From the NCBI GenBank assembly GCA_026003195.1, contig BPGU01000008.1, positions 1-34,567 of the forward strand: a DNA stretch of 34,567 bases, given 5' to 3'. The stretch is from Armatimonadota bacterium (GTDB lineage: Bacteria > Armatimonadota > HRBIN16). This document shows positions 1-34,567 of the stretch, in pieces. The notes under the pieces are model-generated. The model was not told where the DNA came from, made no database searches, and saw only the letters and a program-made list of their open reading frames with translations. The first letter of the stretch is position 1. Every line of letters starts with the position of its first letter. The position numbers were made by a program, and so were the translations under genes.

Positions 1-875
1 TCCTGCCAAACATGAGTACGGTGATTGCCACGGCAACGAACGATGCTGATATTACTGCAGCAGGTCAATATGCGCATTTCTCCTTCTCATCGCACACGTT
101 AACTCCTGGTACACGGTACTGGGCGGTACTGGACAATACGCACGGTACCGGTACCGTGACGGTAACGCCTACAGATTACAACTGGTTTCACGGCACGACC
201 TATCAGTGGGCTGTGGCTACTTATTCTACAAGCTGGACGTATAGCGGTACAGCACGCAGGTTGGGCGAGAGTGTACATTTCACGAACGGATTGGTGTGGG
301 GTGCAGCACTACAAGCATACGGGTTGTCTGACCTTCTGAGTGTATATGGCACAAGCCGGATGTCAGGGTTGAAGGTCACGACAGGCGACATCGGTTACCG
401 GTTAGCTGGATTAGCGTTCTATGGTAGTCGTTATGGGAGCGGTTGCACTATCTCCTACGCGGTGTATCAAGGCAGTACGCTGGTAGCAGAGACTTACACG
501 ATGGTTGGTGCATGGGAGAGTGGCAGCAACCCACGTTTCCTTGCGTTCCCCAGTGTGGTAGAGTTGCAGCCGAACACCACCTATCGCCTTGTGTTACGCA
601 ATCCGAACGGTGACGGCACGAGTAGCAACTACTACAAGCTAGCCACCCCCGTCTCTGCACGTACATCAGCGGATGCGCAGCGCGTGTGGGGTGGTTTGGG
701 GTTTGCTGGTTGCGTATATACGGAAACGACAGATGGTGGCACAACCTGGACAGATGATACGCAATTGCGGTATCCACGTGGGTTCGTGATGGTATTGGAC
801 GAGACGCAGCCGTTCATTGTGCCGTCTGGTGGTGGCGGTTCGCCTATCATCAATCCATTCCAGGTTATCACATAG
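1..875 (+). CDS. Tail fibre/appendage protein, C-terminal part (continues from 34354)
   Basis: The frame is open to the left edge. Bases 1-2 complete the codon begun by base 34567, giving Phe, and then Leu-Pro-Asn leads into the Met at 12. The joined protein has 362 residues, of which about 290 lie here. It is rich in Thr, Ser, Gly and Tyr, without charged clusters, as expected for beta-structured virion appendages. A segment near 721-757 (TTDGGTTW) matches the Asp-box pattern S/T-x-D-x-G-x-T-W seen in sialidase-like and other beta-propeller proteins. The C-terminus has a Gly-rich linker (SGGGGS) before a short tail. It follows the endolysin and precedes other appendage genes. A host-binding role is inferred from composition and position; no specific family was recognised. 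Confidence 0.7.
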   Translation, partial: LPNMSTVIATATNDADITAAGQYAHFSFSSHTLTPGTRYWAVLDNTHGTGTVTVTPTDYNWFHGTTYQWAVATYSTSWTYSGTARRLGESVHFTNGLVWGAALQAYGLSDLLSVYGTSRMSGLKVTTGDIGYRLAGLAFYGSRYGSGCTISYAVYQGSTLVAETYTMVGAWESGSNPRFLAFPSVVELQPNTTYRLVLRNPNGDGTSSNYYKLATPVSARTSADAQRVWGGLGFAGCVYTETTDGGTTWTDDTQLRYPRGFVMVLDETQPFIVPSGGGGSPIINPFQVIT

Positions 876-890
876 AAGGAGTGATTAGAG

Positions 891-1280
891 ATGAACCCAA
901 CATTCAACGATGTCGCAGCACTGATAAGACGGTTCGGTCACCAATTGGTTGACCTGTTGCGCGAGGTCAAGTTCGTGCACAAGGCACTGGATGGCAGAGT
1001 GACTTCGCTGGATTTGCTGCGCACACGAATCACTGTGCCTGAAGGTTGCACGCTGGATGCTGACGGCAAGGTGTGGGACGGCGAAGGCAATCTCGTAGCC
1101 GACTACAGTGACCTGAAGTATGAGTGCGACCTGGTAATGTCTGCACTGGCAGGATTGCGTGCAGCAGTGGCGTTGCTGGAGAACGATAGCGAGTTCTTGC
1201 AGCGGCCAGGTGTAGTTGGCACCAGCCACTGGCAATTTGTAGAGCATTTCCTGGACTGGCACAAGCGCGGCGGATTCTAA
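891..1280 (+). CDS. Hypothetical phage protein, tail appendage cluster
   Basis: 129 residues, ATG preceded by AAGGAGTGA at good distance, 15 bases after the previous stop. The N-terminal half is predicted helical and amphipathic (about residues 5-45, with heptad-like Leu/Val spacing). A short acidic Gly/Asp stretch (about residues 50-75) and a second helical part follow. No catalytic motif, Cys pair or membrane segment is visible. It sits between two appendage genes in the same orientation and was probably co-transcribed with them. A small structural or chaperone role for the neighbouring fibre is possible, but the sequence gives no direct support. Confidence 0.6.
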   Translation: MNPTFNDVAALIRRFGHQLVDLLREVKFVHKALDGRVTSLDLLRTRITVPEGCTLDADGKVWDGEGNLVADYSDLKYECDLVMSALAGLRAAVALLENDSEFLQRPGVVGTSHWQFVEHFLDWHKRGGF

Positions 1281-1296
1281 CAGGGGGTAGCCTGCT

Positions 1297-2277
1297 ATGG
1301 CTGTGATTCGCGGACAGCAGTATGTGCTGCACTTCTACGCTTATAACAGTGACGGCACACCGAAGACAGGCGACGCATCCAACATCACCGTGCGCATTAG
1401 CAAGGATGGTGGTGCACTCACTGCGACCACCAACACCCCTGCTGAGGTGGATGCTACCAATGCACCTGGTGTGTATCGCATTACGCTGACCGCGACGGAG
1501 ATGGATGCGAACAGCATACTGGTAGCACCGAAGTCCAGCACGACCGGTGTGCAGTGTACCGTAACGAACATCATCACGGAACGGGGCAGGCTGGATGCGA
1601 CGGTATCGTCGCGTGCTTCCAGTAGTGAGGTCGGTGCGGTTCCAGCAAATGTGTGGAATTATACTCCACGTACGTTGAATGCCGATGTCACAATTGATAT
1701 GACGCAAGTATTGCCTGCTTCTCCGGCAAGCAACACGGTGGGGGATGCATTGAAGAAGTCATCTACTAATTTGGACGCCACAGTCAGCAGTCGTTCCACG
1801 TTGACAGCTGCAGACGTGTGGAACTACACCACCCGCACACTCACCAGCTTCGGCACGCTGGTATCGGATACTGCTAACGCTGTTTGGTCAGCAAGCACAC
1901 GCACGCTGACGAGTTTTGGCACTTTGGCGAATGATGTTGCAACAGCAGTTTGGGGCTATACTACGCGAACGCTGACCAGTTTCGGCACGCTGACAACAGA
2001 TACTGCCAATGCCGTTTGGGGCTATACTACGCGAACGCTAACAGGCTTTGGTACTCTGGTTAATGATGTGGCAACTGCGGTATGGGCGATGGTGATTGAT
2101 GGGGGCAAGTCGGCGATGGGGTTGATGCGTCTCTTCGCAGCAGCACTTCTAGGTAAAGTGTCCGGCGCACAGACAAACACCCCCGTCTTCCGTGACATCG
2201 CAGACACGAAGAACCGCATCACCATGACAGTGGACAACGATGGCAATAGGACGGGGGTGACCCTCGATGACAGCTAA
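1297..2277 (+). CDS. Tail appendage protein with tandem Trp-rich repeats
   Basis: 326 residues; GGGGGTAG lies upstream of the ATG. Residues 1-105 look like an immunoglobulin-like or BppU-N-like beta domain of baseplate proteins (GQQYVLHFYAYNSDGTPKTG, then alternating beta pattern). The middle holds degenerate units beginning VWN-Y, followed by four regular 22-residue units (1816-2079) with core T/S-TRTLT-S/G-FGTL and A-VW at each boundary. A hydrophobic/Gly segment and a charged C-terminus close the protein. Such repeats build elongated fibrous parts of phage tails. Its stop overlaps the next small ORF. The tail role is inferred from repeats and location; adhesion is possible. Confidence 0.65.
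   Translation: MAVIRGQQYVLHFYAYNSDGTPKTGDASNITVRISKDGGALTATTNTPAEVDATNAPGVYRITLTATEMDANSILVAPKSSTTGVQCTVTNIITERGRLDATVSSRASSSEVGAVPANVWNYTPRTLNADVTIDMTQVLPASPASNTVGDALKKSSTNLDATVSSRSTLTAADVWNYTTRTLTSFGTLVSDTANAVWSASTRTLTSFGTLANDVATAVWGYTTRTLTSFGTLTTDTANAVWGYTTRTLTGFGTLVNDVATAVWAMVIDGGKSAMGLMRLFAAALLGKVSGAQTNTPVFRDIADTKNRITMTVDNDGNRTGVTLDDS
1816..2079 (+). repeat. Four tandem 66-bp repeats inside the tail appendage gene
   Basis: Units at 1816-1881, 1882-1947, 1948-2013 and 2014-2079 each encode 22 residues that start with Val-Trp and contain TRTLTSFGTL or TRTLTGFGTL. The period is a multiple of three, so the frame is kept. Units 3 and 4 are nearly identical at the DNA level (ggctatactacgcgaacgct in both), which suggests recent duplication. 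Confidence 0.9.
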
Positions 2278-2425
2278 CCGCTACAAATACTGGGGCAATT
2301 GGGGATTGCCAATACGTGGAGTTTTCGGCAAGACGACGATTGCAACGATAAGTACCATAGTCGCGGCGAAGGGCATCCTGGAATCGCTTCGCTGGCGTGC
2401 GGAGGTGAGGCGTCTTGGTGGTTGA
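2267..2425 (+). CDS. Small hypothetical protein (52 aa)
   Basis: ATG at 2267 lies within the last codons of the preceding gene (overlap 11 bases), and the stop at 2423-2425 overlaps the start region of the next gene. This chained overlap is typical of translationally coupled phage genes. The product is basic and begins MTANRYKYWGNWGLP, with a moderately hydrophobic centre (about residues 18-38, GVFGKTTIATISTIVAAKG) that could be a weak membrane helix. It ends in an Arg-rich tail. No family was recognised. Without the ORF there would be an unusual 140-base gap in a tightly packed operon, which supports it being real. Confidence 0.5.
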   Translation: MTANRYKYWGNWGLPIRGVFGKTTIATISTIVAAKGILESLRWRAEVRRLGG

Positions 2426-2756
2426 TATCACCCGTGGCGATACGAATGTGCTGGTGTTTACCATCACCGAGGCGTATGACGCGAACGGCAACCCGCTGAC
2501 GTCGCTGGCTGGCTACACGGCGACGTTGCAGGCACGGTATACGCCCAACGACGCGACGCCGGTTTTCAGCAAGTCCGGTACCATCAACGGGATGACGGTG
2601 ACGGTGAGGATCAATCCTGCGGACACCGCGTCGCTTCAAGGTGGTGAACGGCTGGTGGCGGATTTAGAATTGGCGGATGGTAGTGGGAACAAAGCAACGG
2701 TGAGAGGCGATGATGGCCCGTTCATTCTCTATGTTGTCCCAGACGTGACGAGGTGA
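2418..2756 (+). CDS. Appendage/baseplate protein, Ig-like domain
   Basis: About 112 residues. GGAGGTG at 2401-2407 supports a start at GTG 2418 or TTG 2415. The sequence (VDITRGDTNVLVFTITEAYD, then TLQARYTPNDA, LVADLELADG) has the alternating pattern of a single beta-sandwich and resembles the N-terminal domain of BppU-like upper baseplate proteins. This N-terminal pattern is related in style to the first domain of the repeat protein at 1297. It ends four bases before the next start. Probably a virion appendage component; the family assignment is by pattern only. Confidence 0.6.
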   Translation: MVDITRGDTNVLVFTITEAYDANGNPLTSLAGYTATLQARYTPNDATPVFSKSGTINGMTVTVRINPADTASLQGGERLVADLELADGSGNKATVRGDDGPFILYVVPDVTR

Positions 2757-2759
2757 GCG

Positions 2760-3212
2760 ATGTTCGAAGTGACTGTTTACCGTATGGACTCACCGGACGG
2801 GGTGGTGTATGTTTGCACGGAGAACATGCTGCAGCGTTTGCGCCTTGATATGTCAGACGCGGCGCAAATGGCGCTGAAGCGCTACGAAGAGATTGTGCAA
2901 CATTGCCGGACAGAAGTATATCATCTCCGTCCATACACTTTTGGTGAGCGTTTGCAAGCAGAGTGGGAGTGCACGGAATGGACGGCACACGAGACGCCAC
3001 GCTTGAACACAGGGCGAATGACGGTAGTGCTGTTAGCAAAGTGCTTGGGGATTGAGATAGAAGAAGTAGAGAAGATGCATCCCCAGTTGGGTCAACTGCT
3101 TTGGGCAGAGCTGCAGCACCGTTGCACGCCTAGCCCTTTCGGCTGGTACGTCTCACCGGAGAAGCCGCAAAGCTCAGAGACGGCAGAAACGCCAAAGCAT
3201 TCCCCGAAGTGA
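2760..3212 (+). CDS. Putative tail assembly chaperone (gpG-like, 0-frame product)
   Basis: 150 residues. A beta-rich start (FEVTVYRMDSPDGVVYVCTE) is followed by a helical body (LRPYTFGERLQAEWECTEW, then a block with LNTGRMTVVLLAKCLG and a final helix LGQLLWAELQHRC), then a disordered tail rich in Pro, Ser and Glu. This resembles the layout of tail assembly chaperones that bind the tape measure protein. The decisive sign is an in-phase slippery heptamer at 3134-3140 and an open -1 frame to 3343, the classic G/GT arrangement. It lies far from the tape measure gene (10882), which is unusual. Confidence in the chaperone role is moderate. Confidence 0.5.
   Translation: MFEVTVYRMDSPDGVVYVCTENMLQRLRLDMSDAAQMALKRYEEIVQHCRTEVYHLRPYTFGERLQAEWECTEWTAHETPRLNTGRMTVVLLAKCLGIEIEEVEKMHPQLGQLLWAELQHRCTPSPFGWYVSPEKPQSSETAETPKHSPK
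3134..3140 (+). promoter_or_regulatory. Candidate -1 ribosomal frameshift site CCCTTTC
   Basis: C CCT TTC fits X-XXY-YYZ in the correct phase of the upstream frame (Pro then Phe codons). The -1 frame is closed by TAG at 3131-3133 and opens exactly at 3134, running to 3343. Directly after, CGGCT (3140-3144) can pair with AGCCG (3163-3167), with a smaller GGT/ACC pair inside, a possible stimulatory structure. Confidence 0.55.
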
Positions 3213-3343
3213 TGCTTTTTGAAGCATGGAAGCGTGGCTTGTTGGAGATGGACATTCGGGAGCTGGAGAACGATGTGGCGGAATGTCTTCTTGCGATGGA
3301 TAGAGAGTTTCGCGCAGTGGGTGGTGCATCTGGCGAACCCTAG
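3134..3343 (+). CDS. -1 frame extension of the tail assembly chaperone (gpGT-like)
   Basis: After slippage at 3134-3140, reading continues from 3140 for 67 codons to the TAG at 3341-3343, giving a fusion of about 194 residues. The extension has a basic linker followed by a compact amphipathic helical block (MLFEAWKRGLLEMDIRELEN onwards), as T domains of gpGT-type proteins often have. Alternatively the ATG at 3212, which overlaps the 0-frame stop as TGATG, could start an independent 43-residue protein by translational coupling. Both could occur. The overlap with the Mu F-like gene depends on which start the latter uses. Confidence 0.5.
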   Translation, partial: PFRLVRLTGEAAKLRDGRNAKAFPEVMLFEAWKRGLLEMDIRELENDVAECLLAMDREFRAVGGASGEP

Positions 3344-4094
3344 CGGGTTGGGTAAGGTGCATCGCGAGCATGGCTGGCGTGTGTGGGCAGAGACGCAGCC
3401 AGCGAAGAGTGTTGGTGCAGAGAAAGCGCGATACACCCGTTTGGAGAAGCAGTTTCGCCAAGAACTCAAGCGTGCGTGGGAGCGCGTGAACGTTGCTGAC
3501 CCAAGCAGTTTGAGACAGTTTGAGAAGTGGTTCAAACGTCGGCTGCAAGAGTATCAAGCAGAATCTTTTATCATCGCCAAACGGGTGCGTGGCGACTACA
3601 CTCCACTGTCTGAACAAGAATTGAAGTACTTGCATGGCAAGTATAGCGAGCAGATGAAATACTTTCGTCGGTTCATGATGGATGTGCGCAGCGGTCGTGG
3701 TCGGATGAACTATGCGTTAAGGCTGGACTTGTATGCGAAAGATTTGTGGGGTATTTACCAGTCCGCTTATTGGCGCGGGCAAGTGTATACCGTTGGCAGA
3801 CGCTATCTGTGGAAATTATCGGACGCGGAACATTGTGAAGACTGCGTGAAGCGTGCGGCGGAGTCGAAAGCGAAAGGCGGGTACACGTGGGAAGAACTGG
3901 AGCAGTTGGGTCTGCCTGGCGAAGGCAAGACGCGCTGTCTGAACAACTGCAAGTGTACCATTGTAGAAGTGCGAGAGCGTCACTACGTTCCGCGTTCGTT
4001 CCGTTCGCTGCCCAACCGCAAGATACAGAGCTATGCGGAACTCACGGAGGTAAATCTTGCAGATGTTCCCCGATGTGGTCAGCATGATACATGA
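3273..4094 (+). CDS. Mu F-like minor head protein (head morphogenesis)
   Basis: About 273 residues from ATG 3273 (GGAG four bases upstream). GTG 3357 or TTG 3348, just after the chaperone extension ends, are alternatives. The N-terminal two thirds are helical and rich in Arg, Lys and Gln. The C-terminal domain has the signature of the Phage_Mu_F family: LSDAEHCEDCVKRAA, then LPGEGKTRCLNNCKC. These four or five Cys residues may bind metal. In Mu and related phages this protein accompanies the portal and is needed for head assembly, with a few copies inside the capsid. Here it is separated from the portal by the lysis and tail appendage genes, an unusual order. Confidence 0.75.
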   Translation: MWRNVFLRWIESFAQWVVHLANPSGLGKVHREHGWRVWAETQPAKSVGAEKARYTRLEKQFRQELKRAWERVNVADPSSLRQFEKWFKRRLQEYQAESFIIAKRVRGDYTPLSEQELKYLHGKYSEQMKYFRRFMMDVRSGRGRMNYALRLDLYAKDLWGIYQSAYWRGQVYTVGRRYLWKLSDAEHCEDCVKRAAESKAKGGYTWEELEQLGLPGEGKTRCLNNCKCTIVEVRERHYVPRSFRSLPNRKIQSYAELTEVNLADVPRCGQHDT

Positions 4095-4527
4095 GCACTT
4101 GCGAAGCCAATGGGATGTCATTGACGCATCGCTGCAGCAGTATGGTATGCATTTACGCAACATCTTGCCATACTACGCGGACATTGGTTTTGAGATGATG
4201 CCATGTCTCATGCTAGAGGACATTTCCACGCAGATGGATTGGCGTGCCATACCACGCATTGGCGAGATTCGCCAGTCTGTGCGCTTGTATGGATATGTGC
4301 ACCACGAGAAGCCAGATGTGCGGCGGGCGGCTTTGGTCTCCTTGGGCGTCACAACACAGATAGTACTTAATCGGTTGGATGTGCCACATGTTTATGCTGG
4401 TGTTGAGTTCTGGTGGCAAGAGATGTTATGCCCCACGTTGGATTTTGGTGTGAGCTTTGCGGGTAACACGGTAGTGGGAGCTTTCACGGCATTGATGGAG
4501 GTGCAATCTCATGTCCAACTTGGATGA
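4063..4527 (+). CDS. Putative tail terminator or head-tail joining protein
   Basis: About 154 residues. GGAGGT at 4046-4051 lies 11 bases before ATG 4063 and 5 before TTG 4057, so the start is uncertain. A helical N-terminus (MIHEHLRSQW) is followed by LPYYADIGFEMMPCLMLEDI, a charged middle with RLYGYVHHEKPDVRRAAL, and a helix VTTQIVLNRLDVP. The pattern 'low-complexity start, MPCLMLE, RLYGYV' is like small alpha/beta proteins that cap tails or join heads to tails. The gene starts inside the end of the Mu F-like gene (overlap) and overlaps the next start. Function is inferred from size and neighbourhood. Confidence 0.5.
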   Translation: MFPDVVSMIHEHLRSQWDVIDASLQQYGMHLRNILPYYADIGFEMMPCLMLEDISTQMDWRAIPRIGEIRQSVRLYGYVHHEKPDVRRAALVSLGVTTQIVLNRLDVPHVYAGVEFWWQEMLCPTLDFGVSFAGNTVVGAFTALMEVQSHVQLG

Positions 4528-4741
4528 TTCTAACGCCAACGTGGCGTCATTGCCATTAGCATCTGTGACAATCATGTTGCATCCGGGGGGTAGGATTGAA
4601 ATCCGCCCTGGTGGTGCGATGAGCACGGATTTGCTGTTGGCAATACTGGCTCAAGCACAGATGGTGTTATCTGCGCAGGTAGTGCAGCAGCACGCAGTGG
4701 GCATCATGGTTGTTGGAGGAGGTGTGCCCCGTGCAGATTGA
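4511..4741 (+). CDS. Small hypothetical virion-region protein
   Basis: 76 residues; ATG 4511 overlaps the previous gene and has GGAGGTG about eight bases upstream. The sequence has a polar N-terminus, two short beta-like stretches (ASVTIMLHPGGRIEIRPGG) and a hydrophobic helix (TDLLLAILAQAQMVLSAQVV) that is amphipathic rather than a clear membrane span. A Gly/Val-rich end overlaps the next gene. No family was recognised. Coupling to its neighbours suggests a role in head or tail assembly. Confidence 0.55.
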   Translation: MSNLDDSNANVASLPLASVTIMLHPGGRIEIRPGGAMSTDLLLAILAQAQMVLSAQVVQQHAVGIMVVGGGVPRAD

Positions 4742-4991
4742 TGAGAAGACCAGGCAGCGGTTGGAAGCGTCTCTTTTGCCACTTCATCCCCACGAGATAC
4801 AGTTTATTCTGTTCTGTCGCGATTTGGGGTTTGGCACGATAGAGAAGCTGGCGATACAGAACGGTCTACCCGTGTGCGCAACAAGCATCCAAGAACGCAT
4901 TGATTTCACTAAAGGCGAAGCGTTTCATCGCATTCGCATCTCTATTGTTGATGGTGAGGCGCAACAGCCATCATCCCGTCGTGGGAAGTAG
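4731..4991 (+). CDS. DUF2292/YezD-like small protein
   Basis: 86 residues from GTG 4731, chosen because GGAGGAGGTG (4715-4724) is ideally spaced before it. The core (HEIQFILFCRDLGFGTIEKL, then the motif NG-P-V repeated by SIQERIDF) follows the pattern of DUF2292 proteins: a helix, a Gly-turn, then two beta strands around an 'hG' turn. That family is small and of unknown function in bacteria. It is the last gene before the promoter/terminator region at 4996-5132. The role in the phage is unknown. Confidence 0.5.
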   Translation: MQIDEKTRQRLEASLLPLHPHEIQFILFCRDLGFGTIEKLAIQNGLPVCATSIQERIDFTKGEAFHRIRISIVDGEAQQPSSRRGK

Positions 4992-4995
4992 AGTC

Positions 4996-5025
4996 TTGAC
5001 ATTTTTACAGTTGCTTGTGTATAAT
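4996..5025 (+). promoter_or_regulatory. Late promoter B (TTGACA, 18 bp, TATAAT)
   Basis: TTGACA at 4996-5001 and TATAAT at 5020-5025 with an 18-base spacer; the -10 lies in the GTGTATAAT context shared by the other promoters here. It starts just after the stop at 4991 and points into the capsid and tail genes. Its leader contains GCTGG (5032-5036) and TGAT (5041-5044), also found behind the promoter at 31706. Confidence 0.8.
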
Positions 5026-5049
5026 GTAAGTGCTGGCACGTGATGCGTG

Positions 5050-5072
5050 AGGCACGTATCGCGTGCCTTTTT
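5050..5072 (+). terminator. Terminator-like hairpin behind late promoter B
   Basis: GGCACG (5051-5056) pairs with CGTGCC (5062-5067) across a five-base loop, extended by A5050-T5068, and is followed by TTTTT. It lies only about 20 bases after the expected transcript start, so it would stop the promoter's own transcript unless it is bypassed. A second GGCACG at 5035-5040 could compete for the same 3' arm. Confidence 0.65.
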
Positions 5073-5098
5073 GCTTTTGCGCTGGGGACGGAAGTTCA

Positions 5099-5132
5099 GG
5101 CGAGCAGAATGGTCTGCTCGCCATTTTCGTTT
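5099..5132 (+). terminator. Second terminator-like hairpin
   Basis: GGCGAGCAGA (5099-5108) pairs perfectly with TCTGCTCGCC (5113-5122) over a four-base loop; ATTTTCGTTT follows. A 10-bp stem with a moderately T-rich tail fits an intrinsic terminator. Together with the hairpin at 5050 it separates the promoter from the first gene at 5144. Confidence 0.65.
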
Positions 5133-5143
5133 GGGGCAGAAAG

Positions 5144-5338
5144 ATGGGTGTAGAAAAAGAGTGGATCCACAAGTTGATGGTTGCAATTGCGGTTGGAGTG
5201 CTGTTGTTTTCTCTGGTCTTGCACCACTTTGCACCGGAAGACCAGCTTTATGTGCTAGTGGCGACAACGGCACTCGGTTTCCTCTTTGGTAAAGCAACCA
5301 ATGGGCTTAGTAAGAAGAGCGAGGAGGATGTGGAATGA
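5144..5338 (+). CDS. Small two-span membrane protein, possible holin
   Basis: 64 residues. A charged start (MGVEKEWIHK) precedes a hydrophobic helix at about 11-29 (LMVAIAVGVLLFSLVL), a short polar turn (HHFAPEDQ) and a second helix at about 38-56 (LYVLVATTALGFLFG). An acidic/basic C-terminus closes it (KKSEEDVE). This is the size and topology of class II holins. However, it is the first gene of the capsid operon and far from the endolysin at 33868. It may instead be a head-operon membrane protein. Its stop overlaps the next ATG (ATGA). Only a weak ribosome-binding site is visible. Confidence 0.6.
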   Translation: MGVEKEWIHKLMVAIAVGVLLFSLVLHHFAPEDQLYVLVATTALGFLFGKATNGLSKKSEEDVE

Positions 5339-6315
5339 GCTACTTCTTGTCAACGCTGGCACTATCGGGTTCGCCATCACGTGTCAAAGTGCAGATACTT
5401 CGCTCTGGTGAATGGAAACATCCGTCTGCGCCCGGTGGCGTGTTGAGAGTAGATGATGAGTTACTCTCCGCGCTGGAGGAAAGTTTTCGGTCTGGCGTGC
5501 GGGGGAAGGAGTTGCCAGTCAATCTGAATCACAAGATGACCGACTTCGCGGTTGGCTGGCTGAGAGACGTGAAACGTGAGGGCGACTCCCTGGTAGGCAT
5601 CGTAGACGTCGTGGACAGTGAGACAGCAAAAGCGATACAAGAGCAGAAACTCCGTTACAGTTCTGCAGAGATACTCTTCAACTACACAGACCCAGAAACG
5701 CAGCAGACTTACCCAGCAGTGTTGAAGGGTTTAGCTTTCACGAATTACCCGTTCATCAAGCGTTTAGAACCCGCTCAGGTGGTCAACTTGAGCGAGATAG
5801 AGGAGGTGCATCTCATGGACGAGAGACTACAGCAATTGGAAGAGCAGATGGCGCAGTATGAGCAGCGCTTGCGGGAGATGCAGCAGCTGACAGACGATCT
5901 GCGAGAAGAGAACGCGAAGCTGCGTCAGATGAACGACACGCTACTTTCGGAGACGCGCAAGCAGCAAGATGAATTGCTGCTCAAGGAGTTCGAAGACAGT
6001 GTGCCGCCAGCGGTGCGCAAAGTGGCGTCGGCACTGCTCGCGTTGGCGCGTGGGGAGGAAGTGCTTCTGTCCGAGTTCCAGCAAGACGCGAAGGGCAGTG
6101 CCGGATTGCGGGAACTGGTGCAAATCTTGCTGAACGAGTTCAAAGCGTTTGGCAGACGCGAGCCTGCACCCGACGAGTTGCGTGTTGCACCGCGTCGGCA
6201 AGTGGGCAACGATGTCGACTTGCTGCTGCAGAAAGCGCAAGAGCTGCAAGGAAACGGTATGCCGTTCGCGCAAGCGGTGCGCGAAGCATACCGAAATCTG
6301 AAGGGAGGTGTGTAA
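5335..6315 (+). CDS. Mu I-like head maturation protease fused to scaffold
   Basis: 326 residues; AGGAGG precedes ATG 5335. Residues 1-150 match the phage Mu I protease family: VKVQILRSGEWKHPS, ELPVNLNHKMTDFAVGWLRD, then LRYSSAEILFNYTDPET and a GLAFTNYPFIKRLEP segment. His in LNH and Ser in SSAE are the likely catalytic region residues, by analogy with that family. Residues about 160-215 form a long coiled coil rich in Gln, Glu and Leu, and a basic C-terminal helix follows. In Mu the protease trims the scaffold and capsid proteins. The scaffold is also made alone from an internal start, and the same seems true here (5815). It lies directly before the decoration and capsid genes, as expected. 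Confidence 0.8.
   Translation: MSYFLSTLALSGSPSRVKVQILRSGEWKHPSAPGGVLRVDDELLSALEESFRSGVRGKELPVNLNHKMTDFAVGWLRDVKREGDSLVGIVDVVDSETAKAIQEQKLRYSSAEILFNYTDPETQQTYPAVLKGLAFTNYPFIKRLEPAQVVNLSEIEEVHLMDERLQQLEEQMAQYEQRLREMQQLTDDLREENAKLRQMNDTLLSETRKQQDELLLKEFEDSVPPAVRKVASALLALARGEEVLLSEFQQDAKGSAGLRELVQILLNEFKAFGRREPAPDELRVAPRRQVGNDVDLLLQKAQELQGNGMPFAQAVREAYRNLKGGV
5815..6315 (+). CDS. Internal in-frame scaffold protein (Mu Z/Nu3-like)
   Basis: ATG 5815 (codon 161 of the protease gene) is preceded by AGGAGGTG at 5801-5808 with six bases spacing, one of the best ribosome-binding sites in the window although it lies inside a coding region. The product would be 166 residues. It starts with a coiled coil (MDERLQQLEEQMAQYEQRLR) and ends with a basic helical tail, as assembly scaffolds do. 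An internally started scaffold nested in the protease gene is known for Mu (I/Z) and lambda (C/Nu3). Confidence 0.65.
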   Translation: MDERLQQLEEQMAQYEQRLREMQQLTDDLREENAKLRQMNDTLLSETRKQQDELLLKEFEDSVPPAVRKVASALLALARGEEVLLSEFQQDAKGSAGLRELVQILLNEFKAFGRREPAPDELRVAPRRQVGNDVDLLLQKAQELQGNGMPFAQAVREAYRNLKGGV

Positions 6316-6318
6316 ATC

Positions 6319-6855
6319 ATGGCGTTCGAGCGCACTTCGGGTTTAACCCGCAGCTTTCTGTATTTTGACAGCGGTGGCAACCCACTAGCGCCATACTCCC
6401 CCGTGTCGCTGCTAACCAGTGGTTTGCCCAGTGGTTACAATGTTGGCGAAGTGGTCGGACTGCCATCTGTAGCCAGTGGGCGCAACACGACATATCTGGT
6501 TGGCGTGACGCTGGAGTGGGCTTATTCTGGTCGACAAGTGCCTGTGCAGATTGATGGCATCGTCTTCGTGATTGCCAACGCTGCCGTAAGTGCGAGTGGC
6601 ATCGTCTTCGTTGCAGCAACCGGCACTCGCACGGCGGATCAAGCACCGTTTGTGAACCATCCGGCAATTCGACCGCTCGTGCGTCCTGGTCAGAGCGTGA
6701 CGATGAACGTCGTGCTGTGTGATGACGTTGCCATCACGCCCCAATCTGGTAGTGCCAACTTGCTGTACTATCCGTTGGGCATCGCACTGGCGCCTGCAAC
6801 GGCACAGTATGATTTGTTCCCAGTGCTGTTACAGACGCAGCCGTTCTACGCATAA
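6319..6855 (+). CDS. Head decoration protein (DUF2190-like)
   Basis: 178 residues; GGGAGGTG upstream of ATG 6319. The protein is beta-rich with few charges and many Gly, Val, Ser and Thr. It includes VGEVVGLPSVASG, YLVGVTLEWA and a repeated IVFV segment (DGIVFVIANAAVSASGIVFV). Small capsid-cementing proteins of the DUF2190 or lambda gpD type have this size, composition and position between protease and major capsid protein. It would bind the outside of the expanded capsid. Assignment rests on position plus pattern. Confidence 0.6.
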   Translation: MAFERTSGLTRSFLYFDSGGNPLAPYSPVSLLTSGLPSGYNVGEVVGLPSVASGRNTTYLVGVTLEWAYSGRQVPVQIDGIVFVIANAAVSASGIVFVAATGTRTADQAPFVNHPAIRPLVRPGQSVTMNVVLCDDVAITPQSGSANLLYYPLGIALAPATAQYDLFPVLLQTQPFYA

Positions 6856-6866
6856 ATCACACGGAG

Positions 6867-6881
6867 GTGGCTTGCAGCCAC
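6867..6881 (+). other. Small hairpin before the major capsid gene
   Basis: GTGGCT (6867-6872) pairs with AGCCAC (6876-6881) over TGC. It lies in the only gap between decoration and capsid genes, which also has two GGAGGTG boxes (6863-6869 and one right before 6916). It might stabilise or help regulate the capsid message. Confidence 0.35.
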
Positions 6882-6915
6882 GGATGGCAATTTCGCCACA
6901 TGGAGGTGACTAAGG

Positions 6916-7821
6916 ATGCCAAACTTTGCACCGAGTGTGCACTATGACAAGATTCTGAGTGAAGTCAGCATCCGCTACTCGCAAGATGGGTATATCGCCA
7001 CTCGTGTGTTCCCGGCGTTGCCGGTCGTCAAAGAGAGCGATCTCATTGACGTCTACGACCGCGAGAATGTGCGCATCTTCAACGACTTGCGGGCGGATGG
7101 TGCGACGGCGCATGAAATTGATTGGGGCTGGACACTCAGACCCTACTTCGCGCAAGAGCACGCACTCAGGCATCTTGTGACTGACCGAGCTCTGAAGAAC
7201 GTGGACGAACCTATCGACCTCTTCGTGGACACCACAGAGCATCTGACGGACATGCTAATGCTTGCCGCGGACGCGCTGGCGGCGAGCATTATGCTTGACC
7301 CCAACAACAATGTTGGCGCGACGAACGCGAACTGGACAAACTACAGCACGGCGTCGCCAAAGACGGACATCATGACCGCGAAGAACGCGATATTCACCGC
7401 GAGTGGACGCCAGCCCAACGTGATGATTGTCCCGTCTACCGTCGCGAACCGCATGACGCTCATCCAGGAGATTAAGGAAGAGCGCAAGTATGTCAACGAC
7501 TTGACACAGTCTGGGTTGCCTCGCAACTTGTGGGGGTTGGAAGTGGTCGAAGTTGCGCTCATCCGCAACACAGCCCAGCCGGGTCAATCTCCGAGTTTTC
7601 AAGAGCTCTGGTCTGATAACATCTGGATTGGATATGTAGACCCCAATCCGCGACGCAAGATGCTTACATACGGTCTTGCGCCGACACCGCGACCGCGCAC
7701 GGTTCGTACTTACAGAGATGAGGCGCGAGCGGGAACTTGGGTGGAAGTGAGCTGGATATACGATTTCACCGTCGTCGCAAGAGAGTGCGGTTATATCTTG
7801 CAATCCGTGTTCACCGCGTAG
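6916..7821 (+). CDS. Major capsid protein (HK97-like fold expected)
   Basis: 301 residues; strong GGAGGTGACTAAGG before ATG. The N-terminal segment (YDKILSEVSIRYSQDGYIATRVFP) and the later ARxF-like, IVPSTVANRMTLIQEIKEER and NLWGLEVVEV blocks are typical of the capsid family that follows Mu I-type proteases. In these, a helical spine segment is followed by a strand-rich P domain. A C-terminal strand region (TWVEVSWIYDFTVVARECGY) closes it. It is the expected size for a processed or unprocessed major head protein and sits at the expected position after the decoration protein. The HK97 fold is inferred from the family context, not seen directly. Confidence 0.8.
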   Translation: MPNFAPSVHYDKILSEVSIRYSQDGYIATRVFPALPVVKESDLIDVYDRENVRIFNDLRADGATAHEIDWGWTLRPYFAQEHALRHLVTDRALKNVDEPIDLFVDTTEHLTDMLMLAADALAASIMLDPNNNVGATNANWTNYSTASPKTDIMTAKNAIFTASGRQPNVMIVPSTVANRMTLIQEIKEERKYVNDLTQSGLPRNLWGLEVVEVALIRNTAQPGQSPSFQELWSDNIWIGYVDPNPRRKMLTYGLAPTPRPRTVRTYRDEARAGTWVEVSWIYDFTVVARECGYILQSVFTA

Positions 7822-7827
7822 TGGGTG

Positions 7828-8262
7828 ATGGCGATGTATGCGGACTTGCAGATGATGCGTCGGTTGGTGCGCAACGTGCAGTCGCTGACCGATGACGACT
7901 TGCGAGCGTTTGCTGCAGTGGCAGATGCCGAAATCAATGCGAAACTCAGCACGGTTTTCGATCTGCCACTGCAGCAGGTCGGCGGGAAGTATCCGCCACC
8001 CATCCCCGAAGTGGCAGCACTGTTAGGAGCAGCACTGCTGGAATCGCAAGCGTTTTCGCTCAGCAGTCTCGGTGCGACACAAAACCCATACGCGCAGAGC
8101 CTGGCAGAGAAAGCAGATTCTCTGCTGCAGGGCATCGTATCCGGCGCGATTGTGCTGCCCGGTCAACGACGTGTGGGGGCAAGAGCCATCGCGAAAGCGC
8201 AAGATCGCTCGCAACCTCTTGTGCGACAGATTCGCCAGTTGCGACGCTCGGGGAGCACGTAG
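7828..8262 (+). CDS. Head-tail connector protein (Mu gp36/DUF1320-like)
   Basis: 144 residues from ATG 7828 (GTG 7825 and ATG 7834 are alternatives; the ribosome-binding site is weak). The protein is mostly helical: MYADLQMMRRLVRNVQSLTD, a DAEINAKLS helix, PIPEVAALLGAALLESQA, and a C-terminal basic tail. The arrangement of a short helical head completion protein with 'DAEI(N/D)..L' and a Pro-containing loop is typical of gp36/gp6-like connectors that bind beneath the portal. It directly follows the capsid gene as in Mu-like heads. Confidence 0.65.
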   Translation: MAMYADLQMMRRLVRNVQSLTDDDLRAFAAVADAEINAKLSTVFDLPLQQVGGKYPPPIPEVAALLGAALLESQAFSLSSLGATQNPYAQSLAEKADSLLQGIVSGAIVLPGQRRVGARAIAKAQDRSQPLVRQIRQLRRSGST

Positions 8263-8271
8263 GAGTAAAAA

Positions 8272-9069
8272 ATGGCAGCCGTCAGCAGTGCAACAGTGGT
8301 CAGTCTCACAGATAAGATGACAGCGTGGTATCTGCAAGTGAAGAGCGCGCTGGGGAATGGTACATCTGGCGCAAGTGCAAAGGCGGTGGACTTGCAGAAC
8401 ATCGTGCTGGCACTGGGTGACTACCAACAAGTGGTGGCACTGCTTCAGCCATCAGAGACCGTGCGCAACGCATCTCTGGCGGATGTATACGCGCCGGGCA
8501 CAATGGCTATCTTTCTCTCTGCACTAAACAACTTGTGTGCGCAGTCGGGGCTGAATGGTGTCTCCGACTTAAACACGTTCGCCAGCTACTATAACATTGG
8601 GGCGGGTGGTGCCTGGAACTGTTTATTCGCGCCAGACTTCCGCGAGTTGTATGGATTGTGGAGCAACGGCACTTATCCGAACGCCCACAACACATACTTT
8701 GAAGTGCTGCAAGGAGGCACGTATCCGAACGCGCTTCGCAAACTGGTTATTGGAAGCGGGCAGACCGCTGGCTATGACATCGATGACGCGAAATACGCTG
8801 GTGGATATGCCCAGTTGAAATGGAGCGGGGTGTCCGGCTCTGGGAACGTCAACGTGTCCGGGCTGTGGCGCAAGACAGATGGCACGACCGCAGTGGGTAA
8901 CGGCACGATTAGTGTGAGCACAGCATCTGGTACAGGAAGCATCACTCCACCGTATGCTGGTGCGTTAATACTCTCTTGTTCCAACATCAATGTTCCAGCT
9001 GGTATCACGGCTGGAACATTCTATGTAGAAGCCGTAAGACCGACGGGACGCTCCAACCCGCCAACATAG
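8272..9069 (+). CDS. Hypothetical virion structural protein
   Basis: 265 residues; AGGAG upstream. Residues 1-110 are helical and Ala/Leu-rich. The middle holds AGGAWNCLFAPDFRELYGLW and two similar segments (NGTYPNAHNTYFEVL and GGTYPNALRKLV), a small internal repeat. The C-terminal about 75 residues form a Gly/Ser/Val-rich beta domain. Proteins with a helical N-part, a 'lyg..g.yp' region and a beta-domain C-part occur in the head-tail region of several siphoviruses. I do not recognise a named family. It lies between the connector and the tail completion gene and is probably part of the neck or tail. Confidence 0.6.
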   Translation: MAAVSSATVVSLTDKMTAWYLQVKSALGNGTSGASAKAVDLQNIVLALGDYQQVVALLQPSETVRNASLADVYAPGTMAIFLSALNNLCAQSGLNGVSDLNTFASYYNIGAGGAWNCLFAPDFRELYGLWSNGTYPNAHNTYFEVLQGGTYPNALRKLVIGSGQTAGYDIDDAKYAGGYAQLKWSGVSGSGNVNVSGLWRKTDGTTAVGNGTISVSTASGTGSITPPYAGALILSCSNINVPAGITAGTFYVEAVRPTGRSNPPT

Positions 9070-9073
9070 AAAA

Positions 9074-9688
9074 ATGATGGATTTAACACCACTACAACAG
9101 TTGAGAGAGACGATAGAGCGAAAAGCACGGCAACCGGAATCTCTGCTGCGCATGGTCGCCAATCGTCTGCGTGCGGCGTTCCGCGAGAACTTTCGCGAAG
9201 GCGGTCGCCCACCGTGGACGCCACTTGCCCCCTCCACTATTTGGGGCAAGAAGATGCTCGGTCTGCCGGAGACCATTCGCACGCCGACCGGACGAAAACC
9301 GCGGCGACTAATGCAGCGGCAGCCCCTGTCTGGGCAACTGGAGTTGTCTGCAAGCAACATCTTGATACGAAGTGGGCGACTGCGAGACAGCGTTGGACAG
9401 AGTTACCATCCCGAACACATCACGCGCATACGCGGGTGGGAACTGGAAGTCGGCACAAAAGTACCATACGCCATATACCACCAGCAAGGGACTTCGCCGT
9501 ATACTATTCACCCGCGCGAAGCGAAAGTGCTCCGCTTCGTTGGCAATGATGGAGAGTGGGTGTTCGCCAAAGAAGTGCATCACCCAGGCTTACCCGCAAG
9601 ACCTTTTTTGACATTGACAGACGAAGACGTGCGCGAACTCCAGCGGGCCGTGATAGATTGGTTGATGAATGAAGGAGGTGCGTCATAA
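9074..9688 (+). CDS. Mu G-like virion morphogenesis / tail completion protein
   Basis: 204 residues (ATG 9074 or 9077). Signature features of the phage virion morphogenesis family (Mu G, P2 gpS): FREGGRPPWTPLAPSTIW near residue 40, a basic linker, ILIRSGRLRDSV near residue 95, VGTKVPYAIYHQQGTSP near residue 128 and the LPARPFLTL motif near residue 175. These proteins act at tail completion or head-tail joining. Its stop codon overlaps the next start (TAATG), consistent with coupled translation with the tail tube gene. Confidence 0.8.
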   Translation: MMDLTPLQQLRETIERKARQPESLLRMVANRLRAAFRENFREGGRPPWTPLAPSTIWGKKMLGLPETIRTPTGRKPRRLMQRQPLSGQLELSASNILIRSGRLRDSVGQSYHPEHITRIRGWELEVGTKVPYAIYHQQGTSPYTIHPREAKVLRFVGNDGEWVFAKEVHHPGLPARPFLTLTDEDVRELQRAVIDWLMNEGGAS

Positions 9689-10527
9689 TGCCACTGCCGT
9701 TTGGGCGGACTGGTTATCTGAAAATCGGCACAGTGATTTATCCCGCTTTGAACATCCAGGTGCAGAATCCGCGCACCTTGATGGTTCCTCCAACTGTTGG
9801 GCGCGATTGGCAATGGCTCTACGGAGAAGGCGTGCGTATCACGCGCGTCAGTGCACAGATTCTGATTCGGGATAAAGCGGGAGAGTCACTGTCGGACGCA
9901 TTTCTGAATCTGTTTTTCTCACGGACGGCAGGTGATACCACTGCGGTGACGTTGGAATGGATTGATGGGGTGCGCAAGGCAACGCTGTCAGGCGCGAAAG
10001 GCGAGTTCATCTCGTTGGCAGTGGGTAAAGGCGATTTGCTGATATGGAATGTGACGTTTGTTGCCCCCGGCAGCCCAACGTATGCTACCATGACAACGTT
10101 CACCGCGCCGGACGCAACGGCACCACTTACTTTCGCGAACATCTCTGTAAGTGGCGTTTCGCAAGAGGTGTATGCTTTAGAGTTCTCGTTGACCAACAAC
10201 CATGTTTTGAACGCGCCCATCACAAACACCGCCGGTGCGAATGTGGGATTGGGTGGACTGTCGCAAGATGCTGGCATTCTGCAAGCGGGAGCGTCTTTTA
10301 CTTTCCGAGCATTAGACCCCGGCTCCCCCATCGCGGATGGGGGTTCAGTGACGGTGACAATTTCCGGCACCGCAGGCAAGACGCGCTCGTTCACACTCAA
10401 GTACCTCGTCGGTCAAAACCCAGATGATGAAGCCATCGCGTTGGGCCCGGTATTTCGCACTATCCGATATGTGGTGCTTGGTACTACGGCAGATGCCCCC
10501 ATTACGCTTGGCGGTTCGGGCTTCTAA
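9688..10527 (+). CDS. Major tail tube protein (probable)
   Basis: 279 residues; GGAGGTG before the ATG. Residues 1-135 have the mixed beta pattern of a tube protein (GRTGYLKIGTVIYPALNIQV). A second part starts near 140 with ATAPLTFANISVSGVSQEVY, followed by EFSLTNNHVLNAPI, like tube proteins in which a strand leads to the 'sNN' loop. A third part resembles an Ig-like decoration (SFTFRALDPGSPIADGGSVT). It lies between the tail completion gene and the two small genes before the tape measure, the standard position. There is no sheath protein next to it, supporting a non-contractile tail. Confidence 0.65.
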   Translation: MPLPFGRTGYLKIGTVIYPALNIQVQNPRTLMVPPTVGRDWQWLYGEGVRITRVSAQILIRDKAGESLSDAFLNLFFSRTAGDTTAVTLEWIDGVRKATLSGAKGEFISLAVGKGDLLIWNVTFVAPGSPTYATMTTFTAPDATAPLTFANISVSGVSQEVYALEFSLTNNHVLNAPITNTAGANVGLGGLSQDAGILQAGASFTFRALDPGSPIADGGSVTVTISGTAGKTRSFTLKYLVGQNPDDEAIALGPVFRTIRYVVLGTTADAPITLGGSGF

Positions 10528-10538
10528 GGAGGTGACAA

Positions 10539-10703
10539 ATGGACAAACTGCGCATTCAAGAGATTATCGCCGAGGGACGGATACGCAACCTGAGTGACGA
10601 ACAGATTGCGGACGCCATCGTGCGAGCGTTACAACAGGAGGCGAAATCCAATGGCAAAAGCAAAGATGAGCGACAAAAGCAAGTGGATACAGCAAGCCAT
10701 TGA
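10539..10703 (+). CDS. Small helical protein in the tail tube-tape measure gap
   Basis: 54 residues, ATG 10539 with an optimal AAGGAGGTGAC box at 10527-10536. The N-terminal 35 residues are amphipathic (MDKLRIQEIIAEGRIRNLSD), then a Lys/Gln-rich tail. The end overlaps the start of the next ORF by 53 bases in a different frame. It occupies the slot where tail assembly chaperones are normally found, but no slippery heptamer or fusion frame was seen here. Function unknown. Confidence 0.6.
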   Translation: MDKLRIQEIIAEGRIRNLSDEQIADAIVRALQQEAKSNGKSKDERQKQVDTASH

Positions 10704-10878
10704 GAAACCGGGCGCATTGCGCCGCACGGCAAAGCGCATGGGTCTGATTAAAGGCACCGAAAAGCTCTCGCAGTCCGATTTGGATGCGATGGCAGCGAAA
10801 GCGAAAAAAACGGGCAACACGAAGCTGTTGCGCCGCGTCAATCTGGCAAGAACGTTGAAAAGGCTGGCTGGGAAGTAA
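10651..10878 (+). CDS. Small basic protein before the tape measure
   Basis: 75 residues from ATG 10651, chosen for AGGAGG at 10636-10641; a more upstream in-frame start at 10594 lacks one. Composition is strongly basic: SKWIQQAIEKPGALRRTAKR, a Lys/Ala helix and a final RRVNLARTLKRLAGK. The 'KWI..A..KPGALR ... LA.TL..L' pattern is one I associate with small basic proteins of environmental phages. It could bind nucleic acid or the tape measure. The role is not established. Confidence 0.65.
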   Translation: MAKAKMSDKSKWIQQAIEKPGALRRTAKRMGLIKGTEKLSQSDLDAMAAKAKKTGNTKLLRRVNLARTLKRLAGK

Positions 10879-10881
10879 TGC

Positions 10882-13743
10882 ATGGCAGCAGAACGCGAGC
10901 TCACATTCAAGTTCACCGCAGAAGGCATCGACAGTCTGCTGCAGCGTTTGCAGCAGATAGAAGCACAGCTCGCGCAAATCAACCAACAAGCATCTCCATC
11001 CTCTCCTCCTTCCGCGGGTGGTAGCCCTCCGCCACCCACACCCAATGGTCCCACGCCGGTTCCTACCGCTGGCGGGGGACTATCCGCCACACAACAAGCG
11101 ACACGCAATGCGACCCCGGCACCGGTCTCGTTCGCCGGTTTCACTGCGCAGCCGGCACAAGGTGGTGGTTGGACTGTCATCACGCCACAGGGACAACAGA
11201 TTCCGTTGGGTTCCTGGCAAGAGTTGCGACAGTTCGCCGGCACTCTGGGTGTGGACTTGCCCCCACGACCGCAACCGGGTTTGGGTTTAAGCACAGTGCC
11301 ACAAACCCAACAGCAGCAAGCAGACGCGCTGTTGGGTTTGTGGACACGGCTAGCTCCATACACTCCGGCAGCAACCGCACTAGGACAGCTGGCTGGGGTG
11401 GGGGCGCGGTACGGTGGGTTGGCGATAGTGGGGGCAGAAATGCACTGGCAGAACATGTTGTCGGACGTTATTTCGCCGTTACTAGGCTTGGGTGGTGCCC
11501 TGGCGGGGGTACAGATTGGCGCAGCCATCGGCTCCATTGTGCCGGGTATTGGCACTCTTGCTGGTGGGATTGCCGGTGGAGCAATCGGACTGGGCGTCGG
11601 CAGATTCCTGGGAAGCGACATCGTGCGTCCACTAATAGAACCAACGCTGCTGCGAGGCGTGCAGCTGGATGTGATTGAAGACATTCGTCGACTGACCGGC
11701 ATGAGATTTGGTTTCCCCATCAGCGAGTACAACTCACCGGCAGTGATTCAGCTCGCAGCCAGCGCTGCTATGATGGGATTGCCGATAGGAAGGAATATTG
11801 CAGACAGGATCATGCTGCTGCCTGCGCCACTTCGCGAACCATATGCACAAGCTGTGCTGCGCTACGGAGCAGACCCATTTGCCATCGGCATGTATGGCTA
11901 CGACGCTCTCCGTGCAGGCGCGGATGTGTGGGGTGTTGGGTCTGCTTTGATGGCAGGCGATTACACTTCGCCCATCATCACGATGACACCCGGCGGGTGG
12001 GGGATGGCTGTGGCACGAGAGCATGCACGCGCCAGAGCGCAGACCATGTTGTTACAGCCGCAGATGCAAGTGGCTTCGCTGGCATTTGAAACCGCGTTAG
12101 CTTTCGGAGGCACCTCGGCAGCGCAAGGTGCTCTGCCGGGTTATCAAAACGTCATGTCTGCTACCATTGGAGCACTGCAACGCCAGCGTGCGGTCGCCAT
12201 TCATCCTTTGGAGCAAGCGCAGCTAGACGCACAAATCTATCAGCTGCAAGTGCAGATGCAGATGCATGTTCCAGCATCGGTGGCGATGACGCGCTTGGGA
12301 GAGATTCAGTCCATCGGTGGCGAGCGCACAACTCTGGCACAGATTGGTTTACAAGCAGCGCAACTGGCTGGGATGCCCGTGCAACAGATGCCGTTTTCGG
12401 AGTTGTCCGCAGCGATGCGCGAGCTGGCTGCGGAGTTGCGTCGGTTTCTGCGAGAAAACGCACAGTTTCTGAGCCCGGCGCAACAAGCGTCGCTTCGGGC
12501 GCAAATCGCTCAGATGGAGTTCCAAGCAGTACCAGCACTAACCGCTCAGCAAACAAGCATATTGCTGGCGCAGACCGGAGCAGAGTTTTCGCGGGCAGTG
12601 GCGGAGTTCGGAGCAGGCACTATTGCGACGCAAATGCTTGGCTCTCCGATTGCGCGGTTGGGTGTCGTTGGTGAGCAAACACGGTTGTTGCAAGCGCGAG
12701 CGATGCAGCTACGTCAACAAGCGTCTCTGCCCGGCTTGGACTATACTTCACGCCAGAATCTGCTGGCAACAGCTGCGCAGATGGAAATGCAAGCCAGTCA
12801 GACCAACATCGGCAGCATGTTGGGGTTCGTGTCCGAGATGGGTGGGGTTGCTACTGCAACATGGCAAAACCAAATGCTCGCAGCACAAATACCCATCTTG
12901 CAAGGGGCTGGAGGCGTACAGTCCATCCCACTGCTGCAGCAGATGATGGGTGCCGCAGCGGGGCAAGTAGGCGTAGCGCAGTGGCAACTGCAATATCTCG
13001 CAGCGATGGGCGTAGACCCTATGAATCCTATGTACATAGGCATACAGCAGCGGTTGCTCTCGGCTCAAGCTGGGTTGGAACAAATGCGCTTGCAAACGGC
13101 GGTCGTGCCCATGTCTGCGCAGATGCGCGAACAGTTTTCAAACGTGCAGACTGCCTTGGGCATCGCACGGACGACATTCGCAGGATATGCAGACATACGC
13201 GGGTTGCTCTCCGCAGAGATGCAACTTGTTCAACGCCGCATCGCAGAGATTCAGTCCATGCCGCCAGCCGAGACCCCAGCAGTGCAAGCAGCGAGAACCG
13301 AAGAGATTAACCGACTGCTCATGCAAGCAGCCGGTGTGCAGATGCAACTGGAAGAGGGATGGCTGGATCGACTGATTTCCACCACGTGGAACGCGCCAGG
13401 CAGCTTCAACATGGTGGCAAGCGGGTTCACCCGCAGAGAAGCGAGTTTATTCTACGGGGTGCTGAATCGCGCTTTCGGCGGTTCCGCGTCGATGAGCGAT
13501 TACTGGCGCAGACAAGTGCCAGCTTTCTACAGCTCGCTCATTGGCAGAACGGGTACCCCTGTTGGTTTCATGGAAACGGCAATGCTCCCACGGATAGAGG
13601 GCAATCTGAACGTGCGCATCGTCGTAGAGCAACCAGGTCAACAGCCCATTACGCGCGTGGAGCGCGTGAATCTGCGTGACAGCAACCCGCTGGACTACAC
13701 GTTGACGCCCATTATGGTACGTGGTGGGGGAAGCAGACAATGA
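10882..13743 (+). CDS. Tape measure protein
   Basis: 953 residues, the longest gene. The N-terminus is a short coiled coil (LQRLQQIEAQLAQINQQ), then a Pro/Gly-rich linker (about 37-65). At about 202-246 there is a Gly/Ala/Ile-rich hydrophobic stretch (LLGLGGALAGVQIGAAIG onwards) that could insert in the host membrane during DNA entry. Residues from about 370 to 830 are very Gln/Ala/Met-rich helices. The C-terminus is more globular. Length sets tail length; at about 0.15 nm per residue this predicts a tail near 140 nm, an estimate only. Its stop overlaps the next start (ATGA). Confidence 0.85.
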   Translation: MAAERELTFKFTAEGIDSLLQRLQQIEAQLAQINQQASPSSPPSAGGSPPPPTPNGPTPVPTAGGGLSATQQATRNATPAPVSFAGFTAQPAQGGGWTVITPQGQQIPLGSWQELRQFAGTLGVDLPPRPQPGLGLSTVPQTQQQQADALLGLWTRLAPYTPAATALGQLAGVGARYGGLAIVGAEMHWQNMLSDVISPLLGLGGALAGVQIGAAIGSIVPGIGTLAGGIAGGAIGLGVGRFLGSDIVRPLIEPTLLRGVQLDVIEDIRRLTGMRFGFPISEYNSPAVIQLAASAAMMGLPIGRNIADRIMLLPAPLREPYAQAVLRYGADPFAIGMYGYDALRAGADVWGVGSALMAGDYTSPIITMTPGGWGMAVAREHARARAQTMLLQPQMQVASLAFETALAFGGTSAAQGALPGYQNVMSATIGALQRQRAVAIHPLEQAQLDAQIYQLQVQMQMHVPASVAMTRLGEIQSIGGERTTLAQIGLQAAQLAGMPVQQMPFSELSAAMRELAAELRRFLRENAQFLSPAQQASLRAQIAQMEFQAVPALTAQQTSILLAQTGAEFSRAVAEFGAGTIATQMLGSPIARLGVVGEQTRLLQARAMQLRQQASLPGLDYTSRQNLLATAAQMEMQASQTNIGSMLGFVSEMGGVATATWQNQMLAAQIPILQGAGGVQSIPLLQQMMGAAAGQVGVAQWQLQYLAAMGVDPMNPMYIGIQQRLLSAQAGLEQMRLQTAVVPMSAQMREQFSNVQTALGIARTTFAGYADIRGLLSAEMQLVQRRIAEIQSMPPAETPAVQAARTEEINRLLMQAAGVQMQLEEGWLDRLISTTWNAPGSFNMVASGFTRREASLFYGVLNRAFGGSASMSDYWRRQVPAFYSSLIGRTGTPVGFMETAMLPRIEGNLNVRIVVEQPGQQPITRVERVNLRDSNPLDYTLTPIMVRGGGSRQ

Positions 13744-16043
13744 AAGTGCAAGTGGCAGCACAGTGCGCATTACTCCCGCTCCCCGCGGCATTCCGCAGTG
13801 TGGTTCAGCCAGCACTAGCTGGTACGGACTTCCCATACATCTTTGGGGTCTGGGGGCAATCCTTGCCCACAAATCCCGATGATTCGGGTTTGCAGGCAAA
13901 CATCGTTGCTGTCCCCGACGCCGAATGTATCAGGCTTCGCAACGTGTTCGTGCCACACTATCCCGACTCCAGCTTCCGCTCATCGAAAGAGAGTAACGGT
14001 ACCACTTACCCATCGCTGACATGGACACATGGGAGCCAGACACTGACATACGTGGCAAACCGACCTGGGGTGGGGCATGTGTGGAGCTATACCACAACGG
14101 ACGGCGGAACATACTGGCTCTACTACGACTTGTTTGAACCCTATTCGGGTCGTATCGCAGTGGCAGAAGTAAGCGCATCGACACCAAGCACGAACGTTGT
14201 GCGTTATGCACACGCGAGTGGTGCATGGCAAGGCTTCCAATGGTACTACAGATTGATTGCTTCGCCATCGTCGGCAGCAAGCATCCAGTTTCTGGTAGCT
14301 TTGGGAAGCAGTTCCCCCTATCGCTGGGTGCGCGTCTCGTCACGCATCGGGCTGGAACCGGAAATCGCGGTGACGACAGCATCGCTTTCTGATGTGACGA
14401 ACCATCTCGCTGGCACTGGCACGCTTCGCTGGGATGTTCTACAGCGAGTGCAAGTGCCAGCTCGCGCGTGGGAGCATATCGCTGCAGACGACAGATATTC
14501 CGCCATTGCACCGGCGAATCTGCACCAAGTGCAGTTCGAAGTGCTCAGCCAGCGTCTGTTTGTGAACTGGGAAGGGGTGCAAAAGCCCCTGGTGATTCCT
14601 TTGGACGGAGAAGATGTTATCAGCATCGCGCTGATAGCCTACTCCAACTTCACAGACGTTGTTTGGCATGGTGCACCGACAAAGTACGTCACCAGCGGTG
14701 TTTGGGAGAGTGCGGACCACGCTTTGGGGTTTCTCCCGCAGACTCTGCCGTCGCTTTTCGTGCATGATGCCGGTTCGCCCGCGGGCACATCCGTCACCAC
14801 CGAATTGGTAGACCCCACGACCGCACGCTATCGGCTCCAGTTGAATGGCAGCACCAGTGAAGGCACGGTGAACGGGGTGGCGTATTGTGCGAAGACCCCA
14901 ATCGTGCGTGCTGTGTCGTACCGATATGCCAGCATGGAGAGCGGCTATGCTGCACCCCCCCAGTTCCTGATGCCAGAAGCAATCACGATACAACATGTGT
15001 TCGACTACAACACGCTGACCATTCAGAGCAATGCGCGGTTGGTATTCCCCAACATGGATGGCGAGTGGGCGACGTTCAATTCCGAGACTGGGCAGTGGGG
15101 CATTAACATACACCTGGAGACGAACTGGCACGGCAACTGGCGTCAGTTTGCTGGAATAGCCCATCGCGCTGGGGAGATTACCGGCGAGTCCGGTGTCAGC
15201 AAGTTCATCATGCATTGCGTTGACCGCTCAGTCCAACTGCAGAACCCACGCTGGAACTTGCCGTGGATGGACGGGTGGAACATCTACTACGCTATGGCTT
15301 TCCTCGCGCAGTTAGGAGGGGTTTCGTTACAGGATATGGCGTTCGCGCCGTTCGTTCCACCAGACCCTTACAGCGACTGGGGTGACCCCGAAAGACCGGG
15401 CGCATGGTTCCTTCCGGTCGGGCACGCGGGCACGCCACTAACACGGTTCAGCGGACAAGAGTTATGGAGCATTATGGTCAAACTGGCGTATGCCATCGGC
15501 TATATGCTGTTCTTTGACGCGAACGGTGTCTTACAGTTCCGCAAGTTCCGCATACCGGTCGGTGTCAGGCGCACCTTCTACGAGAGCGACATGACCGGAC
15601 CAGATGGGTGTTGGAACCTGAGCGTTTACCGCTCAATGGAGGATGTGCGCAACGCGGTAACAGTCGTGGGTGTGGATGCTTTCGGTCCGCTCTGGAACCC
15701 AATCGTGTCGCATCGTCAAGATGATTGGAGCATCCACTACCCGTTCGCATACAACTTCGTGGGGTGGGAGCAACCACTAGTTTGGGCAGATTCACTGTTT
15801 GCGTCCCCACAGTTTGCCAGCGACGCTGCCGATGCGCTGATTGCTTTCTTGCGTCATCCCAGCGAAGTGGTGACATTCACAACTTGGCTTCAGCCAGATT
15901 TGTATCCACTCGATGTCATCGCTATACAAGCACCACGATTTGGCACCATGTGGAAACGTTATCTGGTGGTGGGTGTGCAACATCGGGTGCATGATGTGTC
16001 ACTGGGCGAAAGTATAATTACGGCAAGATACATCCCGGAGTAG
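13740..16043 (+). CDS. Tail tip / hub protein (distal tail plus hub-like)
   Basis: 767 residues. The N-terminal about 370 residues are beta-rich with many aromatic residues and may include a carbohydrate-binding-like domain (YWLYYDLFEPYSGRIAVAEV). The C-terminal half resembles tail hub proteins (gp27-like): MHCVDRSVQL, a helical WSIMVKLAYAIGYMLFFDAN segment followed by 'G.LQFRKF', and final strands PLDVIAIQAP and YLVVGVQHRVHDVSLGES. Hub proteins form the ring at the distal end of the tube. It follows the tape measure, where distal tail and hub genes belong. Translation is probably coupled to the tape measure gene. Confidence 0.65.
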   Translation: MKVQVAAQCALLPLPAAFRSVVQPALAGTDFPYIFGVWGQSLPTNPDDSGLQANIVAVPDAECIRLRNVFVPHYPDSSFRSSKESNGTTYPSLTWTHGSQTLTYVANRPGVGHVWSYTTTDGGTYWLYYDLFEPYSGRIAVAEVSASTPSTNVVRYAHASGAWQGFQWYYRLIASPSSAASIQFLVALGSSSPYRWVRVSSRIGLEPEIAVTTASLSDVTNHLAGTGTLRWDVLQRVQVPARAWEHIAADDRYSAIAPANLHQVQFEVLSQRLFVNWEGVQKPLVIPLDGEDVISIALIAYSNFTDVVWHGAPTKYVTSGVWESADHALGFLPQTLPSLFVHDAGSPAGTSVTTELVDPTTARYRLQLNGSTSEGTVNGVAYCAKTPIVRAVSYRYASMESGYAAPPQFLMPEAITIQHVFDYNTLTIQSNARLVFPNMDGEWATFNSETGQWGINIHLETNWHGNWRQFAGIAHRAGEITGESGVSKFIMHCVDRSVQLQNPRWNLPWMDGWNIYYAMAFLAQLGGVSLQDMAFAPFVPPDPYSDWGDPERPGAWFLPVGHAGTPLTRFSGQELWSIMVKLAYAIGYMLFFDANGVLQFRKFRIPVGVRRTFYESDMTGPDGCWNLSVYRSMEDVRNAVTVVGVDAFGPLWNPIVSHRQDDWSIHYPFAYNFVGWEQPLVWADSLFASPQFASDAADALIAFLRHPSEVVTFTTWLQPDLYPLDVIAIQAPRFGTMWKRYLVVGVQHRVHDVSLGESIITARYIPE

Positions 16044-16048
16044 AAAAG

Positions 16049-17386
16049 ATGCCTGCTGGGCATGGACAAGACTGGTACAAAATCTACCCATATCACCCAG
16101 GCACTTTAGTCGCGACCGCGGCGCTTCTCAAAGATGATGCACCTATCGGTTCGGCGACGGTTATGGATACAGACAGCCAAAGTGCAAGCACGGGTCTATA
16201 TCTCTGGTCCAATGAGAACTACTCCGGCAGTGGAAGCGTTCACTACAGAGTGCGAATCGCGCTGTACTCGCAGAACGCATTGGCAAACTGGTTGCCACAA
16301 CACCCATTTACCTATCAATACCCAACATACAATCGTTACATGTTTTGTGCTCTCATTATCAAGTCAGGAGCGAACGGTTACGACTTACCAGATTATGACC
16401 CCAACGATGGGACTTCCGCAGGCAGAATGTTCTCGTTGCCGTCTGGATACATTTTCACTGTGAACGGAGCCCGGATGATACGTTGTGATGGGACGAGCAT
16501 CGACTTCAACAATATATCCGGCGGTTACCCGCATCTGTATAAACCCGTCGTTGGTGCTTCCCCCAACGAACAGCACCCTTGCCAGATCGACATTGCCGGA
16601 GACGACCCGGTAAACTATGACATCATGTGGGAACTGGAGTTCGCTTATACGGATCCATCCCCCACTCCATCCCCTAACCAGCCAATCACTTATTACTCCA
16701 CGCAAATCTTTGCCATGAGCATTCTCGAGTATCAATACCCTGGCTACCAACCCGTTTATCAGCTGATAGGCGGTGTGAACATCTACGTCCACTATCCATA
16801 TTCACCTCCACCACCGGCATCGATTCCTATAGGTTCTTTACACAATCTGGACAACCAACAGTTGTTTGTGGGTGGTGGGCGTTCGGTGCGCAGACTGAAT
16901 CTTTTCGCACTGTCCATGTTGGATCATTACGATTATGTGCCATCTGGTTACAGCATCGTGCGTGTGCGGCACCTTCCACGCCACAAGGGCATTTTGCTGT
17001 TGGCAAGGAGTGACACACAGACTGGTGGGAACTACGCATTCAAAACGTATTTTGGCAATGTTGGTGAGACGACCACGACGGAGGTGTTGAGCTTGAGCGC
17101 GGCAGATGCGATAGTGGAAGTTTCTGAACGAAGACGGGAGACGCTACTGGTATACATGTTGTCTACCGGAGAGGTGTACTCCAGGAAGTCTTTGGACGGT
17201 GGTTGGAACTTTGGTTCGGCACAGCGTTGCACACTTGGTGGTTCAAACATGAATGCGAACGCGCTGCTAGATTTGGACTACAGTGTGCGCCGAGATTGCT
17301 ACCTCATGGTGTTCAAAGCTACCGACAACAGCGTCAAGCTGCTGATTTCAGAAGATGGTGTGAACTGGACAGATACGGGGGTGTAG
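16049..17386 (+). CDS. Tail spike/adhesin-like protein with Asp-box motifs
   Basis: 445 residues; GGAG upstream. The N-terminal half is aromatic, Asn/Tyr/Pro-rich and beta-like. In the C-terminal half (from about residue 265: LHNLDNQQLFVGGGRSVRRL) strand-rich repeats include two Asp-box-like motifs, SLDGGWNFGS (about residue 385) and SEDGVNWTDTG (last residues), separated by about 50 residues. Asp boxes mark beta-propeller folds such as sialidases, but catalytic Arg residues cannot be assigned, so no enzyme activity is claimed. It is the last structural gene before the terminases and is probably a receptor-binding or spike component. Confidence 0.55.
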   Translation: MPAGHGQDWYKIYPYHPGTLVATAALLKDDAPIGSATVMDTDSQSASTGLYLWSNENYSGSGSVHYRVRIALYSQNALANWLPQHPFTYQYPTYNRYMFCALIIKSGANGYDLPDYDPNDGTSAGRMFSLPSGYIFTVNGARMIRCDGTSIDFNNISGGYPHLYKPVVGASPNEQHPCQIDIAGDDPVNYDIMWELEFAYTDPSPTPSPNQPITYYSTQIFAMSILEYQYPGYQPVYQLIGGVNIYVHYPYSPPPPASIPIGSLHNLDNQQLFVGGGRSVRRLNLFALSMLDHYDYVPSGYSIVRVRHLPRHKGILLLARSDTQTGGNYAFKTYFGNVGETTTTEVLSLSAADAIVEVSERRRETLLVYMLSTGEVYSRKSLDGGWNFGSAQRCTLGGSNMNANALLDLDYSVRRDCYLMVFKATDNSVKLLISEDGVNWTDTGV

Positions 17387-17875
17387 ATGGCACGTCGCGA
17401 ACCATTTGCGGTCAAGACCAATCAGAAGGCTATCCGCGCGGCGATGCGCTCCCAGCAAGCACTGCAGCTGCGCGTGCAGGGTTATTCGTTTGCTCAAATC
17501 GCGGAGCAGCTTGGATACAAGACCAAGTACGCAGCATGGCACGCGGTCTACCGCGCACTGCAGAAACTTCCGGCGAAGAATGCAGAGCTGCTCCGCGATA
17601 TCGAACTGGAGCGCACCGATGTGGCATTGCGTGCACTTTACCCCAAAGTCATCGACGGGGACTGTAACGCCATCAAGCGATGGACGGAAGTCATTGAATT
17701 GCGTTGTCGGATTTTAGGATTGTTTGCGCCAACGAAAGTGGAGCACGGGGTGGTAGACGATGCTCAAGACCCGCTTTTCCGCTTCCTGGATGCGCTTGCC
17801 GAACGTGTGGAAGCCAGCCATGTGGAAAGTGCTGGAATTCTCCCCGCACGAGGGACAAGCGAAGATACTACTTAG
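17387..17875 (+). CDS. Terminase small subunit
   Basis: 162 residues. Residues about 20-65 contain a helix-turn-helix typical of TerS (ALQLRVQGYSFAQIAEQLGY followed by a recognition-like helix with AAWHAVYRALQKL). A central helical segment (LLRDIELERTDVALRALYPK) would mediate ring assembly. The Pro/Glu-rich C-terminus contacts the large subunit in relatives. It starts immediately after the previous stop and overlaps the large terminase gene. DNA recognition at the packaging site is the expected role; no cos or pac site could be pinned down. Confidence 0.8.
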   Translation: MARREPFAVKTNQKAIRAAMRSQQALQLRVQGYSFAQIAEQLGYKTKYAAWHAVYRALQKLPAKNAELLRDIELERTDVALRALYPKVIDGDCNAIKRWTEVIELRCRILGLFAPTKVEHGVVDDAQDPLFRFLDALAERVEASHVESAGILPARGTSEDTT

Positions 17876-19070
17876 CCCAGCTCGTTTTCGAGTAGTTTGC
17901 TGTGGACGACGTTGGGGGAAGTCGGTCATGGCTGGCATTGAAGCCACCAGCGTCGCACTCGCCGGCGGCAAAGTGTTTTGTGTGGGTGGCGACAGCAATA
18001 CCGCCAGCATCATCTTCGAGCAGTGCTTGGAAATATCGTACAAGCTGAACGCGCAAGTGGATAGACGGAAACTGCGCGATCCATCCATCATCCGATACCG
18101 CAGCGGTGGATACATCATGGCGCGGTCGGCAGAAAACATCCAGCAACTGATTGGACGTGGGCTGGACTTGATTATCATTGACGAATGCGCACGCATCCCG
18201 CATTCCAGTGTTTGGTATGAGTCACTGCGCCCCGCGCTGACAGACCGCAAAGGTGGAGCTCTTTTCATCAGCACGCCGGTCGGGCGCAACTGGTTCTACG
18301 AACTGTTCCAGATGGGGAAGCATCCGGACTATGCTGACTACGAATCTTTCCAGTATCCCAGCAGTAGTAACCCACACTTAGACCCAGCAGAGATAGAGAA
18401 CGCACGTCTCACCATCCCAGAGCGCGTCTTCCGACAAGAGTATCTTGCGGAGTTCTTGGAGGATGTGGGTGGTGTCTTCAGCAACGTCCGCAGCCGAGTG
18501 GGGGCGCGGCGTCAGACAACACGCACACCCGGGCACAATTACGTCATAGGTGTAGACCTGGCAAAGTACGAGGACTTTACAGTGATAGCCGTTATTGACA
18601 CCACGCTGGGGGAGCTGTGCAATGTGGTGCGACTGCAGAAAGAAGACTACACACTGCAGTCGCAAAGAATAATTGTTGAAGCGAGACGTTGGAACGCACC
18701 GGTCTGCGTTGACTCGTCCGGCCCCGGAGAACCAATAGTCGAAGTGCTGTTTGCAGACGGAGTGAACGTGATACCGTTCAAGTTCACGAACGCCAGCAAA
18801 ATGTCCATCGTGCAAGCATTGGTGCTTGCGTTGGAACAAGAAGATTTGAAGCTGCTGGATGAAGAATGGCTGTTACAAGAGCTGGAAAATTATCAGTACG
18901 AGCGCACTGAAGCTGGCAATCTGCGGATGAATGCGCCTAGTGGTAAGCATGATGACGGTGTGATGGCTCTGGCGTTAGCATGGCATATCGCACAACCACT
19001 AGGGGCGAACGTGAGACCACAAGTGGGACGTAGACGACCCATTGCTGTTACCGGAACGGGGTATCAGTGA
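17820..19070 (+). CDS. Terminase large subunit
   Basis: 416 residues from ATG 17820 (upstream in-frame ATGs at 17760 and 17790 would add 20 or 10 residues; 17820 keeps the family-typical distance to Walker A). ATPase: Walker A CGRRWGKS at residues 28-35 and Walker B LIIIDE ending at 121-122, then ISTPVG (coupling motif). Nuclease (RNase H-like): GVDLAKYED (Asp246), VDSSGPG (Asp298) and KHDDG (Asp378/379) as metal ligands. It drives DNA into the prohead through the portal and cuts it. The gene converges on the minus-strand gene at 19048 with a 23-base overlap. Confidence 0.93.
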   Translation: MWKVLEFSPHEGQAKILLSPARFRVVCCGRRWGKSVMAGIEATSVALAGGKVFCVGGDSNTASIIFEQCLEISYKLNAQVDRRKLRDPSIIRYRSGGYIMARSAENIQQLIGRGLDLIIIDECARIPHSSVWYESLRPALTDRKGGALFISTPVGRNWFYELFQMGKHPDYADYESFQYPSSSNPHLDPAEIENARLTIPERVFRQEYLAEFLEDVGGVFSNVRSRVGARRQTTRTPGHNYVIGVDLAKYEDFTVIAVIDTTLGELCNVVRLQKEDYTLQSQRIIVEARRWNAPVCVDSSGPGEPIVEVLFADGVNVIPFKFTNASKMSIVQALVLALEQEDLKLLDEEWLLQELENYQYERTEAGNLRMNAPSGKHDDGVMALALAWHIAQPLGANVRPQVGRRRPIAVTGTGYQ

Positions 19071-19557
19071 AAGAGATGTGTCCTTTCATCTGCTCATACC
19101 ATACTGGAACAAGGAATAACAGTAAGATGATGGTCACGGCGAGGCAGATGAGCATCTGCAAGAGGTTTCGTTTCGCGAGTTGTTGCTCCCAACGATTCAC
19201 CGATGCTTGGTCATAACCAATATCTACCATCTTCGTCCGTAGAAACACTTTCCAGAACAGAAGTGCGATGGTCACAATGAGTAGAAAGAAGAGCATGAGC
19301 AGTTTGTCTGGTGTGGGGAAGAAGATGGAATGGACGACGATGATGATGCCAATACACAAAACGATGTTCAGTACCCAGCCAGCGTTCTCATATTGATGTG
19401 TGTATTCCACCACGCGTTCATCTGTCTGAAGATGGGATGTAGAATACTGTGATGGCGGGTTGGATTGTGTGACTGCTGGTACAAAAGAGTGCCCACACAA
19501 GTCACAGGAGACCGCGCCATCGACAAGCGCGGAGTTGCATTGCGGACATCTCTTCAT
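19048..19557 (-). CDS. Zinc-ribbon membrane protein next to the repressor
   Basis: 169 residues. The N-terminus has a double Cys motif (CPQC and CDLC, Cys4, 7, 18, 21), like zinc ribbons at the start of bacterial membrane proteins. Three hydrophobic helices follow at about 61-80, 86-106 and 131-152. It lies 38 bases downstream of the repressor stop, the same strand, so it is likely transcribed with it in the lysogen. A role in superinfection exclusion or host alteration is possible from this position but unproven. The 3' end overlaps the large terminase gene tail to tail. Confidence 0.7.
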   Translation of the reverse strand: MKRCPQCNSALVDGAVSCDLCGHSFVPAVTQSNPPSQYSTSHLQTDERVVEYTHQYENAGWVLNIVLCIGIIIVVHSIFFPTPDKLLMLFFLLIVTIALLFWKVFLRTKMVDIGYDQASVNRWEQQLAKRNLLQMLICLAVTIILLLFLVPVWYEQMKGHISFTDTPFR

Positions 19558-19576
19558 GTTTCATCACCACTAACAT

Positions 19577-19596
19577 TTTACATCACTTTACATCAC
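19577..19596. repeat. Two tandem copies of TTTACATCAC
   Basis: TTTACATCAC occurs at 19577-19586 and 19587-19596, overlapping the repressor stop codon and just upstream of the zinc-ribbon membrane protein. On the minus strand this reads GTGATGTAAA twice. A binding site for a regulator of the downstream gene is possible. Confidence 0.5.
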
Positions 19597-19955
19597 TCGT
19601 CTTGCTTGACAAACAGTTCGCGTGCGGTGTCCAGCTGACGTCGGAGATACCGGATGGCGTCTGCGTATTGGTTCTCCGGCACTTCGCGCAAGAGGCTGGC
19701 TGTTTCCGCAATGAGATCATTGGTGTCATAGATGAACGTGGCAGATGCGTCGTATCCTGCAGCCCGCATCGCTTCTGAAATGGGGACGTTCAGTGCAGAA
19801 GCGATGCGCACGACAGTTTGTCTGCGCGGCTGCTGTTGATACTCTGGAGACAACAGTTTGTACACGTGCGACCGCTCCAGTCCAGCAATTTCTGCCAGCT
19901 GCTGTGGAGACCAGCCACGCTCAGAAAGTTTCTCTTTCAGCCATCTCCAGAACAT
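19593..19955 (-). CDS. XRE-family repressor (CI-like, no peptidase domain)
   Basis: 120 residues from ATG 19955, chosen because GGAGGTGAG lies just upstream on the minus strand; the more upstream start at 20003 would lie in the operator region. Residues about 5-55 form an XRE HTH: LKEKLSERGWSPQQLAEIAG with recognition helix LERSHVYKLLS. The C-terminal half is helical (ETASLLREVPENQYADAIRYL) and may dimerise. There is no Ser-Lys autoprotease domain, so induction would need a route other than RecA-stimulated self-cleavage. Divergent from the early operon, as CI is from Cro. Confidence 0.75.
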   Translation of the reverse strand: MFWRWLKEKLSERGWSPQQLAEIAGLERSHVYKLLSPEYQQQPRRQTVVRIASALNVPISEAMRAAGYDASATFIYDTNDLIAETASLLREVPENQYADAIRYLRRQLDTARELFVKQDE

Positions 19956-19971
19956 GTTGCTCACCTCCAAC

Positions 19972-20022
19972 TTGTTTCTACTATCATGATACAACTGAAA
20001 CAAAAAAAAGTTTCAGAGAAAC
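19972..20022. promoter_or_regulatory. Candidate operator region with GTTTC/GAAAC half-sites
   Basis: Half-sites alternate: GTTTC 19974-19978, GAAAC 19997-20001, GTTTC 20010-20014, GAAAC 20018-20022. TTGTTTC (19972-19978) and GAAACAA (19997-20003) flank the perfect palindrome TATCATGATA (19982-19991). CTGAAAC (19995-20001) and GTTTCAG (20010-20016) form a second inverted repeat around eight A residues. It lies between the divergent repressor and Cro-like genes. Confidence 0.6.
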
Positions 20023-20035
20023 ACGCAGCAAGATA

Positions 20036-20064
20036 TTGATTTCTCTTGTGTTTTCGTGTATAAT
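20036..20064 (+). promoter_or_regulatory. Early rightward promoter (TTGATT, 17 bp, TATAAT)
   Basis: TTGATT 20036-20041 and TATAAT 20059-20064, spacer 17, with the GTGTATAAT context. It sits about 15 bases right of the operator half-sites and about 50 bases before the Cro-like gene. No terminator lies between it and the early genes. Confidence 0.8.
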
Positions 20065-20111
20065 ACAGATAGACACAAATAAACACACGAGCCTACCTAC
20101 GAGGGATTTTA

Positions 20112-20384
20112 ATGGCAAGACCAATTAGCTATCCGCGCCTTAGAAAGCGCAGGCGCGAGCTGGAGTTGCCACTGGACTACGTGGCACAAATGCTCCGAAT
20201 CTCGCGCACTGTGCTTTCTTTGTACGAGCGAGGCTTCGAGCCAGTTCGCCCAACTGCGCGACAGCGGTGGGCGGAGCTGGCAAAGATGTACGCCCGGCTC
20301 CTGGAACGGTTGGAAGCCGATTCCAAAGCCGGGCGTTTGCATGTACGTGTCTATTCCAGAACCCAGGAAACGCAAAAGGAGTGA
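20112..20384 (+). CDS. Cro-like HTH regulator
   Basis: 90 residues, first gene of the early operon. Basic N-terminus (YPRLRKRRRELELPLDYVAQ) leads into an XRE-type HTH: LDYVAQMLRISRTVLSLYER covers helices 2 and 3. The rest is helical (QRWAELAKMYARLLERLEAD) and could dimerise. It is divergent from the CI-like repressor and is the first product of the promoter at 20036, so a Cro-like role at the shared operator is the simplest inference. GAGG about eight bases before the ATG serves as ribosome-binding site. Confidence 0.7.
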   Translation: MARPISYPRLRKRRRELELPLDYVAQMLRISRTVLSLYERGFEPVRPTARQRWAELAKMYARLLERLEADSKAGRLHVRVYSRTQETQKE

Positions 20385-20389
20385 CCATC

Positions 20390-20644
20390 ATGGACTTGCA
20401 TCACCACGCCAACCGCTACTACAAATCGCTGTGCCTCTGCGATTTCCCCATGCGCAGCAAATTCGCACGTGACCTGTGTGGGGAGTGCGGAGGCATCATC
20501 CCGCGCTGGCGTCAGCTTGAGGTCGAGCAGGCTGAAGAACGCGCGGGGTTCCACTCTCTCATCATCACCATTCTCATCTGCGCTGGGATGCTGTTCATGG
20601 CGATGGTCGTTGGGGACTGGATCCTGGCGCAAGCACCAAAGTGA
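20390..20644 (+). CDS. Small zinc-finger protein with one membrane span
   Basis: 84 residues from ATG 20390 (AAAGGAGTGA upstream, overlapping the previous stop). The N-terminal part has CLC at 15-17 and CGEC at 30-33, a likely zinc site. A single hydrophobic helix at about 56-77 (SLIITILICAGMLFMAMVVG) is followed by a short tail. This 'zinc module plus C-terminal membrane anchor' form is also seen, with three spans, in the lysogeny gene at 19048. Function unknown; early expression suggests an effect on the host membrane or on takeover. Confidence 0.6.
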   Translation: MDLHHHANRYYKSLCLCDFPMRSKFARDLCGECGGIIPRWRQLEVEQAEERAGFHSLIITILICAGMLFMAMVVGDWILAQAPK

Positions 20645-20664
20645 GAAAGTGAGGAGGTGTGACG

Positions 20665-20988
20665 ATGGACAGACAGTTGGCGCTGGATTTGTGGGAACGC
20701 GAGCTGCGCATTTACTCGCCCTGGCTGGCGATGTGTGAGTTCGGCGGGTTCAGAAAACCATTTCCAGCGATAGACCTGCGCGGACTGGACAGGCAGCAGG
20801 CACTGGAACAGATGAAGCGAGTTGCTGCTGGCTACGAGCTGCGCGGGTGGCGAGTCACCTGGTTGTTTGACGAGGCAGCCGAAGCCGTGCTGGCAGAGAT
20901 TCAGGATGCACTGGCAGCACGCGGGATGTGCAGAGTCTTGATGTCCATCCCACCAAAGACGGAAGCCCCCGCCGAAGCGGAGGCTTAG
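20665..20988 (+). CDS. Hypothetical early protein
   Basis: 107 residues from ATG 20665, with AGGAGGTG at 20652-20659. Mixed alpha/beta: MDRQLALDLWERELRIYSPW, a short Gly-rich turn, LDRQQALEQMKRVAAGYELR, then VTWLFDEAAEAVLAEIQDAL. It ends in an Ala/Glu/Pro-rich tail. No catalytic motif or metal site was recognised. The following 77 bases hold a perfect inverted repeat. Confidence 0.6.
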   Translation: MDRQLALDLWERELRIYSPWLAMCEFGGFRKPFPAIDLRGLDRQQALEQMKRVAAGYELRGWRVTWLFDEAAEAVLAEIQDALAARGMCRVLMSIPPKTEAPAEAEA

Positions 20989-21003
20989 ACTGTGAACACG
21001 ACT

Positions 21004-21036
21004 GAGGTGAATGGCGCATCCCTCGCCATTCACCTC
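21004..21036 (+). other. 13-bp perfect inverted repeat in the early operon
   Basis: GAGGTGAATGGCG (21004-21016) pairs with CGCCATTCACCTC (21024-21036), loop seven bases. There is no T-run after it (CATTCT), so it is not a standard terminator. The 5' arm contains a GAGGTGA box. It lies in one of the few gaps of the early operon and might control message processing or partial termination. Confidence 0.6.
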
Positions 21037-21065
21037 CATTCTACCACAGATGGAGGTGAGATGCA

Positions 21066-21434
21066 ATGTACTACGCATTGAGATTGAAGTATGAGGCAGA
21101 CCGCCGTGCGGTAGGCAGCGACGTTCTGGTGCTGAACGTTGACCCCCCGCACGTGTACGCCGTCGTGCATGGCAAGCCACGCCTGGTTGTGCGCTTCGGT
21201 GAGAAGGCACAACCGATACTGCAGTTCCCGTGGGATGAAGGCAGAGTTGGTGAGCTGGTGCTGCTGGCACTGGCGAAGCTGCGCAGTGACCCCACATACG
21301 CAGATGCTGCTGCGCAGCTGTACGCGGAGACGACGCACCGATGTGCACGCTGCCACCGACGCATCACCGACTCGCGCAGCGTGAAAGCCGGGTTGGGTCC
21401 AGAGTGCCAAAAGAAGGGAGGGCGCATTCTGTGA
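21066..21434 (+). CDS. DUF6011-type zinc-binding protein
   Basis: 122 residues; GGAGGTGAG upstream. The N-terminal part is alpha/beta (MYYALRLKYEADRRAVG, DVLVLNVDPPHVYAVVHGK). The C-terminal part has CARCHRRITDSRSVKAGLGP then EC, the Cx2C ... S...G.GP.C pattern of DUF6011 domains, which are common in phage and actinobacterial proteins and probably bind zinc. The role is unknown. Its stop overlaps the next GTG start. Confidence 0.65.
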   Translation: MYYALRLKYEADRRAVGSDVLVLNVDPPHVYAVVHGKPRLVVRFGEKAQPILQFPWDEGRVGELVLLALAKLRSDPTYADAAAQLYAETTHRCARCHRRITDSRSVKAGLGPECQKKGGRIL

Positions 21435-21652
21435 GCGACACCGCGCTGGAGGTTCGTTTCACGTGCGATGCTTGTGATGGCGAGGGCTGGGTCCTCGCGC
21501 CTGTGCAGTGCTATGATGAGCCGAACTACATGCCCTGCCCTTTGTGCAAAGGGATGGGTGTGCGGTACAAGCGCATCTATCCCGAAGTGGACTGGGAGGA
21601 TATGCGCGATTTCACCGACGACGACTACGACCCGTTTGGGTTAGATGCATAG
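21431..21652 (+). CDS. DnaJ-type zinc finger small protein
   Basis: 73 residues from GTG 21431, which overlaps the previous stop (GTGA). Two CxxCxGxG modules are visible: CDACDGEG and CPLCKGMG, separated by about 22 residues, as in half of a DnaJ cysteine-rich domain. The C-terminus is very acidic (WEDMRDFTDDDYDPFG). Such small proteins in phages may hold partly folded partners or act as regulators; no specific function can be assigned. Confidence 0.6.
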   Translation: MSDTALEVRFTCDACDGEGWVLAPVQCYDEPNYMPCPLCKGMGVRYKRIYPEVDWEDMRDFTDDDYDPFGLDA

Positions 21653-21662
21653 GAGGCACGAG

Positions 21663-22148
21663 ATGCAAGTGAGAGTTTACGAGCTCCACCTGGAGAAGAC
21701 GAACGACGCACAACCAGAGCGCATCGCGTACAGTTGCGTCTACAGAACCAACAGTGAGCGCACTTACAGATACAAGAAGTACAGCTCTTCTGATGAAATT
21801 GCGCTCAACGATGATGTTGTCGTGGGCGACGAATACGATGCCCTGCGCACGTTGTTCCGTCGCATCTCGAAGCGGCTGAACATCGATGTGCGCGGATACA
21901 AGCCCGCGTGGGGTCACGATGGCAGCATCTTCGATATGGTGGTACTCCACAAAGGGCGCAAGTACAACATTGGCGCGAAGCATGAGCGCGGCGACGTCGT
22001 TGTGCAAATGTGGACAACCGACAACAAGTTGTCGTGGCGTCGCCGGCTGGGCGTCGCCGAAGTCGAGCGGATGACGCTTGGCAAGTTCCTGCGAAGACTA
22101 CTAAACGAGGCAGAATCATACATTCAAGGAGGGAGCCAGCATGAGTGA
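21663..22148 (+). CDS. Hypothetical early protein
   Basis: 161 residues from ATG 21663 (AGGAGG upstream). Beta-strand-rich first half (MQVRVYELHLEKTND, IAYSCVYRTNSERTYRYKKY), then a helix (DALRTLFRRISKRLNIDVRG), then strands and a final helix. The composition is basic, which would suit nucleic-acid binding. It overlaps the start of the recombinase gene by eight bases and may assist recombination. No family was recognised. Confidence 0.55.
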   Translation: MQVRVYELHLEKTNDAQPERIAYSCVYRTNSERTYRYKKYSSSDEIALNDDVVVGDEYDALRTLFRRISKRLNIDVRGYKPAWGHDGSIFDMVVLHKGRKYNIGAKHERGDVVVQMWTTDNKLSWRRRLGVAEVERMTLGKFLRRLLNEAESYIQGGSQHE

Positions 22149-23127
22149 CCTGCCCGCAACCCACGATGTTGTCATCACCCCAGACATGGCAGAAGCTATC
22201 GTCGTGGATGGTGACCTCTCCAAGCTGACCCCAGCGCAGCGCACCGAGTACTACGTGCGCGTGTGCCGGTCGCTTGGGCTGAACCCACTGACGCGCCCGT
22301 TTCAATATATCAATCTGCAGGGCAAACTGACGCTCTACGCCACACGTGATGCAACAGACCAGATTCGCAATCTGCGCAACATCAGCGTCCGCCCTGTCCG
22401 ACGCGAGTTCGTGCTGGACAACTCGCTGTATGTGGTGGAGGTGGAGGCGGAGTTGCCCAATGGTCGCAAGGATTTTGCGACCGCAGCTGTGCCAGTCAGG
22501 GGTCTGACTGGCGATGCACTGGCGAACGCGCTGATGAAGGCGGAGACCAAAGCCAAGAGGCGCGCCACGCTCTCCATCGCCGGGCTGGGGATGCTGGACG
22601 AGTCCGAAGCGGAAACCATTCCCGATGCCCAGCCCGCGACCGGACACGATGTGCGTGGGTATGAGGGCACGAATGGCGAGGAGAACAGAACCCCAATGGC
22701 CAGTGAGAAGCAGTTGAAGACAATACAAGTGCTGGCGAGGAAGTGTGGCATGACGAAAGAGGAGTATCGCCACACTTTGGGGCAAGCGTACGGCGTGGAA
22801 TCTTCTCGGCAGCTCACTGCCGAGCAAGCGAGTGAGTTCATCGATTACTTGCGGTCGCTTGCTGAAGAGAATTCCACGCAAACGCCAACACCCACGCAGA
22901 CACCCACAGAAGACCCAACTGATGTCATCAAGCAACAGTGTGAGCGTTTGGGTTTCAGCAAGCCGGAGAGCATCGCGGTGCGCTCCGCCATCAACACCTC
23001 CAACGTCGACCCAGCCGTTGCGGCGCGAGTGCTCTCTGAAGTGAACAGCAAGAAGGAAGCGATCGAGGGTTTGCGCATGGTAGGAGTGCCAAACCCCTTC
23101 AAGACGCCCGCGGCTGCTGGCGCATAG
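22141..23127 (+). CDS. RecT-like ssDNA-annealing recombinase
   Basis: 328 residues. N-terminal domain (about 1-160) has the block LGLNPLTRPFQYINLQGKLT, LYATRDATDQIRNLR, a GRKDFATAAVPVRGLTGDAL strand-turn and NALMKAETKAKRRATLSIAG followed by LGMLDESE, a familiar pattern of phage single-strand annealing proteins (RecT-type superfamily). A Thr/Pro-rich linker separates it from two small helical modules, one near 200-245 (SEKQLKTIQVLARKCGMTKE) and one at the end. It would anneal phage DNA during replication or recombination. A partner exonuclease was not found; VRR-NUC at 28602 is a possible nuclease. Confidence 0.7.
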   Translation: MSDLPATHDVVITPDMAEAIVVDGDLSKLTPAQRTEYYVRVCRSLGLNPLTRPFQYINLQGKLTLYATRDATDQIRNLRNISVRPVRREFVLDNSLYVVEVEAELPNGRKDFATAAVPVRGLTGDALANALMKAETKAKRRATLSIAGLGMLDESEAETIPDAQPATGHDVRGYEGTNGEENRTPMASEKQLKTIQVLARKCGMTKEEYRHTLGQAYGVESSRQLTAEQASEFIDYLRSLAEENSTQTPTPTQTPTEDPTDVIKQQCERLGFSKPESIAVRSAINTSNVDPAVAARVLSEVNSKKEAIEGLRMVGVPNPFKTPAAAGA

Positions 23128-23146
23128 CCAGCCTATGCGGACGATG

Positions 23147-23206
23147 GGGCGGGGCGTTGTAACGCTTGCCGGCAATGGGATGCAGACGGGCACTCCCGCC
23201 CCGCCC
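23147..23206 (+). other. Large GC-rich inverted repeat between recombinase and methyltransferase genes
   Basis: GGGCGGGGCG (23147-23156) pairs with CGCCCCGCCC (23197-23206) around a 40-base loop. It fills most of the 107-base gap. It is not followed by a T-run, so a structural or attenuating RNA element is more likely than a terminator. Confidence 0.5.
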
Positions 23207-23234
23207 TTACCACAAGACACCAAAGGAGGAGAAG

Positions 23235-24491
23235 ATGGATTGGAAAGAATGGATGCCACCACTTTCAGAGTGCGAGTATGAAGCACTCAAAGCGGACATA
23301 GCGGAACATGGGGTGCTAGTGCCCATCGTGCTGGATGCACATGGCGCGGTGGTAGACGGTCATCATCGGCTACGAGCGTGCGAGGAACTCGGCATCAAAG
23401 ATTACCCAGTTGTGGTGCGACAATACCCAGATGAAGATTCACGCACAGAAGACGTACTGAAGCTGAACTTACAGCGACGACACATTGACCGTGCCCGTCT
23501 CAAAGAACTTGCCGTGCGTTTGTACTCCGAGTTGGGCTGGAGTCAATCACGCATCGCACGTGTGCTCGGCGTGAGCCAAGCATCCGTCTCTGGCTGGGTC
23601 TCTGAAAGATTGCAATTGTCGCATCAGGTTATCAATTTTGATAACCTGAAGCAATCATTGCAAGATAGTTCCACCGGCGCAGACGGTAAGCGATACCCAC
23701 GCTCGGTTTTGGCCAAGAACCGTCGTGAAGCGAAGATGGCGCAAGAGTTGTTGTCGTCGCTGGACGCTGAAGATACGGAGAAGCTACCAAACGTCGCGGA
23801 TACACGCGACTTGAGGTTGTTGGTGCGACGAGCACATGTGAAGAAAAACTACAGCGTAGATGCATCTCTCCCTGCCGAAGTTGCCATCTACAACGAGGAT
23901 TTCCGCACTGGTTCGGAGCGGATTGCGGATGATTCCGTGCAGCTCATCTTTACCGACCCACCATACGGCAAAGAGTACCTTCCCTTGTACGAAGACCTCG
24001 CGCGGTTTGCTGCTGCAAAACTGCAAGATGGTGGGAGTCTACTTTGCTATGTTGGTCACTATGCTCTTCCCGAAGTGCTCAGCATGATGGGCAAGCATCT
24101 GCGCTACTTCTGGGTCGTGTCTGAGCACGGATATGAGAAAGTCAGTCGTTGTGCGCAGATGATTGGGGTCGGTGTCAGCGTGGCATGGAAGCCCATCCTT
24201 TGGTTCGTCAAAGGCGGACGCTGGAACCCAGAAGTGTTTGTACAGGATGCTATCGAGCTGCCATCCCTTGCTGATAAGAATTACCACGCATGGGCACAGC
24301 ACTTAGAGACACCCACTTACTATATCCAGTGGCTAACGCAAGTCGGCGACACCGTTGTAGACCCGTTCGCTGGTTCGGGCACGACGCTGATCGCTGCAGC
24401 CAATCTGCGGCGAAATGCAATTGGCTTCGAAGTCGATGCGGGACACTATCAGAACGCCGTATGGAGGATGCAACATGAGGTCATTCGCTGA
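23235..24491 (+). CDS. ParB-domain/DNA methyltransferase fusion (beta-class)
   Basis: 418 residues from ATG 23235 with AAAGGAGGAG upstream. Residues 1-80 are a ParB/Srx-type domain (VVDGHHRLRACEELG at 39-53). Residues about 83-125 are an HTH (ELGWSQSRIARVLGVSQASV). The C-terminal methyltransferase has motif IV TDPPYGKEY (about 240-248) before motif I DPFAGSGTT (376-384), the beta-class order; DPPY fits N6-adenine or N4-cytosine methylation. Such fusions are frequent in phages and protect or mark DNA. It contains an unusual palindrome (23624-23649). The 3' end overlaps a nuclease-like gene. Confidence 0.85.
   Translation: MDWKEWMPPLSECEYEALKADIAEHGVLVPIVLDAHGAVVDGHHRLRACEELGIKDYPVVVRQYPDEDSRTEDVLKLNLQRRHIDRARLKELAVRLYSELGWSQSRIARVLGVSQASVSGWVSERLQLSHQVINFDNLKQSLQDSSTGADGKRYPRSVLAKNRREAKMAQELLSSLDAEDTEKLPNVADTRDLRLLVRRAHVKKNYSVDASLPAEVAIYNEDFRTGSERIADDSVQLIFTDPPYGKEYLPLYEDLARFAAAKLQDGGSLLCYVGHYALPEVLSMMGKHLRYFWVVSEHGYEKVSRCAQMIGVGVSVAWKPILWFVKGGRWNPEVFVQDAIELPSLADKNYHAWAQHLETPTYYIQWLTQVGDTVVDPFAGSGTTLIAAANLRRNAIGFEVDAGHYQNAVWRMQHEVIR
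23624..23649. repeat. 26-bp palindrome in the ParB-methyltransferase gene
   Basis: TCAGGTTATCAA, two bases (TT), then TTGATAACCTGA: perfect 12-bp arms. It is located in the coding sequence for the linker right after the HTH (codons for HQVINFDNLK). A perfect repeat of this length in coding DNA is unlikely to be chance. Confidence 0.85.
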
Positions 24492-25083
24492 GCGCAGAGA
24501 ATTGCATGATGCTTTTGAGAAGTACGTTGTACGTCAATTGCAAAGCATGGGCTTTGAATTGGACGAACGCACTTATCACAAACATAGCCAGGCATCTGTC
24601 GCGAAACGCTTGCGACAGATGCACAACCCCACAGCGCTTTTCCTCCGGGGGAAATCCGACTTCGCTGCAATCCACCATAGTCTCGATTTGGCTTTTCACG
24701 TTGAAATCAAGACCACGCAACACCGAGAAGAGACAATGATAGAAGCCATACCACTCATGCACCACGTTGCGCTTTGGCGAGCGTTTCGCATTGAGTGCAT
24801 TTATGTCGTGTTAGAGCGTAGCACAAACCGTTCGTTTGGGTTTTGGGTTAGGGAGATGCCACCGCCGAGCAAACTGGTCATACCATCCATGTGGGAGAAG
24901 TTTTGGCAGAGAGACTTCTACGATGCAATGGCGAAACAGATGTTCCCCAACATCACACAGAAATTGCTGAGGAGAAACCCCAGGTGCGGGAGTGGCACGC
25001 CATTCTTCATGCTCGACTGTTCCACATGCGACCACTGGACAATATTGGTGGAATCAAGAGCCGAAGTGGCTCTGAGCATATAA
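24475..25083 (+). CDS. PD-(D/E)XK-like nuclease candidate
   Basis: 202 residues; ATG 24475 overlaps the methyltransferase end by 17 bases. The core GKSDFAAIHHSLDLAFHVEI followed by KTT has Asp62 and then Glu77-x-Lys79, the D ... ExK pattern of PD-(D/E)XK nucleases, followed by a helix with EAIPLMHH. A later CGSGTPFFMLDCSTC region has Cys residues that might bind metal. Together with the upstream methyltransferase it could form a restriction-modification pair, or it may be a Holliday-junction or recombination nuclease. No homology search was possible, so the class is uncertain. Confidence 0.55.
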   Translation: MRSFAERRELHDAFEKYVVRQLQSMGFELDERTYHKHSQASVAKRLRQMHNPTALFLRGKSDFAAIHHSLDLAFHVEIKTTQHREETMIEAIPLMHHVALWRAFRIECIYVVLERSTNRSFGFWVREMPPPSKLVIPSMWEKFWQRDFYDAMAKQMFPNITQKLLRRNPRCGSGTPFFMLDCSTCDHWTILVESRAEVALSI

Positions 25084-25111
25084 CAGCGGATATCACTTTT
25101 CAGGTAGCGGC

Positions 25112-25240
25112 ATGAAAGAAGAAGACGTTTACAGACGCTGGAAGCGGGTCTTGCAGATTATCCATGACGCCCAGCAGAGGAAGCAACCCGCAGTGTCGAA
25201 ATCTTCTCCATCAAAGCGTGAGGAGGTGGAGAAGAAATGA
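25112..25240 (+). CDS. Small charged protein upstream of the serine recombinase
   Basis: 42 residues, ATG 25112 to TGA 25240; the stop overlaps the recombinase ATG as ATGA. Highly charged: MKEEDVYRRWKRVLQIIHDA followed by a Lys/Gln/Pro tail. No good ribosome-binding site is seen before it, but its end carries GAGGAGGTGGAG, which serves the recombinase. It might be a recombination directionality factor, which for serine integrases are often small and unrelated in sequence; that is only a positional guess. Confidence 0.45.
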   Translation: MKEEDVYRRWKRVLQIIHDAQQRKQPAVSKSSPSKREEVEKK

Positions 25241-26784
25241 ATGCGGTCGTGTATTGCCGTGTCTCCAGCGACAAGCAGCTGCGGGGACGCGACTACACAT
25301 CGCTGGATGTGCAGCGCGAAGAGTGTCTGCGCTTCCTGGTCAACGAGTTCCCCGACGCCACATTGCTGGACGTAGTGGAGGAGACCGTTTCTGCTGCGGA
25401 CACCAACCGACCAGGATTGACCCGCATCATTCAGTTAGTAGAGGCGCGTGCCGTCGATTTGCTCATCGTCTACATGTGGTCTCGTCTGGTGCGTGACCCG
25501 TGGGACAGCATGTATCTGCGCAGGCTATGCCAGCAGCGTGGCATTCGCATCCGATGCGCGAAGGAGGAAATGGTCAACGTCTTCCTGCAGCAGCTGGAGA
25601 GCGATGACCCCATGCAGCGGTGGATGGCGGAGACGATGCTGTTCAATCTGGATCAAGCCCTCAAGATGGAGCGCATCCAAATCAGCAAGCGCACACGCGA
25701 GAACATGCGCAGGCGCGTGCTGGAAGGGCGCTATCCTGGAAGAACCACCCCATTCGGCTACATACTCACCGATGGCGGATTGCTCCCCGACCCACAGACC
25801 GCCCCACTGGTCAGAGATGCTTTCCAGATATACATTGAAACCCACTCCCCAGCCCGTGTACGCGACTACTTGAATCTGATGACAGAGCGTCGCTGGAGCG
25901 TGCAGACCGTGCGCTACATGCTGAGCAACCCCGTGTACAAGGGTGTGCTCAAGTGGGCTGACCTGGAGATAGAAGGCGTCGTGCCAGCCATCGTGGATGC
26001 GGACACGTGGGAGCGAGCACAAACACTGCGTGTGGTGAAGACGAGGCGGGTCTCGCATCGTGCGGACTTCGACTGGTATCTGCGCGGGCGCATCTGGTGC
26101 GCATGCGGATATGCCATGACGGGCTACAGTGTGCGTGGCAAAAAGTGGACGCCGTATTATCTCTGCATGTCGGTACGCTATGGTCGGCGTAGTGAGTGCC
26201 CCATACGTCATGTGAACGCGCATCGCGTGCACGAAGCGGTTACCGCGGCGATTGCTGCTTGTGCAGACGAAGAGTGGATAGAAAATCTGTTCGCGGATGG
26301 CATCTCCACGAACAGTGAGCGAGAAGAAGAACGCGCCCGTCTCCAGCGAGAGCTACAGCAAGTGCGTTTACAGATAGACTTGCTGTTGGGGGCTTTGCAG
26401 GTGGAAGGCGAAGTGCGCTCGGTGGTGAAACGCATTCGCGAGTTAGAAGAGCGCGAGAAAGAGATTCAGTATCGGATTGCATCACTTGGGTATACCGACA
26501 GGTTGTCTGTCGTTGACATACGCGATGCACTACGCCATTTTGCCAGTGCTTGGGAAGCGATGACGGAAGCGGAACGGCACGAAGTCATCTCGCTGGTGGT
26601 GCGAAGCGTGCGCGTAAAGCGCAAAGACGCTTTTGACATCCAGCTAGTTGTGCCAAGTTCGAACATGTGGGAAGAGTGGCTCCCCACCTGTTCCCCAGTT
26701 CGAATCGACGCCAAAGTTGTTGACCTTCCAGGCGCTGGCACAACAATAGCAGACATACGCTTGGGAGGAACAGACGATGAGTGA
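25237..26784 (+). CDS. Large serine recombinase (phage integrase)
   Basis: 515 residues. Resolvase domain at 1-140: catalytic motif YCRVSSDKQ (Ser10), LLIVYMWSRLVRDP near 70-85. The recombinase domain follows (ENMRRRVLEGRYPGRTTPFG near 150-170, VRYMLSNPVYKGVLKW near 225). A zinc ribbon has CACG and later Cys residues (WCACGYAMTG, YYLCMS, ECPI), with a coiled coil after it (ERARLQRELQQVRLQIDLLL). This is the domain order of large serine integrases. It integrates the phage at an attB site without host supercoiling. The attP site was not identified. It overlaps the next gene by eight bases. Confidence 0.93.
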   Translation: MNAVVYCRVSSDKQLRGRDYTSLDVQREECLRFLVNEFPDATLLDVVEETVSAADTNRPGLTRIIQLVEARAVDLLIVYMWSRLVRDPWDSMYLRRLCQQRGIRIRCAKEEMVNVFLQQLESDDPMQRWMAETMLFNLDQALKMERIQISKRTRENMRRRVLEGRYPGRTTPFGYILTDGGLLPDPQTAPLVRDAFQIYIETHSPARVRDYLNLMTERRWSVQTVRYMLSNPVYKGVLKWADLEIEGVVPAIVDADTWERAQTLRVVKTRRVSHRADFDWYLRGRIWCACGYAMTGYSVRGKKWTPYYLCMSVRYGRRSECPIRHVNAHRVHEAVTAAIAACADEEWIENLFADGISTNSEREEERARLQRELQQVRLQIDLLLGALQVEGEVRSVVKRIRELEEREKEIQYRIASLGYTDRLSVVDIRDALRHFASAWEAMTEAERHEVISLVVRSVRVKRKDAFDIQLVVPSSNMWEEWLPTCSPVRIDAKVVDLPGAGTTIADIRLGGTDDE

Positions 26785-27829
26785 CATGTTACGCACCGCG
26801 CTACGCAGACTGCACATACACCCAGTCGCGTATTACCCCATCTACGCACAGATTATGGGTGGCACTGCGGAAGGCGTCATCCTCTCGCAGATACTGTATT
26901 GGGCTGCGAAGTTTGATGCTGGAGAAGAGTTTTACAAGTCCGATGAGGAGATTCTGGCTGAGACTGGTTGCAGCGAGTGGGAGTTGCGCAAGGCGAAGCG
27001 CAAGTTGAAGCAGCTTGAGTTTCTGAGTGTGGAAGTAAAGGGGCTGCCCGCTCGCACGTTCTACCGCGTTGACTGGGAGAAGCTGCTCCAGGTGTTAGGT
27101 AGCGAAACCATCACGCCAACGAACGACCAGGAAGAAGCCAACAGAGACTCATCTGGGACGTTAGAAACTCCGAACCAGTCGCGAGAAAGTCTCCGAACTA
27201 GTTGCGAGAACGCCTCCGAACTAGTTGCGAGAACGCCTCCGAACCAGTTGCGAGAGGGTCTCACAACTATACATATTGTACAGGAGACTACCCAGGAGAC
27301 TACAACAGAAGATATAAGTACATCTATCGATGGCGCTGACGCGCAAACGAGCGAGCAAGTTCTCCCAACTGGTAAAGAGGAGAAGAGGCGTCATCGTTCT
27401 CCACAGCTGCATCTCCATGTTGAGAAGCCACCCCGTACAGGTGACAAACCGAACTACTACCGAGAGGTCCGTACCGCTTTTCAGGAAGTGACCAATGCAG
27501 ACCCAGACGCGCTGACCATCCGGGCGTGTCTCGGTGCGTGGAAGGAGGTGCGCGAGGGCAAGCATGGCACGCGCGGGCTTTCAGCGGAGGAGATTACGGA
27601 CTTATGGCGTCGGGCGCGAGCGAGTGCGAAACCAGACTTCCGCGAACGCATCACGCTACTCTGGGTGCTAAACAATGGTGAGAAGGCGCGGAAGATGGTG
27701 GAGTTCGCGCAGCGTCCTCCGACGGATCCGAGCGGATACCATATCATCGACCAAACGGAAGAAGTGGTTCGGCTCTACTTTGAGGCGAAAGCTAAGCGTG
27801 AACAGGAGGCACTGTATGACAGACAGTAA
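26777..27829 (+). CDS. Replication initiator / replisome organiser
   Basis: 350 residues; GGGAGGA upstream. N-terminal winged-helix-like domain: HPVAYYPIYAQIMGGTAEGV, ILSQILYWAAKF, then the HTH SDEEILAETGCSEWELRKAK, typical of phage replication proteins (DnaD-like or lambda O-like organisers). A low-complexity linker (about 115-190) is encoded by 23-bp DNA repeats. The C-terminal helical domain (YYREVRTAFQEVTNADPDAL) may contact a host helicase loader. Presence of an origin inside the gene parallels lambda O. The stop overlaps the next gene. Confidence 0.8.
   Translation: MSDMLRTALRRLHIHPVAYYPIYAQIMGGTAEGVILSQILYWAAKFDAGEEFYKSDEEILAETGCSEWELRKAKRKLKQLEFLSVEVKGLPARTFYRVDWEKLLQVLGSETITPTNDQEEANRDSSGTLETPNQSRESLRTSCENASELVARTPPNQLREGLTTIHIVQETTQETTTEDISTSIDGADAQTSEQVLPTGKEEKRRHRSPQLHLHVEKPPRTGDKPNYYREVRTAFQEVTNADPDALTIRACLGAWKEVREGKHGTRGLSAEEITDLWRRARASAKPDFRERITLLWVLNNGEKARKMVEFAQRPPTDPSGYHIIDQTEEVVRLYFEAKAKREQEALYDRQ
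27170..27261 (+). repeat. Four tandem 23-bp iterons, candidate replication origin
   Basis: Units at 27170-27192, 27193-27215, 27216-27238 and 27239-27261, each beginning CCGAAC(C/T)AGT and continuing (T/C)GCGAGA. Units 2 and 3 are identical. The 23-bp period is not a multiple of three, so the same DNA is read in three frames (RTSCENAS, ELVARTPP, NQLREG). An AT-rich stretch (tatacatattgtac) follows at about 27266-27280, then two copies of CAGGAGACTAC. This is the layout of an iteron origin. Confidence 0.85.
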
Positions 27830-28169
27830 AACGTGCGGCCAGACACGAGAAGTTGCGCTCGAATTGGATGGGCTCCGAGAAGAGTTCGTGGGCTATCGGG
27901 TGCTGGTGGATGGCAAGGGCATTCCGACGTGTCCATACTGTAATCGTCACCTGGCATGCTATTCCGTGTCCGTGTTCCACTACGTGCGTGAGAAGAGCCA
28001 GCGACTGCAGTGTCCTGCGCTGAATCTCGTTTGCCCTGATTGTTTGCGCCACACTTCTACGTTGCCCATCTTTCCATCGTTGGCAGGCAGAGTGAGCTCG
28101 TTGCCATTAGATGCGTGTGACGCGGCGCGTCTTCACGAGCATGGCTTTGTCTCAATCCCTTACCGGTAG
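27816..28169 (+). CDS. Zinc-binding hypothetical protein
   Basis: 117 residues from ATG 27816 (AGGAGG upstream), overlapping the initiator by 14 bases. CPYC (about 39-42) and CPDC (about 73-76) form a probable zinc site separated by a beta-rich stretch (YSVSVFHYVREKSQRLQC). The N-terminus is helical. No family was recognised; its coupling to the initiator gene suggests a role in replication or recombination. Confidence 0.55.
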   Translation: MTDSKTCGQTREVALELDGLREEFVGYRVLVDGKGIPTCPYCNRHLACYSVSVFHYVREKSQRLQCPALNLVCPDCLRHTSTLPIFPSLAGRVSSLPLDACDAARLHEHGFVSIPYR

Positions 28170-28194
28170 GCTCTTAAAAGGAGGGGCATATGCA

Positions 28195-28389
28195 ATGGTG
28201 GTAGGGTACCGTTACATCATCCAGTTGCACTCGCCATACACTAAACCACCGGATGGCAAGCCGCGCGTCATCTTCGAGTGGTTTGAGTCTGCGCAGCGTC
28301 CGAGAAGGCAATGCTTGGGACGGGAAAGCCCGCGTATTATGCTTACGTGGATGTACCGCCTGAGTAGAGGTAGCACAATGTGGAGGTAG
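28195..28389 (+). CDS. Small hypothetical protein
   Basis: 64 residues from ATG 28195, with AGGAGGGG at 28179-28186. Composition is beta-strand-like then basic: MVVGYRYIIQLHSPYTKPPD, PRVIFEWFESAQRPRRQCLG, ending with LTWMYRLSRG. No family was recognised. A short duplication of the ribosome-binding site and start region lies at its 3' end. Confidence 0.5.
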   Translation: MVVGYRYIIQLHSPYTKPPDGKPRVIFEWFESAQRPRRQCLGRESPRIMLTWMYRLSRGSTMWR

Positions 28390-28396
28390 CACAATG
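28367..28396 (+). repeat. Duplicated GAGGTAGCACAATG
   Basis: The 14-mer occurs at 28367-28380 and 28383-28396, period 16. The second copy supplies the ribosome-binding site and ATG of the next gene. It may mark a recent slippage event. Confidence 0.8.
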
Positions 28397-28597
28397 AGGT
28401 TCAGCACAGAAGAGAAGATAAAAGCTCTGCAACGTGAGCTCGCTTTGCGCCGCGCCGTCTACGCGAGGAGGGTAGAAGAGGGCAAGATGACGCGGGAGCA
28501 AGCAGAGTACGAGATAAGCATATTCGAGGACATTCTGAACGATTATGCGCAAGTGTTCTCCCACTGTGCGAGTGAAAAGCAGGGCAGGCTGTTCTGA
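28394..28597 (+). CDS. Small helical hypothetical protein
   Basis: 67 residues with GGAGGT eight bases upstream. The whole sequence is predicted helical (STEEKIKALQRELALRRAVY, then MTREQAEYEISIFEDILNDY) with a coiled-coil-like charge pattern. Similar 'KI..L..EL..R..VY...V..GKMT..QA..EI..ME.IL.DY' proteins are common in phage early regions and are of unknown function. It ends five bases before the VRR-NUC gene. Confidence 0.6.
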   Translation: MRFSTEEKIKALQRELALRRAVYARRVEEGKMTREQAEYEISIFEDILNDYAQVFSHCASEKQGRLF

Positions 28598-28601
28598 GCG
28601 G

Positions 28602-28943
28602 ATGGCAAGAGGCGCAGTGCCCATACGCGAGAAGGAGTTCCTGCAGGCGGTGCGAGAGCTGGCAGAGTTGCAGGGTTGGCTGTGTTACCATACGTGGAAC
28701 AGTCTGCATTCGCCTGCAGGCTTTCCGGATTTAGTGCTGGTGCGCCCGCCACGAGTGCTGTTTGTGGAGCTGAAAGTGGGCAAGCGAGAGCCGACACCAG
28801 CACAGAGAGAGTGGTTGAATCTACTTGCTCGTTGTGCTGGGGTGGAGGCGTATTTGTGGAAGCCGGAGGATTGGGACGAAATTGCTAAGATTTTGAAGCC
28901 GGAGCCGAAAGGAGGTGGTGTGCACACTCCAACGACCAGGTAG
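28602..28943 (+). CDS. VRR-NUC domain nuclease
   Basis: 113 residues from ATG 28602. The sequence follows the VRR-NUC fold: IREKEFLQAVRELAELQGWL, then HSPAGFPDLVLVRPPRVLFV with Asp in FPD, and ELKVGKREPTPAQREWLNLL with Glu-Leu-Lys as the metal-binding E-x-K. VYLWKPEDW-like end. Stand-alone phage VRR-NUC proteins act as structure-specific or nicking nucleases in replication and recombination. It is the last gene before the operon terminator. Confidence 0.85.
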   Translation: MARGAVPIREKEFLQAVRELAELQGWLCYHTWNSLHSPAGFPDLVLVRPPRVLFVELKVGKREPTPAQREWLNLLARCAGVEAYLWKPEDWDEIAKILKPEPKGGGVHTPTTR

Positions 28944-28976
28944 CAAAGCCTTCCTTCCTCCAGTTGTTTCATTTGT

Positions 28977-29006
28977 GTCTGCGCATTGCTGCGCAGACTT
29001 TTTTTT
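28977..29006 (+). terminator. Intrinsic terminator of the early operon
   Basis: GTCTGCGCA (28977-28985) pairs with TGCGCAGAC (28990-28998) over TTGC, followed by eight T. It lies 34 bases after the VRR-NUC stop and closes the early operon. Confidence 0.9.
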
Positions 29007-29045
29007 GTGCGCGTGCAGGTATTGCGCAAATTCGTGTGTAATAGA

Positions 29046-29054
29046 GTGTATAAT
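29046..29054 (+). promoter_or_regulatory. Promoter -10 (GTGTATAAT) of the gene at 29077
   Basis: TATAAT at 29049-29054 preceded by GTG, as in other promoters here. A clear -35 at normal spacing is not visible (TTGCGC at 29022-29027 is 21 bases away), so it may be weak or need an activator. AAGGAGGTGAAA precedes the start at 29077. Confidence 0.6.
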
Positions 29055-29076
29055 GTTAGTGGAAGGAGGTGAAACA

Positions 29077-29463
29077 ATGGCAAGGCGGGTGAACGTCTAC
29101 TTGCACGATGCTGTGCAGAGCGAAGCCCTGCGGCGTGGTCACGGCAATCGCGAGAACGTCGTAAATCGCGATTTGAGCCGTTACTACACGCTACTTCGCG
29201 TTTGCCTCGGTGCCGTCGCGCTCTCAGACCAAGAGTGGGACTATCTGAGGGATGCGCTGAACGGCACAATCTTCTCAGCAGAGCTTATCCCCTACCTCCC
29301 CCATGCGCTCGCCGACGCCGTCAAAGATGCATCTTTTGACGGCTTGGGCGAGAAGTGGGGCGTGGACGCAAATGCCCTTGCTGGGAAGATACTCGAGCTG
29401 TCTCCCGCCGAAGCACTCGCGGTCGTTGATGCCGTTGAGTGCTGGTGGGAAGCGCAAGAGTAG
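29077..29463 (+). CDS. Ribbon-helix-helix-like cargo protein
   Basis: 128 residues with a strong AAGGAGGTGA box. The N-terminus (MARRVNVYLHDAVQSEALRR, then a helix with NVVNRDLSRYYTLL) has the strand-helix-helix pattern of RHH transcription factors or antitoxins (conserved 'RVNVYL'). The C-terminal about 80 residues are helical and acidic and may be a dimer or effector part. It is bounded by terminators at 28977 and 29482 and has its own promoter, as for a moron gene. It may act as a regulator in the lysogen; targets unknown. Confidence 0.6.
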   Translation: MARRVNVYLHDAVQSEALRRGHGNRENVVNRDLSRYYTLLRVCLGAVALSDQEWDYLRDALNGTIFSAELIPYLPHALADAVKDASFDGLGEKWGVDANALAGKILELSPAEALAVVDAVECWWEAQE

Positions 29464-29481
29464 TGTTCTGTCATCTAATAA

Positions 29482-29517
29482 GAGCCAGCCGAATGATACC
29501 CGGCTGGCTCTTGTTTT
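29482..29517 (+). terminator. Intrinsic terminator after the RHH gene
   Basis: GAGCCAGCCG (29482-29491) pairs with CGGCTGGCTC (29501-29510), loop nine bases, then TTGTTTT. Located between converging genes at 29463 and 29541, so it may serve both strands, though the minus side has a weaker T-tract. Confidence 0.85.
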
Positions 29518-29540
29518 GTGAGCAAAGTTCATCGTTCCCC

Positions 29541-30122
29541 CTACTCGTATTTACTATACCACTGGCGGAGGTTTTGACAATCTGCCTCCACCAGGGCATC
29601 ATTGGTCAGTAGTTCGGTATTTGCCATCGGCACTGACAGTGCCTCCGCGACTATAATCGCAGCACGCCAATGCCGATCTCCCACTGGTGGAAACCACTCC
29701 CACCGATGATAGGGTTCGACTTCTCGCCCTACCACGCGCCCGCGCGTCGCTCTGGCAACCACCGGCTGCCAGGGGTAGGGACGACAAACTTCTACCACAA
29801 TCTCCCACCCCTTGACGTGGTGGAAGAACCCGTCGGCCCGATACCTCCCATGCTGGGAGGTATGCTGCCAGCGGATGCCACCACCATCAACAAAATAGAG
29901 GGTTGGAGCGGTCACTCCCCACCCGGCTGCACCGGGGGAGGAATTTTCTCGCGTCCATGCATCAATTTCCCCGATCACCTTGTTAAGGTGTTCGGAGTTG
30001 CTCGGTGGGGTCTCGCCGAGCAACCGACGGGCAGTGTCATCGTCTAACGCTACCGTCCATTGATGGTAAAGGAAAAAACTGAGACGGTATATGTATCCCG
30101 TGAACTCTTCCCACATGTTCAT
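29541..30122 (-). CDS. Minus-strand accessory gene of unknown function
   Basis: 193 residues from ATG 30122, chosen because GGGAGGAAG lies eight bases upstream on the minus strand and the -10 at 30171-30176 is about 50 bases away; starts further upstream would precede the promoter. Trp/Tyr/Arg-rich, soluble, mixed fold: EFTGYIYRLSFFLYHQWTVA, APTLYFVDGGGIRWQHTSQH, VVEVCRPYPWQPVVARATRG, HRWEWFPPVGDRHWRA. The only gene besides the lysogeny module on this strand, it has its own promoter and terminator. It is probably cargo expressed independently of lytic growth. No family was recognised. Confidence 0.6.
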   Translation of the reverse strand: MNMWEEFTGYIYRLSFFLYHQWTVALDDDTARRLLGETPPSNSEHLNKVIGEIDAWTRENSSPGAAGWGVTAPTLYFVDGGGIRWQHTSQHGRYRADGFFHHVKGWEIVVEVCRPYPWQPVVARATRGRVVGREVEPYHRWEWFPPVGDRHWRAAIIVAEALSVPMANTELLTNDALVEADCQNLRQWYSKYE

Positions 30123-30170
30123 TCTATTCTTCCTCCCACCTGTTGGGGGTTTCTCTACCACTTCCACGTC

Positions 30171-30205
30171 TATTATACACATCCTTTGATGTCGCAGATG
30201 TCGCA
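30171..30205 (-). promoter_or_regulatory. Leftward promoter -10 with tandem 9-bp repeats over the -35 region
   Basis: On the minus strand GTGTATAAT has its TATAAT at 30176-30171. The place of a -35 (about 30194-30199) is covered by two direct copies of GATGTCGCA (30188-30196 and 30197-30205, plus-strand reading). No good -35 is visible, so the repeats may bind an activator or a repressor. Confidence 0.55.
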
Positions 30206-30322
30206 GCCTATGTTGTGCAATTGGATTGCAAGCATCGCCGCATGGCAGGTTCAATCCCCTTTGTGATGGCGGAAGGCAGCGAAAAAATTTTTGAAAATTT
30301 TCCCGAAGAAGCCTAAAAACTC

Positions 30323-30351
30323 TTGACTTTACACAAGAGAGTGTGTATAAT
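30323..30351 (+). promoter_or_regulatory. Rightward promoter (TTGACT, 17 bp, TATAAT)
   Basis: TTGACT 30323-30328, TATAAT 30346-30351, spacer 17, GTGTATAAT context. A- and T-tracts at 30284-30303 upstream could act as an UP element. Drives the operon 30431-31700. Confidence 0.85.
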
Positions 30352-30373
30352 AGAAGTGAAAGTAGTAAAGAAA

Positions 30374-30424
30374 CCCCCAGCCGGGCGGGGGTGATACAAA
30401 TAGCCCGGCATCCGAAGAGGGGGG
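30374..30424 (+). promoter_or_regulatory. Leader with mutually exclusive hairpins
   Basis: CCCCC (30374-30378) can pair with GGGGG (30387-30391) around AGCCGGGC; alternatively GCCGGGC (30380-30386) pairs with GCCCGGC (30403-30409). The two share bases. The C-run can also pair with the G-run ribosome-binding site (about 30418-30424) before ATG 30431. This fits a translational switch. Confidence 0.5.
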
Positions 30425-30430
30425 ATAGAG

Positions 30431-30874
30431 ATGAGACGAAGAAAGGGCACTAACGATGACCGCCCAAGGCAGTTCACGAAAGAACTGCCTGAGTCTGATT
30501 ACTACCTCTCCGTGACCGATAAGCACTCCGGAAGGTATCCCTGCACCGGCGGGGACTACGGATACGGGCGCGACCTGTATCCTGTGACCGATGTGCAGGG
30601 ACAAATTACCGGCGCCGTGGTCCGCTACTGGACCACGGCGTGGTTAGATTTCTGTGGTCACCGTGGGGAGTTTCAGCAGTGCTCCCCATGGTGTCAGTAT
30701 GAGATAGTGCCCATCGAGAACCTCGACGAAGAGGTCCGGGAGGCACTGCTCCGTGGCGATGAACGTTACGACGCAACCGGGCACTCGTACTCAGAGTGCC
30801 TGGTCGACGGGGGATGCATCTACTGCTACCCCTGTTACCATGAGGAGTGCTACGATTACTACGACCGGGAGTGA
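30431..30874 (+). CDS. Cys-rich hypothetical protein, first gene of the regulatory operon
   Basis: 147 residues, G-rich ribosome-binding site. Strongly hydrophilic, with many Asp, Glu, Tyr and Cys. A segment FCGHRGEFQQCSPWC (about 88-102) and a C-terminal SECLVDGGCIYCYPCYHEEC cluster suggest one or two zinc sites. N-terminus is basic (MRRRKGTNDDRPRQFTKEL). I recognise no family. It shares the operon with the next two genes; its stop overlaps a GTG start (GTGA). A regulatory or host-interaction protein is a guess. Confidence 0.6.
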   Translation: MRRRKGTNDDRPRQFTKELPESDYYLSVTDKHSGRYPCTGGDYGYGRDLYPVTDVQGQITGAVVRYWTTAWLDFCGHRGEFQQCSPWCQYEIVPIENLDEEVREALLRGDERYDATGHSYSECLVDGGCIYCYPCYHEECYDYYDRE

Positions 30875-31071
30875 CCGCACCACTTCCCATGTTGTCCCTG
30901 CTGGGCACGTCGTATCTCAACCAGGCTCTTTCTGGCAAGCTTTGTGTGGGGCATCTGTTGCCCTACTGTCGCGAACTGGTGGAGGGTGGCTTCGTCCAGC
31001 GACTGGACGGCGTGACGCTGCGGACAGTAGAGAAGAAAGCAGGCAGCGCAGAGCTGGTGGTGGTTAAGTGA
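30871..31071 (+). CDS. Small hypothetical protein between regulatory genes
   Basis: 66 residues from GTG 30871, which overlaps the preceding stop; ATG 30889 is an alternative (60 residues). The sequence LGTSYLNQALSGKLCVGHLL followed by a basic strand pattern (RLDGVTLRTVEKKAG) fits a small alpha/beta or wHTH-like fold, but this is weak. Its stop overlaps the next ATG (TGATG). Translational coupling with both neighbours suggests the three genes work together. Confidence 0.5.
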   Translation: MTAPLPMLSLLGTSYLNQALSGKLCVGHLLPYCRELVEGGFVQRLDGVTLRTVEKKAGSAELVVVK

Positions 31072-31700
31072 TGACGCTTTCTGCACTCGCAGCGTCTTGT
31101 GGTATTGGTGTCCCTGGCGACCAGAACGGGCACTGCACTGTCTGTGGGGCGTTTGTTGCAGACGGACACCCGCCCGTTTTTGGTGACAAATTCACCAGTT
31201 GGCAGCACTTGCAAACATTTTCGGATGCTGTGCTCTGCCCGCCATGTCACGAGATGCTGAACAACCCGCAGTGGCGTCGTTCGCACTGGATGCTCTCTCC
31301 CCCCGAAGGGGTGCGGTGGTTGCAGCGCAGTGAAATCAGGCAACTGGTTCGTATACCGCCATCTCCCCCTTATGCGCTATATACCACCGCATCCTTCAAA
31401 AAGCATGGCTGGATTGTATTGCAGCAACATGTGAACTTTGACACCAGCGTTCTGCGCTTCGCGTGGGACGAACAGGTCTTCGCCGTGCAGCGATCTGAAC
31501 TGTTAGAAATGCTGGATTTTGTGGAAGCATTGCTTGCGCGTGGGTGGGGGCGCAAGGAACTGGCTTCCGAGTGGAAACTGCAGCACGTTTCGCAAGAACC
31601 TGAACGATACAGACGCTGGAAGTCGTTCAGACTACATCCCGTGTGGTTGTGGGTGGTCTGGTGTGCGAGATGCGAAGCAAACGAGTTGACTCTTTTCTGA
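31071..31700 (+). CDS. Csf1-like zinc-finger protein (type IV CRISPR large-subunit family), orphan
   Basis: 209 residues (GTG 31068 or ATG 31071). N-terminal zinc site: CTVCG (Cys22, 25) and CPPC (Cys56, 59), with FTSWQHLQTFSDAVL between them. Then EGVRWLQRSEIRQLV, PPSPPYALYTTASFKKHGW (about 96-114), 'NFDTSVLRFAWDEQVF', and a helical end. The order 'CxxCG, FT.W....SD.VC..C, eG.rwl...eir.l....P.PPy, QKH-like, N.......F' is the pattern I know from Csf1 of type IV CRISPR systems. No other cas gene or CRISPR array is present. It lies directly before the late promoter, where lambdoid late regulators sit. Family call by pattern only. Confidence 0.55.
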   Translation: MTLSALAASCGIGVPGDQNGHCTVCGAFVADGHPPVFGDKFTSWQHLQTFSDAVLCPPCHEMLNNPQWRRSHWMLSPPEGVRWLQRSEIRQLVRIPPSPPYALYTTASFKKHGWIVLQQHVNFDTSVLRFAWDEQVFAVQRSELLEMLDFVEALLARGWGRKELASEWKLQHVSQEPERYRRWKSFRLHPVWLWVVWCARCEANELTLF

Positions 31701-31705
31701 TGGCA

Positions 31706-31734
31706 TTGATATGTCGTCTGGAGGGGTGTATAAT
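31706..31734 (+). promoter_or_regulatory. Late promoter A (TTGATA, 17 bp, TATAAT)
   Basis: TTGATA 31706-31711 and TATAAT 31729-31734, spacer 17. The -35 begins five bases after the Csf1-like gene's stop. The leader contains GCTGG (31745-31749) and TGAT (31753-31756) ahead of a terminator hairpin, like the leader of the promoter at 4996. Confidence 0.85.
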
Positions 31735-31761
31735 ATTATTAGACGCTGGGTCTGATAGACA

Positions 31762-31795
31762 GGCGCGTGACAACACGTTGTCACGCGCCGTTTTT
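31762..31795 (+). terminator. Strong terminator between late promoter A and the portal gene
   Basis: GGCGCGTGACAAC (31762-31774) and GTTGTCACGCGCC (31777-31789) form a 13-bp perfect inverted repeat (effective stem 11 bp with loop six), followed by G and TTTTT. It begins about 20 bases after the expected transcript start and 15 bases before the portal gene. Confidence 0.85.
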
Positions 31796-31809
31796 GTTAG
31801 GTGATGAAG

Positions 31810-33162
31810 ATGCGCACGCGACCGCAGATGGGACAATTAGGGCGAACGGGCACGATGCGTTTGATGCCGTTCTTGGCGCAGCGTGAAGGCGGGCGCATCA
31901 TTGCGTATCGCACGGACACCATTACGATTGACGAACTCGACCGTGTGCGTCAGGACCCGGTTATACGCTCTTCTTTGTTCCTCATGAAGTTGCCCATCTT
32001 GCGAAGCGATTGGAACGTGCTCTGCGATGACGAGGAGATAGCTACGTTCTGCCAGCGTGTGCTTCAACCACACATACGCAGCATTCTTTGGAACCTATTG
32101 ACCGCGTTGGATTTCGGCTTTTCCATCCAAGAGATTGTGTGGACAAGCGATGACGTGACAGCGACGGTGGGACTAGCAAACGCCCCAGATATGCGCAATC
32201 TGGTTTTCAGGGACGCTTGGGTGATTCAGAGGCTCGCACCGTTAGACCCGCAATTTGTCTATCCGTTGGTAGATGCGTTTGGCAATTTTGCCGGTGCAAA
32301 GCAGCTGCTGGATGGCACGGTGATAGAAGCCGAGAAGCTTATCCACTGGGCAGCGAATGCAGAGTTCAATGAAGTGTATGGCAACCCAGCCATCAAAGCG
32401 GCCATTCCCTTTTGGGAGTTGAAACAACGTGCGCTGGAAGACGCTGCGCTTTTCCATAACATTTACGCCGTGCCTACGAAGAAAGGGTTCGCACCGCCGG
32501 GGCAGATAGAAGTAGGGATTGATGGCGATGGGAACCCCATCATGGAAGACAACATGCAGTATCTACAGGCGTTGCTGGAAGAGTTGCAATCTGCGCACAA
32601 CATCGTATTGCCAAGCACTTCGTTGGATGGCGGTCGTGTTTGGGATGTGGAAGCGTTTGACGTCCCGCCCCCCATTGATTACACAGAGTGGATTTCGTTT
32701 TTGGATCAGCAGATGCGTTTGAGTATGGGTGTGCCACAGTTGGCGGTCACCACCAGCGAGACGGGGACATACAATTTGGGGGTGGCGCAAGTAGACTTAT
32801 TCATCGACAACGAGATGGCTTATGTGGCGCAGATAGAAGAAGTGTTGACAAACCAACTGTTGAGCAAATTGGTTGCTTATAACTTTGGCTCAATGGCGCC
32901 ACCGGCGAAGTTGGTGATGCGACTGGACAATTTGTTTGTGAAGCAACTGGTTCAAGGGATGTTGCAACAGATGGCGCAAGGACTCCCAGTGCGAACCGCG
33001 TCGGGTGCTCTGCTTGTGCCAGACTGGGCAAAGATCGCGGAAGATGTCGGAGTGCCCGTTATGGTGATGGAAGAGCTTCCTTACGAGGAGGAAACACAAA
33101 ATGTGGAAGTCGCTGCTGAACACACTGAAGAGAGCACTAACTTTGCCGGCGAGATACAATAG
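31810..33162 (+). CDS. Portal protein (Mu gp29/DUF935-like)
   Basis: 450 residues from ATG 31810 (AGGTGA five bases upstream; GTG 31801 and ATG 31804 also in frame). Features of the DUF935 portal family: LDRVRQDPVIRSSLFLMKLP near 40-60, ALDFGFSIQEIVW near 97-109, the LIHWAANAEFNEVYGNPAIK block (about 178-197, typically 'f..h..... yG.s.lr'), and FLDQQMRLSMGVPQLAVTTS near 297-316. A dodecameric portal forms the DNA entry vertex and binds terminase. It heads late region A, whereas terminase genes end late region B. Confidence 0.85.
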   Translation: MRTRPQMGQLGRTGTMRLMPFLAQREGGRIIAYRTDTITIDELDRVRQDPVIRSSLFLMKLPILRSDWNVLCDDEEIATFCQRVLQPHIRSILWNLLTALDFGFSIQEIVWTSDDVTATVGLANAPDMRNLVFRDAWVIQRLAPLDPQFVYPLVDAFGNFAGAKQLLDGTVIEAEKLIHWAANAEFNEVYGNPAIKAAIPFWELKQRALEDAALFHNIYAVPTKKGFAPPGQIEVGIDGDGNPIMEDNMQYLQALLEELQSAHNIVLPSTSLDGGRVWDVEAFDVPPPIDYTEWISFLDQQMRLSMGVPQLAVTTSETGTYNLGVAQVDLFIDNEMAYVAQIEEVLTNQLLSKLVAYNFGSMAPPAKLVMRLDNLFVKQLVQGMLQQMAQGLPVRTASGALLVPDWAKIAEDVGVPVMVMEELPYEEETQNVEVAAEHTEESTNFAGEIQ

Positions 33163-33343
33163 CGTCTCGGATGTTAGAAGCGACCCGGCGGGGGCAATAG
33201 CGCATTTGCAAGACGTTGTACGCTCGTTGCAGTTCTATGTCTCCATCGTTGGCAAACCCGAAGCGTACGACACGCTCAGTACCATTTACAAACTCTGCGA
33301 CGTGCTCCGAGCGCAGTTGGAGGACAGACATGATGAAAGTTAG
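33101..33343 (+). CDS. Small hypothetical protein overlapping the portal gene
   Basis: 80 residues; ATG 33101 with GAGGAGGAAA upstream, in another frame of the portal 3' end (62-base overlap). A basic amphipathic start (MWKSLLNTLKRALTLPARYN) and a helical body (AIAHLQDVVRSLQFYVSIVG, LSTIYKLCDVLRAQLED). No membrane span. The stop overlaps the start of the exported protein gene. Role unknown. Confidence 0.6.
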   Translation: MWKSLLNTLKRALTLPARYNSVSDVRSDPAGAIAHLQDVVRSLQFYVSIVGKPEAYDTLSTIYKLCDVLRAQLEDRHDES

Positions 33344-33776
33344 CATGTCCATTGCAGTGTTGGTTGCGTTGATATGTGCAGTCAGCGCATCGGCGCAGAA
33401 CACTGCCCCGACGAACGATCTTGTGGTTTCTTTGTCACTTGCGCCAACCAAAGTGCGCTCTGGGCAGTCTGCGAAAGTGTTCATTGGTTTGCGCAACCCG
33501 CGCGTCAATCAAACCGTGCAGTTACAGGCGACGGCAACGTACACAGACAGCGCAGGCGTGCAGAGAACCGTCACCAGCAACGTGGTGACGCTGACCATCG
33601 ACTACTCGCTACCCGTGCGCATCAGCATCCCTGCCGACGCCGTGAGGTTAGTTCCTGGCACACCAAAGTTTGATGGCGTACCAATACAGCCGGCAAGTGC
33701 CGGTGGCATCGACTTCGACGTGGTGCTGCCGGGCGACGGTCAAGACCACACGCTGGAGATGGAGGTAACACGATGA
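33330..33776 (+). CDS. Exported Ig-like protein with signal peptide
   Basis: 148 residues from ATG 33330 (GGAGG upstream; ATG 33333 also possible). N-terminal signal peptide: MMKVSMSIAVLVALICAVSA ending SA-QN, a good signal peptidase I site near residue 23-24. The mature part is a beta-sandwich-like domain (LAPTKVRSGQSAKVFIGLRN, VQLQATATYTDSAGVQRTVT). It is the first part of the lysis cassette. It may act in the envelope, for example during lysis or in exclusion. No cysteines or lipobox, so it is probably periplasmic or extracellular rather than a lipoprotein. Confidence 0.65.
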   Translation: MMKVSMSIAVLVALICAVSASAQNTAPTNDLVVSLSLAPTKVRSGQSAKVFIGLRNPRVNQTVQLQATATYTDSAGVQRTVTSNVVTLTIDYSLPVRISIPADAVRLVPGTPKFDGVPIQPASAGGIDFDVVLPGDGQDHTLEMEVTR

Positions 33777-33871
33777 CGCTGGCAGTGATAGGCGCGTTCC
33801 TTCTCGGCTTCATCTTCGGGTTCGTGGTATCCGCGCTGTTCGTCTTCAGCGAGGAGGGAAGCGTAGAGTGA
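33773..33871 (+). CDS. 32-residue single-span membrane protein (holin or lysis accessory)
   Basis: ATG 33773 overlaps the previous stop (ATGA); stop at 33871 overlaps the endolysin GTG (GTGA). A single hydrophobic helix (MTLAVIGAFLLGFIFGFVVS and on) with a short acidic tail (SEEGSVE). Being locked between an exported protein and the endolysin suggests a lysis function such as a small holin or regulator. GGAGGTAA precedes it. Confidence 0.6.
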   Translation: MTLAVIGAFLLGFIFGFVVSALFVFSEEGSVE

Positions 33872-34347
33872 CTGCGGTCAAGACCGCATCGGTCACTTCG
33901 CGTGACCATCTGCTGGACGACCCGCGTGTGAACGCCGTCGCACGCAGGAAGTTCCTTGCCGTGCTCGCCGATGTGCGCGGGCACGGGCTTCCGCTGCTCG
34001 TGTGGGAGGTATATCGCAGCAGAGAGAAGCAACGGGCATTGTACGCGCAGGGGCGCAGTGACGAACAGCTGCGCAAGGTGGGCTATACCGAACAGGAACT
34101 GAAGCTGTACCGCGGATGGGGCTATACTGCAGATAAGCCCATCGTCACGAAGATAATCAACCCTGCGTACCACGGCACAGGCAGGGCAATGGACTGCTGC
34201 TGGCTGGTCAATAACAAGCCTACTTGGGACGTGCCGTTAGAATGGTGGCAGAAGTACGGCAGCAGTGCGAAGGCGCACGGGCTGACATGGGGCGGGGACT
34301 GGAAGATGCGGGATTATGCCCACGTGCAGTGGGATGGGAAGGAGTAA
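33868..34347 (+). CDS. Endolysin, M15 peptidase (VanY/L-Ala-D-Glu type)
   Basis: 159 residues from GTG 33868 (GAGGAGGGAAG upstream). Zinc ligands of the M15 family are visible: His102 and Asp109 in YHGTGRAMD, His152 in AHVQW. A YRSREKQRALYAQGRS helix-turn (about 49-64) is the conserved substrate-side segment. There is no signal peptide, so a holin is required for release. It cleaves peptide cross-bridges or stems of peptidoglycan; precise bond (D-Ala-D-Ala or L-Ala-D-Glu) cannot be told from sequence. In the same cluster as the one-span protein at 33773. Confidence 0.85.
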   Translation: MTAVKTASVTSRDHLLDDPRVNAVARRKFLAVLADVRGHGLPLLVWEVYRSREKQRALYAQGRSDEQLRKVGYTEQELKLYRGWGYTADKPIVTKIINPAYHGTGRAMDCCWLVNNKPTWDVPLEWWQKYGSSAKAHGLTWGGDWKMRDYAHVQWDGKE

Positions 34348-34353
34348 CGCAAG

Positions 34354-34567
34354 ATGCGGATGACAACCGCTTTGGGGTGGAATGTTGGTGCTAATGCTTC
34401 AAACATCACCTTAAACACCGGCAGTGCCAATCTAGCAGCTGTTTCATTCGTGGCACTGGGCGCGACGGTCAGTGACATTTATGTGCCCATTACTGGTGTT
34501 GGTGGTGGTGGAGTACCAGCAGGTTATCTCCGTTGCCGGATTGTGCCAGAAGATACAGCGAACAACT
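34354..34567 (+). CDS. Tail fibre/appendage protein, N-terminal part (continues at base 1)
   Basis: 71 codons plus one base; GGAAGGAG before the ATG at good spacing. The sequence (MRMTTALGWNVGANASNITL, then SFVALGATVSDIYVPITGVG and YLRCRIVPEDTANN) is beta-rich and Gly/Thr-rich. The remaining single base t plus tc at the left edge makes Phe, and the frame continues to 875 without a stop. The start of a 362-residue appendage protein directly after the endolysin. Confidence 0.7.
   Translation, partial: MRMTTALGWNVGANASNITLNTGSANLAAVSFVALGATVSDIYVPITGVGGGGVPAGYLRCRIVPEDTANN

Follow-up and report, generated by a model that had tools for sequence, protein, structure and literature searches.

The phage and its accessory cassette

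The window considered here, i.e. the whole stretch of DNA that was analysed (34,567 bases), is the entire contig C8 of the 4.58 Mb bacterial genome G000 and is, judging from its gene content, a temperate tailed phage. The genes encode head protease, scaffold and major capsid proteins (5335-7818) as well as tail proteins, a large terminase (17760), a serine integrase (25237), an endolysin (33868), a ParB/DNA methyltransferase fusion and a replication protein. The first late gene (31801..33162, forward strand) codes for the portal protein, with matches to Pfam Portal_Mu (E = 1e-29) and to the PHROG portal family (E = 1.7e-34). A second prophage-like region of the host genome (L020, G000:C6:1-16000) harbors a portal gene whose product is 29% identical to the phage portal; no csf genes were noticed in this region.

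Between the early genes and the promoter of the late genes (late promoter A) lies an accessory cassette with its own promoter. The cassette consists of three genes on the forward strand: an open reading frame of 147 codons, a fragment of csf2 and, as the last gene, csf1. Its promoter (TTGACT-17-TATAAT, 30323..30351, forward strand) agrees with the consensus at 11 of 12 positions, and a promoter of matching sequence class is found at the matching position of the sister phage G291 described below. The cassette leader contains a hairpin with the stem ACCCCC/GGGGGT (30373..30409, forward strand, read from the sequence), whose loop GCCGGGC is complementary to a downstream GCCCGGC; an H-type pseudoknot is possible. 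In G291, loop and partner covary to GCGGGGC/GCCCCGC, a comparison of two sequences only, and the leader has no match in Rfam. The first cassette gene (30431..30874, forward strand) encodes an acidic protein of 147 aa with a Cys-rich tail, for which neither a Pfam or NCBIfam match, nor a significant PHROG match, nor a viral relative was found. The csf2 fragment overlaps this gene by GTGA and the subsequent csf1 by TGATG; by inspection of the bases, these overlaps are probably a form of translational coupling.

The first-pass annotation had placed the end of csf1 five bases before a late promoter. This is indeed the case, with the stop located five bases upstream of the -35 box of late promoter A (TTGATA-17-TATAAT, 31706..31734, forward strand). 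Just upstream of the portal gene, a conserved leader, GCTGGGTC..ATAGACAGGCG, is combined with an intrinsic terminator (31740..31795, forward strand) that has a stem of 12 pairs and a T-run (31762-31789). A second pair of promoter and terminator (4996-5122) is found upstream of the head protease. Both late promoters have a strong terminator within about 30 nt, and both share the motif GCTGGG..C..CAGGCG before the hairpin. The pairs at 4996-5122 and 31706-31795 are therefore candidates for leader or antitermination control of the late genes by some factor. Searches against Rfam gave nothing that passed the gathering threshold; a hit to STnc390 at 31748-31801 (E = 0.0095, below threshold) covers the terminator hairpin and was taken as chance.

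A type IV-B-like Csf1 and a fragment of Csf2

The gene csf1 (31071..31700, forward strand) is intact, has 209 codons from its ATG, and encodes with its coding part (31071-31697) a true type IV-B-like Csf1, the large subunit. The product matches the PADLOC profile typeIV_Cas8 (Csf1_0_IV) with E = 9.8e-32; NCBIfam TIGR03114 is matched with E = 2.4e-14, but with 53.5 bits against a curated cut-off of 140, and no Pfam match was obtained. Two Cys pairs (Cys22/25/56/59) that build a zinc site are invariant in all aligned Csf1 relatives, of type IV-B as well as type IV-A. The nearest relative is the Csf1 of Thermococcus nautili plasmid THER333_p (L005; 35% identity, E = 9e-29), and the other near relatives are proteins from viral and bacterial contigs. 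These nearest relatives are accompanied by the complete set csf1-cas11-csf2-csf3-cysH, except in L008, where the contig is short and breaks off behind csf1-cas11. In a small tree, a branch with support 100/100 places the window Csf1 together with five type IV-B rows apart from three type IV-A rows, while its placement within type IV-B is left unsettled.

The predicted fold points to the same family. An AlphaFold model of moderate confidence (pLDDT 70), built on an alignment of five rows, has as its best two PDB matches in Foldseek the type IV-A Csf1 chains 7xg1 and 8rc3 (probability 1.00 and 0.99, respectively), and the next, unrelated match has an E-value of about 1. The model aligns to these chains with Z of 4.6-4.7 over 162-176 residues, with a large rmsd (5 Å). 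The Foldseek check that the first-pass annotation had proposed for the 209-residue protein thus puts Csf1 chains on top, with no confident match to an unrelated zinc-finger family, and its recognition of a Csf1-family protein with Cys pairs holds. Zinc-finger, HNH and arsenate-reductase identities of the product were considered and rejected, as the respective matches are weak and unrelated. A second Csf1 was found neither in the host genome nor among 290 further genomes from the phylum, and the GenBank phage collection yielded no Csf1 relative. A degenerate csf1 considered in genome G153 is invisible to the Csf1 profile and was taken as chance; a weak Csf1 match in the host genome is a CRISPR spacer.

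Directly upstream of csf1, where the first-pass annotation had seen no csf2, the central part of a Cas7-like Csf2 is encoded by 66 codons starting from GTG (30871..31071, forward strand). A Csf2 HMM built from four type IV-B loci matches this fragment with E = 9.3e-9 at Csf2 positions 109-154 and nothing else credibly among the 834 frames of the window. With two Csf2 proteins (L004 and L005) as queries, tblastn yields E = 4e-6, and the fragment is the single match of a full Csf2 query against the entire 4.58 Mb genome. In the alignment, '...LPMLSLLGTSYLNQALSGKLCVGHLLPYCREL...' of the fragment corresponds to '...LPPISVFGSSFLNQAFTGKLKVMNAFPICKEL...' of Csf2; the tail past positions 109-154 aligns weakly. 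An origin of the fragment from the Cas7 or Csm3 of the host was considered and discarded for lack of similarity. Profiles of cas11, csf3 and cysH have no credible match in any frame of the window, such that the earlier statement on the absence of csf3 is borne out, as is the reading of a phage-borne Csf1 outside any complete type IV system. The window hence holds no complete type IV-B effector locus: csf2 is reduced to about 66 codons, and cas11, csf3 and cysH are absent.

Type IV-B systems are comprised of Cas subunits without an array and without a nuclease. The loci closest to the one described here, for example those of T. nautili THER333_p, of the phage-like contig L018, of Caldicoprobacter algeriensis (L017) and of the IMG/VR sequence L004, encode homologous Csf1 proteins that group with the window Csf1 in the tree. 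They have the order csf1-cas11-csf2-csf3-cysH, whereas the phage has no cas11, csf3 or cysH, and a csf2 of 66 codons that precedes csf1. The type IV-A proteins 7xg1 and 8rc3 are the first and second fold matches of the predicted model, yet their identity is only about 10-13%, and neither dinG nor csf5 nor an array context is seen next to the phage csf1. Prophages and archaeal viruses that carry type IV-B loci have been described (PMC10848311), and it has been proposed that type IV-B systems shield mobile elements against the RNA-guided defence of their hosts (PMC8175902, PMC7937560). Viral Cas homologues with anti-CRISPR activity are also known; a literature search of partial coverage returned no report of a phage in which Csf1 and a piece of Cas7 are all that is left. 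A phage reduced to these two parts makes the proposal of mobile-element protection testable with two small genes in place of an entire complex.

The sister phage and the CRISPR arrays of the host genus

The only close relative found is the IMG/VR phage G291, whose portal and capsid proteins are 75% and 74% identical, respectively. It was identified by the capsid protein, after searches with the portal and the 147-aa protein had at first given nothing; searches with two leader patterns and the portal alignment led to G291 again and to no further close phage. G291 keeps the cassette promoter and its leader, the late promoter and terminator at both places, and GCTGGGTC..ATAGACAGGCG before the portal gene; at the place that matches late promoter A it has a TATAAT promoter. 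It has neither csf1 nor csf2, and other small open reading frames are found in their place. The slot before the late promoter is thus a cargo site: the cassette content is exchangeable, whereas the promoters and the terminator next to it are retained. A related arrangement is found at 1435-9493 of L018, a phage-like contig of Thermoanaerobacter A7A. Here, a complete and thus phage-borne type IV-B locus lies upstream of another PAPS-reductase-like gene, of a ParB-like gene and of terminase-like genes, so that this part of phage maps took up such cargo more than once.

The host genome contains three CRISPR arrays of one repeat type (C1 693247-696160, C3 444932-447468 and C4 383431-385070), from which 104 spacers were recovered. 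The array on C1 adjoins the type I-B genes cas6, cas7/Cst2, cas5, cas3 and cas1 as well as the type III-A genes csm1 and csm3. Across seven genomes of the genus, 27 of 323 spacers match the phage at 72% or more, compared to a maximum match of 69% for 1,615 shuffled spacers. Most of the strong spacer matches are immediately preceded by CCA or CCG, which is a plausible PAM. At 1093-1131 and 16250-16288, the phage is matched without any mismatch (39/39) by two spacers of the host, in both cases with CCA upstream; the assembly hence contains phage and host together although the spacers fit. As both contigs may originate from different cells, this need not mean self-targeting.

The arrays of the genus heavily target the phage family, and also csf1 itself: three spacers from two species match the gene, one from the host (31596-31631, 32/36) and two from G005 (31534-31571, 34/38; 31276-31313, 32/38). 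Read in frame, the spacers differ from csf1 in 7 synonymous and 5 non-synonymous codons, with neither a stop nor a gap. When the same changes are placed randomly, a mean of 2.8 synonymous codons results, and at least 7 are reached in 1.1% of the trials (P of about 0.011, with the test resting on 14 nucleotide differences). It follows that csf1 occurs in other phages met by the host genus, and the excess of synonymous differences indicates that the gene appears to be constrained.

Possible functions of the cassette

The gene position had led the first-pass annotation to a Csf1-derived protein turned into a phage late regulator. In such a role, Csf1 would act like Q of phage lambda and let the polymerase read from 31706-31734 through the terminator at 31762-31789. 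The gene does lie directly upstream of a promoter-terminator pair, as late antiterminators do, and with the second pair at 4996-5122, antitermination or leader control may well be used by the phage. However, G291 keeps both pairs without csf1, so that the late promoter does not depend on Csf1 as a constant companion; the linkage to the portal promoter that was to be looked for in related phages is missing in this, the only relative available. Sequence and fold furthermore point to Csf1, with no match of either kind to lambda Q or other late antiterminators among the matches listed, which falls short of exclusion. Since a complete type IV-B operon is found just upstream of packaging genes in L018, position alone says little, and in a cargo site it is no sign of regulation. 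We consider a regulatory function of Csf1 very improbable. Given that the cassette is accessory, with one intact protein and one small fragment of a type IV-B complex, and that the CRISPR memory of the host is rich in sequence of this phage family, the cassette is more probably cargo for counter-defence, or what remains of such cargo, than a gene switch.

We favor, tentatively and somewhat short of calling it probable, that csf1 is a cas gene which the virus employs as a decoy, in the manner of an anti-CRISPR. The phage would keep csf1, and perhaps also the Cas7-like piece, against the CRISPR systems of its host. The type I-B or III-A complex of the host would become defective because its crRNA or its Cas subunits are bound. 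As in known viral Cas homologues with anti-CRISPR activity, a Cas homologue is borne by a phage that the host CRISPR systems target. The pressure exerted by these systems (the 27 genus spacers, and type I-B and III-A genes beside an array) argues for this function, as do two likely mimics of the host CRISPR repeat that the phage carries in addition. Among active functions it would be the most economical, given AcrIB3 and AcrIB4 and the shielding proposals for type IV-B. AcrIB3, a homologue of Cas5, and AcrIB4, a homologue of the C-terminal part of Cas8b, impair type I-B immunity according to the review PMC13131331; the likeness of AcrIB3, AcrIB4 and AcrVIA2 (Katz et al. 2024, as covered by this review) to our case lies in a phage-borne partial set of Cas subunits and a type I-B host. 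AcrIB3 and AcrIB4 are described there as about 38% identical to their type I-B counterparts, whereas the Csf1 described here is related to type IV-B and its function is predicted. Against a decoy, close homology to the inhibited host subunit is not observed: neither Csf1 nor the Csf2 fragment has credible BLAST similarity to Cas8, Cas7, Cas5, Csm1 or Csm3 of the host. Also, G291 manages without the cassette. A decoy against host type IV systems, as the first-pass annotation had it, is weakened by the absence of Csf1 from the other sampled genomes of the genus and phylum; since the host systems are of type I-B and III-A, the idea fares better with these as the target of the decoy. The RNA-sponge model of full type IV-B complexes is unlikely to apply, as the complete filament protein Csf2 and Cas11 are missing. 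No sponge filament is therefore expected, and interference with the assembly of host crRNPs is favored.

Decay is the main and a serious rival to the decoy function, and we regard it as a real possibility, if not a likely one. In this case a whole type IV-B locus, which once served another purpose, is being lost, with csf1 the last gene to decay. Four of the five type IV-B genes are absent or truncated, the sister phage has no csf genes, and the order csf2-csf1, unlike that of any type IV-B relative seen, points to rearrangement. The Csf2 piece in particular may be plain decay. For csf1 itself a relic is harder to maintain, as the gene is stop-free, keeps the columns that are invariant among its relatives, is part of an operon whose genes overlap tightly and whose promoter is close to the consensus, and differs from its counterparts in related phages with a bias to synonymous sites. 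An action in trans, by which Csf1 completes or redirects a CRISPR complex of the host or of another element against competing phages, is in our view improbable. Csf1 would, for example, take the place of the large subunit on host crRNPs, with immunity not disabled. Such a function agrees with proposals that type IV-B systems scavenge crRNAs or act between mobile elements (PMC8175902, PMC10848311) and with the large arrays of the host genus, but the host genome contains neither a further csf1 nor a further csf2, and a purified type IV-B complex had no crRNA enrichment (PMC7937560).

The decoy function may extend to RNA. The first-pass annotation had reported no repeat array, and none is seen in the window; it contains only two solitary sequences that resemble the host repeat, at 28149-28178 (reverse strand, 25/30 identical) and at 20084-20113 (forward strand, 22/30 identical). 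The best matches of 3,000 shuffled repeats in the window never exceed 23 identical positions and reach at least 22 in 5 cases. Both sequences are candidates for RNA anti-CRISPRs (Racr, PMC10651486); none was found in G291. A combined action, in which Csf1 and a Cas7-like miniprotein of 66 residues, possibly with these repeat-mimic RNAs, sabotage the assembly of type I-B or III-A crRNPs, is doubtful. If true, the phage would have cut a type IV-B complex down to this pair, type IV would be the source of a protein-based anti-CRISPR, and the case would give a direct clue to the role of array-less type IV-B systems for mobile elements. The 147-aa protein is a candidate for a further counter-defence gene. 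The repeat-like sequence at 20084-20113 follows the promoter at 20036-20064 by about 20 nt and is part of the leader of a Cro-like gene, which lies opposite a gene for a repressor-like protein.
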